The translations under genes were made by a program, and so were the position numbers. A stretch of 64,000 bases of DNA, taken from NCBI RefSeq assembly GCF_029714425.1, contig NZ_CP121668.1:7399501-7463500 (forward strand), in the 5' to 3' direction. The notes under the pieces were generated by a model. That model had not been told where the DNA came from. It saw only the letters and a list, made by a program, of their open reading frames with translations, and searched no databases. Each line of letters begins with the position of its first letter. Positions within the stretch are counted from its first letter, which is position 1. This document shows, piece after piece, positions 1 through 64,000 of the stretch. This DNA is from Bradyrhizobium sp. CB2312 (lineage in GTDB: Bacteria; Pseudomonadota; Alphaproteobacteria; Rhizobiales; Xanthobacteraceae).

Positions 1-359
1 GTCCACAGAAACAACCTCGTATCGAACAGGAGCCGACGCGCAAATCGGGAGATCCTTCAGCTCCTCAATCTCTCAATCGAGTGTTTTCCGGGAAAGCTTC
101 CTACTACTCTTATTCGAAACGGAAAACAGCGAGCGGCGCCGCGTTCGATAGGAATTCGTTTACTGCTGCTCATCGCAACCTGCCATTCGGCACGCTCGTT
201 CGCGTCACGGACCTTAAGAGCAGCAAATCGGTGGTCGTCCGCATCACCGATCGCGGACCATGGGTCCCCAGTCGTGTCATCGACCTCTCACTTGGCGCAG
301 CTCGCAGCTTGGGAATCACCGATCGTGGCATCGCCCAAGTTCGCGGTGTGGTGCTTTAG
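1..359 (+). CDS. RlpA-like double-psi beta-barrel protein, 5' end outside window
   Basis: The reading frame is open from the left edge, so the start lies outside the window; the GTG at 81 is internal. The visible part begins with about 26 residues rich in Pro, Gln and charged residues (a linker), followed by a roughly 90-residue double-psi beta-barrel domain. Key matches are the A-S-Y-Y near its start, T-A-S-G, A-A-H-(R/K)-x-L-P-F-G-T-x-V-x-V-T and the R-I-T-D-R-G-P-W block with V-I-D-L-S. RlpA proteins are envelope or septal proteins; some are lytic transglycosylases acting on denuded glycan strands. The domain sits at the C-terminus and no SPOR domain follows. Signal peptide or lipobox cannot be judged because the N-terminus is missing. 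Confidence 0.82.
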   Translation, partial: PQKQPRIEQEPTRKSGDPSAPQSLNRVFSGKASYYSYSKRKTASGAAFDRNSFTAAHRNLPFGTLVRVTDLKSSKSVVVRITDRGPWVPSRVIDLSLGAARSLGITDRGIAQVRGVVL

Positions 360-1776
360 CTGGCGACCGATCAAGGCAGATCTATAAACTGCCTGTTCTC
401 ATGATACTTGCGCAGCTCCGCGCAGAGCTCCTCGAAGCGAGCATCGCGGTCGGCGCACCCCCCATTGATGGGCCACCCGGGTGCAATTTTTCTGATGACA
501 GCTCACACTGTTTCCCTGTCACCCGAGTTTGCCGCTCCGCCAGCGAGCTGCGCTTCCAAGTTTATAGGTGAATGGCGGCATTCCGGAGGGAATAAGGAGA
601 CGCTCACGCTGACTGCAGGCGATCTGTAGGGAGCACGCGGCGTATCAGGATGACGGCACCTGGACCTGCTTTGGAAACGATTGACCTACAAGACCAGCCT
701 GGGCTCGTGAGTCTGCACGCTGCAGCCCGAAGGCGCGATTACGACCAGCGTATCGACCGTACCGTGCGGATCGGCGGAGCGCCCACGACCGCAGTCAGCC
801 CGCTCAGATTGTAGCAAAGCACCTGCTTTCGGTGACCAAAACTCACAACTGCTAAGCCGACGAAGAAGTAGCGGCGTCAGTGGAAAGGTGAACGGCGTCG
901 AACTGAAGTTAATGAAGGCGATGAAGCACCGCCGAAGGCCGCGGCACAGATGCCGGCGCCGACAACTCAGCCCGCCAAGCCACCGCAGGCCACCTCCGAC
1001 GCGGTGTCCGGATCGAAGCGCGCCCGGGATGCCATTGCGGATGTTTCGCGGGACTTCAGATGGCCCTCGAGAACGCATCGCTACTTTAGTAAATGCGAAG
1101 ATTAACCCTTCACGCCTGAGCCGGTTGTCGAAGAACCCGCGCGCGCCTAGGCAAAGTAGAAGCAAACAGAAACCCCCAGTGGAGCGCGAATTCTGAACGA
1201 TCCGGAATCCAAAAATTAGCGGAGCGTCTTTGCGGAATTGCGCGGTGGGTGCCGTCGGCGAAGCGGCGTTGCGTCCGTGAGGCGAAATGTAACTCAGACG
1301 CGGTTGTTGAGAAGTTTATGGGCTGTGGCGAAGCCCTCTGGCGCAAACTCGCTCCGCGTCCCTCCGGAATGAAGCGTTATCGTCGATTCAAAGCGGACAT
1401 TGGAGACGCGGCATCATTTCCCAGCTTGCACACGAGCGTAAGGATGAGTGCTCCTAGCCGCATGGTCTTGTGCTAAATCAACCGAGTTTCGCGACGGTTT
1501 TGAGCAGCGATTACCGTCAACGCAAAGGGCAAGGGATGATGGGCAACCAAGGAGACTAGACCTTTCGCGGGCGAGGCATGGAGCGTGCCCGGGATCGCGA
1601 GATGCGCTCTCGCTCCGGTCATGCATCCGCTTTCGACGACAGACTTGGTCAGCTCCTCGATGAACAATGGCACGCCATCAGTGCGATCGATTTTTCTTCA
1701 ATTAGCACTAGCTGCACGATAGCGGGCTTTCTTAGCACATTCCAAAGGTCGCCTGGGGAAGTAGTTTCGTGCATGG
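360..1776. other. Non-coding or decayed stretch without a convincing gene
   Basis: Six-frame reading gives only short overlapping open frames with no recognisable domain. Two stretches have coding-like composition but no credible start: a minus-strand frame ending at 371 and a plus-strand Ala/Pro/Lys-rich frame from about 871 to 1112. Both could be tails of vanished genes. Base composition is lower in GC than in the right half of the window. Confidence 0.5.
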
Positions 1777-2112
1777 ATGGCTTGTGAAAGTATGATCTTG
1801 CAAGCCAAACCGTTGACAAAGCAACGGGCCGAAGATCCGGCAGGGCGTCTGTTCGCTATGCAGGACGGGTCAAAGATCACTACGCTCATTGACCAGCTCA
1901 ATGCTGCGTTCAGGGAAGCAGGTATCGAGCGGAGCACTGGCGAGACGTACTCAGTGTATAGTTTGCGCCACTTCTATGCAGTGAATGCGCTGCGGAATGG
2001 CGTTGGTGTGTTTGAGGTGGCCCGCAATATGGGCACTTCAGTGCAGATGATTCAGGAGTACTACGGGAAGCAAGCTACGGCGGCCGTGTTTGCGACGAGA
2101 TTAGGCGACTAG
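1777..2112 (+). pseudogene. C-terminal fragment of a tyrosine recombinase (integrase)
   Basis: About 111 residues remain, corresponding to the C-terminal catalytic part of a phage-type integrase. The Y-S-L-R-H-F-Y-A box supplies the conserved Arg-His pair, and M-I-Q-E-Y-Y-G-K carries the likely nucleophilic tyrosine near the end. The N-terminal core-binding domain and the first catalytic Arg are missing upstream, where no matching frame exists, so this is a remnant. Its last 12 bases overlap the convergent metalloprotease gene. A second, shorter piece of a very similar gene lies at 4201-4255. Confidence 0.8.
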
Positions 2113-3651
2113 ATGGAAGTCATCGTGATGTAATTGTGCCGACGTGACACCAAAGAGCGTGACACTGTCGCCATGCCCATCCGATATAACAGCTCCACTA
2201 GGGCTGTCAGCAGTGTGAGCCAGAATGTCCCGCAGCCCGTGGAATATGCCGTCATCGAACTGCAACGTGTCCTGATGGGTATTGAAATTCTTGATCGTGT
2301 CGGTCCCGAAATCCGGGCGAAACAAGAAGGTGTCTTCCCCCTTTCCCGCAATGAGCGTATCGTCAGGGCCGCCAATTAGAACGCTGCCGCTCTTCCCTGC
2401 GATGAGCGTGTCACCACCGGCTGAACCATCTAGAACGTAATGGCCTTTCCCTGCTGTCAGCGTCGTGTTGGTGCCGGAGAGGTACGTCGTGCCTCGATCA
2501 AAGACCACGATGGTAAGCGTAGCACTTGACGTACCACCATGGCCATCTGAGACCGTATAAGTGAACACATCTTGCGCTATGCCCTGCTGTTGCTCAAAGC
2601 CGTGATAATGATCGTCCTGGGAATGATGATCATGGGCATGATGGTCCGCTACATAGGTGTAACTACCGTCAATGTTGAGGGCAAGTGAGCCGTATTCGCC
2701 TTTGATCGCATGGCCCACGGCAGACGCCTTGCCGGAGACCGCTAACACGGCCAAGTGATCGTTTGAATCGGGGTCGGTATCGTTGGCCAGTACTCCCTTT
2801 GCCGCTGAGATAGAAATCGTTGCACCTTTGGCGACGCCATTTGTATCAGAATGTGCCACTGGTGGATTATTGAGTCCGAGACTGAGGGTGTAGCCCAAGA
2901 CATCCAGTACCTTCAGATCAGTGTCGCTTATCGGCAATACTTCGCCCGAATAACCGTATCCAAAGGAATCCGGAATGCCGTCATCCGACCAGTCAGCCGA
3001 ATCTTGCGCAGTATCGAAGTTCTTCAGATCGGTAAGGCCGCCATCGATCGAAAAGTATGCCGGTTGATGGTCGACGAGTTGGAGTTGGCCCGCAGCTTGG
3101 TACCGAAAAAGATCCAACGACTCGTACCAACCTAGAGCATATTGAAGCCCGGCGATACGACCAAGCGCATGCGTAAGTTCGTGAAGCGCTACCCCATTGA
3201 AATCAATCTGGCCTGAACCGATGCCATTGGTTGGATCAAAATCCCAGTTCTGCGTGGCACCAAAACCTATTGTTCCGTCTATTTCGGTGCTGTTTGCCGC
3301 TAATAATCCGAGCGCCTTTTCCTGCGCTCCTCCAACATAAAATTGCCCGCCATTGGTCGGGTCGATAGTTGGAAGGTAGCTGTAGGCTAAATTGTCAACC
3401 GACGTTGTCGCGTGCGATCTCAGCGCATTCACAAGGTCATTATACGAATATCCCATCCCTCCGCGCGGAGCTCCGTTTGCAATGATGGAGCCAAGCGCCA
3501 CTCCCTCATTTTCGCCCCAACCGATCTGAAATGTGACTGCGATCGAACTTGTGATGAGACTGTCGAGGTAACTTACAGCAGCATCCAGAGCGATTTTGAA
3601 CTGCGCTGGTGCGGCGTTGACGCTACTGTCGTAATCAAGATTGATTATCAT
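2101..3651 (-). CDS. Secreted metalloprotease-like protein with cadherin/VCBS-like and RTX regions
   Basis: 516 residues with no Sec signal at the N-terminus, consistent with type I secretion. Residues 1-255 resemble the NF038122-type metalloproteases: H157-E-L-T-H161 is a zinc-binding HExxH motif followed by A-L-G. The usual third metzincin ligand, three residues after that Gly, is Ala, so the third ligand must lie elsewhere or be absent. Residues about 263-383 form a bacterial cadherin/VCBS-like domain (N-P-P-V-A start, V-L-A-N-D-T-D-P-D, F-T-Y-T-V-S-D-G). A His/Asp-rich insertion occupies about 337-350. Residues about 405-445 hold degenerate Gly/Asp RTX-type calcium repeats, followed by the D-x-I-x-N-F type ending common in T1SS substrates. 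No T1SS transporter genes are nearby. Confidence 0.85.
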   Translation of the reverse strand: MIINLDYDSSVNAAPAQFKIALDAAVSYLDSLITSSIAVTFQIGWGENEGVALGSIIANGAPRGGMGYSYNDLVNALRSHATTSVDNLAYSYLPTIDPTNGGQFYVGGAQEKALGLLAANSTEIDGTIGFGATQNWDFDPTNGIGSGQIDFNGVALHELTHALGRIAGLQYALGWYESLDLFRYQAAGQLQLVDHQPAYFSIDGGLTDLKNFDTAQDSADWSDDGIPDSFGYGYSGEVLPISDTDLKVLDVLGYTLSLGLNNPPVAHSDTNGVAKGATISISAAKGVLANDTDPDSNDHLAVLAVSGKASAVGHAIKGEYGSLALNIDGSYTYVADHHAHDHHSQDDHYHGFEQQQGIAQDVFTYTVSDGHGGTSSATLTIVVFDRGTTYLSGTNTTLTAGKGHYVLDGSAGGDTLIAGKSGSVLIGGPDDTLIAGKGEDTFLFRPDFGTDTIKNFNTHQDTLQFDDGIFHGLRDILAHTADSPSGAVISDGHGDSVTLFGVTSAQLHHDDFHLVA

Positions 3652-4200
3652 CGCACTCTACTCTTTGCTGTAATGTTGACACCTGCGAGCTGCGATCACC
3701 GCCCCATCGCTTAAGGGCAACTATGCAATTAAGTGGAAGCCCTGGTGATGCAGTTGAGCAGATGTGATGCCGAGAAGCGTAGCCATCGAGGCCCCCGTTC
3801 TCTAAGGGTCCTAACTAACTACGTCGTCTGAACGAAAGTGAATGTCCGTCGCAGCATGTAAAGTCGGCGACGTCTCCTTCTCGATTCACATGAACGATGC
3901 GAGATGCCACAACCGGAGCCCCGCTTTCCCAGTGCGCAGAAAGGAGCTTTCCGCCACCGGCGTCGATCGGCGCCCGCAACGCTTGTCGCATCGTGATGGA
4001 TTGTCAATTGCGCAATCGGAGTAGTGCATCTGAATGATGCGCACGCTCGGAAGCAACCATTGCGCGATGGGCTGCCGATCAGGGTGTCATCGAAAACGAC
4101 CTGGTAATATCGGCGGCGTTCAAAGAAGAGGTGGTACGAAGAGATGCAATCCCCCGGTCAGTCGCTGCTAACGATCCTGGCGGCAGCTTTTCGTTGTCCC
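3652..4200. other. Intergenic, no gene recognised
   Basis: Contains only short open frames without domains. It includes the promoter region of the leftward metalloprotease gene (upstream of 3651). Confidence 0.5.
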
Positions 4201-4255
4201 GACGGATCTTACCGTCATCGATCAGCTAAATGCGGCGTTGCGGGAAGCAGCCCAA
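4201..4255 (+). pseudogene. Second integrase scrap related to 1777-2112
   Basis: The short stretch encodes the same D-Q-L-N-A-A-(L/F)-R-E-A block found in the integrase fragment at 1777-2112, with the nucleotide sequence also clearly related. The frame then runs into a stop. No catalytic residues remain. It shows that at least two copies of this recombinase type once lay here, or that one was duplicated and deleted. Confidence 0.6.
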
Positions 4256-4508
4256 GACGATGCCCGATGATGCGTTTGGACTAGCTGCGGGGTCCGAGAC
4301 TGGGTCGAACTCGAAATGCATCAGAGACTCTGGGAGAGCTAAGGCGCGACGTCAGCCCACGATGCACAGGAGAAGAGACATGGTTCTCGACAAAAGACCG
4401 ACACCGCAAATTTCAGGGCTGCAAGCTGCTGAAACAATTCCGCAATTTGACTTCCACTACAAGTACAAGCACTGGCATCCCATCCTTCTTCAAGCAGAGG
4501 ATTCAGCT

Positions 4509-4743
4509 ATGCGCGACCTTCGCGATGCCAAGACTATGGCGCAAACACTACGCGCTTCTCTTACCGAAAAAGGTCTCAAGACCTCGATTTGACAGAGCCT
4601 CGAAATGGTCGCCGAGCTGTTTGGCGTGGCGGATTGGAACACGCGCGGCAATTCGACGTGAAGCCGCCCGTGCCGCATATCGGCAGAAGCTTGGCCAGTA
4701 CCTTCATGCAACCGGCGCACGACGCCGCACCAACGGTGCATGA
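4509..4743 (+). pseudogene. Glyoxalase-superfamily-protein N-terminal domain, broken
   Basis: The ATG at 4509 opens a frame reading R-D-x-R-D-A-K-x-M-A-x-x-L-R, the start of a small domain usually annotated 'glyoxalase superfamily protein'. A TGA at 4590-4592 interrupts it. The same frame then continues Q-S-L-E-M-V-A-E-L-F-G-V-A-D-W-N-T, the expected next block. The matching continuation (A-A-I-R-R-E-A-A-R-A) lies in another frame, so there is also a frameshift after the W-N-T at about 4640. One nonsense plus one frameshift makes this a pseudogene. Confidence 0.72.
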
Positions 4744-5046
4744 GTCCGGTTATGGGCCTTCGCTGCTTATTGCAGCGCCGCGTGATCTCCGTCGTGAACG
4801 GGGAATAGCGGAAGCCGACGAGCGGCCCTCTATCGCAGAGGGCAACGCTCGTGACGCATAGCGGTCCTTGACACGCAGCCGATCGAAGGTGGCCCGTCTG
4901 AAGAGGGGCCGCTCTGCCTTTTGCTCCGGCGCCACTATTCAGCCAATGGACTCTCGTACGGATTGGCGCAATCGTGCAATCGCAAGTGGTCCAAGCGCAG
5001 GGGGCTAACTATTTAGTCAACCACCAGATATCGGGAGGACAACAAC
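4744..5046. other. Intergenic upstream of the GlcG-like gene
   Basis: No gene is seen. The stretch holds GC-rich inverted segments around 4820-4915 and a good Shine-Dalgarno (gggagg) at about 5034-5039 for the next gene. Confidence 0.45.
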
Positions 5047-5553
5047 ATGAGGACGCAGGGCAAGACGCTAGTGGCCTCCATCCTGGCTGCCGTGATATTC
5101 ACGGCAACAGCCAGCGCTCAACAGGCGCCATCCCCACCTCCGATAACGCCTTATGGAGCGCCACTTGGGCTTGAGGCGGCCAAGAAAGTGATGGCTGCCG
5201 CGGAAGCGGAGGCCGTAAAGAACAACTGGGCAATGGCCATCGTCGTCCTCGACAGCACGGGCCACATGGTGATGTTGCACAAGCTCGACAATACCCAATA
5301 CGGCTCTCTCATGGCTGCCGAGGACAAGGCACAGAGCGCGATTAACTACAGGCGCCCCAGCAAGGTGTTCGAGGATCTCGTGGCTCAGGGCGGCATCGGT
5401 TTGCGTTCCTTGGCACTCCGTGGGGCATCCCCGCTAGAAGGCGGCATTCCCATTAATGTGGATGGCAAGATTGTCGGGGCGATCGGCGTCTCTGGCGGGA
5501 CGTCAGTTCAGGATGGCCAAGTTGCAAAGGCGGGTGCCGACGCAGCGAAGTGA
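5047..5553 (+). CDS. Secreted GlcG/HbpS-type heme-degrading-domain protein
   Basis: 168 residues. Residues 1-25 form a Sec signal peptide ending A-S-A. The rest matches the GlcG/HbpS fold: an N-terminal helix (G-L-x-A-A-K-K-V-M-x-A-A-x-A-E-A), the strand A-I-V-V-L-D, then the G-G-I-P-I block and the G-A-I-G-V-S-G-G-T turn. Members include heme-binding HbpS and proteins of unknown role found beside oxidoreductases; no ligand can be assigned from sequence. The start is set by a gggagg Shine-Dalgarno eight bases upstream. The gene is followed 387 bp later by a secreted serine hydrolase in the same direction. Confidence 0.85.
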   Translation: MRTQGKTLVASILAAVIFTATASAQQAPSPPPITPYGAPLGLEAAKKVMAAAEAEAVKNNWAMAIVVLDSTGHMVMLHKLDNTQYGSLMAAEDKAQSAINYRRPSKVFEDLVAQGGIGLRSLALRGASPLEGGIPINVDGKIVGAIGVSGGTSVQDGQVAKAGADAAK

Positions 5554-5940
5554 AACCCGCCGCTTGCTCGCAATCACCGAGGCCATCCCGTCGGGCGGCC
5601 TCAACGCGTGCTCTATGTCGCTTAGTCCTCACGCAATTGGCCCACGTCCGTTGTTGGCCCGAAGCCGCCCATCGCAGCAACTCCCGCTTGGCTGCTCTTA
5701 CGAGCAGAGCGGACGTACGACAGAACTGACCCCCACCGCCCGTTTTGACCCAGACCCGACATTGCCCCTACGGACATCATGATGGCGGCCGCGTGCGGTG
5801 GTCGTAGGAAAAAGCCAACGCTAGGCTGTTCCAGCCTGATCATTTTCATCCGGAAGCGCGTTCCAAGGGCGACGCCGTCGGATAAAATCATTGGGCCGGG
5901 CGAACCCGGCCCTCGCAAAAACGGTCCCAGGAGGAGCGTC
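5554..5940. other. Intergenic with a Bradyrhizobium-type dispersed repeat remnant
   Basis: No gene is supported. Positions about 5700-5766 (cagaactgacccc ... gttttgaccca ... gacattgccc) resemble a dispersed intergenic sequence that I associate with Bradyrhizobium genomes. A strong Shine-Dalgarno (aggagg) sits at 5930-5935 for the next gene. Confidence 0.4.
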
Positions 5941-7272
5941 ATGTTTAGATGGAAAATACTGGCAACGACGGCGCTGGCCTCGATGCTGGTCACTGCAACA
6001 GCGGTACTGCCGGTCTCGGCGCGCGAGCTCCAGCCTCTCGCTACGGCAACGCCTGAACAGGTCGGCATGTCGGTGGAGCGCCTTGGGCGCATCACCACCA
6101 TGCTCAAAAAGGAGATTGCCGACGGCAAGCTGACGGGTGCGGTGGTCATGGTCGCCCGCAAGGGGAAGATAGTCTATTCGGACGCCATCGGCTTCCAAGA
6201 CAAGGGTTCGGAAGCGCCGATGAAGCTCGATTCGATCTTCCGCATCTATTCAATGACCAAGCCGCTTGTCTCGGTAGCTGCTATGATGCTGGTCGAAGAT
6301 GGCGCTATTCAGCTCACAGATCCCATCTCCAAATTCCTGCCGGCCTTCAAAGACATGCAAGTGAGCGTGGCGGGCACAGGCACCGACGGCAAGGCCACCT
6401 ATACGAATGTTCCGGCGGCCAAGCCGATCACCGTGCAGGATCTTCTGCGGCATAGTGCAGGTATCGCCTATGCCGAGATCACCAAGAACGAACCGGTGAA
6501 GTCAGCCTACGTCGAGGCCAAGTTCTCCCAGCCGGGCGTGCATGAGTACGACTCTCGGGATATGACGCCGGCCGATCAAGTCGCGCGCATGGCAAAAATA
6601 CCCCTCATTCAGCAGCCGGGCACGATGTGGGAGTACAGCATGGCCGTCGATATTCTCGGCCGCGTGATTGAGGCAGCGTCGGGTAAGCGGCTTGCCGTGT
6701 TCTTGGACGAACGACTGTTTACGCCGCTCAAAATGGTGGATTCGGGCTTCTGGGTGCCGTCGTCGAAGATCTCGCGCCTCGCGCAGCCGCTGCCGGTCGA
6801 CATGGCGTCAGGCATGAAGACGAGCGTCCTCGATGTGTCGGCAGAACCGAAGAATGATTCCGGCGGCGCCGGCGCAGTTTCGACCGCCACGGACTATTTG
6901 CGATTCGGCCAGATGCTCCTGAATGGCGGCGAGCTGGACGGCGTACGCATCTTGAGCCGCTCGACCATAAAGCTGATGACGTCAGACCATCTCGGCACGC
7001 GCGTCGCGGCGCCGATCCAGCCGGGTGAGCTCCTGCTGGGAACTCCCGGTTATACGTTCGGCCTAGGCTTTGCAGTGCGTCAGGGCGACGGCGTAGCTGG
7101 TGTGCCCGGCTCGGCGGGCGAGTTCATGTGGGCAGGTTACGCCGGGACCTTTTTCTGGGTCGATCCCCAGGAAGAGATCGTCGGTGTCTACATGACACAG
7201 GCCCCGAGCCCAATACGCGCCTACTACCGCAAGATGTTCAAGGCGCTCGTCTATCAGGCGCTCGTGGACTGA
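5941..7272 (+). CDS. Secreted serine hydrolase, beta-lactamase class C / EstB family
   Basis: 443 residues from the ATG at 5941, chosen because an aggagg Shine-Dalgarno precedes it and a signal peptide (residues 1-27, ending V-S-A) follows. The class C fold is clear: the S104-M-T-K107 nucleophile/general-base motif, the tyrosine box as W-E-Y-S-M (EstB-type, where penicillin-binding relatives have Y-x-N), and the late W-A-G-Y-A-G-T-F box replacing K-T-G. This combination suggests an esterase or peptidase-like enzyme and not a true beta-lactamase. It probably acts in the periplasm. Lies downstream of the GlcG-like gene. Confidence 0.88.
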   Translation: MFRWKILATTALASMLVTATAVLPVSARELQPLATATPEQVGMSVERLGRITTMLKKEIADGKLTGAVVMVARKGKIVYSDAIGFQDKGSEAPMKLDSIFRIYSMTKPLVSVAAMMLVEDGAIQLTDPISKFLPAFKDMQVSVAGTGTDGKATYTNVPAAKPITVQDLLRHSAGIAYAEITKNEPVKSAYVEAKFSQPGVHEYDSRDMTPADQVARMAKIPLIQQPGTMWEYSMAVDILGRVIEAASGKRLAVFLDERLFTPLKMVDSGFWVPSSKISRLAQPLPVDMASGMKTSVLDVSAEPKNDSGGAGAVSTATDYLRFGQMLLNGGELDGVRILSRSTIKLMTSDHLGTRVAAPIQPGELLLGTPGYTFGLGFAVRQGDGVAGVPGSAGEFMWAGYAGTFFWVDPQEEIVGVYMTQAPSPIRAYYRKMFKALVYQALVD

Positions 7273-7817
7273 AGCCGTCACGCTGCCCTCGATCGCATTC
7301 CGAATGCGAGGCAACGATCTCTCGCTGCCTCGCTGTTCGACTGCCCCTTTTCGCGGGCAGAGAAACCTTATGCCCTAGCGAGACAAGGCAGGCAGTCAAG
7401 ACAGTAACGGTACGCCGTCGAAGCCCGTGAACTAAGCCGTGCCCTGAGCCGACCTGCGGCACGCCGTTGGCGCCTAAACCGGCAACAACTGCGCTTATCG
7501 AGGTCGCTTCAATGGCCATCTCGTGTTTGATGCTGGCCCTCCATTTCAGAGCTCTGTCTGCTTGTGGCTCGTGGCTGACCTCAGCCCAGAGCGCGGCGAT
7601 GTCGGCTTCCGAGAGATGACCCGACCAAGGGTAGGCTGGCTGCAGAGGGCAGCCTTTGACCCATTGCAGAAATGTCCTGTCTTGGCCATCGGCCGCTGCG
7701 GTGGATTTTTCCCCCTCCCTGACGGCTCGCCAATTTGATATAAAATACCGGCCCGCAGTGAGTGGATAACATCGCGCTTCGTCCGTGGAAGTTTGGCTCC
7801 ACTGGGAGGAGAGCATC
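7273..7817. other. Intergenic, no gene recognised
   Basis: About 545 bp separate the serine hydrolase and soxC. A long minus-strand frame covers it but shows no domain. The last 120 bases should hold the soxC promoter, and a gggaggaga Shine-Dalgarno lies at 7804-7812. Confidence 0.45.
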
Positions 7818-9104
7818 ATGGGACATCGCAAATCCAAGGGCGTGACGATTGACGCCGACGTGGTCGCCGGAAACGGATTGCTTGATCGACGCGTTTTCCT
7901 GGGCGGCGCCGCCATGGCGGCAGCAACCGGAGGCATTACGTTCCCGGACACGGCAGCGGGCGATCCGTTGCCGGTTGAATCTTGGATGAAGACGCCGGGC
8001 GCGCCATTCGTCCCCTATGGGCAACCGTCTGAATACGAAAATAAGGTCGTGCGAACCTTCACGACGGCCCCGGGCACCACCGGCACCGGCGCGTCGCGAA
8101 CACCTCATCATCTGCTCGATGGGATGATCACGCCGAACGGCTTGCATTTCGAACGCCACCACAGCGGAATTCCCGACATCAACCCCGATGCCCACAGATT
8201 GGTCATCCACGGCCTGGTCAAGCGCTCACTCGTCTTCACGCTCGATGAGCTCACGCGTTATCCAATGGAGTCACGGATCGCCTTCATCGAATGCGGCGGC
8301 AACGGCCAACTGCTTTATCAGAAGGAGCCCGCGCAAGTCGGAGTCCAGCAGATGCAGGGTCAAGTCTCTTGCGCCGAGTGGACGGGTGTCAAGCTGGCGG
8401 CCCTGCTGCAGGAAGCTGGCGTAGACCCGAAAGCGAAGTGGATTCTGGCGGAAGGTGCCGATGCCGCCGGCATGAGCCGCAGCCTGCCGCTCGCAGAGAT
8501 CATGCAGGATGCATTGATTGCCTTATACCAGAACGGCGAGCGCGTGCGGCCGGCGAATGGCTATCCCATCCGGCTGCTGCTCCCGGGATTCGAAGGCAAC
8601 ATGAACGTGAAATGGCTTCGGCGCATCAAGCTGACCGAAGGCCCAACAATGACCAAGGACGAGACGTCGAAATACACGATCACGATGCCTGACGGCAAAT
8701 CGCTACAATTCGTTTTTCCGCAGGAAGGCAAGTCGGTGATCACGCGTCCGTCGCCGGGACTCACGATGAAGGAACCGGGCGTCTACGAGATTACAGGGCT
8801 CGCCTGGTCGGGCTACGGCAAGATCGCCAAGGTCGAAATTTCGGCCGATGGCGGCAAGAGTTGGGCTCCCGCAGCTCTGCAGGAGCCGGTGCTGTCGAAA
8901 GCGTTGACGCGTTTCCGCATGGCGTGGCGCTGGAGCGGCGGCCCCGCTGTCCTGCAAAGCCGCGCGACCGACGACATAGGCTACGTCCAGCCGACGCGCG
9001 AGAAAATGATCGCTGATCGTGGGAGCAGGACGATCTACCACTCCAATGCGGTCACGACGTGGGGCGTGTCCGAGAACGGAGAGGTGAAGCATGTCTACGC
9101 ATAA
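7818..9104 (+). CDS. soxC: SoxC-like molybdopterin sulfur/sulfite dehydrogenase subunit
   Basis: 428 residues from the ATG at 7818, preceded by a strong gggagga site. A Tat signal (R24-R-V-F-L-G-G, then an Ala-rich stretch) fits export of a folded Mo-cofactor enzyme. The sulfite-oxidase fold follows: the H-x-L-L-D-G-M-I-T-P-N segment, F-I-E-C-G-G-N-G, the cofactor-ligating cysteine C185 in V-S-C-A-E-W-T-G-V, and P-G-F-E-G-N-M-N-V-K-W-L-R. A Mo-co dimerisation domain forms the C-terminus. Domain layout and length match SoxC, which with the cytochrome SoxD oxidises protein-bound sulfane sulfur in the periplasm. The downstream cytochrome gene overlaps it by 14 bp. soxXAYZB are absent here, so a role as a sulfite dehydrogenase is also possible. 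Confidence 0.9.
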   Translation: MGHRKSKGVTIDADVVAGNGLLDRRVFLGGAAMAAATGGITFPDTAAGDPLPVESWMKTPGAPFVPYGQPSEYENKVVRTFTTAPGTTGTGASRTPHHLLDGMITPNGLHFERHHSGIPDINPDAHRLVIHGLVKRSLVFTLDELTRYPMESRIAFIECGGNGQLLYQKEPAQVGVQQMQGQVSCAEWTGVKLAALLQEAGVDPKAKWILAEGADAAGMSRSLPLAEIMQDALIALYQNGERVRPANGYPIRLLLPGFEGNMNVKWLRRIKLTEGPTMTKDETSKYTITMPDGKSLQFVFPQEGKSVITRPSPGLTMKEPGVYEITGLAWSGYGKIAKVEISADGGKSWAPAALQEPVLSKALTRFRMAWRWSGGPAVLQSRATDDIGYVQPTREKMIADRGSRTIYHSNAVTTWGVSENGEVKHVYA

Positions 9105-9627
9105 CTCTGCCCTGGCTGCCGCTTGCGCACTTGGCTTACTTTCATCTGCGGCGCTGGCCGACAGCCCGAACCTCGGCAAGGTCATAACTCCCGAGCAAGT
9201 CGCCCCGTGGGACATCAGCATAAGTCCTGACGGCGCCGGTCTGCCGCCCGGCAGCGGGACACCAAAGCAGGGTGAGGCCGTGTACGCGTCGAAATGCCTC
9301 GCCTGTCACGGCGATAAGGGAGCGGGCAAACCGAACGATGCACTGGTGGGAGGGATCGGGTCGCTTGTCGGAGACAAACCTGCCATAAAGACGGTCGGAA
9401 GCTTCTGGCCCTATGCCACAACAATTTTCGATTACGTTCGGCGAGCAATGCCCTACAACGAATCGAAAACGCTGACCAATGAGGAACTCTACGCAGTGGC
9501 CGCCTATATCCTGCAGCTCAACGGCATCATCGGAGAGAACGAGACGATGAATGCCCAGACGCTGCCGAGGGTACGTATGCCGAATCGGGATGGCTTTGTG
9601 ACGTTCGTCCCGGCAAAGCCGAAGTAG
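9091..9627 (+). CDS. soxD: SoxD-like c-type cytochrome, single-haem short form
   Basis: 178 residues with a signal peptide (1-23, ending A-L-A). One haem-binding C-L-A-C-H motif lies at about residue 69, with the distal Met probably in the R-A-M-P-Y-N block. The L-G-K-x-I-T-P-E-Q-V-A-P-W-D-I-S opening and the final R-M-P-N-R-D-G match the N-terminal haem domain of SoxD. Classical SoxD is about twice as long with two haems; here the second domain is missing and the gene ends cleanly. It starts inside soxC (14 bp overlap), implying translational coupling. It should accept electrons from SoxC in the periplasm. Confidence 0.85.
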   Translation: MSTHNSALAAACALGLLSSAALADSPNLGKVITPEQVAPWDISISPDGAGLPPGSGTPKQGEAVYASKCLACHGDKGAGKPNDALVGGIGSLVGDKPAIKTVGSFWPYATTIFDYVRRAMPYNESKTLTNEELYAVAAYILQLNGIIGENETMNAQTLPRVRMPNRDGFVTFVPAKPK

Positions 9628-10062
9628 GTGATCGCAGTAGTTCCTTCAATGCACCTGCGGCGGTCCACCATGAGGACGTATGCCGCCTTTGATGTCGTGG
9701 GATTCTGCGCGCGGTTCTCGCTGCCGCAGCCGAGGTGATCGCGTGAGGCATTGCAGCCCGCGTGCTTCTTTTGCTGCGGCGCATGAGTCCGTTTGTGGCC
9801 CATCAGCGAAGTCGCGGCACAAGTCACTACGGTCCGCTTTGTAGAGCGGAGCGGACTGGATTTGCCCACTCTGAGGTCTTCGCATTTTGCCCCAACTCCG
9901 ACACGACGACCTGCGTCGTCGTGCAGCCGACTAACTCGACTTCGCCGAATGAAGCCTCCGAGCTGACGCTCCAGACAGCGATCACGCGGCAACCGCCAAT
10001 CCTACCTGCTGAGCATACTTCCAGCGACCCGGCGCTATCAGCCACGGCGGAGTTCCCGCGCG
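9628..10062. other. Intergenic with a dispersed-repeat-like segment
   Basis: No convincing gene. The segment around 9776-9810 (ggcccatcagcgaagt, related to 13,729-13,744) resembles a dispersed Bradyrhizobium intergenic repeat. It lies between convergent genes (the soxD-like gene on plus, the gene at 10063 on minus), so it should hold their terminators. Confidence 0.4.
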
Positions 10063-10650
10063 TCACCGCGTGCTGCCCGTCGTAATCTCTTGCGAGTGCA
10101 CCGGGATCATCAGGTGCTCGTTGGGTTTGCCGGGGTACATGACGAAAGGCTGCGTCGCGTCTTTGACATCCACATCGCGCGGATAGGGACTGAGCATCTC
10201 GTGTGCTGCGCCGCCGACGATCATCACATGTGGCCCGGTCTGGACCCAATGCTGGTGGGTGTGCCGTTCGGTGGAATCATGATTGCTCGTGCCAGTGTCC
10301 CCGGCCAGCATGAAGATGAAGCCAATCTTGTTCGGCGGGGCTTGATTGGCCTGCAGAGCTTTGCGCCATTCCATGGCGTTCTGGTCATCGCATTCGGGCG
10401 TTCCGTCCTTGCCGATAAAACACGTGAAACCGTTCGATCCGGCTTGGACGGTCTTAGAAGATCCATCCGGCTGCGGCATGGTGATCGTCGCGTTGTTCAC
10501 GACCGACGCCGGGGCGGCGGTCTTCGCCTTGGCGATGTACTCTGGTTCGCTCTTCGGGACTTCCTCGCTTGGAAATGCCGATGCGGACGTGATGAGGGCT
10601 GCCGAAGCTACGCAGAACCCAGCCGAAGCGAGAGCGTAGAGCCTGTTCAT
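10063..10650 (-). CDS. Secreted hypothetical protein with His-rich motif
   Basis: 195 residues; family not recognised by name. Residues 1-25 are a Sec signal peptide ending S-A-S-A. A strong aggaggt Shine-Dalgarno immediately precedes the ATG (10650). The mature protein has two Cys (F-T-C-F and P-E-C-D-D, possibly a disulfide), then H-D-S-T-E-R-H-T-H-Q-H-W and later a conserved-looking M-I-V-G-G-A and G-K-P-N-E-H-L-M-I-P-V. The histidines could bind a metal such as copper, which would suit the adjacent copper genes; that is inference only. It is transcribed away from the DUF2946-copCD cluster. Confidence 0.75.
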   Translation of the reverse strand: MNRLYALASAGFCVASAALITSASAFPSEEVPKSEPEYIAKAKTAAPASVVNNATITMPQPDGSSKTVQAGSNGFTCFIGKDGTPECDDQNAMEWRKALQANQAPPNKIGFIFMLAGDTGTSNHDSTERHTHQHWVQTGPHVMIVGGAAHEMLSPYPRDVDVKDATQPFVMYPGKPNEHLMIPVHSQEITTGSTR

Positions 10651-10945
10651 GGCTTACCTCCTATAGTGGTCGACCAGCATGAAATTGTACCCCAGAAGCA
10701 AGTGGGTGCATCCTCCAAAAGGCATCTCAGGCGGACATCCTCGGCGAGGTGCCGCCGCCGCCAAGGCGGAAGGAACGGGCTACCGTTGGCCTAATGGAGA
10801 ACCGCGGTGAGCGAGTGCGGGCGCCGTTGCCGGCGCACAACACGCGGTAACTAAATCGCTAAAGCCCTCGTCCCTGCGCCCCGGCATTGTCAGTTGCCTC
10901 GACCACGGCCCCACCTTGGGCTAGCCTGTGGCGCATGGTTGACCG

Positions 10946-11311
10946 ATGCGTCGAGGACTAGAACGATTTCTTCCCATCGTCCTGCTCGCGCTGGTGATGC
11001 AGATCCTGGCGCCAATTGCGGCGTGCTGGGCTACCACCGTCGCGATAGTCGATCCGCTGCAAACGGCCAGCATTTGCCACGGCAGCGCCGGCAACCGTTC
11101 GGGCGACCAGGACCGCGGAAGTTTTGCGCACGATGGACTTTGCGCGGTGTGCGTGTCGCATGCAGGAGGAGCCGTCGATGCGCCAAGAGCGCACACCGTC
11201 GCGGCTCATCCAGAGCAGGTCCTGATTGTTCAATGGCCGGCACAGGCAGCGCCCGCATGGGCCCGGATCGCCTCGAACATTCAAGCGCGTGGGCCTCCGG
11301 CGTTGGCGTGA
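10946..11311 (+). CDS. DUF2946-like small secreted protein
   Basis: 121 residues: a hydrophobic signal segment (about 8-30), a C-A-V-C-V-S-H-A motif in the middle and a C-terminus ending A-R-G-P-P-A-L-A. These are hallmarks of DUF2946 proteins, short exported proteins commonly found beside copper-handling genes. The Cys/His motif could bind copper. It is first in a same-strand run with an outer-membrane-like protein, copC and copD, so a role in periplasmic copper traffic is likely but unproven. Confidence 0.72.
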   Translation: MRRGLERFLPIVLLALVMQILAPIAACWATTVAIVDPLQTASICHGSAGNRSGDQDRGSFAHDGLCAVCVSHAGGAVDAPRAHTVAAHPEQVLIVQWPAQAAPAWARIASNIQARGPPALA

Positions 11312-11364
11312 GCATGGCGGCCTGCGCTGCTGCATCTGCACGTCGACACTTGTGGAGACCTTTC

Positions 11365-12363
11365 ATGTCCATCTTTCGTGCGCAAGCGGGCCTTTGGGGT
11401 GCCGCAATCGCGCTTGTTCCCCTTTCCGGAAGCCTGGCCCACGAGATTGTGGGCAACCGCTTCTTCCCGGCAACCCTCAGCATCGATGATCCCGGCGTGA
11501 ACGATGAACTGTCGATTCCCACGGTCGATAGTTTCAAGACCGGCGACGTTCCGCCAGTTCGACAACGGGATGTGTCCGGCGAGTTTTCCAAACGGATCAC
11601 CGAGGACTTCGCGATCGCGCTTGGCTCGACCTACACCTTTCTCAGTCCAACAGATCCGACCATTCCCGGCGCCAACGGATTTCAGAACCTGGAGACCACG
11701 TTCAAATACCGCGTGTTCAGGGACCCTGCGCATGAGTTCGTCATGTCGGTCGGCCTCAGCATCGAATGGGGCGGCACCGGCTCTCAGAACGTCGGGGCCG
11801 ATCCGTTCAACACCTACACGCCGATGCTGTGGTTTGGCAAAGGCTTCGGCGACCTGCCGGACACGTTTTCATGGCTGCGCCCGGTGGCTGTCACCGGCCA
11901 GGTCGGCTACGCGATTCCGGCCAGGAACTTCACGACGACGTTTGGGATCGACCCCGATACCGGCGAGCTTACTGCCGATACCGAATTCCACCCGCGCGTG
12001 CTGAACTGGGGCGGAACGATCCAGTACAGCATGCCCTATCTCAAATCCTCGGTCGTGGATCTGGGCTTGTCCGAGTTCGTCAATCACCTGATCCCGCTGG
12101 TCGAAGTAAATTTGCAGACCCCGGTGGCGAACACGCTCACCTCGGGCACGACAACGACGGGTACAATCAACCCCGGCGTGCTCTGGGTCGGCAACAAGTT
12201 TCAGGTGGGCATCGAGGCGCTGATCCCGATCAACCGACAAAGCGGGACCAACGTCGGCGTGATTGCTCAATTGCACCTCTACCTCGACGACATCGATCCG
12301 CGCGGTATTGGCAAGCCGATCTTTGGCGGGCCGGTGCAGCCGGCGAGCCCCTTTGCAAGGTAA
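11365..12363 (+). CDS. Exported beta-barrel-like protein of the copper cluster
   Basis: 332 residues from the ATG at 11365; upstream in-frame codons lie inside the DUF2946 gene and were not used. Residues 1-23 form a signal peptide ending L-A-H. The rest is rich in alternating hydrophobic strands with aromatic ends (for example I-E-W-G-G-T-G, V-L-W-V-G-N-K-F-Q-V-G-I-E-A), as in outer-membrane transporter-like proteins. Seven bases separate its stop from copC. Probably an outer-membrane component of copper handling, judged by position and topology and not by a specific family match. Confidence 0.75.
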   Translation: MSIFRAQAGLWGAAIALVPLSGSLAHEIVGNRFFPATLSIDDPGVNDELSIPTVDSFKTGDVPPVRQRDVSGEFSKRITEDFAIALGSTYTFLSPTDPTIPGANGFQNLETTFKYRVFRDPAHEFVMSVGLSIEWGGTGSQNVGADPFNTYTPMLWFGKGFGDLPDTFSWLRPVAVTGQVGYAIPARNFTTTFGIDPDTGELTADTEFHPRVLNWGGTIQYSMPYLKSSVVDLGLSEFVNHLIPLVEVNLQTPVANTLTSGTTTTGTINPGVLWVGNKFQVGIEALIPINRQSGTNVGVIAQLHLYLDDIDPRGIGKPIFGGPVQPASPFAR

Positions 12364-12369
12364 CAATCC

Positions 12370-12726
12370 ATGCAACCCTCACGTCTGATTCCGGTCGCCT
12401 CGCTGCTGCTCCTGGTCACGGCCGCTGAAGTCAGAGCACATGCGTTTCTCGACCACGCCGAGCCGCGCGTCGGCAACAAGGTCGCGACGCCGCCGCGTCA
12501 GGTGACGCTCTGGTTCACTCAAAAGCTGGAGCCCGCTTTCAGCAGCGTCACCGTCACCGGGCCAGGTGGCCAGCGGGTCGATACTGGCAAGGCTCGTGTC
12601 AGCGGCGAGCAGATGTCGGTCTCGTTGAAGCCGAGTGGCACCGGAACGTATCACGTGAACTGGCGCGTGCTGTCGGTTGACACACATACGACCGATGGCA
12701 GCTTTACCTTCCAGGTCGGCCAATAG
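12370..12726 (+). CDS. copC: Copper resistance protein CopC
   Basis: 118 residues. Cleavage after A23 would leave H24 as the N-terminal residue, the typical Cu(II) ligand of CopC proteins; the D-T-H-T-T-D-G loop near the C-terminus supplies the other His/Asp ligands. The beta-sandwich shows as P-x-x-V-T-L-W-F-T-Q-K-L-E and the final F-T-F-x-V. It acts in the periplasm, handing copper to CopD. The copD gene starts 16 bp after it. Confidence 0.92.
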   Translation: MQPSRLIPVASLLLLVTAAEVRAHAFLDHAEPRVGNKVATPPRQVTLWFTQKLEPAFSSVTVTGPGGQRVDTGKARVSGEQMSVSLKPSGTGTYHVNWRVLSVDTHTTDGSFTFQVGQ

Positions 12727-12742
12727 GAGATCGGCGCTGCCG

Positions 12743-13699
12743 ATGGACTGGTCCGCGACAGGCGTAGCAATGGTCGCGGCGCGTGCGATCCACTTCGCCG
12801 CGACTGCGGTGATAGTCGGAACCCTGGTCTTCCGGACCAACATCGCGAAGGCGGCATTGCGCTCGAAAGAAAACGTCGCAATTCCGTTCTGGACACAAAC
12901 GCTGCACCTGCTGTGGGCTTGTCTTGCCGTCGGGGTGATCTCCGGGCTCGTCTGGCTATTGCTGCAAGCAGTCTCGATGAGCGGGCTGCCATTCGGCGAG
13001 GCGGTAAGCGCGGACGTCCTGTCGACGGTATTGAACGAAACCCAGTTCGGGCGACTCATGGAGGTCCGCGCTGGCCTGGCAGTCGCTCTGGCGGCCTGCC
13101 TCGCGTTTGATCGCGCGGCACTCGCGGAGTGGCTTGCGCTCGCGGCGGGGCTCGGCCTCGCCGCCAGCCTTGCCTGGACCGGCCATGCCGGCTCGACCCT
13201 TGGGGCAATGGGCGACGTGCATCTCGCTGCAGATGCACTGCATTTGATCGCCGCCGCGACCTGGATCGGTGGTCTCGTGTCGCTGGTTCTTTTCTTCGCT
13301 GCAGCCCGGAATCAGGCGACCGCCTGGGCACCGGTTGCGGGCGATGCGGCCGAACGCTTTTCGATCTTGGGCATGGTCAGCGTGGCCACGCTTTCCGTCA
13401 CCGGCATTGTCAACGCCTGGATCCTGGTCGGCTCGTTTCGTGGGCTGTTTACAACCGAATATGGCCGGGTGTTGATGCTCAAGCTCGGCATATTCGCCGC
13501 CATGCTCGCAGTTGCCGCGATTAACCGATTCTACCTGATGCCGCGGCTCGCCCTGCCATCCGCCACCGGAGTGCAGTCGGACTCACTCCGGCAACTCACG
13601 CGCAACAGCGTTATCGAGATCGCGCTCGGACTGACGATCCTCGCCATTGTCGGAATGCTCGGCATGATGCATCCCGCCGTCCATCTGGTCTCGACCTAA
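12743..13699 (+). CDS. copD: Copper resistance membrane protein CopD
   Basis: 318 residues from the ATG at 12743 (an upstream in-frame start lies inside copC). About eight transmembrane segments are visible. Landmarks are R-A-I-H-F near the N-terminus, the T-G-H-A-G region, D-x-L-H-L-I-A-A-A-T-W-I-G-G-L in the middle, and R-F-Y-L-M-P-R-L near the end; the membrane-embedded His residues are expected copper ligands. It works with CopC in moving copper across the inner membrane. Last gene of the copper run. Confidence 0.92.
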   Translation: MDWSATGVAMVAARAIHFAATAVIVGTLVFRTNIAKAALRSKENVAIPFWTQTLHLLWACLAVGVISGLVWLLLQAVSMSGLPFGEAVSADVLSTVLNETQFGRLMEVRAGLAVALAACLAFDRAALAEWLALAAGLGLAASLAWTGHAGSTLGAMGDVHLAADALHLIAAATWIGGLVSLVLFFAAARNQATAWAPVAGDAAERFSILGMVSVATLSVTGIVNAWILVGSFRGLFTTEYGRVLMLKLGIFAAMLAVAAINRFYLMPRLALPSATGVQSDSLRQLTRNSVIEIALGLTILAIVGMLGMMHPAVHLVST

Positions 13700-13732
13700 C
13701 CATTTCTATAGAACATGTCGGGTTTTGGCCCA

Positions 13733-13990
13733 TCAGCGAAGTTGCGCCTCATCTGGCGGAGGCCCGCTGCTTGCGGCTAAACCAACCTTTACGGGATCAA
13801 AGTCGCCGCCGAGCCAGAATTTTTTTGTTCGTTCTGCAGCCGGCATCAGCATCTCGTACAGGTTGGGCACCGAGCCGTTGTGCATGAAGGGCGGCGTCTC
13901 CCACACGCCATCACGGGGCGCTTTGCTCTTGATCGGGTCGAATTGTTGGTCGCCCAGTTCGTTCAAGCCGAAGCACACTCCGCGCGAGCG
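13733..13990 (-). pseudogene. C-terminal fragment of a RoxA-like / di-haem cytochrome peroxidase-type protein
   Basis: The minus-strand frame encodes W-E-T-P-P-F-M-H-N-G-S-V-P-N-L-Y-E-M-L and then F-D-P-V-K-V-G-L, both characteristic of the C-terminus of large di-haem cytochromes of the RoxA-like group. The haem motifs and everything upstream are missing, so only about 80 codons survive. A stop follows at 13733-13735. Confidence 0.7.
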
Positions 13991-14316
13991 ATGGTGATCC
14001 GGGCGCGGGTCGCATCGATGGCGCGCCGCGGACATCCGTGCTGGCAGATCAGGTCACTGGCCTAGTTCGCTTGCCATATCGCCAGCGACCCGGCGCCAGA
14101 TGCATGGTGAGCTTGGGCTGGCGGATCCTTCGGCCTCAACTCAGCCCGCCAGCGAGTTGGGGCCCCTTTTTGCGACGACGGTGCTTCGTTCATCGTGGTT
14201 CAACTCGCGAAGAAGCAAAGATCCATCGGGATTGGGGAACGGTGCAATGTGCGTTGTCATTTCAGGCGCCAACGATCTTTCTCTCTGGCACGTGCCGCAG
14301 GACCAAGTAGGGAGCT

Positions 14317-14442
14317 CTATGGCTCCACGCCGCGGCGCTTCAATTCAGTCTTTAACGCGTCAAAGAGGATCTCGGTTGGCACCATTGCAAGGCTCGTCCA
14401 GAAGATGATCGCGGCGCGTGAGGCGATTAGGTAATAGGTCAT
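14317..14442 (-). CDS. Small membrane protein, 41 residues
   Basis: A short gene that is easy to miss: ATG at 14442, TAG at 14317, preceded by a near-perfect aggaggag Shine-Dalgarno seven bases upstream. The product has one hydrophobic segment (about residues 3-26, with A-A-I-I-F-W-T-S-L-A-M) and a charged tail (L-K-T-E-L-K-R-R-G). Family not recognised. The ribosome-binding site and clean codon pattern argue that it is real, despite lying among gene remnants. Confidence 0.6.
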   Translation of the reverse strand: MTYYLIASRAAIIFWTSLAMVPTEILFDALKTELKRRGVEP

Positions 14443-14698
14443 GCGGAGGCTCCTCCTAATGCGAGATGCGGGTTAGTCGAGAGATTGGAACGTGACACCG
14501 AGCAGTCAGCAGAACGTTGCTTCCTCTTGATGCTGCTTAGAATGCCAGAGGCAGCTTTGACTATCTTGTCCATTGCTGATCCATTTAGACGGGTTAGTTC
14601 AGATTGGTCGAGAGCAGTAGTCGTGGCCGGTAACTTTGAGTTATTCGCGCGGGTTGTGACTGGACTGACTTGCGCCAGCAGCCGCTTCCAGAGGCGCG

Positions 14699-14975
14699 TC
14701 AGGCGTCAGCGATCAATGAGGCGATGTCCTCGAGCGGCCGCCGGCTGAAGTCCTTCGCGAACTCGCCCATGATCTTGCCTCTCAGGTCGCGGTGGAAGTG
14801 CTTGCGCATCTCCCCCAGGGTCCTGGGGTCGGAGATGACGACTAGGTGTTTTATGGTCCCGTCCAGGCTGAGCTTGTTAAGGTACGCGGCCGTAGCTGCC
14901 GCGAAGTCGTCCTCGTCAAGCCGCCTGCCATCGGGGTTGGCGGAGCCGGCGTGATGGCGCGCACCCGAGCCTGAG
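14699..14975 (-). pseudogene. C-terminal fragment of a host-attachment protein
   Basis: The minus frame ending at 14699-14701 reads D-G-R-R-L-D-E-D-D-F-A-A-A, then L-V-V-I-S-D-P-R-T-L-G-E-M-R-K-H and I-M-G-E-F-A-K-D. This is the typical C-terminal half of 'protein required for attachment to host cells' (Host_attach family), which in full is about 140-150 residues. The N-terminal half is not present upstream, so only a remnant of about 90 codons remains. Confidence 0.7.
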
Positions 14976-15026
14976 CGGGCGGGTGCAGGCGGAGCCGCAA
15001 TGGCCGCAGAACTGGCACTGACCTAG

Positions 15027-15188
15027 CTGCAGTTTATCATCGCTCCGTTTGCCTTCAAATTCGTTGGGCTCGACGCCTGGTACTACTGGGTCCTCGCCGC
15101 CGCCGTCCTGCTCACGACGTCAGTCCTTAACGCGCCGGATAAGCCCGTCGCGGCGCGTTCGCGATTGGACACGCGCACGGCGGGTTGA
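15027..15188 (+). pseudogene. C-terminal remnant of an integral membrane protein
   Basis: A frame directly after a TAG (15024-15026) encodes about 53 residues with one strong transmembrane helix (W-Y-Y-W-V-L-A-A-A-V-L-L) flanked by F-K-F-V-G-L-D-A and N-A-P-D-K-P. There is no start codon, so this is probably the tail of a lost gene. Family not identified. It ends 76 bp before the MFS gene. Confidence 0.5.
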
Positions 15189-15264
15189 ACGGCTGTGCCG
15201 GCGTCGAGCTCGTCGGCTTCGAGCTCGCGCCGCGCAGCGCTCGACCCAACCTGAGGATTAGGTC

Positions 15265-16701
15265 GTGAGCAGCACGTCCCTGATCGTGACCGACCGCAGC
15301 CTGGCGCTCACCGAGCCTAAGGCTGTTGGCGCACAGGGCAGCACGAAGGTGCTCGCCGCGTCGAGCCTGGGTAGCGGCCTCGTGTTCGTCAGCAGCGCCG
15401 TCGTCACCGTCGCGCTCGCGGCGATTGGCCGAGACATGCGCCTGTCGCCACTCGACTTGCAGTGGGTGTTGAACGCCGAGCTCCTGCCGCTCGCAGCCTT
15501 GACCTTGGTCGCCGGCGCCCTGGGTGACCGGTTCGGACAGAAGCGGATCTTCCTCGCCGGGATCGCTCTCTATGGCCTGGGCGCTACCGCGATCGGGTTC
15601 GCGCCGAGTTTCGCCCCACTCATCGTCGGCCGCTTCCTGCAAGGCTTGGGCGAAGCCTTGATTTTGCCCAACGGCCTGTCCGTGCTTGGGCAGGCCTTTC
15701 CCGCCGACAAAAAAGCACGTGCGGTCGGCATCTGGTCCGCCGCCGCGGCTGTCGCCAGCGGCATCGCGCCCGCAATCGCCGGCGCGATCCTCGATCACGG
15801 CTCCTGGCGGACGACCTTTTTGATGCTCCTGCCCGTCGTCGCCGGCGCGCTGGCTATCGGTACCGCGTGGATACCCAAGGACTCCCCGACCAGCCACGCC
15901 CGGATCGACATCGGTGGCGCGGTCTTTTCGACAGTCGGGCTCGGCGGGCTGGGCGCGGGGCTGACCAGCCTGACCAACGGTTCCGGTGTGAATTTTTGGG
16001 TGCTCGTCACCCTAATCGTCGGTCTGGGCGGCTTAGCCTGCCTCATCGTGACCGAACGGCGATTAGGCGACAACGCCATGCTGCCCCCGTCCCTCTTCGC
16101 CTCGCGGTCGGTCATCGGCGCAAACCTGTTCACCGCGCTCCTCTACGGAGCGTTCACGGTCGTGCTAACCTTGATCCCGTTCGTGATGATCCGGGGCGCG
16201 CACCTGCCGACGCTGGTGGCGGGCCTGGCCTTCATTCCCCTGCAAGTGCTGATCACGGTCATCTCACCGCTTGCCGGCATGCTCTGCCGCGGATTCGGCC
16301 GGCGCTTGCCATTGTTCGCCGGCGGCGCCGTCGTCGCCTTGGGATGCGCCATGGCGCTCCGTGTCAGTTCAAACGCGACCTATTGGGCGGATATCTTCCC
16401 CCCCATCCTGTTGCTGGCGCTGGGCATGAGCCTGACGATCGCGCCGTTGACGACCCTCGTCCTCACCTCCGTCGAGTCCGATCGCGCCGGAACCGCATCT
16501 GGCGTCAACAGCGCAGTTTCGCGCGCCGGGTCCCTCTTCGCCATCGCCCTGCTCGGCGGCGTCCTGCAGCAAGGCGGTCCTCGGCTGTTCTCAGGATTCC
16601 ACATGGCGATGGCTGTCGCCGCGGTCGCGTGCGTTCTTGCCACGCTCGCGGTGTTCATTATCGAGCCGGGGCGCCACGTCGACTTCATCCCGCGAGACTG
16701 A
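15265..16701 (+). CDS. MFS drug-efflux-type transporter, DHA2 family
   Basis: 478 residues from a GTG start. About 14 transmembrane helices, the count of DHA2 drug:proton antiporters. The family A motif appears as G-A-L-G-D-R-F-G-Q-K-R after helix 2, and the motif C region as G-I-A-P-A-I-A-G in helix 5. Likely exports toxic organic compounds. A secreted cupin gene follows 92 bp downstream on the same strand. No dedicated regulator is adjacent. The substrate cannot be told from sequence. Confidence 0.88.
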   Translation: MSSTSLIVTDRSLALTEPKAVGAQGSTKVLAASSLGSGLVFVSSAVVTVALAAIGRDMRLSPLDLQWVLNAELLPLAALTLVAGALGDRFGQKRIFLAGIALYGLGATAIGFAPSFAPLIVGRFLQGLGEALILPNGLSVLGQAFPADKKARAVGIWSAAAAVASGIAPAIAGAILDHGSWRTTFLMLLPVVAGALAIGTAWIPKDSPTSHARIDIGGAVFSTVGLGGLGAGLTSLTNGSGVNFWVLVTLIVGLGGLACLIVTERRLGDNAMLPPSLFASRSVIGANLFTALLYGAFTVVLTLIPFVMIRGAHLPTLVAGLAFIPLQVLITVISPLAGMLCRGFGRRLPLFAGGAVVALGCAMALRVSSNATYWADIFPPILLLALGMSLTIAPLTTLVLTSVESDRAGTASGVNSAVSRAGSLFAIALLGGVLQQGGPRLFSGFHMAMAVAAVACVLATLAVFIIEPGRHVDFIPRD

Positions 16702-16793
16702 CCCGTTCGGTGTTCGTAATCAGCAGGCCGGCAAGGCCGGGATGAGAAAAAATGAAGAACGAAGACCAACCTATAGGCAGAAGGAGAAAGCCC

Positions 16794-17213
16794 ATGAAGA
16801 TCCGAATCATCATCGCCGCCACCTGCACCGCCCTCGCTTTCTCGATGGCCGGCCCCACCAACGCCCATGATAGCGAAGCGCAAACCGTCACGAAGAACTT
16901 CGAGGCGGCTATTCCCAATGTCCCTGGCAAGTCGCTGATCGCCGTGGAAGTCGATTACGCGCCCGGCGCGGCCTCCCTGCCCCACACCCACGCGAAGTCG
17001 GCTTTCATCTACGCCTATGTGATTTCGGGCGCGATCGAGTCGAAGGTGAATGACGGCGAGACGCGAATCTATCGGGCAGGCGAGAGCTGGTCCGAACCGC
17101 CGGGCGCTATCCATTCAACCAGCCGCAACGCGAGCAACACCGAGTCAGCAAAGCTGCTCGCTGTCTTCGTCCTCGATACCTACGACGGCCCTCTGACCAC
17201 GCCCATCAAATGA
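16794..17213 (+). CDS. Secreted cupin-domain protein
   Basis: 139 residues from the ATG at 16794, chosen because an aaggaga site precedes it and a signal peptide follows (residues 1-24, ending T-N-A). The cupin barrel has motif 1 as P-H-T-H-A-K ... A-Y-V-x-S-G and motif 2 as G-E-S-W-S-E-P-P-G-A-I-H, giving three His as likely metal ligands. Periplasmic single-domain cupins of this type lack assigned substrates. It may share transcription with the MFS gene upstream. Confidence 0.82.
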   Translation: MKIRIIIAATCTALAFSMAGPTNAHDSEAQTVTKNFEAAIPNVPGKSLIAVEVDYAPGAASLPHTHAKSAFIYAYVISGAIESKVNDGETRIYRAGESWSEPPGAIHSTSRNASNTESAKLLAVFVLDTYDGPLTTPIK

Positions 17214-17740
17214 ACCTTTAGGCGCATTGAGATGAACAAGGGCCGTCTTCGCATGCGGCTGGCCTGCGACCTTCCCATCAGTCGCAGGACCCTCGTGCGC
17301 AGGGCCTAAGCCTTGGTGTGCTCTTCTCAGCCAAAGGTCAGGGGAGGATCAACCTCTGTGCAATGGCTTGGCCCATCTCTCGGAGCCTACGCTTGGGCCT
17401 AACGGCCGATGTGTTTAGCTGCGAGAGAAATAGGAGAGGTTCATCGATGATAACAATGGGTGCAACCGCATTTTCATGTTTTGCTCGTAGGATGACTGAG
17501 TTTGCTTCCGACTTCGCCAGTGTCATTCACAACCTGATTATGGACGTGCGCGACAGCTACCGACCCGAGCTGCACTACATGCGTGGCCCCGGCCCGAAAT
17601 GGCGCGCCAAACATCAGTCCCGGCTAAGATTCGATTCTGGATCTGTACCGACCAACCCGGCGGCACCAGGTGTCGCCGCTGTACCCAAGCCGTTGTGACG
17701 CGGCTCATTCCACCCGATAGCTAGCCCAGGAAAGAGATTC
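17214..17740. other. Intergenic, no gene recognised
   Basis: About 530 bp. Short frames exist on both strands but none shows a domain or a good ribosome-binding site. It should contain the promoter of the gene at 17741. Confidence 0.45.
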
Positions 17741-18565
17741 ATGCTCGCTCGCCGAGCGACTACCCGAGCTTGGACGTTGCTCAGCGTCGCCACCTGTTGC
17801 ATCGCATTGCTCGGCCTTGTGGCCATTCCGGGCCGCTCGGCGTACGCCGGCGCCGCCCTCGAGGAACGCCAATTGCCCATGAAGTTCAGCTGGGTTGCTT
17901 GCCAGCCGAATTGCCGAGGCTGGATCAGCGCAGTCGGCATCGTCACCGCCGAGACCCCAGGCGATTTCGATGCATTCGCACGCGATTATCGGCTCAAGGG
18001 CGAAACCGTCGTGCTGGATTCCGGCGGCGGCTCGGTCAACGACGCGATTGCGCTCGGACGGCGGTTCCGGGCGCTCGAAATGTTCACGACCGTCGGAGTA
18101 AGCGTGCTTACCCCCAGCGCACGTGACGAGCGCGCCCACGTGTCGCCGGAGGCCTACTGCGAATCAATGTGCGTTTTTCTGCTGCTGTCGGGCAAGTCGC
18201 GTTCCGTGCCTGAACAAGCGCATGTCCGCGTGCATCAGATCTGGATGGGCGACCGCGCCGACAATGCTCGAGCCGCGAGCTACAGCGCATATGATCTCAT
18301 GACCGTTGAGCGCGATATCGGACGTCTCGCCAAATATACCTTCGACATGGGAGGCGCGGGTGATTTGTTGTCACTGTCGCTCAACGTTCCGCCGTGGGAA
18401 GATTTACATGAACTCTCTCGGGAGGAATTGCGAGCGACTAATCTTATCACTACCGACAAAGTTGCTCGGCTGGGCAGCACCAACGCAGCGGTGGTCGAGC
18501 TGGCGCCCAAATCGCTACAGAGAATCTTCGTGAGCACGGCGGCGGCCTCTGCTGGGCAAGAGTAG
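17741..18565 (+). CDS. Periplasmic ClpP/crotonase-fold protein (COG3904-like)
   Basis: 274 residues. An N-terminal hydrophobic signal (about 12-36, ending A-Y-A) is followed by a ClpP-like segment: V-V-L-D-S-G-G-G-S-V-N-D-A-I-A-L-G-R-R-F-R corresponds to the oxyanion/G-G-S region, and the later C-E-S-M-C-V-F-L-L-L-S-G block aligns with the place of the nucleophile in ClpP-like proteins. There the usual Ser between the two Cys (C-x-S-x-C) is at the second of three positions. V-H-Q-I-W may supply the catalytic His. Predicted periplasmic proteins of this family are uncharacterised. It stands alone on the plus strand. Confidence 0.75.
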   Translation: MLARRATTRAWTLLSVATCCIALLGLVAIPGRSAYAGAALEERQLPMKFSWVACQPNCRGWISAVGIVTAETPGDFDAFARDYRLKGETVVLDSGGGSVNDAIALGRRFRALEMFTTVGVSVLTPSARDERAHVSPEAYCESMCVFLLLSGKSRSVPEQAHVRVHQIWMGDRADNARAASYSAYDLMTVERDIGRLAKYTFDMGGAGDLLSLSLNVPPWEDLHELSREELRATNLITTDKVARLGSTNAAVVELAPKSLQRIFVSTAAASAGQE

Positions 18566-18846
18566 CGAGTAGCCTCCAGAAATGTTGAGGGCTATCGCAA
18601 AGGGCACCACCTTTCCTGACATCCGCCGCCTCCGCAACGACCGAATGTCCGTCCTCATCGATGATCTCGACCAGCATCATTCGAATTGACGCGACCGCAT
18701 TCGAAGAGCTTGCGGTCAATGACGATGACGCGCCGTTTGAGGCTCCCACGATTCGGAGGCGCAAGCTATGCAGTCAATTTCGACAATCGGTCTGGATATC
18801 GCGAATTCCGATATACTACGCGATCCGGCCAAGGTAGCGAGATCTT

Positions 18847-19803
18847 ATGTCCCAAATCGATTGGCTTAGCCATCTCCTGCAACTGATCACCGTCACCGGC
18901 CAGCTCGAGGTCCGCTGCGCGTACGGTGCGCCGTGGCGTCTTACCTGGGGCCGGGCAGCGGCGAACGAGATCCCTTACCACGTCATAGTGAAGGGCCGGG
19001 CCATTTTAGAGAATCCGGAGACGAGAACGGCGCGGGAGCTGGTGAGCGGGGATATCGTGCTACTTCCTCATGGTGCGGCGCATGTGCTGCACGACGGGAG
19101 TGGGCAGACGCCAATCCGTACACACGAAAGCGTAGGCTCCGCCGGATGGATGTTGAGCGAGAACGACGGGCAGGGCGAGCAACTGGATCTGATGTGTGGG
19201 CGATTTTTCATTGCGCCACCCCATGATCGGCTGATCCGCAACTACATGCCCGCCGAACTGGTCGCGCGGGCCATGAACAGCAATGGAGAAGACGAAACCG
19301 GTCCCGCATCCAGCCAACTGGCCAGCTTGGTGAGGCTGATGCGAATGGAGTCCGCCGGTGACAGAGCGGGAGGACGCGCTATTCTCGACGCACTTTCTTC
19401 AGCCCTGTTCACCCTGGTATTGCGCTCGGCGAGCGAAGCCGAGAAAGCACCCGAAGGCCTCTTGGCCCTCGCCGGTCATCCGCGACTGGCTCCAGCCATT
19501 GCGGCGATGTTTGCCGATCCAGCGCGGTCCTGGAAACTGCCTGATCTGGCGGAGATGTGCGGCATGTCGCGCGCTACGTTCATGAGGCACTTTCAAGACA
19601 GGCTAGGTTGCTCCGCCCTCGACCTGTTGACCGATCTCCGCATGAGCCTGGCCGCCAACGAGTTGAAAAAACCTGCCATCAGCACCGAGGCTGTGGCCGA
19701 GACAGTTGGGTATCAATCCGTTTCGGCATTCCGGCGTGTATTTGCCGAGAGAATGGGGATGACACCGGGGGAGTGGCGCCGAGTGGCGCACAAGGATGAA
19801 TAG
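18847..19803 (+). CDS. AraC-family transcriptional regulator with cupin_6 sensor domain
   Basis: 318 residues. Residues about 10-200 form the AraC-binding-like cupin domain (L-E-V-R-C-x-Y-G-A-P-W, Y-H-V-I-V-x-G, D-I-V-L-L-P-H-G-x-A-H). The C-terminal 100 residues hold two helix-turn-helix motifs: L-A-E-M-C-G-M-S-R-A-T-F-M-R-H-F and A-V-A-E-T-V-G-Y-Q-S-V-S-A-F-R-R-V-F. This type usually controls neighbouring detoxification genes. Here three redox enzymes start 130 bp downstream on the same strand, so it probably regulates them, with the sensor domain binding their inducer. Confidence 0.88.
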   Translation: MSQIDWLSHLLQLITVTGQLEVRCAYGAPWRLTWGRAAANEIPYHVIVKGRAILENPETRTARELVSGDIVLLPHGAAHVLHDGSGQTPIRTHESVGSAGWMLSENDGQGEQLDLMCGRFFIAPPHDRLIRNYMPAELVARAMNSNGEDETGPASSQLASLVRLMRMESAGDRAGGRAILDALSSALFTLVLRSASEAEKAPEGLLALAGHPRLAPAIAAMFADPARSWKLPDLAEMCGMSRATFMRHFQDRLGCSALDLLTDLRMSLAANELKKPAISTEAVAETVGYQSVSAFRRVFAERMGMTPGEWRRVAHKDE

Positions 19804-19932
19804 ACCTGCGACTTGGGTCGGACGCGCGCCAGTTTGATCCTTTCGCGCATCGAATCGAGCTGATTCAGTCTCGAAGTTTCCACGACCAACCGTAAATTGG
19901 GCTCCGTCATCACTTGATGAAGGAGCCACCTA

Positions 19933-20676
19933 ATGAACTGCACCACCACAGTCGCCGCCGATCCCGCAACCAGCGCAACCACTGAGATCTTCCCGCAGGC
20001 CAAGACGAGCGGAAATACTCCCGCATCCCGACCTTCCCATTCGCTCGCCCAGCCGATGCCGACGAACGTCGTCATTGAAACCATTCTGAGCCGCAGTGCC
20101 GCCAAGTACTACGACCCTACCGCCATTCTGCGCGACGATCAGATCCGCGAGTTGGTGCGGATCGGCACGTCCGCGCCGACATCCTTCCACCTGCAGAACT
20201 GGCGGTTCATCGCCGTCCGTACGCCCGAGGCCAAGGCTCGGCTCCATCCGATTGCCTGGAAGCAGCCCGCGATCCTCGACGCTGCCGTTACCTTTATCAT
20301 CATCGGGCAACTGGCCGATGCCAGCACCGTTCCCGATCGTCTGGCGCCTGTCGTGGAAGCCGGAATCATGCCGGCGCACCTAGTGCCGGATTGGGAAATC
20401 CCTGCGCGCGGACTGTATGACGATCAGCCCCAGCGGCAGCGCGATGAGGCGGTACGCTCCGCGACCTTCGGCGCCGCGGCGATCATCTATGCGGCTCGCT
20501 CTTTGGATTTGGGTTCGACGCCGATGATCGGCTTCGACGCCGAAGCCGTGCACCGCGAGTTCGGTCTGGCCGAAGACGAAGTGCCGGTCATGCTGCTGAC
20601 CGTCGGGCCGGAGCGAGCAGGCAACTGGCCGCAGAAGCCCCGCATGCCGGTGGCTGACGTGCTCGACTTCGCATAG
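19933..20676 (+). CDS. Nitroreductase-family FMN oxidoreductase
   Basis: 247 residues. After about 40 unconserved residues the nitroreductase fold begins: I-L-S-R-S-A-A-K-Y-Y-D-P with the Arg/Ser that bind the FMN phosphate, then A-P-T-S-F-H-L-Q-N-W-R-F. G-A-A-A-I-I-Y-A-A-R-S-L-D-L-G-S-T-P-M-I-G-F is the dimer-interface/FMN part. Such enzymes reduce nitro-aromatics or quinones with NAD(P)H. A good aaggagcc site precedes the ATG; a shorter start (M-P-T-N-V-V) is possible. It is first of a three-gene cassette after the AraC regulator. Confidence 0.87.
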   Translation: MNCTTTVAADPATSATTEIFPQAKTSGNTPASRPSHSLAQPMPTNVVIETILSRSAAKYYDPTAILRDDQIRELVRIGTSAPTSFHLQNWRFIAVRTPEAKARLHPIAWKQPAILDAAVTFIIIGQLADASTVPDRLAPVVEAGIMPAHLVPDWEIPARGLYDDQPQRQRDEAVRSATFGAAAIIYAARSLDLGSTPMIGFDAEAVHREFGLAEDEVPVMLLTVGPERAGNWPQKPRMPVADVLDFA

Positions 20677-20710
20677 TTCCAAATCAACTCGAGAACCTAT
20701 GGAGACTACG

Positions 20711-21256
20711 ATGGCAAGGACTGTTGCCCTGAAGCAAGAACAGGTGCCGGTTGAATCGAAATCGACCCTTGATGCGTTCACCAAGAACATCGGGTTCACC
20801 CCAAATATGATGGCGGCCTTCGCGCAGAGCCCAATCGCATTCAACTCCTGGGCCACTCTGCTCGGCTCCCTGAGCAAAGCGCTCGACGTGAAGACACGCG
20901 ACAGTATCGGACTCGCGGTCTCCGAGGTGAATGGTTGCAACTATTGCCTGACGGTTCACAGCTTCACAGCCGAACGCATGGCGAAGCTATCGGCCGATGA
21001 CATCATTCTTGCCCGAAAGGGCCATGCCAACGACCCGAAGCGGGACGCCGCCGTCCAGTTCGCACGCAAAGTCATCGGGACGCGCGGGCACGTCAGCGAT
21101 GCCGATCTGAAAGCGGTCCGCGAGGTCGGCTACACCGATGCGAACATCATCGAGATCGTAGCATTGGTGGCCATGTACTCGCTGACGAACTTCTTCAACA
21201 ACGTTTTCGATCACGAGAAGGACTTTCCGGCCGTCGCCCCGGCCGGCTCGATCTGA
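20711..21256 (+). CDS. AhpD-like / carboxymuconolactone-decarboxylase-family peroxidase-related protein
   Basis: 181 residues from the ATG at 20711; the ATG twelve bases earlier overlaps the ggaga site that serves this start. The active-site signature E72-x3-C76-N-Y-C79-x3-H83 is intact, the redox CxxC and proton relay of AhpD-type enzymes. It belongs to the 'peroxidase-related' branch (N-I-G-F-T-P-N-M near the N-terminus, F-N-N-V-F-D near the end). Likely reduces peroxides or other electrophiles. Middle gene of the cassette. Confidence 0.88.
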   Translation: MARTVALKQEQVPVESKSTLDAFTKNIGFTPNMMAAFAQSPIAFNSWATLLGSLSKALDVKTRDSIGLAVSEVNGCNYCLTVHSFTAERMAKLSADDIILARKGHANDPKRDAAVQFARKVIGTRGHVSDADLKAVREVGYTDANIIEIVALVAMYSLTNFFNNVFDHEKDFPAVAPAGSI

Positions 21257-21300
21257 ACTTGGTCGCGTCGCAATCTCACGAAGCAATTGGAATCGATCGC

Positions 21301-21948
21301 ATGAACATCCTCCATATTGATTGCAGTCCGCGTCAGGATTCGCATAGCCGCCAGCTTTCGGCGGCGATCGTCGAAGAGCTTCTCGAGGTTGCGCCCGGGG
21401 CGAGCATCACTCGGCGTGATTTGGGGACTGAACCCTTGCCTCACGCCGTGGCGGATTACGCGGTCACGCTGTCTTCGCTGGCCACGTTGGCGGCTCCGCT
21501 GAAGGGTGCTCTGGACGTTTCCGAAGCGCTTATTCAGGAAGTCGAGGCGGCCGATGTGATCGTCATGGGAACGCCGATGCACAACTTCACCATTCCCTCG
21601 GTCCTCAAGGCCTGGATCGATCAAATTCTGCGCGTCGGTCGCACGATGAAGTCGACGCCGTCCGGAAAGGTGGGAATGCTCCGGGATCGTCCGGTTTTCA
21701 TCGGCGTCGCTTCCGGTGCCGTCTTTTCTGGCGAGCGAGCCAATCAGCCGGATTTCCTCACGCCGTACCTGACGCTGGCGCTGAACTCCATTGGGCTGAA
21801 AACCCTGCAATTCCTCCCGGTACAGGCCACTGCGTTTCTTGACGGGGACAAGGCCACCTCAGCGAGGGACAACGCTCTTGCCGCCATCGACCTTACGCTC
21901 ATGGGAGAGCTTCGAGGCGTCCTCGAGCGGCCTGCAGTGCTCTCGTGA
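21301..21948 (+). CDS. azoR: FMN-dependent NADH-azoreductase / quinone reductase
   Basis: 215 residues from the ATG at 21301. Flavodoxin-like fold: the FMN-phosphate loop S-P-R-x-x-S-H-S-R near the N-terminus, then M-G-T-P-M-H-N-F-T-I-P-S-V-L-K-A-W-I-D, characteristic of AzoR. Known members reduce quinones by two electrons and cleave azo bonds using NADH. Beside a nitroreductase and an AhpD-like protein under an AraC regulator, quinone or electrophile detoxification is the likely job. Cytoplasmic. Confidence 0.9.
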   Translation: MNILHIDCSPRQDSHSRQLSAAIVEELLEVAPGASITRRDLGTEPLPHAVADYAVTLSSLATLAAPLKGALDVSEALIQEVEAADVIVMGTPMHNFTIPSVLKAWIDQILRVGRTMKSTPSGKVGMLRDRPVFIGVASGAVFSGERANQPDFLTPYLTLALNSIGLKTLQFLPVQATAFLDGDKATSARDNALAAIDLTLMGELRGVLERPAVLS

Positions 21949-22060
21949 TGCCCTCCTGCTCTGGGGACGGTCGCACCAGCAGCATTCAAGAGCGCGCCTC
22001 TTGGTACGCTCGCATCATAACCCGCCGGCCTCCGCCGGACTATGAACACGAGGTCTTTCG

Positions 22061-22579
22061 ATGATTTTACCTGCCGGTACGCTTCCCCAGGTCGGCGACA
22101 GGATCACCGACAAATCAGCACCGCCCGATGACAGCGCCGTACGCAAATGGCTCGGACCAGATGCGTTCGCGCATTGGGCTGAGCTGCGGAACTGGATCGA
22201 CGAATTCTACCCTGGAATTTTCGCGCCGGACTGGCTCTACGGTGGCAAGAACCGCGGTTGGTCTCTGCGCTACAAGAAAACCAAGGCGTTCTGCACCTTG
22301 GCGCCGGAATACCGAAGGTTTTCGGCTGTGGTGGTGATGGGTGGCGCGGAACGAGAGAAGTTTGAGGAGCGGCGCTATGTCTGGCGGCCGCAATTGGTCA
22401 AGCTCTACGATGAAGCCAAAACATACATCGACGGGAAATGGCTGACGGTTGCTATCTCATCGGCAGATGATCTGCATGATGTGACGAAGCTTCTGACTAT
22501 GAAGCGCCCGCCAGATGTATCGTCGGCATCACACAGCAATTCAACATCACGGTCGTCGCGGAAGGCGTCGAACCGATAG
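22061..22579 (+). CDS. DUF3788-type protein with altered C-terminus
   Basis: 172 residues. Residues about 20-150 match DUF3788 (W-L-Y-G-G-K-N-R-G-W-S-L-R-Y, F-C-T-L-A-P-E-Y, L-L-T-M-K-R-P-P near the domain end). No function is established for the family. After the R-P-P at about 22512 the reading frame runs into unrelated DNA (an EAL scrap and the 3' end of a minus-strand gene), so the last ~20 residues are an accidental Ser-rich tail. The domain itself seems complete. Confidence 0.7.
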   Translation: MILPAGTLPQVGDRITDKSAPPDDSAVRKWLGPDAFAHWAELRNWIDEFYPGIFAPDWLYGGKNRGWSLRYKKTKAFCTLAPEYRRFSAVVVMGGAEREKFEERRYVWRPQLVKLYDEAKTYIDGKWLTVAISSADDLHDVTKLLTMKRPPDVSSASHSNSTSRSSRKASNR

Positions 22580-22895
22580 CTAACTGCGTGAAAGATCTAA
22601 AAGACTTGATCAGCTTCTTCTTGCCGTCAATCGATGTCCCGACCGAGGTAACATCTGCAACGAAGACGGCGGAACGGTCGATCTTGTCGAAGATGGTACG
22701 GGCGAGATCGGGGCTGCCCGAGACACCTTGCCGATCATGGTCCAGGTGAATGCCTTCGCACGTCTCGGCGGCCGTGGGCTCCTCAACATCGCGCGCCTGC
22801 TTTAGCTCCTCAATGACGAGCTTTAGCGCGTCGCGCACGAAGTGGCGGCCAATCCTACCCGGCGTATCGGACTGCCAAGACCAGAAGATTTTCAT
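22497..22895 (-). pseudogene. Truncated hypothetical gene, alpha/beta nucleotide-binding-like
   Basis: The N-terminal ~98 residues look like a conserved protein: M-K-I-F-W-S-W-Q-S-D-T-P-G opening, H-L-D-x-D-R-Q-G-V-S-G-S-P-D-L-A and S-A-V-F-V-A-D-V-T, an alpha/beta pattern. I recall relatives of this N-terminus in defence-type loci but cannot name the family. Homology stops after D-G-K-K-K-L-I at about 22600; the rest of the frame is unrelated DNA shared with the EAL scrap and the DUF3788 tail. Hence a 3'-truncated gene. Confidence 0.55.
22519..22575 (+). pseudogene. Scrap of an EAL-domain gene
   Basis: Nineteen codons read I-V-G-I-T-Q-Q-F-N-I-T-V-V-A-E-G-V-E-P, the late core motif of EAL c-di-GMP phosphodiesterase domains (x-V-V-A-E-G-V-E). 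No more of the domain survives on either side. It lies exactly where the DUF3788 gene and the truncated minus-strand gene lose similarity, marking a rearrangement joint. Confidence 0.55.
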
Positions 22896-23216
22896 TTGGC
22901 AGCTCTCTTAGCCCATTTGGAGCTGAAATTTGGGCTGAATTTACACACTCTCTGACACACTCACCTGCAGCGCTGAGTTTCATGGCGTAATATCAGATAG
23001 TTACCTTAGCCATACGGGACACAGGGCGCTCTCATTAATCGCCTAGTCGGACGAGGGCTATGGCGCGGGGGATAGCACGCCAACACAATTGTAAGCACGC
23101 CGCGCTGTCTTTTTCTACGATTTGCCTGCTGGGGCCGTTTCAAGCGTGGCTGGTGATTGGCATCATCGGCCGTCGCCAGACGAGCAAAATGCTCGATCCG
23201 ATTCCTATAGCTCCCG
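22896..23216. other. Intergenic, no gene recognised
   Basis: About 320 bp upstream of the excisionase-like ORF. Only short open frames; relatively AT-rich at 22905-23000, which may hold promoters for the leftward and rightward genes. Confidence 0.4.
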
Positions 23217-23459
23217 TTGACCCTTTGCGATGGTACGTTCTGCCATAATTCCAGCAGGTTCTTGGCCGCGTCGTATGCCAGCCGCAATCGCAGCCGGGTA
23301 TTGCGGCGAACAACTGTAGAGGCCTTTCTCAAACGAGTCGGTAAGGAGTATCCTCGACCACGTGTGAAAGAAGGGAGGCGTCAGCTGTGGTTGAGAGACG
23401 ATCTGGACCGAGCTATCGCCCCGGACATAGTGCCGGGCGACCTCGCCGAGGATTTGTGA
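23217..23459 (+). CDS. Excisionase/AlpA-like small DNA-binding protein
   Basis: Up to 80 residues. The last ~45 residues carry the recognisable part: V-E-A-F-L-K-R-V-G-K-E-Y-P-R-P-R-V-K-E-G-R-R followed by L-W-L-R-D-D-L-D-R-A-I, a winged-helix pattern as in AlpA and phage excisionases. The first ~30 residues are unconvincing, so the real start may be further downstream or the 5' end may be damaged. Its TGA (23457-23459) overlaps the GTG start (23456) of the integrase gene, the tight coupling typical of xis-int pairs. Confidence 0.5.
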   Translation: MTLCDGTFCHNSSRFLAASYASRNRSRVLRRTTVEAFLKRVGKEYPRPRVKEGRRQLWLRDDLDRAIAPDIVPGDLAEDL

Positions 23460-24774
23460 CGTTGGAGCGGCCGCTTCCACGCTTTGTGGAGGTGCGTCGG
23501 CTTGCCCGCGGTTCGGTCGCATTCTATTTCCGGACCGCAAACTCGGCTGCGAGATGGCAAATGAGCCACTTGGGACGAGCTACGAAACTGCATGCGGCGA
23601 CGACGGAAAAGGCGGACGCGCCGCCACACTCAATGCCTTGTTCGATGAATGGAACAACTAGCGCAGAGGCCAGCCGGGTGAGCAGGGAAAGATCGCGCGC
23701 TATGGCACGATCGATTGGCTGTTCCGACAATACAAGACGGAGAAGGCGTATACTGAGAAGGTCTCAGCTCGGTCGCGCCCCGACTACGAACGGATCATGC
23801 AAATGATCTGCGACACCGTCGGTAAGAGCGGACGGCGGATCGGCGAACGGCAGATCATGGAAGTTACGCCACGAGCCGCCGATAAGATCTACGACAAAAT
23901 CATCAACGGCCCGAACGGCATCAGACTGCGGCAGGGAGAAAAGGTGGTTGGGCTCTGCCGAAAGGTATGGCGGATCATGCGTCGGCTACACCCGGAGCTG
24001 TTCGATAAGAAGCACCCGAACCCATGGGACGATTTCACCCTCAAGAGCCGCACCAAGACCAAGAAGCACGCGGTCACTCGAGAAGAGGTCTATAAATTTG
24101 CATGGGGCTGCATCAAAGAAGGGCGGCCTGAACCAGCGGCCGTCGCGGTGATCTGCTTTGAATGGCTACAACGACCGGAGAACGTGGTGGCCAGGTTTTT
24201 GACTTGGCCCGACTATCGCAGCAAGAACTGGCCACACGCCGTGCGCATCGAGCACCACAAGAACAAGGCGTTGGTCTGGCATCCGCTCGAAGAGACTCTC
24301 GACGGAGAGACCATCAAGTTTTACGCCGAAGCGGAGGACGTCTTGAGCCATCTGCCCAAGCTCGGCGTCCCGATGATCATGCGTCGGATCCAAAAGGGTG
24401 AACGCAAGGGCGATGCCAAGGTGTGGTCCTACCCTGGCATGGAAAAAGTGGTGCAGCAGATGCGCAAGAAGATCGACGGCGTGTCAAAGCTGTTCACGCT
24501 TGATGCCTGTCGACACGGCGGCATGACCGAACTCGAGGAAGCCGAACTGACGGACGGCCAGGGTCGTGCACTCTCGGGCCACAAGACCGCACAGGCCTAT
24601 CGCGGCTATGCTAAGGAAACGATGATGCGAGCGTTGGCTGCGACCCGTAAGCGGCATGCACATCTCTCGGCGCAGAAGGAGCTCGATCAGCAGAATGCTG
24701 ATGGAGCAGCATCACCGCGAGACGAAATGCAGACCTCCCCAACTTCGAAGACTAGCGTCCGATCCCAAGGATAG
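23456..24774 (+). pseudogene. int: Island tyrosine recombinase (integrase), disrupted N-terminus
   Basis: Translation from the GTG at 23456 gives F-V-E-V-R-R-L-A-R-G-S-V-A-F-Y-F-R. A deletion at about 23533 then shifts frame. The next frame reads K-L-G-C ... N-E-P-L-G-T-S-Y-E-T-A-C-G-D-D-G-K-G-G and meets a TAG at 23659-23661, after which the same frame continues unbroken to 24774. The catalytic part is intact: Q-R-P-E-N-V (box I Arg), D-A-C-R-H-G-G, S-G-H-K ... A-Y-x-G-Y. An ATG at 23797 could express a 325-residue catalytic fragment without the arm-binding N-terminus. It points toward the tRNA-Gln 300 bp downstream, its likely integration target. Confidence 0.8.
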
Positions 24775-24971
24775 ACTTGGCGCTTCGTTGAACGCTGCAA
24801 AAGGCGGCGGGCTTCTGCAACTGTCGATCCCGCACGCGACGTCAACGGCAGCGGTCGGAAGCTTGCAACGCGTAGACAGCGTTCATCCGCTCAATTCGTA
24901 TTTTGATAAGTTGAGCGGCGTTCAACCCCCGACGACTTCGCATCGGTCGTCGACCAAAAACGAAACCAGCA

Positions 24972-25024
24972 CAGAATTTCCAAATGCGAGGCAAACGGAA
25001 TTTCCAAATGCGCTGGAAATTCTG
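24972..25024. repeat. Clustered direct and inverted repeats beside the tRNA-Gln
   Basis: gaatttccaaatgcg occurs at 24974-24988 and again at 24998-25012. An 11-bp inverted copy, cagaatttcca (24972-24982) against tggaaattctg (25014-25024), brackets them. They lie between the integrase gene and the 3' end of tRNA-Gln, where arm-type or regulatory sites for integrase/excisionase are expected. Confidence 0.6.
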
Positions 25025-25068
25025 CTTTGAGCAGGACCGTTTTCATAACAAGATCAGCGCGTTGGCTT

Positions 25069-25143
25069 TGGCTGGGGCGGGAGGGATCGAACCTCCGAAT
25101 GGCGGAATCAAAATCCGCTGCCTTACCGCTTGGCTACGCCCCA
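25069..25143 (-). tRNA. tRNA-Gln (anticodon TTG)
   Basis: The minus strand folds into a full cloverleaf: acceptor tggggcg pairing with cgcccca, D-arm with agcggtaaggc, anticodon stem-loop cggattttgattccg with TTG, T-arm ggaggttcgatccctcc, then discriminator G and an encoded CCA (25069-25071). The 3' end faces the accessory region, as expected for a gene used as an integration site; the gene itself is complete. Confidence 0.95.
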
Positions 25144-25386
25144 ACTGGCGACCGGAACTGGTGGAAGCGCGGGCTACCGCAGATTCCCTTCGGTCGCAGC
25201 CGGTCTATAGGGAGCGGCGCGGCATTTCAACCGCCTGGAGGGGCAAAATACCACCGGGCCGGGGGCGGCCGCGCCCCACTCTATTATAGGACCGGGCGGC
25301 GCCCGTTCCGCCCCCGCCTGCCGCCCATTGAGACCTCCGCCGTTTCATGGGAATACGGCGCCAATGATGTCCACGGGGAGTGAGCC

Positions 25387-27162
25387 ATGACCTACCGCGC
25401 GCCGATTTCCGACATGCTGCTGTCGCTCAACCATGGCGCCGGCCTGAAGGCTGCCGTGGAAGCCGGCCATTACGGCGATTTCGACGCCGACATCGCCGCG
25501 GCCGTGCTGGAGGAAGCCGGCAAGTTCGCAACCGACGTGCTGGCGCCGCTCAACAAGGTCGGCGACGAGCACGGCATCAAGCTCGATGACGGCAAGGTCA
25601 CGACCGCGCCGGGCTGGCCGGACGCCTACAAGCGCTGGACCGATGGCGGCTGGAACGCGGTCTCGGGCCCGGAAGGTTTCGGCGGCCAGGGCCTGCCGCT
25701 CGCGATCAACGCGGCCTGCACCGAGATCTGGAGCGCCTCCAACGTCGCCTTCGGCCTCTGCCCGCTGCTGACGGCCTCCGCGATCGAGGCGCTGGAAGCG
25801 CATGGCAGCGACGAGCTGAAGACAATCTATCTCGAGAAGCTCGTCACCGGCGAATGGACCGGCACGATGCAGCTCACCGAGCCGCAGGCCGGCTCCGATG
25901 TCGGCGCGCTGCGCACCCGCGCGGAGAAGCAGGCCGACGGCACCTATCGCATCAAGGGGACGAAGATCTTCATCACCTATGGTGAGCACGACATGACCGA
26001 CAACATCGTGCATTTCGTGCTGGCGCGCCTGCCCGATGCGCCCGCCGGCACCAAGGGGATCTCGCTGTTCCTGGTGCCGAAGTTCATGGTCAATTCCGAC
26101 GGCTCGCTGGGGCAGCGCAACGACATCTTCGCCTCTGGCGTCGAGCACAAGCTCGGCATGCATGCCTCGCCGACCTGCACCATGACCATGGGCGATCATG
26201 GCGGCGCCATCGGCTTTTTGATCGGCGAAGAGAACCAAGGCATGCGCTGCATGTTCACGATGATGAACCAGGCCCGCCTCGGCGTTGGCCTCGAGGGCGT
26301 CGGCGTTGCCGACCGCGCCTATCAGCAGGCCCTCGCCTATGCCCAGGAGCGCAAGCAGGGCCGCGCCGTCGGCAAGAAGGGCGACGGCTCGGACCCGATC
26401 TTCGTGCATCCCGACGTCAAGCGCATGCTGATGCGGATGCGGGCGCAGACGGCGGCCGCGCGCACCATCTGCTATGCCACCGCCGTGGCACTGGACGTCT
26501 CCATCCGCGCCAGGGATCCCAAGGTTCGTGCCGATGCTGCCGCGCGCGCGGCGCTGCTGACGCCGATGGCAAAGGGCTATTCCACCGACATCGGCAACGA
26601 GGTCGCCTATCTCGGCGTGCAGGTGCATGGCGGCATGGGCTTCATCGAGGAAACTGGCGCTGCGCAGCACTATCGCGATGCGCGCATCACCGCGATCTAC
26701 GAGGGCACCAACGGCATCCAGGCGATCGATCTCGTGACGCGCAAGCTCGCGGCCAATGGCGGCGCTGCGGTGTGGGCGCTGCTCGACGAACTCGCAGCGA
26801 CCGTCAAGCAGGTGGAGACGTCCAACGATCCCGCTTTCGGCACCACGGGCGTAAAATTGCGCGAGGCGCTGGAGGCCTTGACGCGCACCAGCAAATGGCT
26901 GCTCGAGCGCGTGACCTCCGCGCCGAACGAGGCGCTCGCCGGCGCAACCCCGTATCTGCAGCAGTTCGGCGCGACGCTCGGCGGCTGTATGCTGGCCTCC
27001 GAAGCGCTCGCCGCGAAGGCCGACGGCCTTGGCGATGCGCCACGCTACGTCTCGCTCGCACGCTTCTTCGCCGAGAACATCGCCGTGCAGGCCGGCGCGC
27101 TCGAGCGCACCGTGACGGAGAGCGCGGACTCGGTCGCGGCGGCGGATGCGGTGTTGTTGTAG
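25387..27162 (+). CDS. Acyl-CoA dehydrogenase, long form with C-terminal extension
   Basis: 591 residues, the length of the DmdC/FadE-like acyl-CoA dehydrogenases with a PF12806-type C-terminal domain. Visible blocks: M-Q-L-T-E-P-Q-A-G-S-D (FAD/substrate), F-I-T-Y-G-E-H-D, and Q-V-H-G-G-M-G-F-I-E-E-T with Y-E-G-T-N-G-I-Q, whose Glu is the expected catalytic base. It oxidises an acyl-CoA to the enoyl-CoA, passing electrons to ETF; relatives include 3-methylmercaptopropionyl-CoA dehydrogenase, but the substrate cannot be assigned here. An enoyl-CoA hydratase gene lies about 1.7 kb downstream, separated by a divergent MFS gene. Confidence 0.9.
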   Translation: MTYRAPISDMLLSLNHGAGLKAAVEAGHYGDFDADIAAAVLEEAGKFATDVLAPLNKVGDEHGIKLDDGKVTTAPGWPDAYKRWTDGGWNAVSGPEGFGGQGLPLAINAACTEIWSASNVAFGLCPLLTASAIEALEAHGSDELKTIYLEKLVTGEWTGTMQLTEPQAGSDVGALRTRAEKQADGTYRIKGTKIFITYGEHDMTDNIVHFVLARLPDAPAGTKGISLFLVPKFMVNSDGSLGQRNDIFASGVEHKLGMHASPTCTMTMGDHGGAIGFLIGEENQGMRCMFTMMNQARLGVGLEGVGVADRAYQQALAYAQERKQGRAVGKKGDGSDPIFVHPDVKRMLMRMRAQTAAARTICYATAVALDVSIRARDPKVRADAAARAALLTPMAKGYSTDIGNEVAYLGVQVHGGMGFIEETGAAQHYRDARITAIYEGTNGIQAIDLVTRKLAANGGAAVWALLDELAATVKQVETSNDPAFGTTGVKLREALEALTRTSKWLLERVTSAPNEALAGATPYLQQFGATLGGCMLASEALAAKADGLGDAPRYVSLARFFAENIAVQAGALERTVTESADSVAAADAVLL

Positions 27163-27213
27163 GCGACGTTCCGCTTTGACTGCGATGTAATGGGAGGCAT
27201 CTCCACTCCCCGC

Positions 27214-27351
27214 TGTCATTCCCCGCCACCGGGTCTCGCCTTCGGCGAGCCCGATGACAGGCTCCGGCGGGGAATCCAGTACGCCGTGGCTTCTCGGTCA
27301 ATCACCGATGTCTCGGAGTACTGGATCGCCCGATCAAGTCGGGCGACGACA
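27214..27351. repeat. Palindromic intergenic repeat, tgtcattcc...gacgaca type
   Basis: GC-rich inverted segments such as gtctcgccttcggcgagcc, the pair ccagtac/gtactgg and gcccgatcaagtcgggc, bounded by tgtcattcc and cgacgaca. A further hairpin (cccggatcg...ccatccggg) follows at 27390-27416. It sits between convergent genes. Related units are at 45226-45326 and 53333-53423. Confidence 0.65.
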
Positions 27352-27416
27352 TCGCGTGTGTGCTAAGCGCCTACCACAAGCGAAGCTTTCCCGGATCGCG
27401 CTTCGCTCCATCCGGG

Positions 27417-28655
27417 CTACGAAGCCACGACCTTCACGCGTCTCCCCGGCCGCCACAGCACGATGCCCGCGGCCACCAGATCCAGCATCACGCACATCGA
27501 AAACGCCGTCGTGTAATTGCCGGTAAAACTGTGCACGAGGCCGACGATGCCGGGGCCGAAGGCGCTGACGATACCGCTGATCGAGGTGCCCAATCCCATC
27601 GCCGCCGCGAAGGCGGTGGAGCCGATCTCGCGCTGGATGATCAGCGGTGGGAACGTGATCATGTTGCCGATCGAGAAGCCATAGACGGCGCAGCACAGCA
27701 GCAGCACCGTCGGGCTGGTGGTCTGCAGGAGCACGAACAGCGCCGCCGCCTGGCTCGTCATCGACGCCGCGCAAGCGAGCCGGGGATCGAGCCGGTCCAC
27801 GAACAGGCCGAGCGATAGGCGGCCGACCACCGCCATCGCCGCCATGATGGTGACCGCAAGGCCGGCGGCGTGACGGCCGATCAGCGGCTCGAGGAACGCC
27901 ACCTGGTGGATGATGAATCCCATCTGCGCCAGCAGCGCGATGGCGATCGGCAGCACCATGGTCCAGAACGCCGCGTTGGCGAGCAGGGTCCTGCGTGAAT
28001 GCGCCGGCGCGGCCACACCGCCCGCGGCCGCACGCCCACCGGGGGCCGGCGACATCCCTGCGGGCCAGCCGATGAAGCCCACGACCACCGGCAGCACCAG
28101 CCCCACCATCACGATCGTCGCCGCGAGCATCGCCGAGCGGAAGCCGATGCTGCTCGTCAGCGACAGCAGCAGTGGCACGAGGATGATGCCGCCGCAAGTT
28201 GCGCCGTTGAACGCGAGGCTGAGCGCGAGCCCGCGGCGCCGCTCGAACCAGGCGTTCAGCACCGTCGCGATCACCACGGTGCCCATGCCGGCCCAGCCGA
28301 CCGCCATCAGCGCATAGGCGAGATAGAGCTGCCACGGCGTCTGCATCAGCGCCAGCAGCGCGGTTGAAGCGCCGAGCGCCGACAGGCCGCACAGGATCAG
28401 CGCGCGCAGCCCGATGCGGGCGAGCAGATCGTCGGTGAAGATGACGAGGACGGAGGTCAGCAGGAACGAGAAGGTGCTGGCGGCGGAGACCAGCGTGCCC
28501 GGCCAGCCATGAGCGCGCTGCAGCTCGGCAAGATAGACGCCCTGGCCGTAAAGGCCGAAGCCGAACGTGAAGAAGGCCATCAGGAAGCAGGCCAGCACCA
28601 CGCGCCAGCCGCGATAACGCAGCGAGGATTCGTCAACTCCCGTTGCGGCAATCAT
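27417..28655 (-). CDS. MFS transporter, monocarboxylate/oxalate-type
   Basis: 412 residues if started at the ATG at 28655; the open frame extends upstream to 28838 but those ~60 residues look untranslated. Twelve transmembrane helices are visible. The first is A-C-F-L-M-A-F-F-T-F-G-F-G-L-Y with Y-G-Q-G-V-Y-L, followed by helices with G-W-A-G-M-G-T-V-V and G-x-x-x-D-R-L-D-P-R in the central loop region. The pattern fits the monocarboxylate/oxalate:formate branch of MFS. The start codon is uncertain because no clear Shine-Dalgarno is present. Confidence 0.82.
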   Translation of the reverse strand: MIAATGVDESSLRYRGWRVVLACFLMAFFTFGFGLYGQGVYLAELQRAHGWPGTLVSAASTFSFLLTSVLVIFTDDLLARIGLRALILCGLSALGASTALLALMQTPWQLYLAYALMAVGWAGMGTVVIATVLNAWFERRRGLALSLAFNGATCGGIILVPLLLSLTSSIGFRSAMLAATIVMVGLVLPVVVGFIGWPAGMSPAPGGRAAAGGVAAPAHSRRTLLANAAFWTMVLPIAIALLAQMGFIIHQVAFLEPLIGRHAAGLAVTIMAAMAVVGRLSLGLFVDRLDPRLACAASMTSQAAALFVLLQTTSPTVLLLCCAVYGFSIGNMITFPPLIIQREIGSTAFAAAMGLGTSISGIVSAFGPGIVGLVHSFTGNYTTAFSMCVMLDLVAAGIVLWRPGRRVKVVAS

Positions 28656-28741
28656 CGGTCGAGCGATCGGCCAAGATGAACGACATGCGCAACCCTCCCC
28701 CACAACCAACGGTTTTTCAAATGAAACATTGTAGCCAATTG

Positions 28742-28754
28742 TTGCAATGCGCAA
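28742..28754. promoter_or_regulatory. Candidate operator palindrome upstream of the MFS and enoyl-CoA hydratase genes
   Basis: ttgcaatgcgcaa is a short inverted repeat (ttgc...gcaa) in the divergent intergenic region. It lies about 90 bp upstream of the MFS start and about 155 bp upstream of the hydratase start. A repressor site is plausible; no binding protein is evident. Confidence 0.3.
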
Positions 28755-28909
28755 CGGCTCGTGAGACACCATGCGGCGAGCGCCATACGCCCGCCTCACG
28801 GGGTCGTTCCCGAAAAGGTCGAGCTGCCGCATTGGCACGCCTGCAAGATCATGTAGGCTGAGGCTTGAGAGACTCGCCAGCAGCGGCGCGGCGGGTGCAG
28901 GGGGTTGTT

Positions 28910-29668
28910 ATGGCGAATGGCAATATCATCGTCACCGAAGAGCGCGGAACCCGCGTGATCACCCTGCGCCGCCCCGGCAAGAAGAACGCGATCACGCAGG
29001 ACATGTACCGCGAGATGAGCCGCGCGATCGACACCGCGCAGAACAATCCCGACATCCGCTGCATGATCATCACCGGCGGCTCGGGCGTGTTCACCGCGGG
29101 CGACGACATCGACGACTTCCTGAAAGCCGACGCGGCGCGCCCGGAGACGCTGTCGAACGGCGCAAAATTTCTCTATTCGCTCGCGCTCAACGTCAAGCCG
29201 ATCATCGCGGCGGTCGACGGCGCCTCGATCGGCATGGGCACCGTGATGCTGTTCCATTGCGATTACGTGCTGGCCTCCACTGCAGCGACCTTTTCGGCGC
29301 CCTACATCAATCTCGGGCTTGTGCCGGTCGGCGCAGCCAGCCTGTTGATGCCGAACACGATGGGCTACCAGCGCGCCTTCGCCATGCTGATCATGGGCCG
29401 GACCTTCACCGCCGAGCAGGCCGAAGCCGCAGGCTTCGTCAACACCGTGGTCTCGCCGGGACATACCGAGGTCGAGGCCCGCAAGGTGGCGCGCGAGATC
29501 TGCAGGCTGCCGGCCGAGGCGGTCGCGACCTCGCGCAAATTGCTGCGCGCGGCCCCGGAAGCGCTCACCCGCCGCATCGACCAGGAAGCCCATCTGTTCG
29601 GCGAGCGGCTCAAGTCGGACGAAGCCGTCGCCGCGTTCAACGCGTTCGCGAACAGGAAGAAGCGCTGA
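28910..29668 (+). CDS. Enoyl-CoA hydratase / crotonase-family protein
   Basis: 252 residues from the ATG at 28910. Crotonase fold: R-P-G-K-K-N-A-I-T near the N-terminus binds CoA, G-S-G-V-F-T-A-G-D-D-I-D-D-F is oxyanion loop 1, and A-A-V-D-G-A-S-I-G-M-G loop 2. The first catalytic Glu position of true hydratases is replaced (A-S-I-G-M-G-T-V-M), so it may be an isomerase-like or other crotonase. The L-V-P-V-G-A-A-S-L-L segment holds the usual second acidic position as Val. Probably works with fatty or aromatic acyl-CoA intermediates. Confidence 0.85.
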   Translation: MANGNIIVTEERGTRVITLRRPGKKNAITQDMYREMSRAIDTAQNNPDIRCMIITGGSGVFTAGDDIDDFLKADAARPETLSNGAKFLYSLALNVKPIIAAVDGASIGMGTVMLFHCDYVLASTAATFSAPYINLGLVPVGAASLLMPNTMGYQRAFAMLIMGRTFTAEQAEAAGFVNTVVSPGHTEVEARKVAREICRLPAEAVATSRKLLRAAPEALTRRIDQEAHLFGERLKSDEAVAAFNAFANRKKR

Positions 29669-29677
29669 GGAGCTTGT

Positions 29678-29825
29678 CCCCTCTCCCCTTGTGGGAGAGG
29701 GTGGATCGCCGCGGAGCGGCGAGACGGGTGAGGGGTTGTCTCCGCAGGCTCCTCTCTCAACGTAATTCGCGGAGACAACCCCTCATCCGACGCTTCGCGC
29801 CACCTTCTCCCACAAGGGGAGAAGG
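29678..29825. repeat. Long inverted repeat, ccctctcccc...ggggagaagg type
   Basis: Left arm 29678-29745 (ccctctccccttgtgggag ... gtgaggggttgtctcc) and right arm 29770-29825 (ggagacaacccctcat ... cccacaaggggagaagg) are near-complementary over about 55 bases with nested small hairpins. The same architecture recurs at 36672-36792. Typical dispersed repeat of this genus; could act as a terminator between the hydratase and nucleotidase genes. Confidence 0.75.
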
Positions 29826-29892
29826 AAGAAAGCAGAGCGCGTTCACGACAATGCTTCGTGAAATCTTCGCGCGGACCGACTAGTCTGGTTCC

Positions 29893-31548
29893 ATGCGATA
29901 CCGATCCATCCTTGCCGCGCTCGCGCTCATCTCCGCCCTGCCCTCCGCGGCCCAAACCACAGCGCCGGTCGAGCTGCGCATTCTCGCGATCAACGATTTT
30001 CACGGCAATCTGCGGCCGCCGCCGGGCGGCATCCGCATCGGCGATCCCGAGGACAAGAGCAAGAAGGTCATGGTCGCCGCCGGCGGGGCCGAGTACATGG
30101 CAACGCTGGTCAAGCAGCTGCGCGAGGGACACAAGAACACGATCTTCGTCGCTGCCGGCGATCTGATCGGCGCGAGCCCGTTCCTGTCGGCGATGTTTCA
30201 CGACGAGCCCACGGTCGAGGCGCTGTCGATGATGGGGCTCGCGATCACCTCCGTCGGCAATCACGAGTTCGACGAGGGCAAGACCGAGCTCTTGCGGATG
30301 CAGAACGGCGGCTGCCATCCGCTCGACGGTTGCCAGGGGCCGCATCCGTTCACCGGCGCCAAATTCCACTATCTCGCGGCCTCCACCGTGGAGACCGCGA
30401 CCGGCAAGAGCGTGCTGCCGCCTTACGAGATCCGGGAATTCGACGGCATTCCCGTCGCCTTCATCGGCCTCACCTTGAGAGAGACCGCGGGCATCGTCTC
30501 GCCGTCAGGCATTGCCGGGCTCGAATTCCGCGACGAGGCCGAGACGGTGAACGCGCTGGTGCCGCAGCTGAAGGCGCGCGGCGTCGAGGCGATCGTGGTG
30601 CTGATCCACCAGGGCGGCGAGCCCTCGGGCGACTACAATGAATGCCCGGCGATCACGGGCCCGATCGTCGACATCGTCAGGAAATTCGACCGCGCCGTCG
30701 ACATCGTCGTCAGCGGCCACACCCACCGCGCCTATGTCTGCGACATCGACGGACGGCTCGTCACCAGCGGCGACAAATACGGCACGCTGGTCACCGCGAT
30801 CGATCTCAAGCTCGATCCTGTTACCCGCGACATCGTCGGCGCGAAAGCCGAGAACGTCATCGTCGCCAACGCCTCGCTGGCGAAAGACCCCGAGCAGACC
30901 GCGCTGATCGAGTCCTACGACAAGCTCGCAGCGCCGATCGCCAATCGCCCGGCCGGCTCGGTCACGCAGACGCTGTCGCGCGTGCCGAACGAGGCCGGCG
31001 AGAGCGCGCTCGGCGACGTCATCGCCGATGCGCAGCTCGCCGCAACCAAGGACACCAAGGACGGCAGCGCAGTCATCGCGCTCACCAATCCCGGCGGCAT
31101 CCGCACCGATATCGTGCCAAAGGAGAACGGCGCGATCACCTTCGGCGACGTGTTCTCCAGCCAGCCGTTCCGCAACCGTCTCGTCACCATGACGCTGACC
31201 GGGAGCCAGCTCAAGGACATGCTCGAGCAGCAATGGCTCGATCCGAAGCGGCCGCGGATCCTCCAGGTCTCGAACGGGTTCAGTTACGCCTGGGACGCAT
31301 CGAAGCCGTTCGGCGAGCGCGTCAGCCTCGACAAGATGACACTCAACGGCACGCCCATCGAAGCCGGCAGCGGTTACCGCGTCACCCTCAACGATTACCT
31401 CGCCGTCGGCGGCGACGGTTTCACCGTCGCCAAGCAAGGCACCTCGCCGCAATATGGCGGCTATGACGCGGACGCGCTGTTCGCCTTCTTCCGGGCGCAC
31501 GGGCCGATTGGGCCGTTGCCACCGACCCGCATCCTGCGGGTGAATTGA
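29893..31548 (+). CDS. Bifunctional metallophosphatase / 5'-nucleotidase, secreted
   Basis: 551 residues; signal peptide 1-20 ending S-A-A. The N-terminal calcineurin-like domain has all metal-binding blocks: N-D-F-H-G-N, A-G-D-L-I-G-A-S-P, G-N-H-E-F-D-E-G, V-S-G-H-T-H-R-A-Y. The C-terminal 5'-nucleotidase domain follows (G-E-S-A-L-G-D-V-I-A-D-A, N-P-G-G-I-R, I-T-F-G-D-V-F, and the substrate-clamping N-D-Y-L-A-V-G-G-D-G-F). UshA-type enzymes hydrolyse nucleotides in the periplasm for phosphate and nucleoside salvage. An IS630 element lies 49 bp after its stop. Confidence 0.93.
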   Translation: MRYRSILAALALISALPSAAQTTAPVELRILAINDFHGNLRPPPGGIRIGDPEDKSKKVMVAAGGAEYMATLVKQLREGHKNTIFVAAGDLIGASPFLSAMFHDEPTVEALSMMGLAITSVGNHEFDEGKTELLRMQNGGCHPLDGCQGPHPFTGAKFHYLAASTVETATGKSVLPPYEIREFDGIPVAFIGLTLRETAGIVSPSGIAGLEFRDEAETVNALVPQLKARGVEAIVVLIHQGGEPSGDYNECPAITGPIVDIVRKFDRAVDIVVSGHTHRAYVCDIDGRLVTSGDKYGTLVTAIDLKLDPVTRDIVGAKAENVIVANASLAKDPEQTALIESYDKLAAPIANRPAGSVTQTLSRVPNEAGESALGDVIADAQLAATKDTKDGSAVIALTNPGGIRTDIVPKENGAITFGDVFSSQPFRNRLVTMTLTGSQLKDMLEQQWLDPKRPRILQVSNGFSYAWDASKPFGERVSLDKMTLNGTPIEAGSGYRVTLNDYLAVGGDGFTVAKQGTSPQYGGYDADALFAFFRAHGPIGPLPPTRILRVN

Positions 31549-31597
31549 TCCGGATCAAACGGACTGGCCCGCCGTTTGCCATTCTGCAGGGAACACC

Positions 31598-32786
31598 TAG
31601 TCATCTGGAACGCAAGTTCGTCACATTAGTTGATAGCTCGAATCTCTACAGAGGAGAGAGCTTGTGGCGAATGCAGGTGAGCGAGGCCGGCCGATCGCGC
31701 CGTTGGTGCTTAGTCCGCCGGAGCGGGCGTACTTGGAGAGACAAGTTCGTCGTCATCGCGTTGCCCGATCGCTATCTGAGCGCTGCCGCGCGATCCTGCG
31801 GTGTGCGGATGGCTTGCCAAGCAAGTCTGTGGCTGTCGAACTCGGCCTCCACGAACACACCGTCGGCAAGTGGCGCCGCCGATTTTTGAAGGATCGCTGT
31901 GATGGCCTGCTTGACGAGGCCCGCCCGGGCCGCCCTCGAACCATCAACGACGATCAGGTTGCTGAGGTAATTGAGCGGACATTGCGTACAACGCCACCCG
32001 ACGCGACGCACTGGTCGATCCGCTCAATGGCTGCGGAAACTGGCTTTTCCCACACCACGATCCGCCGAATGTGGACGGCGTTCGGCCTGCAGCCGCACCG
32101 CAGCCAGACATTCAAGCTGTCGAGCGACCCGCTGTTCGTCGACAAGGTCCGCGATATCGTCGGCCTTTACCTTTCCCCACCGAACCGAGCCCTTGTCCTC
32201 AGTGTCGATGAGAAAAGCCAGATCCAGGCCCTGGATCGCGAGCAGCCGGTCCTGCCGATGATGCCGGGCGTACCGGAACGGCGCACGCACAGCTATGTGC
32301 GGCATGGTACGACCTCGCTGTTTGCCGCGCTCGATGTCGCCTCTGGATTCGTCATCGGCAAATGCTACAAGCGCCACCGGGCAGTCGAGTTCTTGAAGTT
32401 CCTCAAAGAGATCGACGCTCAAGTCCCTGAAGGGATCGATGTCCATATCGTCATGGACAACTACGCCACTCACAAAACACCCAAGATCAAAGCGTGGCTC
32501 GCCCGTCGGCCGCATTATCATGTCCACTTCACGCCGACTTCCGCGTCATGGATCAATCAGGTCGAACGCTGGTTCGCTGAGCTCACCCGAAAGCAGATCC
32601 AGCGAGGTGTTCACACCTCCGTCAGGCAGCTCGAGGCCGACATCCGTACCTTCATCGACCTGCACAACAAAAATCCCAAGCCCTTCAAATGGACCAAGTC
32701 CGCAGACCAGATTTTGGCTTCCGTCAAACGCTTCTGCCACAAAGCCCAGCAGACTTTATGTGGCGAACTTTAGATTCACGTGACTA
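31598..32786 (+). mobile_element. Complete IS630-family insertion sequence
   Basis: A TA dinucleotide flanks each end (31598-31599 and 32785-32786), the target duplication typical of IS630. Between them lie terminal inverted repeats of 27 bp with 20 matches: 31600-31626 (gtcatctgg...gttcgtcacat) and the complement of 32758-32784 (gtcacgtga...gttcgccacat). The element is 1185 bp without the TA copies and contains one intact transposase gene whose stop codon lies in the right repeat. Confidence 0.85.
31664..32773 (+). CDS. IS630-family transposase
   Basis: 369 residues, intact. N-terminal helix-turn-helix region (S-V-A-V-E-L-G-L-H-E-H-T-V-G-K-W-R-R-R-F), a linker with R-P-G-R-P-R, and a second HTH (G-F-S-H-T-T-I-R-R-M-W). 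The DDE catalytic domain has its acidic residues in L-S-V-D-E-K-S-Q, I-V-M-D-N-Y-A-T-H and Q-V-E-R-W-F-A-E-L. Full length and no frame damage suggest an active or recently active element. Both terminal repeats are present around it. Confidence 0.95.
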   Translation: MANAGERGRPIAPLVLSPPERAYLERQVRRHRVARSLSERCRAILRCADGLPSKSVAVELGLHEHTVGKWRRRFLKDRCDGLLDEARPGRPRTINDDQVAEVIERTLRTTPPDATHWSIRSMAAETGFSHTTIRRMWTAFGLQPHRSQTFKLSSDPLFVDKVRDIVGLYLSPPNRALVLSVDEKSQIQALDREQPVLPMMPGVPERRTHSYVRHGTTSLFAALDVASGFVIGKCYKRHRAVEFLKFLKEIDAQVPEGIDVHIVMDNYATHKTPKIKAWLARRPHYHVHFTPTSASWINQVERWFAELTRKQIQRGVHTSVRQLEADIRTFIDLHNKNPKPFKWTKSADQILASVKRFCHKAQQTLCGEL

Positions 32787-32862
32787 GATTGGGATTTGCA
32801 TTGCGTTTTGGCGCCGGATGCGTCAACGACGTCGAGAGCCCGTATTCTGTGAGGCCGACCTG

Positions 32863-33792
32863 ATGAGCACGCTTCTCCTCTCCCACAAGGCCTGCCTCGA
32901 CCACGTCACGCCGCCGGGACATCCTGAACGGCCCGACCGCCTGCGCGCGGTGGAGGAAGCGCTGTCGCATGAGCGCTTCCAGTTCCTGGTGCGCGACCAG
33001 GCGCCGGAGGGCGATCTCGATCTCGTGACGCTGTGCCACAACGAGCATTACGTCACCGAGCTGCGCCACATCGCGCCGACCAGCGGCCAGGTCTATATCG
33101 ACGGCGACACCTCGATGTCACCCGGCACGTGGGAAGCGGTGATGCGCGGCGTCGGCGGCGCGGTGGCGGCGACCGAAGCGGTGATGAACGGCGAGCACCG
33201 CAACGCCTTCGTCGCGGTGCGCCCGCCCGGCCATCACGCCGAGATCGGCAAGCCGATGGGCTTCTGCTTCTTCGACAATGTCGCGATCGCCGCGCGCCAT
33301 GCGCAGCGCAAATATGGCATCAAGCGCGCGGCGATCGTCGATTTCGACGTGCATCACGGCAACGGCACGCAGGACATCTTCTGGTCGGACCCGACCGTGA
33401 TGTACTGCTCGACGCACCAGATGCCGCTGTTCCCGGGCACCGGCGCGAAGGGCGAACGCGGCGATCACGACACCATCGTCAATGCACCGCTCGCTTCCGA
33501 GGACGGCGGCCCTGAATTCCGCTCCGCGTTCGAGAGTCTGATCCTGCCGCGGCTGGAAAAGTTCAGCCCCGAGCTGCTGATCATCTCCGCCGGCTTCGAT
33601 GCGCATTACCGCGATCCGCTGGCGTCCCTGAATTTGCGCGCCGAGGACTACACCTGGGTCACGCGCAAGCTGATGGACCTTGCCGACAAGTCCGCAGGCG
33701 GGCGCGTTGTCTCCGTGCTCGAAGGCGGCTATGACCTGCAAGGATTGAAAGAATCTGTTACGGCGCATGTCGGCGCCCTCATGGGCGCCTGA
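32863..33792 (+). CDS. Histone-deacetylase-family (acetylpolyamine/acetoin-type) hydrolase
   Basis: 309 residues from the ATG at 32863. Arginase/deacetylase fold with R-P-P-G-H-H-A-E (tandem His), D-F-D-V-H-H-G-N-G-T-Q (zinc ligands Asp and His) and S-A-G-F-D-A-H-Y-R-D-P-L-A (third zinc Asp). Bacterial members remove acetyl groups from small amines or proteins; the substrate is unknown. The gene stands before xseB and dxs. The IS630 insertion ends 76 bp upstream and may have replaced its native promoter. Confidence 0.92.
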   Translation: MSTLLLSHKACLDHVTPPGHPERPDRLRAVEEALSHERFQFLVRDQAPEGDLDLVTLCHNEHYVTELRHIAPTSGQVYIDGDTSMSPGTWEAVMRGVGGAVAATEAVMNGEHRNAFVAVRPPGHHAEIGKPMGFCFFDNVAIAARHAQRKYGIKRAAIVDFDVHHGNGTQDIFWSDPTVMYCSTHQMPLFPGTGAKGERGDHDTIVNAPLASEDGGPEFRSAFESLILPRLEKFSPELLIISAGFDAHYRDPLASLNLRAEDYTWVTRKLMDLADKSAGGRVVSVLEGGYDLQGLKESVTAHVGALMGA

Positions 33793-33866
33793 CGACAATC
33801 GCCACATTGAGCCCGCAAAACCTGCCTTCACTCCAAGGAAAGCGAATAGGGCAATCGGAAACGGAT

Positions 33867-34118
33867 ATGGCCGAAAACACCCAAGTCGACGTCTCCAGGC
33901 TCACCTTCGAGCGCGCGATCGAGGAACTCGAAACGATCGTCAAGCGGCTCGAGGACGGCAAGGTGCCGCTCGAGGAATCCGTGACGATCTACGAGCGTGG
34001 CGAAGCCTTGAAGCGTCGCTGCGAGGACCTGCTGCGCCAGGCCGAGGCCCGCGTCGACAAGATCACCACCGATGCCAGCGGCCAGGCCACAGGCACCGCG
34101 CCGCTCGACGTGCAGTAA
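33867..34118 (+). CDS. xseB: Exodeoxyribonuclease VII small subunit
   Basis: 83 residues from the ATG at 33867. Typical XseB: L-T-F-E-R-A-I-E-E-L-E-T-I-V-K-R-L-E-D-G-K-V-P-L-E-E-S block with Y-E-R-G-E-A-L-K-R-R-C-E and a disordered tail. It pairs with XseA to degrade single-stranded DNA. xseA is not in the window. It sits between the HDAC-like gene and dxs. Confidence 0.95.
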   Translation: MAENTQVDVSRLTFERAIEELETIVKRLEDGKVPLEESVTIYERGEALKRRCEDLLRQAEARVDKITTDASGQATGTAPLDVQ

Positions 34119-34719
34119 GGCCGACACGCCCAATTCCATTCTGCCCGGCGCCGCCTGCATGAAGGGCTTCATGCGGGAGTTCCGTCCGTATTTTCCGTGG
34201 CGGGGTAGTTCCGCGGGCGTTCCGGCTGCGGAACCGGTCAAATCCAACGCCTCCGCAGGCCGGAACCAGGCCACAAGCGGGCAAAAAGTACATATTTTCA
34301 CCGAAAAGCGCTGCCAACGAAGCAGTTGGGGAGGAACCGCCGGTCCCTGCCCAAGGTTAACCAATCTGGCCCGCCGGTTGCAGCTGCATGGCCGTAATCG
34401 GCGGGGCGGGTTGGCTTTGGCCCAAGCTTTGGTGTAAAGCTGCGCGGAGTGTGGCTTTTTGCAAGCCTTGCGTGGGCACTGATTACCGACGACAAGCGCT
34501 TCAAACTGCTGGTGAATTGGCTGGGACGGACGAAGCCGATCTAAGTGACAGGGATCACAGAGACTGAACCGGAGCGCACCTAAGCTCACCTAAGCTTGAA
34601 GACGGGGCCGTGCCCCAGGCAGGTGGCTCCGACGGTTTTAGGATTCGCGCTGCGCCGATATTGTGCAAACCCATCGCGCACCGGAACGACCTTCCGGCGC
34701 TGACAAATTGGAAATCGCC
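34119..34719. other. Intergenic between xseB and dxs, with one possible micro-ORF
   Basis: No standard gene. A plus-strand frame from a GTG at 34449 to TAA at 34542-34544 would encode 31 residues with a hydrophobic start (V-W-L-F-A-S-L-A-W-A-L-I) and a basic end (R-T-K-P-I). Its Shine-Dalgarno is too close to be convincing, so I leave it uncalled. Two copies of cacctaagct lie at 34577-34596. The dxs promoter should be here. Confidence 0.4.
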
Positions 34720-36648
34720 GTGAACGCATACAGTAAGACGCCGCTTCTCGACACCATCCGGACCCCGGACGACCTGCGCAAGCTCAAGATCGAGCAGGTT
34801 CGCCAGGTCGCCGACGAGCTGCGGCAGGAGACCATCGATGCCGTCTCGGTGACCGGCGGTCACTTCGGCGCGGGCCTCGGCGTGGTCGAGCTCACCACCG
34901 CGATCCACTACGTCTTCGACACGCCGCGCGACCGGCTGATCTGGGACGTCGGCCATCAGGCCTATCCGCACAAGATCCTCACCGGCCGCCGCGACCGCAT
35001 CCGCACGCTGCGCACCGGCGGCGGCCTCTCCGGCTTCACCAAGCGCAGCGAGAGCGATTACGATCCGTTCGGCGCCGCGCATTCCTCGACCTCGATCTCG
35101 GCCGGTCTCGGCATGGCCGTCGCGCGCGACCTCTCCGGCGGCAAGAACAACGTTATCGCAGTGATCGGTGACGGTGCGATGTCGGCGGGCATGGCTTATG
35201 AGGCCATGAACAACGCCGGCGCCATGAACTCGCGCCTGATCGTCATCCTCAACGACAACGACATGTCGATCGCGCCGCCGGTCGGCGCCATGAGCGCCTA
35301 TCTGTCGCGCCTCTACTCCGGCAAGACCTATCGCACGCTGCGCGACGCGGCCAAGCAGATCAACAAGCGCCTGCCCAAGATCATCGCCAACCGCGCCAAC
35401 CGCGTCGAGGAATATTCCCGCGGCTTCATGATGGACGGCGGCACGCTGTTCGAGGAGCTCGGCTTCTATTACGTCGGCCCGATCGACGGCCATAACCTCG
35501 ACCATCTGCTGCCCGTGCTGAAGAACGTGCGCGACATGGAGGAAGGCCCGATCCTGGTCCACGTCGTGACGCAGAAGGGCAAGGGCTACGGCCCGGCGGA
35601 AGCCTCCGCCGACAAGTACCACGCCGTCGTCAAGTTCGACGTCGCGACGGGCACGCAAGCCAAGGCCAAGCCGAACGCGCCGGCCTACCAGAACGTGTTC
35701 GGCCAGAGCCTCGTCAAGGAAGCCCAGAAAGACGACAAGATCGTCGCCATCACCGCGGCGATGCCGTCCGGCACCGGTGTCGACATCTTCAACAAGGCGT
35801 TCCCGGACCGCACCTTCGACGTCGGCATCGCCGAGCAGCACGCGGTGACCTTTGCCGCCGGTCTTGCCAGCGAAGGCTACAAGCCGTTCTGTGCGATCTA
35901 CTCGACCTTCCTGCAGCGCGGCTACGACCAGATCGTGCATGACGTGGCGATCCAGAACCTGCCCGTGCGCTTCGCCATCGACCGCGCCGGCCTCGTCGGC
36001 GCTGACGGTGCGACCCATGCCGGGTCGTTCGACAACGCCTATCTCGGCTGTCTGCCCAACATGGTGATCATGGCGGCGGCGGACGAGGCCGAGCTGGTGC
36101 ACATGGTGGCGACGCAGGTCGCGATCGACGACCGTCCGAGCTCGCTGCGCTATCCGCGCGGCGAAGGCCGCGGCATCGAGATGCCCGACGTCGGCGTTCC
36201 GCTCGAGGTCGGCAAGGGCCGCATGATCCGCCAGGGCAGCAAGATCGCCCTGCTCTCCTTCGGCACCCGCCTCGCCGAATGCGAGAAGGCCGCCGACGAG
36301 CTCGCCGCCCTCGGCCTCTCCACCTCGATCGCGGACGCGCGCTTCATGAAGCCGCTCGACACCGAGCTGGTGCTCAAGCTCGCCCGCGACCACGAGATCC
36401 TGATCACGATCGAGGAAGGCTCGGTCGGCGGCTTCGGCTCGCATGTCGCGCAGTTCCTGACCGACCAGGGCGTGCTCGACAGCGGAATGGTCAAGTTCCG
36501 CTCGATGGTGCTGCCTGACGTGTTCCAGGACCACGACACGCCGGCGGCGATGTACGGCCGCGCCGGTCTCGACGCCAAGGGCATCGTCGCCAAGGTGTTC
36601 GAGGCGCTCGGCAAGGACGTGAAGACCGAGACGGTCAAGCTGGCCTAA
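34720..36648 (+). CDS. dxs: 1-deoxy-D-xylulose-5-phosphate synthase
   Basis: 642 residues from a GTG at 34720, giving the family's usual [11 protein letters not shown] opening; an earlier GTG at 34663 adds 19 unconserved residues. Transketolase fold: the thiamin-diphosphate motif [36 protein letters not shown], and [13 protein letters not shown]. It condenses pyruvate and glyceraldehyde-3-phosphate, the first step of the MEP isoprenoid pathway, supplying quinones, hopanoids and carotenoids. Flanked 3' by an inverted repeat. Confidence 0.97.
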
Positions 36649-36671
36649 GCCATCGCGACAGACGCTGGACC

Positions 36672-36792
36672 CACCTCTCCCATCGGGAGAGGTCGGATTG
36701 CGCAAGTAATCCGGGTGAGGCGTTCAGGTCCCACGTGAGAGCGTAACCCCTCACCCGGCGCTTCGCGCCGACCTCTCCCGATGGGAGAGGTG
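36672..36792. repeat. Inverted repeat, acctctccc...gggagaggt type
   Basis: Begins acctctcccatcgggagaggt (36673-36693) and ends acctctcccgatgggagaggt (36771-36791), each a hairpin. Between them gggtgaggcgttc and gcgtaacccctcaccc pair as an inner stem. Same architecture as 29678-29825. It starts 23 bp after the dxs stop and ends 34 bp before the next start, so it probably terminates dxs transcription. Confidence 0.75.
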
Positions 36793-36825
36793 TGGCACCG
36801 CGCTTCGCATCGGCAGACCTCACCC

Positions 36826-37380
36826 ATGAAAATCTATCTGGCAGGCCCCGACGTGTTCCTGCCGGATGCGGTTGGGATCGGCCGGCGCAAGGTCGAGATC
36901 TGCGCGGCGCACGGGCTCACCGGCCTCTATCCGCTCGACAATGCCGTCGACCTCGACGCACCCGACGCCGCGCGGCAGATTTTCTGCGGCAACGAGGCGA
37001 TGATGGACGAGGCCGACGCCATCATTGCCAATCTCATCCCGTTCCGCGGCGCCGGCGCCGATCCCGGCACCGTCTACGAGCTCGGCTACATGGCCGGCCG
37101 CCGCAAGTTCTGTCTCGCCTATTCCAACGATCCCGCCACCTATGCCGACCGTCTCGGCCGCCTCGCGCACGTCACCTCCGAGGACGGGCGGCTGGTCGAT
37201 GCGCAGGGGCTGACGGTCGAGGACTTCGGCCTCGTCGACAACCTCATGATGATCCATGCGCTGGAGCTGCACGGCTGCCCCTTGGTAACGCCGGTGCAGA
37301 TGCCTAACGACGTCTGGCACGACCTCGCCGCGTTCGAGACTTGCGTCCGGATGGCGGCCGCGCAATTGATCGCTACATAA
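36826..37380 (+). CDS. Nucleoside 2-deoxyribosyltransferase
   Basis: 184 residues from the ATG at 36826. The family signature is complete: K-I-Y-L-A-G-P-D-V-F at the N-terminus, D-x-A-D-A-I-I-A-N-L-x-P-F-R-G in the middle, and D-P-G-T-V-Y-E-L-G-Y-M-A-G with the catalytic Glu. It exchanges bases on deoxynucleosides or hydrolyses them (salvage or nucleotide clean-up). Cytoplasmic. tlyA starts 26 bp downstream. Confidence 0.92.
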   Translation: MKIYLAGPDVFLPDAVGIGRRKVEICAAHGLTGLYPLDNAVDLDAPDAARQIFCGNEAMMDEADAIIANLIPFRGAGADPGTVYELGYMAGRRKFCLAYSNDPATYADRLGRLAHVTSEDGRLVDAQGLTVEDFGLVDNLMMIHALELHGCPLVTPVQMPNDVWHDLAAFETCVRMAAAQLIAT

Positions 37381-37406
37381 GCGCTCAGTCGCTTCCGGAG
37401 AGAACG

Positions 37407-38141
37407 ATGTCCCCTGCCCGCAAGCGTGCGGATGTTCTGCTGGTCGAGCGCGGCCTGTTCGAGAGCCGGGCGCGGGCGCGCGCGGCGATCGAGGCCGGCC
37501 TCGTCACGGCCGACGACAAGCAGGTTTCAAAACCGTCGGAGACGATCGCCGAGGATGCCGTGATCCAGGCCGAACCCGCGCACCCCTACGTCTCGCGCGG
37601 CGGCGTCAAGCTCGCCGGCGCGCTGGAGCGCTACCCGATCGAGATCGAGGACCATGTCTGCCTCGACGTCGGCGCTTCCACCGGTGGTTTTACAGAAGTG
37701 CTGCTGGCGAACGGCGCGGGCCTCGTCTTTGCCGTCGATGTCGGCACCAGCCAGCTGCATCCCTCGCTGCGCGGTCATCCCAAGATCGTGTCGATGGAGG
37801 AAACGGACATTCGCAGCTACGACGGCAAGCGCCTGCCGGCGCGGCCCGATGTCGTCGTCATCGACGTCAGCTTCATCTCGCTGAAAACCGTGCTGCCGGT
37901 GGCGCTGTCGCTGGCGGCAGCGCCGATGAGCCTGCTCGCGCTGATCAAGCCGCAATTCGAGGCGGAGCGGAAGCACAACAAGAAAGGCATCATCCGCGAC
38001 ACCGCCGTGCATCAGGAGATCTGCGACGACATCGCCGCCTTCGCCGCTTCGCTCGGCTGCACCGACATCGAAATCTTCCCCTCGCCGATTACGGGCGGCG
38101 ACGGCAACATCGAATTCTTCCTGGGCGCGCGCCGTGGTTGA
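37407..38141 (+). CDS. tlyA: TlyA-family rRNA 2'-O-methyltransferase / hemolysin A-like
   Basis: 244 residues from the ATG at 37407 (cggagag site upstream). N-terminal S4 RNA-binding domain ([18 protein letters not shown]). The FtsJ-type methyltransferase domain has the SAM loop [13 protein letters not shown] and the catalytic Lys in L-I-K-P-Q-F-E-A. TlyA proteins methylate ribosomal RNA ribose in some bacteria. Its 3' end overlaps the next methyltransferase by 8 bp, suggesting co-translation. Confidence 0.93.
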
Positions 38142-39381
38142 ACGCTTGAGGATCGATCACGTCGGCCATCGCGGCGACGGCGTCTGCCTCGACGCCGGCG
38201 AAGCGATCTATGTGCCTTACACGCTTGGCGGCGAGACCGTCGAGGTCGATCACGTCGCGGGCAACCATCCTGATCGCCGCAAGCTTCTGGCGGTCGATGT
38301 CGCCAGCCCCGAGCGCATCGAACCGTTCTGCCCGCATTTCGGCATCTGCGGCGGCTGCGCGATCCAGCACTGGGCAGCCGAGCCGTACCGCGCCTGGAAG
38401 CGCAGCATCGTGGTCGAGACGCTGGCGCAGGCCGGCATCGATTGCGAGGTGGCGCCGCTGGTCGATGCCCACGGCGCCGGCCGCCGTCGCGTCACGCTGC
38501 ATGGAAGATTTGGCACACATGACGTGCTCAAGGTCGGCTTCTCGGCGGCGAGCTCGCACGACGTCATCCCGATCCATCGCTGCCCGATCCTCGATCCCGG
38601 CCTCGAAGGTGCACTCGACGCCGCCTGGGCGCTGGCTGAGCCGTTGACATCGAAAATGCCGGTGACGAAACCGCTCGACATCCAGGTCACCGCGACCGTC
38701 AACGGCCTCGATGTCGACGTGCGCGGCTCCGGCCCGCTGCCGACACCGATCGTCACCGCGCTGTCGCGCGTCGCCGAGCAGCACCGCCTGGCGCGGCTGA
38801 CGCGGCATGGCGAGCTGGTGCTGCAACGTCTGCTACCGATCGTGAAGATGGGTCGCGCTGACGTGACGTTGCCGCCCGGCTCGTTCTTGCAGGCGACGGT
38901 TGCGGGCGAAGAGACGCTGGCCGCGCTCGTCGCCGAGCGCGTCGGCAAGGCCAAGGAGGTTCTCGACCTCTTCTGCGGCGTCGGCCCGTTCGCGCTTAGG
39001 CTTGCTGAGAAGGCGCGCCTCACCGCCTATGACAACGATGCCGGCGCGATCGCCGCACTCGCGAAAGCCGCGCGCACGCCCGGCCTGAAGCCGATCAGGT
39101 GCGAGCCGCGCGATTTGTTCCGCCGCCCGCTGGTGCCGCAGGAGCTGCGCGATTTCGACGCGGTCGTGTTCGATCCGCCGCGCCAGGGCGCGCAGGCGCA
39201 GGCGCTGAAGCTTGCCGCGAGCAAGGTGCCTGTGGTGATTGCAGTGTCCTGCAACAGCGCGACCTTCGCCCGCGATGCGCGGCTCTTGATCGATGGTGGT
39301 TACAAGATCGAGAACGTGGTGCCGGTGGACCAGTTCCGCCATACGCCGCATGTGGAGCTGGTGGCGCGATTTACGCGGTAG
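38134..39381 (+). CDS. RNA (uracil-5-)methyltransferase-like, TrmA/RumA family
   Basis: 415 residues from a GTG overlapping tlyA. An N-terminal TRAM-like beta barrel ([12 protein letters not shown]) and a [10 protein letters not shown] cluster, probably with one more Cys binding an iron-sulfur centre, precede the SAM domain. That domain has [18 protein letters not shown] and [10 protein letters not shown] with the catalytic Cys. It should make m5U in rRNA or tRNA. Second of two RNA-methyltransferase genes in a likely operon. Confidence 0.9.
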
Positions 39382-39392
39382 TCTTTTTGTTT

Positions 39393-39440
39393 GAGCATGA
39401 CCTTTCGGGAAACCGCTGCACACTTTCCCGGGTCATGCTC
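39393..39440. repeat. Stop-codon-linked hairpin repeat, copy 1
   Basis: gagcatgac and gtcatgctc form the outer stem, and tttcggga against tcccg the inner one. On the minus strand it starts with the final G of the TAG stop of the gene at 39440-40042. It also follows the plus-strand methyltransferase by 12 bp, so it may serve as a bidirectional terminator. Other copies: 56745-56791 and 57881-57949. Confidence 0.75.
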
Positions 39441-40042
39441 TAGCGCCGCAACCCGCTCAACGCCGGCGACTCGCCGGGCAGCATGTTCGATCGGATATCG
39501 CTGTCCATGCGGCCCGAATCCTGCTGGACGACACCGGCGCCGAACGACAGGCTGAGATTGGAGGTCGGCTTGAACTCGACCCCCGCGAACGCGCTATAGC
39601 CGGGAGAGGCACCAGAGGTGAGCGGCGCAAGCGAGCTGCCGATGCCGTCGCCATATTTCAGCGAGTTGAAACCGGCAAAGAACGTGACCGGCATGCCGCC
39701 CGCAGTCTTGGTGTTGTAACCGAACTGCGTGCTGTCATAGGACAGCGCGCTGAAATTGCCGGCCGGGACGGACTGGCTGAGGCCGCTCAAACCAAGATTG
39801 CCGCGCGCGCCGCCGACAAAGAAACCGGGACGAAAATCATAGCCGCCATTGGCATCGGCCGCATTGAAGCTCGGAAAATTGCCGTAAGCGTCGGCGCTCT
39901 GGACAGCGCTGCCGCCGAAGCCGAAAGGCCCGCCCGGAATCCAATATTGCAGCGGGGCCGCCTGCGCATGGGCCGGCGCATCGCCGAGGCAGAGCACCGC
40001 GAACAGAGTTGCAAGAGCGCAGGACCGAGTGAAGCTGGACAT
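39440..40042 (-). CDS. Exported hypothetical protein, beta-barrel-like
   Basis: 200 residues; signal peptide 1-26 ending A-H-A. The mature part is Gly/Ser/Asn-rich with alternating hydrophobic and aromatic positions (F-F-V-G-G-A-R-G-N, F-F-A-G-F-N-S-L-K-Y-G, L-S-L-S-F-G-A-G-V-V) as in small outer-membrane barrels or autotransporter-like surface proteins. No named family recognised. Alone on the minus strand, its 3' end at a hairpin repeat. Confidence 0.75.
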   Translation of the reverse strand: MSSFTRSCALATLFAVLCLGDAPAHAQAAPLQYWIPGGPFGFGGSAVQSADAYGNFPSFNAADANGGYDFRPGFFVGGARGNLGLSGLSQSVPAGNFSALSYDSTQFGYNTKTAGGMPVTFFAGFNSLKYGDGIGSSLAPLTSGASPGYSAFAGVEFKPTSNLSLSFGAGVVQQDSGRMDSDIRSNMLPGESPALSGLRR

Positions 40043-40262
40043 TCAGGTGACCGTCAGAAACCTCGCAGATTATATGCCCATGATCGTGCAAATGCCAGCG
40101 ACGCAATGCCTGGGCTCACGCGATCCGGTTCCGGCCATCACCTTTTCCTGACGCCATGAACCTCCCCTCCGACGCGCGGACCCATTTACAGGGCATGCAG
40201 CGCGCTCCCGACAGTGGATGTGCGCGGACCCTCGAAATGTCCGCCATCGCATGGAGGCTATC

Positions 40263-41321
40263 ATGGACGTCGATACCGACAGGTTGAATGCCTTTATGGG
40301 CAAGATGATCACCGAGGTCGGGGCGGCGATGAACGCATCGCTGGTCCTGCTGGGCGACAAGCTCGGCCTTTACCGCACCCTCGCCGCCAAGGGACCGATG
40401 AACTCCGCCGAGCTGGCGAGCGCCACCGGAACGACTGAGCGTTATGTCCGCGAATGGCTCTCGAGCCAGGCGGCGTCCGGCTACGTCGAATTTGACTCAG
40501 CATCCGGAAAATTCTCGATGCTGCCAGAGCAGGCGATGGCGCTTGCCGACCCGGACAGCCCGGTGTTCCTCGGCGCCGTCGGCAACGTCATTGCCGCAGC
40601 GTTTCTCGACGAGCCGAAGATCACGGACGCGTTCAAGACCGGCAAGGGTGTCGGCTGGAATCGGCGCAGCGAGTGCCTGTTCTGCGGCACCGCCCGCTTC
40701 TTCCGCACCGGTTACATGCATCATCTGGTGCAGGAGTGGCTGCCGGCGCTGGACGGCGTCGTGGACAAGCTCAAGCGCGGTGCCAAGGTCGCCGACGTCG
40801 GCTGCGGTCACGGCGTCTCGACGCGGCTGATGGCGGAGGCCTTCCCCAATTCGCGCTTCTACGGCTTCGACTATCACGAGGGCTCGATCGAGGCGGCGCG
40901 AAAGGCTGCAGCCGAAGCAAAGCTCGGCGATCGCGTCAGCTTCGCGGTGCACTCGGCCAAGTCCTATCCGGCCGAGGGCTACGATCTCGTCTGCTTCTTC
41001 GATTGCCTGCACGACATGGGCGATCCGGTCGGCGCCATCCGCCACGTGCGCGAAAGCATGGCCAAGGACGGCACCTGCATGCTGGTCGAGCCGTTCGCGG
41101 GCGACCGCCTCGAGGACAACCTCAACCCGGTCGGGCGCGTCTATTACGCGGCGTCGACCATGATCTGCACGCCGGCCTCGCTCGATCAGGAGGTGGGCCT
41201 GGCGCTCGGCGCCCAAGCCGGCGAGGCGAGGCTGCGCAAGGTCGCGGGCGAAGGCGGCCTGTCGCGCTTCCGCCGCGCCGCCGAGACCCCGTTCAACCTG
41301 ATCCTGGAGGCACGGATCTGA
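40263..41321 (+). CDS. SAM-dependent methyltransferase with N-terminal winged helix
   Basis: 352 residues from the ATG at 40263 (ggaggc site). Residues 10-85 form a winged-helix dimerisation domain like those of small-molecule O-methyltransferases (L-A-S-A-T-G-T-T-E-R-Y-V-R-E-W-L). The class I Rossmann domain follows: V-A-D-V-G-C-G-H-G-V-S-T (SAM loop), G-F-D-Y-H-E-G-S-I and C-F-F-D-C-L-H-D-M-G-D-P. The substrate is unknown; relatives are annotated as transcriptional-regulator/methyltransferase fusions. Monocistronic by spacing. Confidence 0.87.
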   Translation: MDVDTDRLNAFMGKMITEVGAAMNASLVLLGDKLGLYRTLAAKGPMNSAELASATGTTERYVREWLSSQAASGYVEFDSASGKFSMLPEQAMALADPDSPVFLGAVGNVIAAAFLDEPKITDAFKTGKGVGWNRRSECLFCGTARFFRTGYMHHLVQEWLPALDGVVDKLKRGAKVADVGCGHGVSTRLMAEAFPNSRFYGFDYHEGSIEAARKAAAEAKLGDRVSFAVHSAKSYPAEGYDLVCFFDCLHDMGDPVGAIRHVRESMAKDGTCMLVEPFAGDRLEDNLNPVGRVYYAASTMICTPASLDQEVGLALGAQAGEARLRKVAGEGGLSRFRRAAETPFNLILEARI

Positions 41322-41349
41322 ACGCGCGCAAGCGCCGCGGCCGACGATG

Positions 41350-41733
41350 TCAGGCCGCGTCGCCCACGCCCATTCCGAACGTGATCTGGTTGCCGTCGGC
41401 ATCGACGACGTCGAAATCTCGCATGCCGTAATCGCGGTCCTCCGGCCGGTTGAGCAGCCTGGCACCGCGCCGCGAGACTTCGGCATAAATCTCGTCGACG
41501 TCGCGGACGAAAACGCAGAGACCGCCATGTCCGGGCAGCCGTTTCGTTGCGGCCGCCGCGAGCAGATGCAGGCCGACCTCGTCCCGGCAGAGGCAGGCAT
41601 AGGACGGAGGCTGGCCATATTCGAAGGTGACCTCGAAGCCGAGCACGTCGCGGTAATAGGCAAGGCTCGCGGCGATGTCGGAGACGACGAAAACGGTGGC
41701 TGAGCCCGCCATCATCACGGGTTCGTCGGTCAT
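41350..41733 (-). CDS. VOC (glyoxalase/bleomycin-resistance) family protein
   Basis: 127 residues from the ATG at 41733. Two beta-alpha-beta-beta-beta units: the first with V-S-D-I-A-A-S-L-A-Y-Y-R-D-V-L-G-F-E-V, the second with V-F-V-R-D-V-D-E-I-Y-A-E-V and D-F-D-V-V-D-A-D-G-N-Q-I-T-F-G. A possible metal His is in L-H-L-L and the C-terminal position Glu is replaced by Gly (F-G-M-G), so metal binding may be incomplete. Members bind small electrophiles or antibiotics. Convergent with the methyltransferase gene. Confidence 0.87.
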   Translation of the reverse strand: MTDEPVMMAGSATVFVVSDIAASLAYYRDVLGFEVTFEYGQPPSYACLCRDEVGLHLLAAAATKRLPGHGGLCVFVRDVDEIYAEVSRRGARLLNRPEDRDYGMRDFDVVDADGNQITFGMGVGDAA

Positions 41734-41861
41734 CGGTCCCTCTCCATCGCAAGCAATCTCCAGCGCGCAGTGTAGCATGCGCGCCCGAGGTCTTGCATGG
41801 GCCAGGCTGCAACGTAAGCTGGCGATCGAACAAGGCGGCATGAGTCCGCCAACATGGGAGG

Positions 41862-42509
41862 ATGACCATGAAATATTCCGGCCTGGCGCTGGTTGTGCTG
41901 CTTGCCGTGACGATCTCCCGCGCGGGCCACGCGGCCGAGCCGACGCGCTTCACACCGCTCAAGCCGGACGAACTCACGCCGCCGCAGAAGGAATGGGCCG
42001 ATGCGATCGCGGTGCCGCCGCGCAACGCCAAGTTCACCAACCCGCCCTATCGCGCCTATATCCGCAACCCCGAGCTGGCGCCAAAGCTCTCGGCGATGTC
42101 TGACTATCTGCGCTGGAATTCGTCGCTGCCGGCGCGCCTCAGCGAATTCGCGATCCTGATCACGGCACGGCAATGGACGGCGCAGTACGAATGGTTCGCG
42201 CATTATCCGCTGGCGATGAAAGCCGGCCTCGATCCGCAGGTCGCCAAGGACGTCGCGAACGGCGTGCGGCCGCAGACGATGAAGGATGATGAAGCCGCGC
42301 TCTATGATCTCGCGATGGCGCTCTACCGCGACAAGAAGGTGTCCGATGAGGTCTATCGCGCCGCCCAGCAGAAATTCGGCGAGCGCGGCATCATGGATAT
42401 CATCGGCCTGATCGGCTATTACGACCTGGTCTCGATGACGCTGATCACGATGCAGGCGGAAGCGCCGAACGACAGCGTCCCGCCCTTGCCGCCGCTGGCT
42501 GCGAAGTAG
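41862..42509 (+). CDS. Exported carboxymuconolactone-decarboxylase-like protein
   Basis: 215 residues with a signal peptide (1-24, ending G-H-A-A), unusual for this fold. The CMD helices are recognisable (L-S-E-F-A-I-L-I-T-A-R-Q-W-T-A-Q-Y-E-W-F-A-H) but the CxxC of AhpD-type enzymes is absent, replaced by T-A-Q-Y, so it is not a thiol peroxidase. The H in W-F-A-H is kept. Function is unknown; similar exported members occur in rhizobia. A gggagg site precedes the ATG. Confidence 0.83.
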   Translation: MTMKYSGLALVVLLAVTISRAGHAAEPTRFTPLKPDELTPPQKEWADAIAVPPRNAKFTNPPYRAYIRNPELAPKLSAMSDYLRWNSSLPARLSEFAILITARQWTAQYEWFAHYPLAMKAGLDPQVAKDVANGVRPQTMKDDEAALYDLAMALYRDKKVSDEVYRAAQQKFGERGIMDIIGLIGYYDLVSMTLITMQAEAPNDSVPPLPPLAAK

Positions 42510-42529
42510 CATCAGCAAAATTGCCCTCC

Positions 42530-43381
42530 ATGCCGCACGATCCCCTGCTCACGCGCCTGACATCCGCTCTCGCCGAAGTGCCGGGCATCGCGGCCATCGT
42601 GCTCGGCGGCTCGCGTGCGCGGGGCAGTGCACATCCGGGGTCGGACTACGACATCGGGCTCTACTTCACGGCGGCGAGCCCGCTGGACACGGAACGGCTC
42701 CTGGCGGCGGCGAAGACGATCGCTGACGACCCGGCCACTACGTCGGTGACGCCGATCGGAGAATGGGGACCGTGGATCGTCGGCGGCGCCTGGCTGTCGG
42801 TCGAAGGAAACAAGGTCGATCTGCTCTACCGCAACATCGATGCGGTCGAGGCCGTGATGGCATCCTGCCAAGCAGGCGTCGTCACCATGGATTACCAGCC
42901 CGGCCATCCACATGGCTTCTGCTCGGCGATCTGGATGGGCGAGATCGCCTGTTGCCAGCCGCTGCACGATCCAGAGGCCCTGATCGCCCGGCTGAAGTCT
43001 GCCGCGCTGCCCTACCCGCAGCCGTTGCGGTGCGCTCTGATCCGGCGCTTCCAGTGGGAAGTGCTGTTCGCCATCGAGAACGCAGAGCTGGCCATCGCGC
43101 GCGACGAATGGACCCATGTCGCCGGATGCGCCTACCAGTCGCTGGCTTGCGTCGCACAGGTTCTGTTTGCGTTGAACGATCGCTATCTCATCAACGAAAA
43201 AGGCGCACTGGGGGAAGCCGCACGCCTGCCGCTGACGATTTCGCATCTGAACGAGCAGACGAAAGAGGTCTGGCGATTGATCGGCGATGGTGCCTTTGCG
43301 TCCGCCTGCGATGTCTTGCGTGAAATCGACCGGCAATTGAAAGCGCTGACGCAGTCCGCGACAACGAGCCGTAGCGGCTAG
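42530..43381 (+). CDS. Nucleotidyltransferase-domain protein (DUF4037-like)
   Basis: 283 residues from the ATG at 42530 (a TTG nine bases earlier is possible). The Pol-beta-type signature L-G-G-S-R-A-R-G-S-A-H-P-G-S-D-Y-D-I-G appears at about residues 25-43, with the third acidic residue likely in V-D-L-L-Y. The C-terminal helical part resembles kanamycin-nucleotidyltransferase-like and DUF4037 proteins. It could adenylylate a small molecule or protein; the target is unknown. Its stop overlaps that of the convergent gene by 4 bp. Confidence 0.83.
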   Translation: MPHDPLLTRLTSALAEVPGIAAIVLGGSRARGSAHPGSDYDIGLYFTAASPLDTERLLAAAKTIADDPATTSVTPIGEWGPWIVGGAWLSVEGNKVDLLYRNIDAVEAVMASCQAGVVTMDYQPGHPHGFCSAIWMGEIACCQPLHDPEALIARLKSAALPYPQPLRCALIRRFQWEVLFAIENAELAIARDEWTHVAGCAYQSLACVAQVLFALNDRYLINEKGALGEAARLPLTISHLNEQTKEVWRLIGDGAFASACDVLREIDRQLKALTQSATTSRSG

Positions 43382-44010
43382 GCCGTCTTGTCCACCGAGG
43401 ACGAACCGTTCGTCGGCGGGTACTTCGTCACCGGCACCATGAAGGACTTGGTGCCGACCTGGTAGATGATCTTGCCGTTCTTGCCGTCGTCGGTCGCGAT
43501 CTGCGACTGGCCGAACGTGATCACGTTCTTGTAGACGTAGCCGGTGCCCTGGCGGGTGATGCCGTCGGTGGTGACGCTGACCGTGGCTTCCTTGCCGTTG
43601 ATGGCAAGGACGCGAAAGCTTGCGCTCTTGCCATTGTCGGCCGAATAGCCGCCCCAGGTTCCCATGAGGTTGCTGTCGGAGCCGGGAGGCGCCTGCTTTG
43701 CGAGAGTGGCGGTCGCCTGGCCGCCGCCGGCGGAGAACACCAGCGCGAGATTCTTGCCATCCTTGGTGCCGACAGTGACGTTGCCGTAGGTGATGGTCGC
43801 ACCATTGACCTGGCCGAAACCGCGCTCGGTATGCCCATTATGGGTATACTCGATCTGGGCCCGGGCTCCCCGGATGTTCACAACCTTGAAGCCGACTTGC
43901 TGGTTGTTGCCCGCCCAATTCCCTTTCCAGTCACCGACCAGGTTGCTCTGGTGATACATCCGCTCGTTGGCGGGCGAGATCTGGTTGGTGCTAGACGAGA
44001 TGACGGCCAT
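43378..44010 (-). CDS. Hypothetical protein made of two tandem ~75-residue repeats
   Basis: 210 residues from the ATG at 44010. The protein is an internal duplication: L-V-G-D-W-K-G-N-W-A (unit 1, about 23-95) matches L-M-G-T-W-G-G-Y-S-A (unit 2, about 115-190). Each continues with a G-F/A-S-F-(K/R)-V, a turn with N-G/R-G, G-x-G-x-V, and V-I-T-F-G/T-I-T-Y-G. All-beta and lacking a signal peptide. No family recognised. Confidence 0.72.
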   Translation of the reverse strand: MAVISSSTNQISPANERMYHQSNLVGDWKGNWAGNNQQVGFKVVNIRGARAQIEYTHNGHTERGFGQVNGATITYGNVTVGTKDGKNLALVFSAGGGQATATLAKQAPPGSDSNLMGTWGGYSADNGKSASFRVLAINGKEATVSVTTDGITRQGTGYVYKNVITFGQSQIATDDGKNGKIIYQVGTKSFMVPVTKYPPTNGSSSVDKTA

Positions 44011-44192
44011 TGGATTGCTCGGCGGACGATCCTGACAAGGACGCTTTCGTTCGCATGTCGGCACACAGTATCAGGACATGATCCTGAAACAGCTGGAAAC
44101 AATTGGATTAGGACCACGCGCTGGTTAACGAGCCGTTAAATTCAACCGCTGCGCGAGTGAGGCAAACGGTCCCATTCGACAGGTCGCGCGGC

Positions 44193-45062
44193 TCAGCGGC
44201 CCCAGCGGTCCGACCAGATCTTCTCGCCGATCATGCAATTGACCCGCGGCTCCTTGTCCTTGTCGGCAACGGGCACCACGGGTCGCTCCGGCGTGCGGCC
44301 CGCCACCTCCATCAGGAGTTTCGTGCGGATCGCTTCCTTGAACTTCTCGCGATCCTTGATCGAGATCACGAAGGCGCCAGGACCGCCGATGACGCAGTCT
44401 TCGTAATAGTAGTCGAGATTGTCGATATCCATGGTCGAGTAGGACGGCTCCTTGACCATGATCGGCAGGCCGTTGATGACGATGCCCTTCTCGAGCGCGG
44501 CGTCGCGCGCCACCGTCACGGGGCCGCCATTGTTGTTGGGCCCGTCGCCCGAGATGTCGATCACGCGGCGCAGGCCGCGATAGGGATCCTCCTCGAACAG
44601 CGGCATCGCGAAATTGATCGCGCCGGAGATCGACGTGCGCGAGGCGCGCCGGATCGGCGTCTTCATGATTTCGGCCGCGACCGGATCGGCAGTCTCCGGT
44701 CCGTCGATCAGCCGCCAGGGGATGATGACCTTCTGGTCGCTGGAGGCCGCCCATTCGAAATAGGTCACCGCGATCCGGCCGTTCGGACCGAGCTTCAGCG
44801 CCTGGAGGAATTCCTTCGACTGGATCGCCTGCGCATAACCTTCGCGCTGCACCGCGAGTTCGTCCATGTCCATGGAGTAGGAGACGTCGACCGCGAGGAT
44901 CAGCTCGACGTCGACGGTCTGCGCATCCTTGTCGGCTGCAAGGCGTTGCGGCTGATGTCTGGACGGCTCAAATTTGGGTCCTGGTGCCGCGATTCCCGCG
45001 ACCTCCCCTCCGGCCAACATGCCGGCCACCAGCACAGCCCCGATCGAGAACAGCAAGCGCAT
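44193..45062 (-). CDS. DUF1194 von Willebrand factor A-type protein
   Basis: 289 residues with a signal peptide (about 1-25). The VWA fold opens with L-I-L-A-V-D-V-S-Y-S-M-D, the DxSxS metal-ion-dependent adhesion site, then R-A-S-R-T-S-I-S-G-A-I (MIDAS Thr/Ser region) and V-I-D-I-S-G-D-G-P-N-N-N. The family is common in rhizobia and functionally undescribed; the fold suggests protein binding in the periplasm. A Cys pair near the C-terminus (E-D-C-V-I, N-C-M-I-G-E) may form a disulfide. Confidence 0.88.
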   Translation of the reverse strand: MRLLFSIGAVLVAGMLAGGEVAGIAAPGPKFEPSRHQPQRLAADKDAQTVDVELILAVDVSYSMDMDELAVQREGYAQAIQSKEFLQALKLGPNGRIAVTYFEWAASSDQKVIIPWRLIDGPETADPVAAEIMKTPIRRASRTSISGAINFAMPLFEEDPYRGLRRVIDISGDGPNNNGGPVTVARDAALEKGIVINGLPIMVKEPSYSTMDIDNLDYYYEDCVIGGPGAFVISIKDREKFKEAIRTKLLMEVAGRTPERPVVPVADKDKEPRVNCMIGEKIWSDRWGR

Positions 45063-45225
45063 CGCAGTCTCCCGTCGTATGACGCGATGGTGACATGCAA
45101 TCGCCTTGCCGCAAAGCGCGAAGATCGCTTCCGCTTCACATTCGAGTTAGGAATTTCGCGCTTTACGCAAAGCCGCCGCGGTGTTGCCGCGCTTGCGTCA
45201 TCGGAACGCGTGCGACCACGGGCTC

Positions 45226-45326
45226 CGTCATTCCGGGGCGGCTCGAAGAGCCGAACCCGGAATCTCGAGATTCTCTGGCGCGCAAGGGCGCGCCAGAGTT
45301 CTCGCTTCGCGAGGCCCGGAATGACG
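45226..45326. repeat. Palindromic repeat, cgtcattcc...ggaatgacg type
   Basis: Outer arms cgtcattccgggg and cccggaatgacg; inner hairpins ggctcgaagagcc and ctctggcgcgcaagggcgcgccagag. It sits between the DUF1194 promoter region and the fluoride riboswitch. Related to 27214-27351 and 53333-53423. Confidence 0.75.
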
Positions 45327-45393
45327 GCGTTAGTGGAGCTACTCCCCCGCCCACTTGTCCGGCGCGATTTCCATGCTAGGCTGGACGCACAGA

Positions 45394-45467
45394 TGGGGAT
45401 GGAGTCCCCCGACAACCGCCCGGCGGCTCAGATTGTACCTGGACCGTAATGGGCTGATGACTCCTGC
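45394..45467 (+). promoter_or_regulatory. Fluoride riboswitch (crcB RNA) aptamer
   Basis: The architecture of the known fluoride aptamer is complete. ggggatggagtccccc (45394-45410, one extra c) forms the first stem, where gggg pairs with cccc. ggagtc (45401-45406) also pairs with gactcc (45459-45464) as the second helix. gacaaccgccc precedes a variable stem-loop, and gggctgatgactcctgc closes (45451-45467), with gccc/gggc pairing. This matches the pattern of the crystallised Thermotoga aptamer (gat, aac and ctgat conserved joints). Genes downstream include two fluoride channels, the family's expected targets, which settles the assignment. Confidence 0.93.
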
Positions 45468-45517
45468 TTGAGGTGGGGCAATCATTGAGCCTCCGCCTTT
45501 GGCGGGAGCATGGACAG

Positions 45518-45540
45518 ACCCGCCGATGGCGGGTTTTTTG
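45518..45540 (+). terminator. Intrinsic terminator of the riboswitch expression platform
   Basis: acccgcc gat ggcgggt followed by tttttt: a 7-bp GC-rich stem with a U tract, 50 bp after the aptamer and before the first gene, as expected for transcriptional control. An upstream ggcggg (45501-45506) can pair with cccgcc (45519-45524) and would then block the terminator. The same ggcggg can alternatively pair with ctccgcc (45491-45497). The direction of switching (ON with fluoride) is inferred from the known family. Confidence 0.82.
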
Positions 45541-45568
45541 TTGCCTGAAGCCCGACGAAGGAGAAGGC

Positions 45569-46774
45569 GTGACGACGACACCGAATGCTGCGCGCAGCGC
45601 GTTGCCCAGGGGGATCTGGGTGCTCGGCTTCGTCTCGATGCTGATGGACGTCTCCTCCGAGATGATCCACGCACTGCTGCCGGTCTATCTCGTCACCGTG
45701 CTCGGCGCCTCCACGCTCACCGTCGGCTTCATCGAGGGCGTCGCGGAGGCGACCGCCTCGATCACCAAGATCTTTTCGGGCGCACTGTCCGACTGGCTCG
45801 GCCGCCGCAAGCTGCTCGCCGCCCTCGGCTATGGGCTGGCCGCGATGACGAAGCCGCTCTTCCCGCTCGCCCCCAGCGTCGGATGGCTGGTCGCAGCGCG
45901 CTTCATCGACCGGGTCGGCAAGGGCATTCGCGGTGCACCGCGGGATGCGCTGATCGCCGACATAGCGCCTGCAGGCCTGCGCGGCGCGAGCTTCGGCCTG
46001 CGGCAGTCGCTCGACACCATCGGCGCCTTCGTCGGGCCGCTCGCGGCGATCGGCTTGATGTGGTGGACGGCGGATAATTTCACCCTCGTGTTCTGGATGG
46101 CCGTGCTGCCGGCCTTCCTGTCCTTCGCCCTGATCGCGCTCGCGGTCCACGAGCCGGAGCCGGACCCGAGCCGGGAGCCCGCGACCAATCCGCTGAATCT
46201 GACGGCGATGCGGCAGCTCGGATCGGTGTACTGGCGCGTCGTCGCGGTCGGCGTCGTCTTCACGCTGGCCCGCTTCAGCGAGGCCTTCCTGATCCTCCGC
46301 GCGCAGAACATTGGGCTCAATGCGATGTGGGTGCCGGCGGTGCTGGTGCTGATGAACATCACCTACGCGCTGTCGGCCTATCCGGCCGGCGTGCTCTCCG
46401 ACCGGATCAACCGGACCGCCCTGCTCGCGCTCGGCCTCCTCTTTCTTGCCGGCGCCGACCTCGCGCTCGCCTTGCTGCCGAGTCTTGGGGGCCTCGCGCT
46501 CGGCGTCGTGCTGTGGGGGCTGCACATGGGATTGACGCAAGGCCTGCTCTCGGCCCAGGTCGCCGACGCTGCGCCTCCGAGCCTGCGCGGCACCGCCTTC
46601 GGCTATTTCAACCTGTTCACGGGGATTGCCTTGCTCGCCGCAAGCGTGATCGCCGGCGCGCTGTGGGATGCCTATGGTCCTGCGGGCACGTTCCTCGCCG
46701 GGCTCGGCTTCGCGCTGGTGGCGCTCGTGGGGCTGCTCACTGTGGGCAACGGCCTCGTCGCGGAGGACAAGTGA
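45569..46774 (+). CDS. MFS transporter, first gene of the fluoride-riboswitch operon
   Basis: 401 residues from the GTG at 45569, chosen for its aaggagaagg site and because upstream frames run through the terminator. Twelve transmembrane helices; motif A is G-A-L-S-D-W-L-G-R-R-K-L-L-A and the central loop is A-G-V-L-S-D-R-I-N-R. M-D-V-S-S-E-M-I-H-A-L-L-P-V-Y in helix 1 is typical of a widespread bacterial MFS group of unknown substrate. Its stop overlaps the crcB start (TGATG), so the genes are translationally coupled. Being directly under a fluoride riboswitch, it may export a fluoride-linked or anion substrate; this is inference. Confidence 0.88.
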   Translation: MTTTPNAARSALPRGIWVLGFVSMLMDVSSEMIHALLPVYLVTVLGASTLTVGFIEGVAEATASITKIFSGALSDWLGRRKLLAALGYGLAAMTKPLFPLAPSVGWLVAARFIDRVGKGIRGAPRDALIADIAPAGLRGASFGLRQSLDTIGAFVGPLAAIGLMWWTADNFTLVFWMAVLPAFLSFALIALAVHEPEPDPSREPATNPLNLTAMRQLGSVYWRVVAVGVVFTLARFSEAFLILRAQNIGLNAMWVPAVLVLMNITYALSAYPAGVLSDRINRTALLALGLLFLAGADLALALLPSLGGLALGVVLWGLHMGLTQGLLSAQVADAAPPSLRGTAFGYFNLFTGIALLAASVIAGALWDAYGPAGTFLAGLGFALVALVGLLTVGNGLVAEDK

Positions 46775-47163
46775 TGCTGAGCGGAGTGATCGCGATCGTG
46801 ATCGGCAGCGTGCTCGGCGGCTGCGCACGCTATTTCGTCTCCGGCGCGATCGCCCGGCGGATGGGCGAGACGTTTCCGTGGGGCACCATGACCATCAACG
46901 TCACCGGCGCCTTCCTGATCGGCATCTTCGGCGCGCTGGCAACGCATCCCGGCTCGGTGTTCGCCGCGCCCAATCCCTGGCTATTCGCGGTGACCGGCTT
47001 CCTCGGCTGCTACACCACGGTGTCCTCGTTCAGCCTGCAAACGCTGACGCTCGCCCGCAACGGCGAGCCGATGCACGCGCTCGGCAATGTCGTGTTCTCG
47101 GTCGGGCTCTGCCTCGCCGCCGTCAGTTGCGGCTTCCTGCTCGCGGACAGTTTTGGAGGCTAA
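46774..47163 (+). CDS. crcB: CrcB/Fluc fluoride channel subunit 1
   Basis: 129 residues with four transmembrane helices. Landmarks are G-G-C-A-R-Y near the N-terminus, P-W-G-T-M-T-I-N-V-T-G-A-F-L-I-G (the conserved N-x-x-G) and T-G-F-L-G-C-Y-T-T-V-S-S-F-S (the G-x-x-G-x-x-T-T-F/S-S-F sodium/phenylalanine region). CrcB/Fluc proteins are dual-topology channels that let fluoride leave the cytoplasm. A second copy follows after 6 bp, so the two may form a heterodimer. Confidence 0.93.
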   Translation: MLSGVIAIVIGSVLGGCARYFVSGAIARRMGETFPWGTMTINVTGAFLIGIFGALATHPGSVFAAPNPWLFAVTGFLGCYTTVSSFSLQTLTLARNGEPMHALGNVVFSVGLCLAAVSCGFLLADSFGG

Positions 47164-47169
47164 CGGCAG

Positions 47170-47598
47170 ATGAAGTCCCCCTCCTCCGCCGAGCGCTGGC
47201 GCACCGCGACGCTCTATGCCTGGGTGGCCGCCGGCAGCATCATTGGCGGGCTGACGCGCTACCTGGTCGGGCTCGCGCTCGACACCGGGCCCGGCTTCCC
47301 CATCGCGACGCTGTTCATCAACGCCACGGGCTCGCTGATCATCGGCTTCTACGCGGCGCTGACCGGCCCCGACGGCCGCGTGCTGGCGCGGCCCGAGCAC
47401 CGGCAATTCGTGATGACCGGGTTCTGCGGCGGCTACACCACCTTCTCCACTTTCAGCCTGGAAACCTTCCGCCTGTTCCACGGCGGCATGAAATATACGG
47501 CGCTGGCCTATATCGCCGCGTCGGTCGTCTGCTGGCTGGTGTCGGTTTGGCTCGGCCATATGCTGGCGAGCCGCTATAATCGCCTGAAAAGGAGCTGA
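47170..47598 (+). CDS. crcB: CrcB/Fluc fluoride channel subunit 2
   Basis: 142 residues, four transmembrane helices. It shows G-G-L-T-R-Y, F-P-I-A-T-L-F-I-N-A-T-G-S-L-I-I-G and T-G-F-C-G-G-Y-T-T-F-S-T-F-S-L-E, the canonical Fluc blocks. The two copies differ clearly in sequence, with a longer charged N-terminus here (K-S-P-S-S-A-E-R-W-R), so they are not a recent duplication. Tandem divergent crcB genes in some bacteria are thought to encode oppositely oriented halves of one channel. DUF190 begins 2 bp after its stop. Confidence 0.93.
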   Translation: MKSPSSAERWRTATLYAWVAAGSIIGGLTRYLVGLALDTGPGFPIATLFINATGSLIIGFYAALTGPDGRVLARPEHRQFVMTGFCGGYTTFSTFSLETFRLFHGGMKYTALAYIAASVVCWLVSVWLGHMLASRYNRLKRS

Positions 47599-47600
47599 CT

Positions 47601-47942
47601 ATGCAGATTCCCAATCAGGCGGTTTCGCTCCGGATCTTCATCGGCGAGAGCGACCATTATGACGGCAAGCCGCTTTATGAAGCGATCGTGACGACGGCGC
47701 GCGAGCGGCACCTCGCCGGCGCGACCGTGCTGCGTGGCCCCATGGGGTTCGGCAAATCGAGCCGACTGCACACTTCCAAAATCCTGCGGCTGTCCGAGGA
47801 CCTGCCGCTCCTGATCGAGATCGTCGACAGCGAGGACAACATCAACGCATTCCTGCCCATCCTGGATGGCATGATGTCGAGCGGCCTGATCACCTTGGAG
47901 AAGGTGCAGGTCCTGCAATATGGTGCGAAGGCCGCGAGCTGA
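47601..47942 (+). CDS. DUF190 protein of the fluoride operon
   Basis: 113 residues. Typical DUF190: R-I-F-I-G-E-S-D-H-Y-D-G-K-P-L-Y-E-A-I-V near the N-terminus, A-G-A-T-V-L-R-G-P-M-G-F-G in the middle, and L-P-L-L-I-E-I-V-D-S-E-D-N-I, a PII-like ferredoxin-like fold. DUF190 genes are often beside crcB in many genomes. A signalling or gating role for the channel has been suggested by structure but is not established. Last gene of the operon. Confidence 0.9.
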   Translation: MQIPNQAVSLRIFIGESDHYDGKPLYEAIVTTARERHLAGATVLRGPMGFGKSSRLHTSKILRLSEDLPLLIEIVDSEDNINAFLPILDGMMSSGLITLEKVQVLQYGAKAAS

Positions 47943-47986
47943 TCGCTCCGGCAGGAACCCGAGCCCGCCCTGTCCGGGGAGGCGGA

Positions 47987-48298
47987 ATGAACGACACCGT
48001 CACGACGCCGAAAACCAAAACCAAGACCAAGACCAAGGTCGAGCGGCCGCGGCTGCACAAGGTCATCCTGATCAACGACGACTACACGCCGCGCGAATTC
48101 GTGACCATGGTCCTGAAGGCCGAATTCCGCATGACCGAGGATCAGGCCTACAAGGTGATGATCACCGCGCACAAGCTCGGCGCCTGCGTGGTCGCCGTGT
48201 TCACCAAGGACGTCGCCGAGACCAAGGCGACGCGCGCCACCGACGCCGGCCGCGCCAAGGGCTATCCGCTGCTGTTCACCACGGAGCCGGAGGAATAG
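47987..48298 (+). CDS. clpS: ClpS N-degron adaptor protein
   Basis: 103 residues. The ClpS core is complete: V-I-L-I-N-D-D-Y-T-P-R-E-F-V (Asn-Asp-Asp substrate pocket), T-A-H-K-L-G-A-C-V-V-A-V-F-T-K-D, and E-T-K-A-T-R-A-T-D-A. ClpS hands N-degron substrates to ClpA for degradation by ClpP. The N-terminus contains a run of alternating Thr-Lys (T-K-T-K-T-K-T-K) from a six-base repeat, and clpA is not adjacent. It follows the fluoride operon by 44 bp but is probably independent. Confidence 0.93.
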   Translation: MNDTVTTPKTKTKTKTKVERPRLHKVILINDDYTPREFVTMVLKAEFRMTEDQAYKVMITAHKLGACVVAVFTKDVAETKATRATDAGRAKGYPLLFTTEPEE

Positions 48299-48398
48299 GC
48301 CATCCGCGCTTTCCGACTTTGCATTCCCGCCAGAGATCGCCGACAATGCCGCAAAACCGGCGCAGGCCGGTCAATAAGCAGGGCGGGAAACGACGGAA

Positions 48399-49433
48399 GT
48401 GGGCATATCAAGAAGAAGCTTCGTGACAAGAGGCCGACTGGTTCTGACGCTGACGGCGATCACCGTCCTCGCTAGCAGTATGGCGCAAGCGGCCGAACGG
48501 GTCCGCATCGGGCTGCTGAAACTCTCCTCGGCCGCCCCGTTGTTCCTCGCCAAGGAGCGCGGCTATTTCGAGCAAGAAGGGATCGAGGCCGATCTAAAGT
48601 TCTTCGACGCTGCCGTGCCGATCGCGGTGGCCAGCGTCTCCGGCGATATCGACATCGGTTTCACCGGCTTCACGGCCGCTTTCTACAACCTCGCGGGCAA
48701 GGGCGGACTGAAGGTGATTGCCGGCACGGCGCGCGAGGCACCCGGCTTCCAGAATACCGCTTACGTCGCCTCCAAGCGCGCGTATGATTCGGGCCTGAAG
48801 GCGCTGAAGGATTTGCCGGGCCATTCCGTCGGCATCACGCAAATCGGCTCGACTTTCCATTATTCGCTCGGCCTGATCTCCGACAAGCTGAAATTCGACG
48901 TGACCTCCGTCCGGGTCGTTCCGCTCCAATCGTTGCCGAATGTCGCCGCTGCCATCAAGGGCGGCCAGCTCGACGCGGCGCTTACCGCCACGACCACGAT
49001 CAGCCCGGTGGTCGCCTCTGGCGACGCGATCATTCTCGGCTTCGTCGGCGACGAGACGCCCTGGATGCTCGGCTGCGTCGTGGCTTCGAACGCGACGATC
49101 GAGAAGAACCGCAAGCTGGTCGAGAAGGTGCTGGCCGCCTATCGCCGCGGCGCCGACGACTATGCGCGCGTGCTGTTGAAACGCGATGCGGACGGCAAGT
49201 TCGTCCGCAGCGAGGAAGGCGACGCGATGCTTGCGATCATCTCCAAATACACAGAGCAGAAGGTCGAGCAGCTCCGCATCGGGCTCTCGGTCGTCGATCC
49301 CGCGCTCGACAGCGCCGACATCGCCCGTCAGATCGCCTGGTTCAAGCGCCAGAAGATGATCGAACCCGACATCGATGCCGAGAAGATCATCGACAAATCC
49401 TTCGTCCCGGACCGGCCGACGACGCCGAGATGA
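48399..49433 (+). CDS. ABC-type substrate-binding protein, NMT1/SsuA-like, without its transporter
   Basis: 344 residues from a GTG at 48399. A twin-Arg-like start (S-R-R-S-F-V-T-R-G-R) leads into a signal peptide ending A-Q-A-A. The periplasmic-binding fold is like NMT1/SsuA/TauA proteins: R-I-G-L-L-K-L-S-S-A-A-P-L-F-L-A-K-E-R-G-Y-F, D-I-D-I-G-F-T-G-F-T-A-A-F-Y, and V-G-I-T-Q-I-G-S-T-F-H-Y. The family binds sulfonates, nitriles, pyrimidines or thiamin precursors. No permease or ATPase gene is near; its stop overlaps the start of an FAD enzyme gene, so binding and oxidation may be linked. Confidence 0.87.
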   Translation: MGISRRSFVTRGRLVLTLTAITVLASSMAQAAERVRIGLLKLSSAAPLFLAKERGYFEQEGIEADLKFFDAAVPIAVASVSGDIDIGFTGFTAAFYNLAGKGGLKVIAGTAREAPGFQNTAYVASKRAYDSGLKALKDLPGHSVGITQIGSTFHYSLGLISDKLKFDVTSVRVVPLQSLPNVAAAIKGGQLDAALTATTTISPVVASGDAIILGFVGDETPWMLGCVVASNATIEKNRKLVEKVLAAYRRGADDYARVLLKRDADGKFVRSEEGDAMLAIISKYTEQKVEQLRIGLSVVDPALDSADIARQIAWFKRQKMIEPDIDAEKIIDKSFVPDRPTTPR

Positions 49434-50773
49434 CTGACGACAACGACAACAAGAACACGGAGCGAGCCATGAGCACGAGCGAAGTCACCGCGGGCACCAA
49501 AATTGTCCGGCGTGCCGCAAACCAGAAGCCGTCGCGCGTCGTCGCCGACATCTGCGTGGTCGGTTCGGGTGCAGCCGGCATGTCGGCGGCAATCGAGGGC
49601 GCGCGCGCCGGACGCAAGGTGGTGCTGGTCGATAGCCTGCCAGCGCTCGGCGGCCAGGCGGTCAACTCCATCATCGGCACCTTCTGCGGCCTGTTCTCGA
49701 ACGGCAGCGACGGCTACCAGTTCACCCACGGTATCGCCGACGATCTGCTGGGCGACCTCGGTGCGCAGGAGAACGCGCTGTTCTACCGCCGTGGGCCGCA
49801 CACCACCGTCGTCTATTACGACGAGGTCGCACTCGGACGCTGGGTCGAGAAGGCGATGCTTGCGGCCGGCGTCACCGTGATCGTCGGCGCCGTCATGCGC
49901 AACGTCCGCGTCGCCGGCCGGCGCGTGACCGGGATCGATCTCTCCACCCGCTACGGCGACGTCGAGGTCGAGGCAAACGGCTTCGTCGACGCCTCCGGCG
50001 ACGCCGCGCTGGTGTGGCAGGCGGGTTTTGCCTGCCGCGAGCCGGACGACGGCCCGATCTACGGCACGCAAATGCTGATCGTGGAGAATATCGACGAGAG
50101 CAAGGTGCCGAGCCGAGAGGAATTGCCGGCGCGCATGCGAGAGAAGGCCGGCGACTACGGCCTGTTGCGGCGCGAGGGCCTGTCCTTCGTCATTCCCGGG
50201 CGCGGCGTTGCCGCCATGAACATGACCCATGTCGAAACGCCGCTGGAGCCACTGGAGGCGAGCCGCAAGGGCATCGAGGGCAAGGACCAGGCCGACCGCG
50301 CCTTCGCTTTCCTCAGGAACGAATTCCCCGCCTGCTTCGGCAAAGCGCGCATCCGCGCCTATGGCTTTCCGGGGATCCGCCAGACGCGCTGGATCGTCGG
50401 CCGCCAGCAATTGTCGGTCGATGACGTCCGCGCCGGCACCAAATTCGAAGACGCGATCGGCCGTACGGCGTGGCCGATCGAACTGCACGACCACGGCTCC
50501 GGCCATCACTGGCACGTCTTCGACAAGGACCACGTCCACTATGTGCCGTTCGGCAGCCTGGCGCCGCAGGAGGCCGACAACATCGTCGCGGCCGGCCGCT
50601 GCATCGATGCCGACAAGGCCGCACTCTCCAGCGTTCGGGTGATGGGACCCTGCATGGCGATGGGCGCCGCCGCAGCGCACGCGCTCGACCTCGCCGGCAG
50701 CGGCAGCGTGCATCAGATCGACATCGACGCACTGAAGTGGCGCGTGCGCGACAATCTGGAGCGGACGGACTGA
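49430..50773 (+). CDS. FAD-dependent oxidoreductase (PF12831-type)
   Basis: 447 residues from the ATG at 49430, overlapping the substrate-binding gene by 4 bp. The dinucleotide-binding loop A-D-I-C-V-V-G-S-G-A-A-G-M-S-A-A-I-E-G-A-R-A-G-R-K appears at about residues 38-60. G-G-Q-A-V-N-S-I-I-G-T-F-C-G-L-F is typical of this family, with F-V-D-A-S-G-D-A-A-L and the C-terminal A-A-G-R-C-I-D-A-D-K-A-A and V-M-G-P-C-M-A-M-G-A-A-A. Lacks a signal peptide. The likely substrate is the ligand of the upstream binding protein; identity unknown. Confidence 0.88.
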   Translation: MTDDNDNKNTERAMSTSEVTAGTKIVRRAANQKPSRVVADICVVGSGAAGMSAAIEGARAGRKVVLVDSLPALGGQAVNSIIGTFCGLFSNGSDGYQFTHGIADDLLGDLGAQENALFYRRGPHTTVVYYDEVALGRWVEKAMLAAGVTVIVGAVMRNVRVAGRRVTGIDLSTRYGDVEVEANGFVDASGDAALVWQAGFACREPDDGPIYGTQMLIVENIDESKVPSREELPARMREKAGDYGLLRREGLSFVIPGRGVAAMNMTHVETPLEPLEASRKGIEGKDQADRAFAFLRNEFPACFGKARIRAYGFPGIRQTRWIVGRQQLSVDDVRAGTKFEDAIGRTAWPIELHDHGSGHHWHVFDKDHVHYVPFGSLAPQEADNIVAAGRCIDADKAALSSVRVMGPCMAMGAAAAHALDLAGSGSVHQIDIDALKWRVRDNLERTD

Positions 50774-50847
50774 GGCGCGCGGCAGCCGAGAGCGGCGGCC
50801 GCAGTGCTCTGCTCAGCCGATCCGCGCGATCGTCGGCCTGAACGCGC

Positions 50848-52038
50848 TCACGCCATCACCACCGGCGTCTCCTCGCCAAGCCCGTAGACGCGCTGGGCTT
50901 TCGAAAATCCCGCGATCGGAAAATCGCCGAGCGCGCGCCAGTCGTGGCGGCAGACATTGGCAAAGCCTTCCGAGGCGACGACGGTGCGGCCGAGCCGGCC
51001 GGCGATCTTCTCCAGCCGCGCGGCGAGATTGACGGCGGGGCCGATGCAGGTGAAGTCGAGGCGGTTGCCGCCGCCGATATTGCCGTAGAGGATGTTGCCG
51101 ACGTGAAGCGCGACGCCGAAGCGGAAGCGCTCGACGACGCCGCCGACCGGAAAGGCGAGCGCCTCGACGCTGGCGCGGGATTCGCGCGCGGCCTCCAGCA
51201 CGCGGCCGCAGACATGCTGGGCATCGCCGACATATTCGTCGATCGGGAATACCGCGAGCAGGCCGTCGCCCATGAATTTCAGCACCTCGCCGCCATGGCC
51301 GCGGATTGCGGTGACCTGGCAGTCGAAATACTGGTTGAGGATCTCGACCACGGTCTCGGCCGGCAACCGGTCCGACAGCGCGGTGAAGCCGCGCAGATCG
51401 GACAGCCAGATCGCGGCCTGCATGGTGTCGTTGTGGCCGCGGCGGATCTGGCCGCCGAGGATTCGCGCGCCGGCGCGGTTGCCGACATAGGTGTCGAGCA
51501 GCATCTCGGCGGTGCGGCGCAGGCTGATGATCTCGGCGACGCGCGCAAGCGGCGTCACGATGGAGCGGATGGCCGCGACGTGGTCGTCGCTGAAGCCGCC
51601 GGGATGTCGTGTCACCCAGCTCGTCGCATGCACCGAGCCGTCGAGGAACGGTAGCGGCACCGCGATATAGTCGGTCGCCCCTTCGGCCCGCATGTCGTCG
51701 AGAAACGGAAACCGCTTGCTGTCCGGATCGTCCATCCGTCCGCGGACCTGCAGGCCCTGCTCGAACACGATCCGGAGCGGGCTCTTGGCGAATTCGGGCG
51801 TCTCCAGGATCTCGAAATCGACGGTGCCGATCTCGACCTCCTCGCCCTGCCGCCAGATGAAGTTGCGGCCGAAGATCTCCGGATGCAGCGTGCGGATGAA
51901 GACGCCGAACCGCCACAATGGCAGCCCGGCCTCGACCAGATGTTCGCAGACGTCGGCGATCATCTCGGCCGGGGTCCTGGACGACCGCGCGCCGTCGATC
52001 AGCCAGTTGGTGATGCGCTGGAGCTCGGAGGTTTCCAT
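50848..52038 (-). CDS. Class III adenylate cyclase with N-terminal sensor (GAF-like) region
   Basis: 396 residues from the ATG at 52038; a GTG at 52116 would add 26 residues. Residues 1-180 resemble a GAF-type or AC-associated domain (L-P-L-W-R-F-G-V-F-I, D-Y-I-A-V-P-L-P-F). The catalytic domain has the metal-binding S-D-L-R-G-F-T, G-G-E-V-L-K-F-M-G-D-G (Lys for adenine, second Asp), and L-D-F-T-C-I-G-P-A-V-N-L-A-A-R-L-E (Asp for adenine, Asn/Arg for the transition state). The Lys/Asp pair favours ATP over GTP. Bradyrhizobium carries many such cyclases. Minus-strand, just after aroC. Confidence 0.9.
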   Translation of the reverse strand: METSELQRITNWLIDGARSSRTPAEMIADVCEHLVEAGLPLWRFGVFIRTLHPEIFGRNFIWRQGEEVEIGTVDFEILETPEFAKSPLRIVFEQGLQVRGRMDDPDSKRFPFLDDMRAEGATDYIAVPLPFLDGSVHATSWVTRHPGGFSDDHVAAIRSIVTPLARVAEIISLRRTAEMLLDTYVGNRAGARILGGQIRRGHNDTMQAAIWLSDLRGFTALSDRLPAETVVEILNQYFDCQVTAIRGHGGEVLKFMGDGLLAVFPIDEYVGDAQHVCGRVLEAARESRASVEALAFPVGGVVERFRFGVALHVGNILYGNIGGGNRLDFTCIGPAVNLAARLEKIAGRLGRTVVASEGFANVCRHDWRALGDFPIAGFSKAQRVYGLGEETPVVMA

Positions 52039-52154
52039 GCGCGCATTTGCGGACGAAGTTGTGCTGACGTCAAGCTGCGCGGTGGGCTGGTACCGCGAGA
52101 TGAGAGTTCCAAGCACCGTGCCTTCACCTCTCGCCGGCGGGGAGAGGTGAAGAA

Positions 52155-53243
52155 CTAGCGCCCCACCTGCCCGCGATCGCGCAAAAAGTGGTCGGCCAGC
52201 ACGCAGGCCATCATGGCCTCGCCGACGGGGACGGCGCGGATGCCGACGCAGGGATCGTGGCGGCCCTTCGTAAAAATCTCGGTGTCGGCGCCCTTGCGGT
52301 CGACGGTGAGGCGCGGCTGCAGGATCGACGAGGTCGGCTTCACCGCAAAACGCACCACCACCGGCTGTCCCGTCGAGATGCCGCCCAGAATGCCGCCGGC
52401 ATGATTGGAGAGGAAGCGCGTGCCGTCATTGCCGGTGCGCATCTCGTCGGCATTCTCCTCGCCAGTGAGCTCGGCGGCGCCAAAGCCGGCGCCGATCTCG
52501 ACGCCCTTCACGGCGTTGATGGTCATCATCGCGCCCGCGAGATCGGAATCGAGTTTTGCGTAGATCGGCGCACCTAAGCCCGCCGGCACGCCCTCGGCGA
52601 CGATCTCCAGCACCGCGCCGATCGAGGAGCCGCTCTTGCGGATGCCGTCGAGATAGGTCTCGAAGAAGGCGGCCTTGTCCTTGTCCGGACAGAAGAACGG
52701 ATTTTTGGCGATCTCGTCCCAGTCCCATTTCGCGCGGTCGATCTTGTGCGGGCCGATCTGCACCAGCGCGCCGCGCACCTTCACGTCGGGCAGCACTTTT
52801 CGCGCGATGGCGCCGGCAGCGACCCGCATCGCGGTCTCGCGCGCCGAGGAGCGGCCGCCGCCGCGATAGTCGCGCAGGCCGTACTTGGCCTCATAGGTGA
52901 AGTCGGCATGACCCGGGCGAAACTTGTCCTTGATCTCCGAATAGTCCTTCGAGCGCTGGTCGGTGTTCTCGATCAGCAGGCCGATCGGCGTGCCGGTCGT
53001 CACCTGCACGCCGGTCTCCGGATGCGCCATTACGCCGGACAGGATTTTGACCTGGTCCGGCTCCTGGCGCTGGGTGGTGAAGCGCGACTGGCCGGGCCGG
53101 CGGCGGTCAAGATCCTTTTGGATATCGGCTTCGGTCAGCGGGATCATCGGCGGGCAGCCGTCGACCACGCAGCCGATCGCCACCCCATGGCTCTCGCCAA
53201 AGGTGGTGACGCGGAACATGTGGCCGAAGGTGTTGAAGGACAT
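52155..53243 (-). CDS. aroC: Chorismate synthase
   Basis: 362 residues from the ATG at 53243; the open frame upstream crosses a repeat and is not used. Conserved blocks: T-F-G-E-S-H-G (first FMN/substrate His), [19 protein letters not shown], and [10 protein letters not shown] with H-D-P-C-V-G-I-R-A. It converts EPSP to chorismate using reduced FMN, the last shikimate step, feeding aromatic amino acids and quinones. Followed on the minus strand by the cyclase; preceded by a repeat and the histidine-phosphatase gene. Confidence 0.97.
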
Positions 53244-53332
53244 ACCGAACTGCTGCCTAACGTTGGATGACAACGCTTTTGCTGAACGTGACGTAACGCG
53301 ATCTGGATGGGGGGTCAAATGGTCGCCAAGCT

Positions 53333-53423
53333 CGTCATGGCCGGGCTTGTCCCGGCCATCCACGTTCTTGGTCACGGCAAGCAAGAAAACACGTGGATGC
53401 CCGGGACAAGCCCGGGCATGACG
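53333..53423. repeat. Palindromic repeat, cgtcatggcc...gggcatgacg type
   Basis: Arms cgtcatggccgggcttgtcccggccatccacg (53333-53363) and cgtggatgcccgggacaagcccgggcatgacg (53392-53423) are near-complementary, each with its own small hairpin. It sits upstream of aroC and just after the 3' end of the histidine-phosphatase gene. Confidence 0.8.
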
Positions 53424-53449
53424 GCGGGGGGCGGGGCGGCGAGCCGGGC

Positions 53450-54049
53450 TTAACTAAACTTTTCCAGCCGGCCGTCGCGGAACACGTAGACGGCGCCCTG
53501 CTCGATATAGAGCTCAGCGGCGCTGGCGGGGGTCTCGAGCCCCAAGGCCACCATCAGGGCCCGGCAGGTGCCGCCATGGGCGACCGCGACAGTGTCGGTC
53601 CGGAGCTCGTCGTACCAGGCGCGAACGCGGACCTGCACGTCGGCATAGGTCTCCCCGCCCGCGGGGCCGACGGTCCATTTGTCGGCAAGGCGCCTCGCAT
53701 AGATGTCTGGATCCTTCGCCTCGCTCTCGGCCAGCGTCAGCCCCTCCCAGCTGCCGTAGCCGATCTCGCGCAGACGGTCATCGAGCGCATAGTCGGCAGG
53801 CGGCAATTCGAGCTTGCCGCGCGCGAGCTCCATGGTCTGGCGCGCGCGGCCGAGCGGGCTGGATACATAGGGCAGCGCGGCCTTGTCACGGCCGTCACGC
53901 CTGAACAGATCGGCCAGCACGCTGCCGGCCTGCACGGCCTGAGCGCGGCCGCGCGCGTTCAGCGGAACGTCCTTGGTGCCCTGAAGCCTGCCGAGCGCAT
54001 TCCACTCGGTCTCGCCGTGGCGAAGGTAGTAGATCGTAGGCACGGGCAT
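53450..54049 (-). CDS. Histidine phosphatase superfamily protein (phosphoglycerate-mutase-like)
   Basis: 199 residues. The R-H-G-E-T-E-W-N motif near the N-terminus holds the phosphorylated His; [10 protein letters not shown], the [13 protein letters not shown] block and the second His in V-A-H-G-G-T-C-R-A complete the site. Members include cobalamin-precursor phosphatases and co-factor-dependent mutases; the exact substrate is not assigned. Just downstream of fabI (12 bp), likely co-transcribed on the minus strand. Confidence 0.92.
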
Positions 54050-54061
54050 TCCAGCTGAAAA

Positions 54062-54877
54062 TCAGTCCTTGCCACCGAGCGAAATGTCCGGCGCGTCCGG
54101 CCGCTTCATGCCGAGCACGTGATAGCCGGAATCGACGTGATGCACCTCGCCGGTGACGCCGCGCGAGAGATCGGAGAGGAAATACAGCGCGCTGCCGCCG
54201 ACGTCCTCGGTCGACACGTTGCGCCGCATCGGCGCGTTGTACTCGTTCCATTTCAGGATATAGCGGAAGTCGCCGATGCCGGACGCGGCGAGCGTCTTGA
54301 TCGGCCCTGCCGAGATCGCGTTGACGCGGATGTTCTTCTCGCCGAGATCGGCAGCGAGATAGCGCACGCTGGCTTCCAGCGCCGCCTTGGCGACGCCCAT
54401 CACGTTGTAATGCGGCATCCACTTCTCGGCGCCGTAATAAGAGAGCGTGATCAGCGAGCCGCCGTCCGTCATCAGCTTCTCGGCGCGCTGCGCCACCGCC
54501 GTGAACGAATAGCAGGAGATCAGCATCGACTTCGAAAAATTCTCCTGCGTGGTGTCGACATAGCGGCCGTCGAGCTGCTCGCCATAGGCGATCGCGTGCA
54601 CCAGGAAGTCGATCTTGCCCCACTTCTCCTTCAGCACCGCGAACGCCGCGTCGATGGTCGCAGCGTCGGTGACATCGCAATGGCCGAGCACGAGGCCGCC
54701 GATCTCGGCGGCGAGCGGCTCGACGCGCTTCTTCAGCGCATCGCCCTGATAGGTGAAGGCGAGCTCGGCGCCGGCGGCGTGGCATGCCTTGGCAATGCCC
54801 CAGGCGATCGAGCGGTTGTTGGCGACGCCGAGGATCACTCCGCGCTTGCCTTGCATCAGACCTGAATTCTGCGCCAT
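54062..54877 (-). CDS. fabI: Enoyl-[acyl-carrier-protein] reductase (NADH)
   Basis: 271 residues from the ATG at 54877 (gaagaa site); an earlier in-frame ATG at 54892 exists. FabI signature: G-V-A-N-N-R-S-I-A-W-G-I-A for NAD, S-Y-Y-G-A-E-K and the Y-N-V-M-G-V-A-K catalytic pair (Tyr-x6-Lys), and A-I-S-A-G-P-I-K-T-L-A-A-S-G-I. It reduces trans-2-enoyl-ACP in fatty-acid synthesis. No fabB or fabZ neighbour; the histidine-phosphatase gene follows. Confidence 0.96.
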   Translation of the reverse strand: MAQNSGLMQGKRGVILGVANNRSIAWGIAKACHAAGAELAFTYQGDALKKRVEPLAAEIGGLVLGHCDVTDAATIDAAFAVLKEKWGKIDFLVHAIAYGEQLDGRYVDTTQENFSKSMLISCYSFTAVAQRAEKLMTDGGSLITLSYYGAEKWMPHYNVMGVAKAALEASVRYLAADLGEKNIRVNAISAGPIKTLAASGIGDFRYILKWNEYNAPMRRNVSTEDVGGSALYFLSDLSRGVTGEVHHVDSGYHVLGMKRPDAPDISLGGKD

Positions 54878-55000
54878 TTCTTCACGTCCCATCGAGCGGG
54901 TTGAGGTTTGGAGGTACACCAGCCCTCCCCTGCGGTACAGCCCTAATACGCGGCGTTAACGCTGTTTCGAGCGCCGGAATAGCCGTTCCATTCGGGTGTT

Positions 55001-55537
55001 ATGATGATCGAGGCGTTCGCGCCTGATGTGAGGGACGTCAAGACGGCAATGAGTGCGTTTCGCCAGAGTGTGGAGGCCATGATTCCGGCGCTGCGCCGCT
55101 ACGCCCGCGCGTTGACGCGCGATGCGGATGCGGCCGACGATCTTGTGCAGGACACCTTGGTGCGGGCGCTGCGTTCGGAGCGCCTGTTCCTCGGAGGCGA
55201 CGTCAGGAGCTGGCTCTACACGATCCTGACCAACCTCAACAAGAACCGGCGGCGCTCGCTGGCAAGGCGGCCGCAATTCATGCAACTGACGGAGAACAAC
55301 CCGGATGCCAGCGGGACCGAAGCCGAAGGGCGCGACATCGAGAAGGCGCTGGCGACGCTGGTCGAGGAGCAACGCTCGGTGCTGCTGCTGGTGATGCTGG
55401 AAGGCATGAGCTACCGCGAAGTCGCCGACATCCAGGGCGTGCCGATCGGCACCGTGATGTCGCGCCTCGCACGTGCCCGCGCCCACGTCAAAGCCTCACT
55501 GGAGGGCGAGCGCCCGGCGCTCAGGCGGGTGAAATGA
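55001..55537 (+). CDS. ECF-type RNA polymerase sigma factor
   Basis: 178 residues; an alternative ATG at 55049 (M-S-A-F-R-Q-S-V) would give 162 and may be the true start. Region 2 appears as R-Y-A-R-A-L-T-R-D-A-D-A-A-D-D-L-V-Q-D-T-L-V-R-A and V-R-S-W-L-Y-T-I-L-T-N. Region 4 appears as L-V-M-L-E-G-M-S-Y-R-E-V-A-D-I-Q-G-V-P-I-G-T-V-M-S-R-L-A-R-A-R. It directs transcription of a stress or envelope regulon. An anti-sigma gene follows 100 bp later. Confidence 0.92.
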   Translation: MMIEAFAPDVRDVKTAMSAFRQSVEAMIPALRRYARALTRDADAADDLVQDTLVRALRSERLFLGGDVRSWLYTILTNLNKNRRRSLARRPQFMQLTENNPDASGTEAEGRDIEKALATLVEEQRSVLLLVMLEGMSYREVADIQGVPIGTVMSRLARARAHVKASLEGERPALRRVK

Positions 55538-55637
55538 TGGCAGAGTTGATGCATCGCGTTTTGTCCCGCCTGCCGATGAGGCGAGCAAAGTTGAGTCACG
55601 AAGAACATTTTGGGCCGCAGAGCCAGAGACGAACGAT

Positions 55638-56411
55638 ATGAACGACCGCAATATCCCAGTGACCGAGGACGAACTGCACGCCTATGTCGACGGCGAACTG
55701 CCGGCCGAGCGCCGCGCCGATGTCGAGGCCTGGCTCGCCGCCCACCCTGAAGATGCCGAGCGCGTGCAATCCTGGCGCGCCATGGCCGAGATGCTGCACG
55801 CCCGCTACGACGCCGTCGCCCTGGAGTCGGTGCCGGCGCGGCTGGAGCTCGAGCGCCTGGAGCGCCGCCCCCGGCAATGGCTCTATGGCGCCGCAGCGGC
55901 TGTGCTGGTGGCTTTCGTCGCCGGCGGCTCCGCCGGCTGGCTCGCGCACGGCGCCGCCAACGCCCCCTCGACCTTCCAAAGCCTCACCGCGGACGCGCTC
56001 GACGCCCACCGCCTCTATGTCGTCGAGGTCCGGCATCCGGTCGAGGTCGGGGGCAACGAGCGCGACCACCTCCAGGCCTGGCTGACCAGGCGCTGCGGCT
56101 GGACGGTGTTCGCGCCGAACCTGGAGGCGAGCGGGCTGAAGCTCGTCGGCGGCCGGCTCCTGCCGGGGCCGAACGGGCCGGCCTCGTTCCTGATGTATGA
56201 GGGCGCCTCGGGCGAACGCTACACGATCTACAGCGCCAAGACCGAAAATGGTGCAACGCAGATGCGCTACGCCAGGACGGACAAGGACGGGGCGCTGTTC
56301 TGGGCCGAGCGCGGCGTCGGCTACGTCGTCAGCGGCGTCGGCGGCGACCGCGACAGGCTGAACAAGGTGGCGCAAGCCGTTTACGACCAGGCAGAGAAAA
56401 ACGGCGGCTGA
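55638..56411 (+). CDS. Membrane-bound anti-sigma factor
   Basis: 257 residues. The N-terminal zinc-less anti-sigma helix (T-E-D-E-L-H-A-Y-V-D-G-E-L-P-A-E-R-R-A-D-V-E-A-W-L) binds the sigma factor. A single transmembrane helix at about 82-104 (G-A-A-A-A-V-L-V-A-F-V-A-G-G-S-A-G-W) precedes a periplasmic domain whose C-terminus has V-V-S-G-V-G-G-D-R-D-R-L. It holds the upstream ECF sigma at the membrane until an envelope signal releases it. The upstream CDS is the expected partner. Confidence 0.9.
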   Translation: MNDRNIPVTEDELHAYVDGELPAERRADVEAWLAAHPEDAERVQSWRAMAEMLHARYDAVALESVPARLELERLERRPRQWLYGAAAAVLVAFVAGGSAGWLAHGAANAPSTFQSLTADALDAHRLYVVEVRHPVEVGGNERDHLQAWLTRRCGWTVFAPNLEASGLKLVGGRLLPGPNGPASFLMYEGASGERYTIYSAKTENGATQMRYARTDKDGALFWAERGVGYVVSGVGGDRDRLNKVAQAVYDQAEKNGG

Positions 56412-56744
56412 ACAACTGCACGAGCGCGGTGCCTAGATTCCGTCATCGAAAATTTCGAATCAAGACATGTGTGCGTCTCATTATCGCACCGGGTGATCAC
56501 GCGATTATGAGTGGCGTTCGATCCGCCGATCGACGCGGGCGGCCTCGATTGGGGTTTTTGGTACCGCGCTGGTCCCCCTCTCGAGGCCGCACCTTTTTAT
56601 CGGCTGCCCCGCCGGACAGCCGACACGTCTTAGACGTCAGCGTCGAAGCGCGGCCCGCGCTTCAGGCGTGTGTTGAGCATCATCCTTGTGGGGAAGAGAA
56701 TGCTCCGATCGTCGACGCGGTCTCGGACAGCGCCCTAGTTCTTG
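56412..56744. other. Intergenic between anti-sigma and DnaJ-like genes, no gene recognised
   Basis: About 330 bp between convergent genes. Shows several small GC-rich inverted repeats such as gctgccccgccggacagc (56600-56618), which may act in termination; no domain in any frame. Confidence 0.45.
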
Positions 56745-56791
56745 GGCATGATTTTTTCGGAAAACCGCTACGCACTTTTCCGAATCATGCC
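56745..56791. repeat. Stop-codon-linked hairpin repeat, copy 2
   Basis: ggcatgattttttcggaaaa and ttttccgaatcatgcc form a 16-base stem with a short loop. On the minus strand it begins directly after the TAA stop (56792-56794) of the DnaJ-like gene, so it probably ends that transcript. Confidence 0.8.
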
Positions 56792-57760
56792 TTAGCCGAG
56801 CCCGCTACGCGGATTGTACGGATGTTGGTCCCGCCACTTCTCCATCAATGCTTCAAGCTCGGCGTCGTTCCCGTCTGGTAGCATAATCCTGATGGTGACA
56901 AAGAGGTCGCCGGTTCCGCCGGCCTTCGGCAGGCCTTTGCCCTTGAGGCGGAAGGTCCGGCCGCTGGAGGTGTTTTTCGGGACCGACAGCTCAACGGCAT
57001 TGCCGAGGGTGGGCACGCGGACCTTGCCGCCGAGCACCGCCTCATAGAGCGTGACCGGCAGATCGATCCGCAGGTCCGCGCCCTCGACCTTGAAGTAGGG
57101 ATGCGGCGCGATGTTGATGGTGAGCAGGAGGTCGCCGGGCGGATGGCCCTGCGCGCTCTCGCCCTGCCCACGGAGCCGGATCTGCTGGCCCTCGGTGACG
57201 CCGGCCGGAATCTTGACGTTGAGCTCCTTGCCATTCGGCAGCCGGACCCGCTTCTCGCCGCCCTTGACCGCCTCTTCCAGCGAGACGGACATGGCGACAT
57301 TGACGTCGAGATCGAGCCCGATCCCGCCGGTGTCGAACTCGAACTGGGCACCGCCGCCTGCGCCGGGCCGCGCGCCCCGCACCCCGCCGCCGAACATGCT
57401 GTTGAGAATGTCCTCGAACGCGCCGCCGCCCGGACCGCCACCCGCACCACCACCGCTGCGGAACGTGTAGCTTTCAAAGCCGCCGGGGCCGGCGCGGCCG
57501 CGCGGACCGCCGCCGCCGGGAAAGCCCTGGAAGCGCGGCTTGCCGTCGGCGTCGATCTCGCCACGGTCGAACTGCTTGCGCTTGTCCTCGTCGCCGAGGA
57601 TCTCGTTGGCCGAGTTGATCTCGGCGAAGCGCTCGGCGGCCTTGGGATCGCCTTTGTTGCTGTCGGGATGGTGCTTCTTGGCAAGCTTGCGATAGGCGCT
57701 CTTGATCGCGGCAGCATTGGCGCCCCGCGGCACCCCCAAGACCTCATAGGGGTCGCGCAT
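56792..57760 (-). CDS. DnaJ/CbpA-like J-domain co-chaperone
   Basis: 322 residues. The J domain (1-70) has Y-E-V-L-G-V-P-R-G-A-N, the H-H-P-D-S-N-K-G-D loop that stimulates Hsp70, and F-A-E-I-N-S-A-N-E-I-L-G-D. A Gly/Phe-rich linker (about 75-135) leads straight to the C-terminal substrate-binding barrels (V-R-L-P-N-G-K-E-L-N-V-K-I-P-A-G-V, V-P-T-L-G-N-A-V-E-L). There is no CxxCxGxG zinc domain, so it is a CbpA-type (class B) protein. It acts with DnaK. Confidence 0.93.
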   Translation of the reverse strand: MRDPYEVLGVPRGANAAAIKSAYRKLAKKHHPDSNKGDPKAAERFAEINSANEILGDEDKRKQFDRGEIDADGKPRFQGFPGGGGPRGRAGPGGFESYTFRSGGGAGGGPGGGAFEDILNSMFGGGVRGARPGAGGGAQFEFDTGGIGLDLDVNVAMSVSLEEAVKGGEKRVRLPNGKELNVKIPAGVTEGQQIRLRGQGESAQGHPPGDLLLTINIAPHPYFKVEGADLRIDLPVTLYEAVLGGKVRVPTLGNAVELSVPKNTSSGRTFRLKGKGLPKAGGTGDLFVTIRIMLPDGNDAELEALMEKWRDQHPYNPRSGLG

Positions 57761-57880
57761 CCGTCACGTCTCCTTCAAGAATTCGAATTTGTTCAAAGGG
57801 CTCCCCACCCCAGCTGTGATCCATGTGGGGGCGGAGTGGCATTTTTGCAACTAGTCGGGTGAAGCGGACCGCTTCGATTC

Positions 57881-57949
57881 GAGCACGATCTTATCGGAAA
57901 ACCGGTTCACACTCTTTGCGAACCGTCCTTCCGGGTCAGGATCCTGCTC
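57881..57949. repeat. Stop-codon-linked hairpin repeat, copy 3 (diverged)
   Basis: gagcacgatcttatcggaaaacc begins and gggtcaggatcctgctc ends a diverged member of the same family. On the minus strand it starts in the TGA stop (57948-57950) of the lipoprotein gene. An inner pair, ggttc(g) with (c)gaacc at 57904-57924, is also present. Confidence 0.65.
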
Positions 57950-58421
57950 AGCTCCGCCATGGCTTTAGCGTATGAATCTCCCAACGGCCATGGCTGCTTT
58001 GGCAGCCGGCGCCCTGGAGCCAGCTTTCGGTGCTGCCGTTGACGTAGCTCGCCAGGAAATCGCGGCACTTGCGGCCGCCCTCGGCGGCATAGGACTGCGC
58101 GATCGGCGTCACCGAGCCGCGCGCCCCGGTCTCCGGGTTCTCCCAGTGCTGGCTCGAATCCTTGTCGCCCTTGCTGAGGACATCGGAGGCGGCGTTGCGC
58201 GCGAAAGCGAGATCGGTCTCGGTCGGCGGGGCATCCTTCCGCGCGATCGAACCGGTGAGGTCGCTATCGTCGGCCTTGGCATAGGCAGTCTTGTCATTGC
58301 GGGAAAAGCTGCAGCCGCCCGCGCCGAGCCCGATCAGAATGATCGTCAAGACAAGGCCCGACGGACGGATCGCCGATAGGCCAACGCGTCCCCATGCCCT
58401 ATATAGGGTGGGAGCGGACAA
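57948..58421 (-). CDS. Lipoprotein of the RT0821/Lpp0805 surface-protein family
   Basis: About 157 residues if it starts at the TTG at 58421; no ATG is available in frame nearby, and an upstream extension to 58505 is possible but would overlap pdxH. A hydrophobic stretch ends in a lipobox (G-L-G-A-G-G-C), so the mature protein starts at Cys and is lipid-anchored. The rest matches the RT0821/Lpp0805 family: [19 protein letters not shown] and W-E-I-H-T-L-K-P-W near the end. Function unknown; surface or outer-membrane location. Confidence 0.75.
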
Positions 58422-58462
58422 CAGCGCGTTTTGGGCCGCGGGACGCAACTCGGACTCCGGAC

Positions 58463-59104
58463 ATGACCGACACGACCTCGATGAAACACCAGACACCCTT
58501 AACATCCGGTGATTTCACCGCCGCCGACGAGCCCTTTGCGCTGTTCGAGGCTTGGCTCAACGAGGCGATCAAGAGCGAGCCGAACGATCCGAACGCGATG
58601 GCGCTCGCAACCGTCGATCCCGACGGGCTGCCTGATGTGCGCATGGTGCTGATGAAGGGCTTCGACACCGAGGGTTTTGTCTTCTACAGCCACATCGCAA
58701 GCCAGAAGGGCCGCGAACTCGCCGCAAATCCTAAGGCCGCTTTACTTTTTCACTGGAAGTCGCTGCGCCGCCAGGTCCGCATCCGCGGCAACGTGACGCC
58801 GGTGACCGACGCCGAAGCCGACGCCTATTTCGCGACACGGCCGAAGCAGGCGCAGATCGGCGCCTGGGCCAGCAAGCAGTCCGAGGCGCTGGAGAGCCGC
58901 TTCGCCTTCGAGCAGGCGATCGCGAAAGTCGCGGCCCGATACGTCATCGGCGAAGTCCCCCGGCCGCCAGGCTGGAGCGGCTGGCGCATCACGCCGGTGC
59001 GCATCGAGTTCTGGCACGACCGCCCATTCCGCCTGCACGACCGCATCGAATTTCGCCGTGACGCGGCCGGCCAGCCGTGGTCCAAGACGCGGATGTACCC
59101 CTGA
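58463..59104 (+). CDS. pdxH: Pyridoxamine 5'-phosphate oxidase
   Basis: 213 residues from the ATG at 58463, the normal family length. Conserved blocks: [51 protein letters not shown], and [14 protein letters not shown] at the end, for FMN and PLP binding. It oxidises pyridoxine/pyridoxamine phosphate to PLP. Divergent from the lipoprotein gene. The SDR gene follows 19 bp on. Confidence 0.96.
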
Positions 59105-59123
59105 GCTCGGGCCGACCTGAAAG

Positions 59124-59882
59124 ATGTCCATGCCGCATTCGTCGAACGCGCCGCGCCGCACGCTGCTCCTGACCGGAGCGAGCCGCGGCATCGGCCACGC
59201 CACCGTGATCCGCTTCTCGTCGGCGGGCTGGCGCGTCATCACCTGCTCGCGGCATCCCTTCCCCGAGGACTGCCCGTGGGACGCCGGCCCCGAGGATCAC
59301 ATCCAGGTCGACCTCGGCAACCCTGAAGACACAGCGCGCGCCATCACCGAGATCCGAAACCGTCTCGAGGGCGGCACGCTGCACGCGCTGGTCAACAACG
59401 CCGCGATCTCGCCGAAGGGCCCCGGCGGCGGACGGCTCGGCTCGGTCGACACCGATCTCGACACCTGGACCCACGTCTTCCACGTCAATTTCTTCGCGCC
59501 GATCATGATGGCGCGCGGGCTGATCGCGGAGTTGAAGGCGGCCAAGGGCTCGGTGGTGAACGTCACCTCGATCGCGGGCTCGCGCGTGCATCCCTTCGCG
59601 GGCGCCGCCTACGCCACCTCGAAGGCCGCGCTCGCCGCGCTGACGCGCGAGATGGCCTCCGATTTCGGCCGCGTCGGCGTGCGCGTCAACGCCATCGCGC
59701 CGGGCGAGATCGACACCTCGATCCTGTCGCCGGGCACCGAGAAGATCGTCGACCAGCAGATCCCGATGCACCGTCTCGGCACGCCCGACGAGGTCGCCAA
59801 GATCATCTACGTGCTGTGCACGGACACCTCGTCCTACGTCAACGGCGCCGAGATCCACATCAACGGCGGCCAGCACGTCTAG
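59124..59882 (+). CDS. Short-chain dehydrogenase/reductase
   Basis: 252 residues. Classical SDR: T-G-A-S-R-G-I-G-H-A for NAD(P), N-N-A-A-I, the catalytic Ser in V-N-V-T-S-I-A-G-S, Y-A-T-S-K, and N-A-I-A-P-G-E-I-D-T. Substrate unknown. The chain of pdxH, SDR and methyltransferase genes with 19-21 bp gaps suggests one transcript, but no shared pathway is obvious. Confidence 0.9.
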   Translation: MSMPHSSNAPRRTLLLTGASRGIGHATVIRFSSAGWRVITCSRHPFPEDCPWDAGPEDHIQVDLGNPEDTARAITEIRNRLEGGTLHALVNNAAISPKGPGGGRLGSVDTDLDTWTHVFHVNFFAPIMMARGLIAELKAAKGSVVNVTSIAGSRVHPFAGAAYATSKAALAALTREMASDFGRVGVRVNAIAPGEIDTSILSPGTEKIVDQQIPMHRLGTPDEVAKIIYVLCTDTSSYVNGAEIHINGGQHV

Positions 59883-59903
59883 GCCGAAGATGTAAGGTGA
59901 AGG

Positions 59904-60674
59904 ATGGGCCGGTTCGCGAGCACGGCCTCGCTCTACGAGCATTTGCGGCCGCCCTACCCGCGCGAGTTCTTTCGCGCCGTCGCGCACAAGCTCGGCGTCA
60001 CCGAGCAGAGCAGCCTGATCGACCTCGGCACCGGACCCGGCCTCCTGGCGCTCGGCTTTGCGCCCTATGTCGGCCGGCTCGTCGGCGTCGACCCCGAGCC
60101 TGCCATGCTCGATGCGGCGCGCCGCGCGGCTGCGAGCGCGGGTCACACGGTTGCGCTGATCGAGGGCAAGGCCGAGACGCTTGCTGACGACATCGCCAGC
60201 TTCGACGTCGTGACGATCGGCCGCGCGCTGCACTGGATGGATCGCGAGGCAACGCTTGCGCGGCTCGACCGGCTGGTCGCGCCCGACGGTGCGATTGCGA
60301 TCTGCGCCTCGTTCCCGGCCGCCGACGGCCGCAACCCATGGCTCGACGGTTACAACGAGATCCGCCGCCGCTGGTCGCCGGCCAAGCTCTGGGAAGAGGC
60401 CGGCCGTGGCTCGCGGACCCATCGCGACCTGCCTGCGTTCTTTCGCGGCAGTGCGTTTCGGCCGGCCGAGCTCGTCGCGGTCGAGACCAGCCACAACGTG
60501 AGCGTGGAGGACCTGACACACCGCACCCTCACCTACTCGTCGTCCTCGCCGGACGCCTTGGGCGACAATGTCGAAGCGATGCTACGCGATATCGGACAAT
60601 TCCTGGCATCGTTCAGCCGCGACGGCGTGATCGCCGAGAGTCTTGTCTCGACGGCAGAAATTGTGAAGCGCTAG
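59904..60674 (+). CDS. Class I SAM-dependent methyltransferase (UbiE/BioC-like fold)
   Basis: 256 residues. SAM loop L-I-D-L-G-T-G-P-G-L-L-A-L-G near residue 40, G-V-D-P-E-P-A-M-L, then F-D-V-V-T-I-G-R-A-L-H-W-M-D as motif II/post I. These are typical of methyltransferases with a type 11 domain. The substrate is unknown. Third gene of the probable pdxH run. Confidence 0.88.
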   Translation: MGRFASTASLYEHLRPPYPREFFRAVAHKLGVTEQSSLIDLGTGPGLLALGFAPYVGRLVGVDPEPAMLDAARRAAASAGHTVALIEGKAETLADDIASFDVVTIGRALHWMDREATLARLDRLVAPDGAIAICASFPAADGRNPWLDGYNEIRRRWSPAKLWEEAGRGSRTHRDLPAFFRGSAFRPAELVAVETSHNVSVEDLTHRTLTYSSSSPDALGDNVEAMLRDIGQFLASFSRDGVIAESLVSTAEIVKR

Positions 60675-60751
60675 GTGATTTGCCGAAAGACGGAAGCAGG
60701 CGATCCAGACAACGCCGCCGCAAGACCTGGATCGCCCTTGCCTTCCGTTCC

Positions 60752-60970
60752 TCAATCGAGTCGAATCCGACGTGACCTCTCGCGCGGCCGCGGAGCCGCC
60801 GTGCTGAACGCAGTCGAGCAGTCGTCGTCGTTCTCGCCGTCGAGCAGCGGAGCACCACAGTGCCGGCACATGCGTGCCGACATCGACGACGCCTTGCCGC
60901 TCGCCACGGCCTGACGATAGTTCGCCAGATCGATGACGTTGCGGGGCGACGTTATGTGTTTTTCAACCAT
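60752..60970 (-). CDS. Small Cys-containing hypothetical protein
   Basis: 72 residues. Begins M-V-E-K-H-I-T-S-P-R-N-V-I-D-L-A-N-Y-R-Q. A C-R-H-C-G-A-P-L-L-D-G-E-N-D-D-D-C motif follows, with two close Cys, His and a later Cys, a possible zinc site. The tail is Ser/Arg-rich. No family name known; the organised N-terminus and Cys motif suggest a real gene. It lies alone between convergent genes. Confidence 0.6.
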   Translation of the reverse strand: MVEKHITSPRNVIDLANYRQAVASGKASSMSARMCRHCGAPLLDGENDDDCSTAFSTAAPRPRERSRRIRLD

Positions 60971-61235
60971 GGCTGTTCCTCGCGGCTACGCACTGCTTAT
61001 CGCAGACAAGTTTCGCGCAAACGTTCAGCCCACCGCTCAAATTTTACCGGAGGAATTGGGGCGGCGCGCAGACATCACCGCGCAGCCGCAATCCCGCTCT
61101 ATTCTGCGACACGATACACCGTCTCTCGGCGAACGGCGTAAGGTATCGGTAGGTATCTTTGCCTGACGATCCTGTATCGCTACGAACGTCAGGCTGACGT
61201 TTCCAGCATGATCTCAGCGCAAGCGAGTTCCGGCT

Positions 61236-62213
61236 TTACAGCCACTTCTTCAACTTGAAGATCCAGTACGGAACAATCGCGGCGATCAGCATCATCACCA
61301 GCGCCATCGGATAGCCATGGACCCATTCGAGCTCCGGCATCACCTTGAAGTTCATGCCGTAGATCGAGGCGATCAGCGTCGGCGGCATCAGGACAACGGC
61401 CATGACCGAAAACAGCTTGATGATGTTGTTCTGCTCGAGATTGACGACGCCGAGCATGGCGTCGAGCACGAAGGTGATCTTGTTGGAGAGATAGGAGGCG
61501 TGGTCGGTCAGTGACGCCACGTCGCGCTGCATGGTCTTGAGCTGCTCGCGCATGTCCTTGGACCATTTCACGCCCTCAACCACCGCAGAGAGGAAGGTAA
61601 CGACGCGGCCGATCGAGACCAGGCTCTCGCGAACCTTCGAGGTCAGGTCGCCCTTGCGGCCGATCGAGATCAGGATCTGGGAATATTGCTTGGCGTGGCC
61701 GTGGCGCTCGCTCTCCGGCTCGAAGATGTCGTGCGAGACCTGGTCGATGTCGGAACCGCAGCGCTCAAGGATGTCGGCGCAGCGGTCGATCACGGCGTCC
61801 AGCAGCTCCATCAGCACCATCTCGCCGGTGATGGAAGGGGTACAGGAGCGGGCGAGCTTGGCCTCGACCAGGGCGAAGGGCTTCGGCAGGTCGTAACGCA
61901 CCGTCACCAGGCGGTGATCGCCGAGGATGAAGGTCACCGCCGTGGTCCGGGGCATGTCGGTATCGGAGTGGCACATCAGCGTCGCCGTCATGTAGCGCGC
62001 GCTGTTCTCTATATAGAGACGGCTGGAGATCTCGATCTCCTGCATGTCTTCCCGGGTCGGGATGGCGATGCCCAGGAGCCGCTCCACGGCCTTGTCCTCG
62101 GCCGCGGTCGGGCTGACCAGGTCGACCCACACCGCATTCTCCGGCACGGCCGCCAGATCCTCGACCACGGCCCTTTTGAGGGTGCCCTCGGAGGGAACGA
62201 AAACAGAAAACAT
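61236..62213 (-). CDS. corA: CorA-family magnesium/divalent-cation transporter
   Basis: 325 residues. A large cytoplasmic N-terminal domain (W-V-D-L-V-S-P-T, E-D-M-Q-E-I-E-I-S-S-R-L-Y) is followed by a long helix. Two C-terminal transmembrane helices carry the signature Y-G-M-N-F in the loop after the first, and the chain ends K-L-K-K-W-L. CorA forms pentameric channels for Mg2+ or Co2+. The ATG at 62213 gives a normal family length. Alone on the minus strand. Confidence 0.94.
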   Translation of the reverse strand: MFSVFVPSEGTLKRAVVEDLAAVPENAVWVDLVSPTAAEDKAVERLLGIAIPTREDMQEIEISSRLYIENSARYMTATLMCHSDTDMPRTTAVTFILGDHRLVTVRYDLPKPFALVEAKLARSCTPSITGEMVLMELLDAVIDRCADILERCGSDIDQVSHDIFEPESERHGHAKQYSQILISIGRKGDLTSKVRESLVSIGRVVTFLSAVVEGVKWSKDMREQLKTMQRDVASLTDHASYLSNKITFVLDAMLGVVNLEQNNIIKLFSVMAVVLMPPTLIASIYGMNFKVMPELEWVHGYPMALVMMLIAAIVPYWIFKLKKWL

Positions 62214-62550
62214 GCACCAACTCCAGCAGGGGCCTGCGACAGAATGGCAGCCCTTAGCGCGATTCTGACAAGTTCATGATGACAAGCACATTAATGGAGC
62301 GTTTGCATTTGTGGCGGCGCCGTGACCCAACCGTGGCACGGAATCGACAGTTCGGCATTCCTCGCCCAAAAACCAACCCAAGACCGCAAAAATTGCGGCA
62401 AAAAAGCCACAGCTTGGGTCTTGCAGCGCGGGAAAAGGTCCGAAACGCTGGAATTGTGGCAGATTTCAACCATAATGGGCCCAACGGAGTCGTGGTTTGA
62501 GCTTGGCTCAAGCCCCGGGAAAGCTTGTTGTTGTCGATTGGAACCAAATC
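62214..62550. other. Intergenic between divergent corA and L,D-transpeptidase genes
   Basis: About 340 bp with no gene. Should hold both promoters. A small hairpin, ttgagcttggctcaa (62498-62512), precedes the transpeptidase start; no riboswitch was recognised. Confidence 0.5.
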
Positions 62551-63237
62551 ATGTCGTCGCTGAAAGTTACGTTGGGTATTTTGGCCGCGGGCCTGATGCT
62601 GTCGGGCTGCATGCAGGCCACACATTTTGAGGCGACCGATACCAAGGCCTTCAAGCCGAAGGACAAGGAACTTCTCGCCAAGGTCCGGTACGAGAACACC
62701 CCCGTCGCCGAGCCGTTCCGCCGCGCCATCGTCGATTACCACCGCAAGGAATCGCCGGGCTCGATCGTGGTCGATTCCGACAACCATTATCTCTACTGGG
62801 TCATGGATGGCGGCAAGGCGATCCGCTACGGCATCACCGTCGGCGAAGAGGCCATGGCCTGGTCGGGCATCGCCAAGGTCGGCAGCATGACCGAGTGGCC
62901 GGCCTGGCATCCGACCCCGGGTGAGATTTCGCGCCTGGGCGTTCCGACCTATGTCGCTCCGGGTCCGGACAATCCGATGGGCTCCCGCGCGATGTATCTC
63001 TACTCGGGCGGCAAGGACACGCTGTTCCGCATCCACGGCACCAACCAGCCGGAATATATCGGCGCCTCGATCTCGTCGGGCTGCATCCGCCTGACCAACG
63101 AGGACGCGATCGACCTCTACAACCGCGTCAAGGTCGGCACCATCGTCGTGGTGCTCGAGCCGAAGCACGGCGACTCGCCGTACAACTCGCGCCTCGCGCT
63201 CGGCAGCAGCCAGACCGGTCAGGCCGGCAGCTACTGA
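62551..63237 (+). CDS. L,D-transpeptidase, YkuD-domain lipoprotein
   Basis: 228 residues from the ATG at 62551; an upstream in-frame start would put charged residues before the signal and is less likely. Signal with lipobox L-M-L-S-G-C (Cys at about 23) means outer- or inner-membrane lipid anchoring. The YkuD domain has F-R-I-H-G-T-N-Q-P and the catalytic S-S-G-C-I-R-L-T-N-E-D. These enzymes form 3-3 peptidoglycan cross-links or tether proteins in rhizobia. An IS1182-type element begins a few bases after the stop. Confidence 0.93.
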   Translation: MSSLKVTLGILAAGLMLSGCMQATHFEATDTKAFKPKDKELLAKVRYENTPVAEPFRRAIVDYHRKESPGSIVVDSDNHYLYWVMDGGKAIRYGITVGEEAMAWSGIAKVGSMTEWPAWHPTPGEISRLGVPTYVAPGPDNPMGSRAMYLYSGGKDTLFRIHGTNQPEYIGASISSGCIRLTNEDAIDLYNRVKVGTIVVVLEPKHGDSPYNSRLALGSSQTGQAGSY

Positions 63238-63241
63238 TCCT

Positions 63242-64000
63242 GGCTGTGTGAAAAGTCACGAGTCGGCTAGGATTCTTCCGTTTCCTGATGGGGGATACGG
63301 ATGGGACGCTTCGTTGAAGGCGCGGACAGATCCCAGCTGACGCTCTTGCCGGAATGTCTGGAGGATTGGGTAGGCGAGGACAACGCGGTCCACGTGATCG
63401 ATGTGTTCGTCGAGGCGCTCGACCTGCATGGAATGGGGTTTGAGCGTGTGATCGCCAAGGAGACGGGCCGGCCCTCCTATCATCCGGCAGTCCTTCTGAA
63501 GCTTTACATCTACGGTTATCTCAATCGGCTGCAATCCAGTCGCCGCCTGGAACGTGAGACGTGCCGCAATGTCGAGGTAATGTGGCTGATTGGGCGCCTG
63601 GCTCCCGATCACAAGACGATCGCCGATTTCCGGAAGGATAACGGCGCGGCGATCCGGAAGGTTTGCGCGAAGTTCGTTGCACTATGCCGGCAAATGGGCC
63701 TGTTGCAGACCGCAAGCGTCGCAATCGACGGCAGCAAGTTCAAGGCGGTGAACAACCGCGACCGCAACTTCACGCATGCCAAGATGGCAAGGCGGATGGC
63801 GCAGATCGAGGAAAGCGTCGGTCGATATCTGCGTCAACTCGATAGCGCCGATCGGCAGGAGCCATCGGAAGCGATCAGCATCAAGACGACGAGGATCAAG
63901 GAAAAGATCGCTCGGCTGAAGCAGGAGATGAGCCGCCTGGAAGTGCTTGATGCGCAGATGCGCAACACGCCGGATCAACAGATATCGCTGACCGATCCGG
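63242..64000 (+). mobile_element. IS1182-family element, right end outside window
   Basis: Starts near 63242 (ggctgtgtgaaaagtcac region), just after the L,D-transpeptidase stop, and runs off the right edge with its transposase gene. The exact left terminus is estimated, because the matching right repeat is not visible. Confidence 0.6.
63301..64000 (+). CDS. IS1182-family transposase, 3' end outside window
   Basis: 233 residues are visible from the ATG at 63301 with no stop before the edge. The DUF772-type N-terminus reads L-P-E-C-L-E-D-W-V-G-E-D-N-A-V-H-V-I-D-V-F and Y-H-P-A-V-L-L-K-L-Y-I-Y-G-Y-L-N. R-L-A-P-D-H-K-T-I-A-D-F-R and V-A-I-D-G-S-K-F-K-A-V-N follow, the latter with the first catalytic Asp. 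The remaining two acidic residues lie beyond the window. Nothing visible is frameshifted. Confidence 0.9.
   Translation, partial: MGRFVEGADRSQLTLLPECLEDWVGEDNAVHVIDVFVEALDLHGMGFERVIAKETGRPSYHPAVLLKLYIYGYLNRLQSSRRLERETCRNVEVMWLIGRLAPDHKTIADFRKDNGAAIRKVCAKFVALCRQMGLLQTASVAIDGSKFKAVNNRDRNFTHAKMARRMAQIEESVGRYLRQLDSADRQEPSEAISIKTTRIKEKIARLKQEMSRLEVLDAQMRNTPDQQISLTDP

Follow-up and report, generated by a model that had tools for sequence, protein, structure and literature searches.

The closest described systems are the fluoride-riboswitch crcB operons (crcB motif, RF01734), in which an aptamer of this family and a terminator lie upstream of crcB. The primary gene list for the fluoride riboswitch is reportedly that of Baker et al. 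2012, where a pairing with a major facilitator superfamily (MFS) transporter may be recorded. Genes named with the crcB motif include those for K+/Cl− transport, mutS and formate hydrogen lyase (PMC2864571), and those named with the fluoride riboswitch include exporters, Na+/H+ antiporters, enolase and others (PMC11139923). Neither 'MFS' nor 'major facilitator' occurs in the main text of these two papers, and a literature search by terms found no description of an MFS transporter behind a fluoride riboswitch; the one paper in which fluoride riboswitch, crcB and major facilitator occur together is PMC12595759. Bacterial fluoride export is described in PMC11139923 as the work of two protein types, Fluc and CLC-F. 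In Enterobacter cloacae FRM, a six-gene riboswitch-controlled operon has been described in which crcB and the accessory genes ppaC, uspA, eno, gpmA and orf5249 all contribute to fluoride resistance, with no MFS gene in the operon as given there (PMC5533749).

The window (the whole 64,000-nucleotide stretch of Bradyrhizobium sp. CB2312 DNA that was analysed) carries an operon that resembles these systems in its aptamer family, its terminator and its downstream crcB, and in placing crcB and accessory genes under riboswitch control, but differs in that its first gene encodes an MFS transporter. Its features are:

45355..45382, + strand: candidate promoter, TTGTCC and TAGGCT separated by 16 nt, spotted by eye
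45386..45473, + strand: fluoride riboswitch aptamer RF01734 (cmscan 50.1 bits, gathering 34, E 6.8e-11)
45501..45509, + strand: GGCGGGAGC, possible antiterminator, able to pair with the aptamer 3' strand CTCCTGC (off state)
45518..45539, + strand: intrinsic terminator, ACCCGCC-GAT-GGCGGGT plus a T-run, between aptamer and MFS gene
45569..46774, + strand: MFS transporter gene, 401 aa, GTG start (PF07690 160.5 bits, cut-off 33.4)
46774..47163, + strand: CrcB1, Fluc subunit (PF02537 88.9 bits, NF010799 220.7 bits, both scanned from 46777)
47170..47598, + strand: CrcB2, Fluc subunit (PF02537 97.6 bits)
47601..47942, + strand: DUF190 protein (PF02641 139 bits)
47987..48298, + strand: clpS (PF02617), the next gene, outside the fluoride operon as counted

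An initial annotation had placed a fluoride riboswitch and terminator ahead of an MFS gene, two crcB genes and a DUF190 gene, and both the leader and the gene order were borne out by these matches. The aptamer begins 8 nt before the operon start given there (45394), while the end at 47942 agrees with the end of DUF190. crcB1 starts with the ATG at 46774 and shares TGATG with the MFS stop, 6 nt separate crcB1 from crcB2, and 2 nt separate crcB2 from DUF190. These junctions had been read correctly in the window, but the TGATG overlap is not general: among the 45 Bradyrhizobium genomes whose junctions were read it was found in 3 (the window genome, G250 and G349), the remainder having a short spacer ahead of the crcB start. 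clpS begins 44 nt past DUF190, and its position 3' of the fluoride genes is conserved in genus loci L061–L089.

The terminator pattern was found in 45/45 leaders, including the G349 leader that lost its aptamer, and exact GGCGGGAGC in 40/45. Most of the aligned leaders listed share the candidate promoter stretch, whose position would put the transcription start at the aptamer. At equilibrium, GGCGGGAGC paired with CTCCTGC with a probability of 0.9996 and with the 5' arm of the terminator at 0.0008, even with the aptamer reserved; no antiterminator appeared in this folding, and the terminator stood at 0.996 with the aptamer reserved. The switching logic that we infer is as follows. Fluoride would enter as HF and bind the aptamer, whose 3' strand would then be unavailable for trapping the GCGGGAG segment, so that transcription would pass the terminator and all operon genes would be made together.

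An MFS at least 84% identical to that of the window is present in 97 of 195 Bradyrhizobium genomes. In 95 of these 97 copies a fluoride riboswitch lies directly upstream on the same strand (86 pairs from listed coordinates and 9 by cmscan of genomic stretches; when a riboswitch search covered more than 40 genomes, its filters were stricter and weak matches were lost). Two copies are exceptions. In G421 a contig break interrupts the locus, and the riboswitch is found where a different contig ends; G349 has lost the aptamer and kept the terminator. The MFS gene thus lies directly behind a riboswitch in most close relatives, as a member of the fluoride regulon should. Of the 145 Bradyrhizobium genomes having a fluoride riboswitch (2 of them with only matches below cut-off), 96 have this MFS gene in first position. 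An artefact was rejected, the riboswitch being well above cut-off and the riboswitch–MFS frame conserved.

crcB follows the MFS gene in all 45 Bradyrhizobium genomes whose operon was examined, as crcB-crcB-DUF190 in 37 and as a single crcB in 8 (38 and 8 of 46 loci, with G349 counted twice). The riboswitch–MFS frame stays in place where the crcB module has been replaced, apparently at two or more places of the tree. In this tree, which leaves out three short MFS fragments (L174, L176 and L190), well-supported branches force 2 of 5 changes of fluoride label. The MFS is under purifying selection at a level like that of CrcB1 and CrcB2, the median dN/dS being 0.123, 0.130 and 0.159 respectively for copies with aligned length equal to the window's (11 pairs for the MFS). 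The pairing in Bradyrhizobium could be traceable to one event, and conservation inside this genus alone is not independent evidence for a role in fluoride resistance.

Beyond the genus, relatives of the MFS adjoin fluoride genes in four further lineages. The order is MFS-DUF190-crcB-crcB in G207 and MFS-crcB in G450; in G637 the MFS gene precedes a riboswitch, an Na/H exchanger, crcB and DUF190; and a Nitrospirota plasmid of Ca. Manganitrophus carries riboswitch-CLC-F-MFS, the CLC having all three CLC-F signatures (GNNLI/GMGLI, GREGT/V and GEVTP; PMC11139923). No second copy was found in the genus of G207 (1 of 12 genomes). In a genome related to that of Manganitrophus (L252), an MFS 95% identical to the Manganitrophus one was accompanied by neither CLC-F nor crcB nor riboswitch over the stretch examined. 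Among 80 other genomes, 4 have crcB within 6 kb of the MFS where 0.287 would be expected (Poisson P 2.3e-4), and no crcB was found within this distance in the other 76. The expectation uses rounded genome sizes and a total of 84 crcB, a few of which score below the family cut-off; the 80-genome counts leave out the 35% paralogue of G229. Nineteen of the 80 have a fluoride riboswitch, which is near the MFS only in G637. A second set, the 80 loci nearest the Manganitrophus MFS (the best 80 of 591 confirmed) and mostly beta- and gammaproteobacterial, showed no fluoride-gene enrichment. It held one crcB-DUF190 pair, 2.3–2.6 kb away in Candidatus Accumulibacter (L310), one CLC-F, in Manganitrophus as the query donor, and one riboswitch, before that CLC-F; 78 of these 80 loci lay away from fluoride genes.

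The most frequent upstream neighbour of the MFS relatives is the chromate protein ChrB, with 9 of 62 neighbours. These 62 were picked out by a simple search for open reading frames at 105 loci, among them plasmid loci and part of the genus loci; 43 of the 105 yielded no neighbour. These ChrB-MFS pairs of chromate/metal islands contain the same MFS subfamily, 65–71% identical to the window's, but riboswitch or crcB is not directly attached in the loci inspected. A fluoride-specific role for the whole family was rejected, most relatives lying elsewhere and ChrB being the commoner neighbour. As judged from gene neighbourhoods, the family is not fluoride-specific, yet its Bradyrhizobium branch is tied to fluoride. 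The initial annotation had suggested a fluoride- or anion-linked MFS, to be checked by a survey of its group in other genomes, and would have called the link coincidental if most relatives lay away from fluoride genes and loss of the MFS left fluoride tolerance unchanged. The link holds in Bradyrhizobium, where the group is riboswitch-headed with crcB, and in the four other lineages; outside the genus most relatives are not next to fluoride genes (crcB near the MFS in 4/80 genomes, and in 1/80 loci among the best 80 of 591), so that half of the contrary outcome was found.

The protein is assigned to the major facilitator superfamily by PF07690 above gathering and by its fold; a CLC-F antiporter was rejected, since Pfam gives MFS and not CLC. 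With each of the 17 NCBIfam models listed, the score stays below cut-off. NorA is the nearest solved sequence relative (E 1.7e-8), and NorA, LmrP and YajR are among the close folds; structure comparison indicated no substrate, exporter and importer not being distinguishable by fold. NorA and YajR, of the MFS drug-antiporter type, are about 19% identical to the window MFS and have another gene context, and the YajR entry is longer (453 residues). D75, R115, R125 and R145 are unchanged in 125/125 relatives, which suggests a defined polar cargo. Eight residues specific to the fluoride branch, mostly at 198–214 and near the C-terminus, gave no information on cargo.

Both CrcB proteins score above the Pfam CRCB gathering threshold (88.9 and 97.6 bits versus 32.9), and their genes are adjacent (46774–47163 and 47170–47598) with diverged motifs, as in heterodimeric Fluc pairs. 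Where TTFSTF is expected, the motif of the solved Fluc relative 5a40, CrcB1 carries TTVSSF in 38/38 genus loci (G349 counted twice), while CrcB2 has TTFSTF in 21, the window copy among them, and TTFSAF in 17. Because CrcB1 is without one TTFSTF phenylalanine in every locus examined, the two may form an asymmetric heterodimeric Fluc channel. Heterodimeric Fluc is described as considerably rarer in Gram-negatives (PMC11139923); the putative pair of the window is in a Gram-negative. Solved relatives of DUF190 are PH1503 and TM0021.

The sequences themselves show how the genes are ordered, the riboswitch with its terminator, the conservation and purifying selection, and the recurrence of the pairing; the functional roles given here are proposals. 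The riboswitch–MFS–crcB order, together with the distant relatives beside fluoride-export genes, suggests that the MFS has a likely, so far overlooked, helper role in resistance to fluoride, and it is probably a genuine, lineage-specific member of the fluoride regulon from a family of toxic-ion islands. We give an even chance to a proton-coupled exporter that would act beside CrcB and remove a second, probably anionic, toxic product of fluoride stress, not fluoride itself. By analogy with NorA-type antiporters, it would be driven by the proton gradient and would work beside a CrcB1/CrcB2 channel. Its cargo would be a small charged toxicant or stress product, because the family recurs in chromate, metal and fluoride islands. 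Weighing against this reading are the many relatives away from fluoride genes, ChrB as the commonest upstream neighbour, and G382, whose MFS has neither riboswitch nor crcB at its locus.

The MFS may instead be a partner in pH/ion homeostasis by cation/proton antiport, replacing the Na+/H+ antiporters that are the next most common riboswitch-associated class behind exporters (PMC11139923). The operon in the window encodes no antiporter of this kind, and an Na_H_Exchanger is found behind a riboswitch in G281 and between MFS and crcB in G637. However, G637 has both proteins, which are therefore not simple substitutes, and the ChrB contexts do not obviously require cation/proton antiport; we consider this reading unlikely. 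A passenger role, in which an unrelated transporter ended up between riboswitch and crcB and is co-expressed without contributing to resistance, is rather unlikely. The rarity of fluoride contexts outside the genus (4/80 genomes; 2/80 loci among the best 80 of 591) and a possible single event in Bradyrhizobium would be consistent with this, as would G382, where an 81% identical MFS occupies the same chromosomal spot after clpS and neither riboswitch nor crcB was found at the MFS locus. Against it stand retention in 95/97 copies under purifying selection, a riboswitch–MFS frame that outlasts crcB exchange, and the four other lineages with differing gene order.

A sister subclade contains four stand-alone MFS copies without crcB (L124–L127). 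The fluoride-riboswitch-like leader scores 30.2 bits in L125, 24.2 bits in L124 and a weak 11.0 bits in L126, and the L127 leader gave no fluoride riboswitch match; a decayed or variant leader is thus clear in two of the four copies and weak in a third, which also counts in favour of the main reading above. These leaders, the first position behind the riboswitch and the occurrence with either Fluc or CLC-F systems would fit an MFS that itself exports fluoride or a fluoro-metal complex, as a third exporter class beside those two. This is improbable, as crcB is always behind the MFS in the 45 genus genomes examined, fluoride context is absent for most of the family, and the crcB-free leaders depart from the riboswitch consensus at core positions. 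A proton-driven subfamily of this third class, exporting fluoride or anionic fluoro-complexes (e.g. aluminium fluoride) and repeatedly recruited, sometimes behind a riboswitch without crcB, is quite unlikely. That the MFS is a multidrug pump of broad range, which fluoride would induce to protect against stress in general, would agree with the NorA, LmrP and YajR likenesses but is very improbable. The NorA-like family TIGR00880 scores 52.8 against a cut-off of 131, no NCBIfam model reaches cut-off, and even distant relatives share several unchanging charged residues, which would not be usual in a promiscuous pump.

What fluoride damages has repeatedly been revealed by the genes that lie behind its riboswitches. 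An MFS that is first in line in Bradyrhizobium, and that has a relative next to CLC-F in a different phylum, offers a concrete candidate gene. Acid soil, in which HF and aluminium fluoride are likely to form, is a common habitat of Bradyrhizobium, and the finding could therefore bear on the fitness of the symbiont. It could also bear on engineered organofluorine degradation.

The operon described in the initial annotation, a fluoride riboswitch and terminator ahead of an MFS transporter gene, two crcB genes and a DUF190 gene, was borne out by direct reading and by Rfam and Pfam scans. Its features in the window are as follows:

45386-45473, fluoride riboswitch aptamer RF01734 (Rfam scan, 50.1 bits; cut-off 34)
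45518-45539, terminator with a T-run, between the aptamer and MFS
45569-46774, MFS transporter, GTG start with GGAG before it (Pfam scan and reading)
46774-47163, CrcB1, TGATG common to the MFS stop and CrcB1 (Pfam scan and reading)
47170-47598, CrcB2 (Pfam scan and reading)
47601-47942, DUF190 (Pfam scan and reading)
44 nt past DUF190, clpS

The window genome is a single 9.78-Mb contig, and this is the one fluoride riboswitch found in it. Those close relatives of MFS that carry a name belong to Bradyrhizobium. A terminator was found in 45/45 leaders (43 from the survey, plus those of the Bradyrhizobium genomes G1137 and G1120). In the folded window leader, the aptamer 3' strand CTCCTGC pairs with the downstream GCGGGAG (probability 0.9996) and the terminator is formed (0.997). 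Because reserving the aptamer in equilibrium folding lowers this pairing to 0.30, barely allows the expected antiterminator (0.0008) and keeps the terminator at 0.996, a fluoride-on switch acting by co-transcriptional antitermination is plausible at most.

An MFS relative (E 1e-100 or better) was found in 146 of 195 Bradyrhizobium genomes (148 copies), and a fluoride riboswitch match in 145 (143 above cut-off). The coordinates of the two were compared, with copies grouped by identity to the window MFS. Among the matches listed, 86 of the 97 copies at least 84% identical had a same-strand riboswitch less than 300 nt upstream; direct scanning of the other 11 added nine (L142-L150), giving 95/97. 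The two unpaired copies are in G421, where a contig break splits the locus and a riboswitch lies 110 nt from another contig's end, and in G349 (locus L140), where the aptamer has been naturally lost while terminator and operon are kept. Low operon expression would be expected in G349 unless read-through is high. Among the matches listed, pairing was seen in 1/6 copies at 76-81% identity (G399) and in none at 70-75% (0/26), 66-68% (0/9) or 57-60% (0/10); three copies at 66-68% have, with identical spacing, a riboswitch about 5 kb beyond MFS. Median dN/dS was 0.123 for MFS (11 pairs), 0.130 for CrcB1 (30 pairs), 0.159 for CrcB2 (14 pairs) and 0.069, the lowest among the operon genes measured, for DUF190 (23 pairs). 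MFS is thus under purifying selection comparable to that on the channel genes.

The crcB module was more variable. Over 38 loci (G349 counted twice), the CrcB1 motif was always TTVSSF, while that of CrcB2 was TTFSTF in 21, as at that place in the solved Fluc 5a40, and TTFSAF in 17. This asymmetry fits a heterodimeric Fluc, a form considerably rarer in Gram-negatives according to a 2024 review (PMC11139923). A single crcB occupies the same place, after riboswitch and MFS, in 8/46 loci (45 genomes); single-type CrcB carried TTFSTF in 11/11 loci. Since the single-crcB loci seem to occupy at least two places on the MFS tree, the riboswitch-MFS frame is the steadier part.

MFS also occurs without crcB. 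In a subclade at 76-78% identity (G391, G258, G412, G433) it lies among different neighbours, none of them crcB. A covariance model made from 27 aptamers and run on these leaders placed a fluoride-riboswitch-like element directly before MFS at L125:5047-5111 (30.2 bits) and L124:5893-5956 (24.2 bits), with a weak one at L126:5200-5263 (11.0 bits, E 0.086); nothing credible preceded MFS in L127. A terminator-like hairpin is kept in L125 and L126. As Rfam's model gave no fluoride match in these leaders and core positions are altered, we read the three elements as decayed or variant riboswitches, which may sense something else. They indicate that riboswitch and MFS have been kept together as a cassette separate from crcB.

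The initial annotation had suggested that MFS is possibly linked to fluoride or another anion; repeated association held within the genus (95/97 behind a riboswitch) but not generally outside it. When order, class and phylum genomes were searched, crcB lay within 6 kb of MFS in 4 of 80 examined non-genus genomes with a relative: G207 (MFS-DUF190-crcB-crcB), G450 (MFS-crcB, apparently overlapping), G637 (on one strand, MFS, riboswitch of 39.5 bits, Na/H exchanger, crcB, DUF190) and G1039 (2.8 kb away, opposite strand). From 84 crcB matches in the 80 genomes 0.287 would be expected; the Poisson P of 2.3e-4 is a guide only, given the non-independence of the genomes and the tendency of resistance islands to cluster. 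A fluoride riboswitch was present in 19/80, near MFS in G637 only.

Thirteen plasmid regions were examined. In Bradyrhizobium sp. SK17, riboswitch-crcB lies about 5 kb beyond ChrB-MFS-RND, and in Ideonella crcB-DUF190 lies about 4 kb from MFS. On a Candidatus Manganitrophus plasmid (Nitrospirota), a fluoride riboswitch (43.7 bits) is followed by a CLC that bears each of the three CLC-F signatures (GNNLI, GREGT, GEVTP), and MFS comes 265 nt after the CLC. Among the best 80 of 591 loci by closeness to this MFS, mostly from beta- and gammaproteobacteria, fluoride genes lay within 6 kb at two loci only, one in Accumulibacter and the other that of Manganitrophus; a 95% identical MFS in L252, from a related Manganitrophaceae genome, has no such genes over that distance. 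The fluoride-operon label requires at least five changes on a 126-row tree, two of them forced by well-supported branches, so several independent pairings of MFS with fluoride genes are likely but not certain. DUF190 again adjoins crcB in G207, G637, G1039, Ideonella and Accumulibacter.

Some surveyed genomes are rich in RF01734 matches: G288 has 11 (L153, L154, L156), G150 eight (L151, L152) and G281 four (L155), around genes for NADH-dehydrogenase/hydrogenlyase-type subunits, mutS, enolase, Na/H exchanger, crcB and DUF190. Two same-strand riboswitches about 340 nt apart (L153:16012-16474, G288) precede a gene of the cyclopropane-fatty-acid synthase type; immediately upstream lies a formate/nitrite transporter gene.

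Elsewhere, ChrB_N is the commonest same-strand upstream neighbour family (9/62); the 33 downstream neighbours include four PAP2 phosphatases and five diaminopimelate epimerases, and among the annotated neighbours on plasmids are genes for cation efflux, multicopper oxidase and RND. ChrB-MFS recurs on plasmids as a chromate-island module. ChrB lies upstream of the same MFS subfamily on plasmids L159, L160, L161, L163 and L164; a small gene separates the two in L161 and L164, and PAP2 phosphatases follow in L159 and L160. In G187, a chrB-a RNA (RF03078, 76.4 bits; L137:6212-6294) is divergent from an MFS relative.

Partner genes other than MFS are described in Weinberg et al. (PMC2864571), the 2024 review (PMC11139923), a 2020 riboswitch review (PMC7266159) and the E. 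cloacae FRM paper (PMC5533749). The term 'MFS' is absent from the four main texts; the fluoride riboswitch-MFS pairing was not found in the literature searched and may still be on record. The operon is of a known fluoride-riboswitch type, its first place taken by an unrecognised transporter. Charged residues D75, R115, R125 and R145 are identical in 125/125 relatives, the predicted structure is a confident MFS fold (pLDDT 89.7; nearest folds, among many ties, YajR, MFSD10, NorA and LmrP), and no NCBIfam transporter model reached cut-off for the window MFS. From these features and the neighbours we infer a putative dedicated exporter, probably proton-coupled, whose cargo would be small and charged, either a toxicant or a product of stress, and common to fluoride and oxyanion stress.
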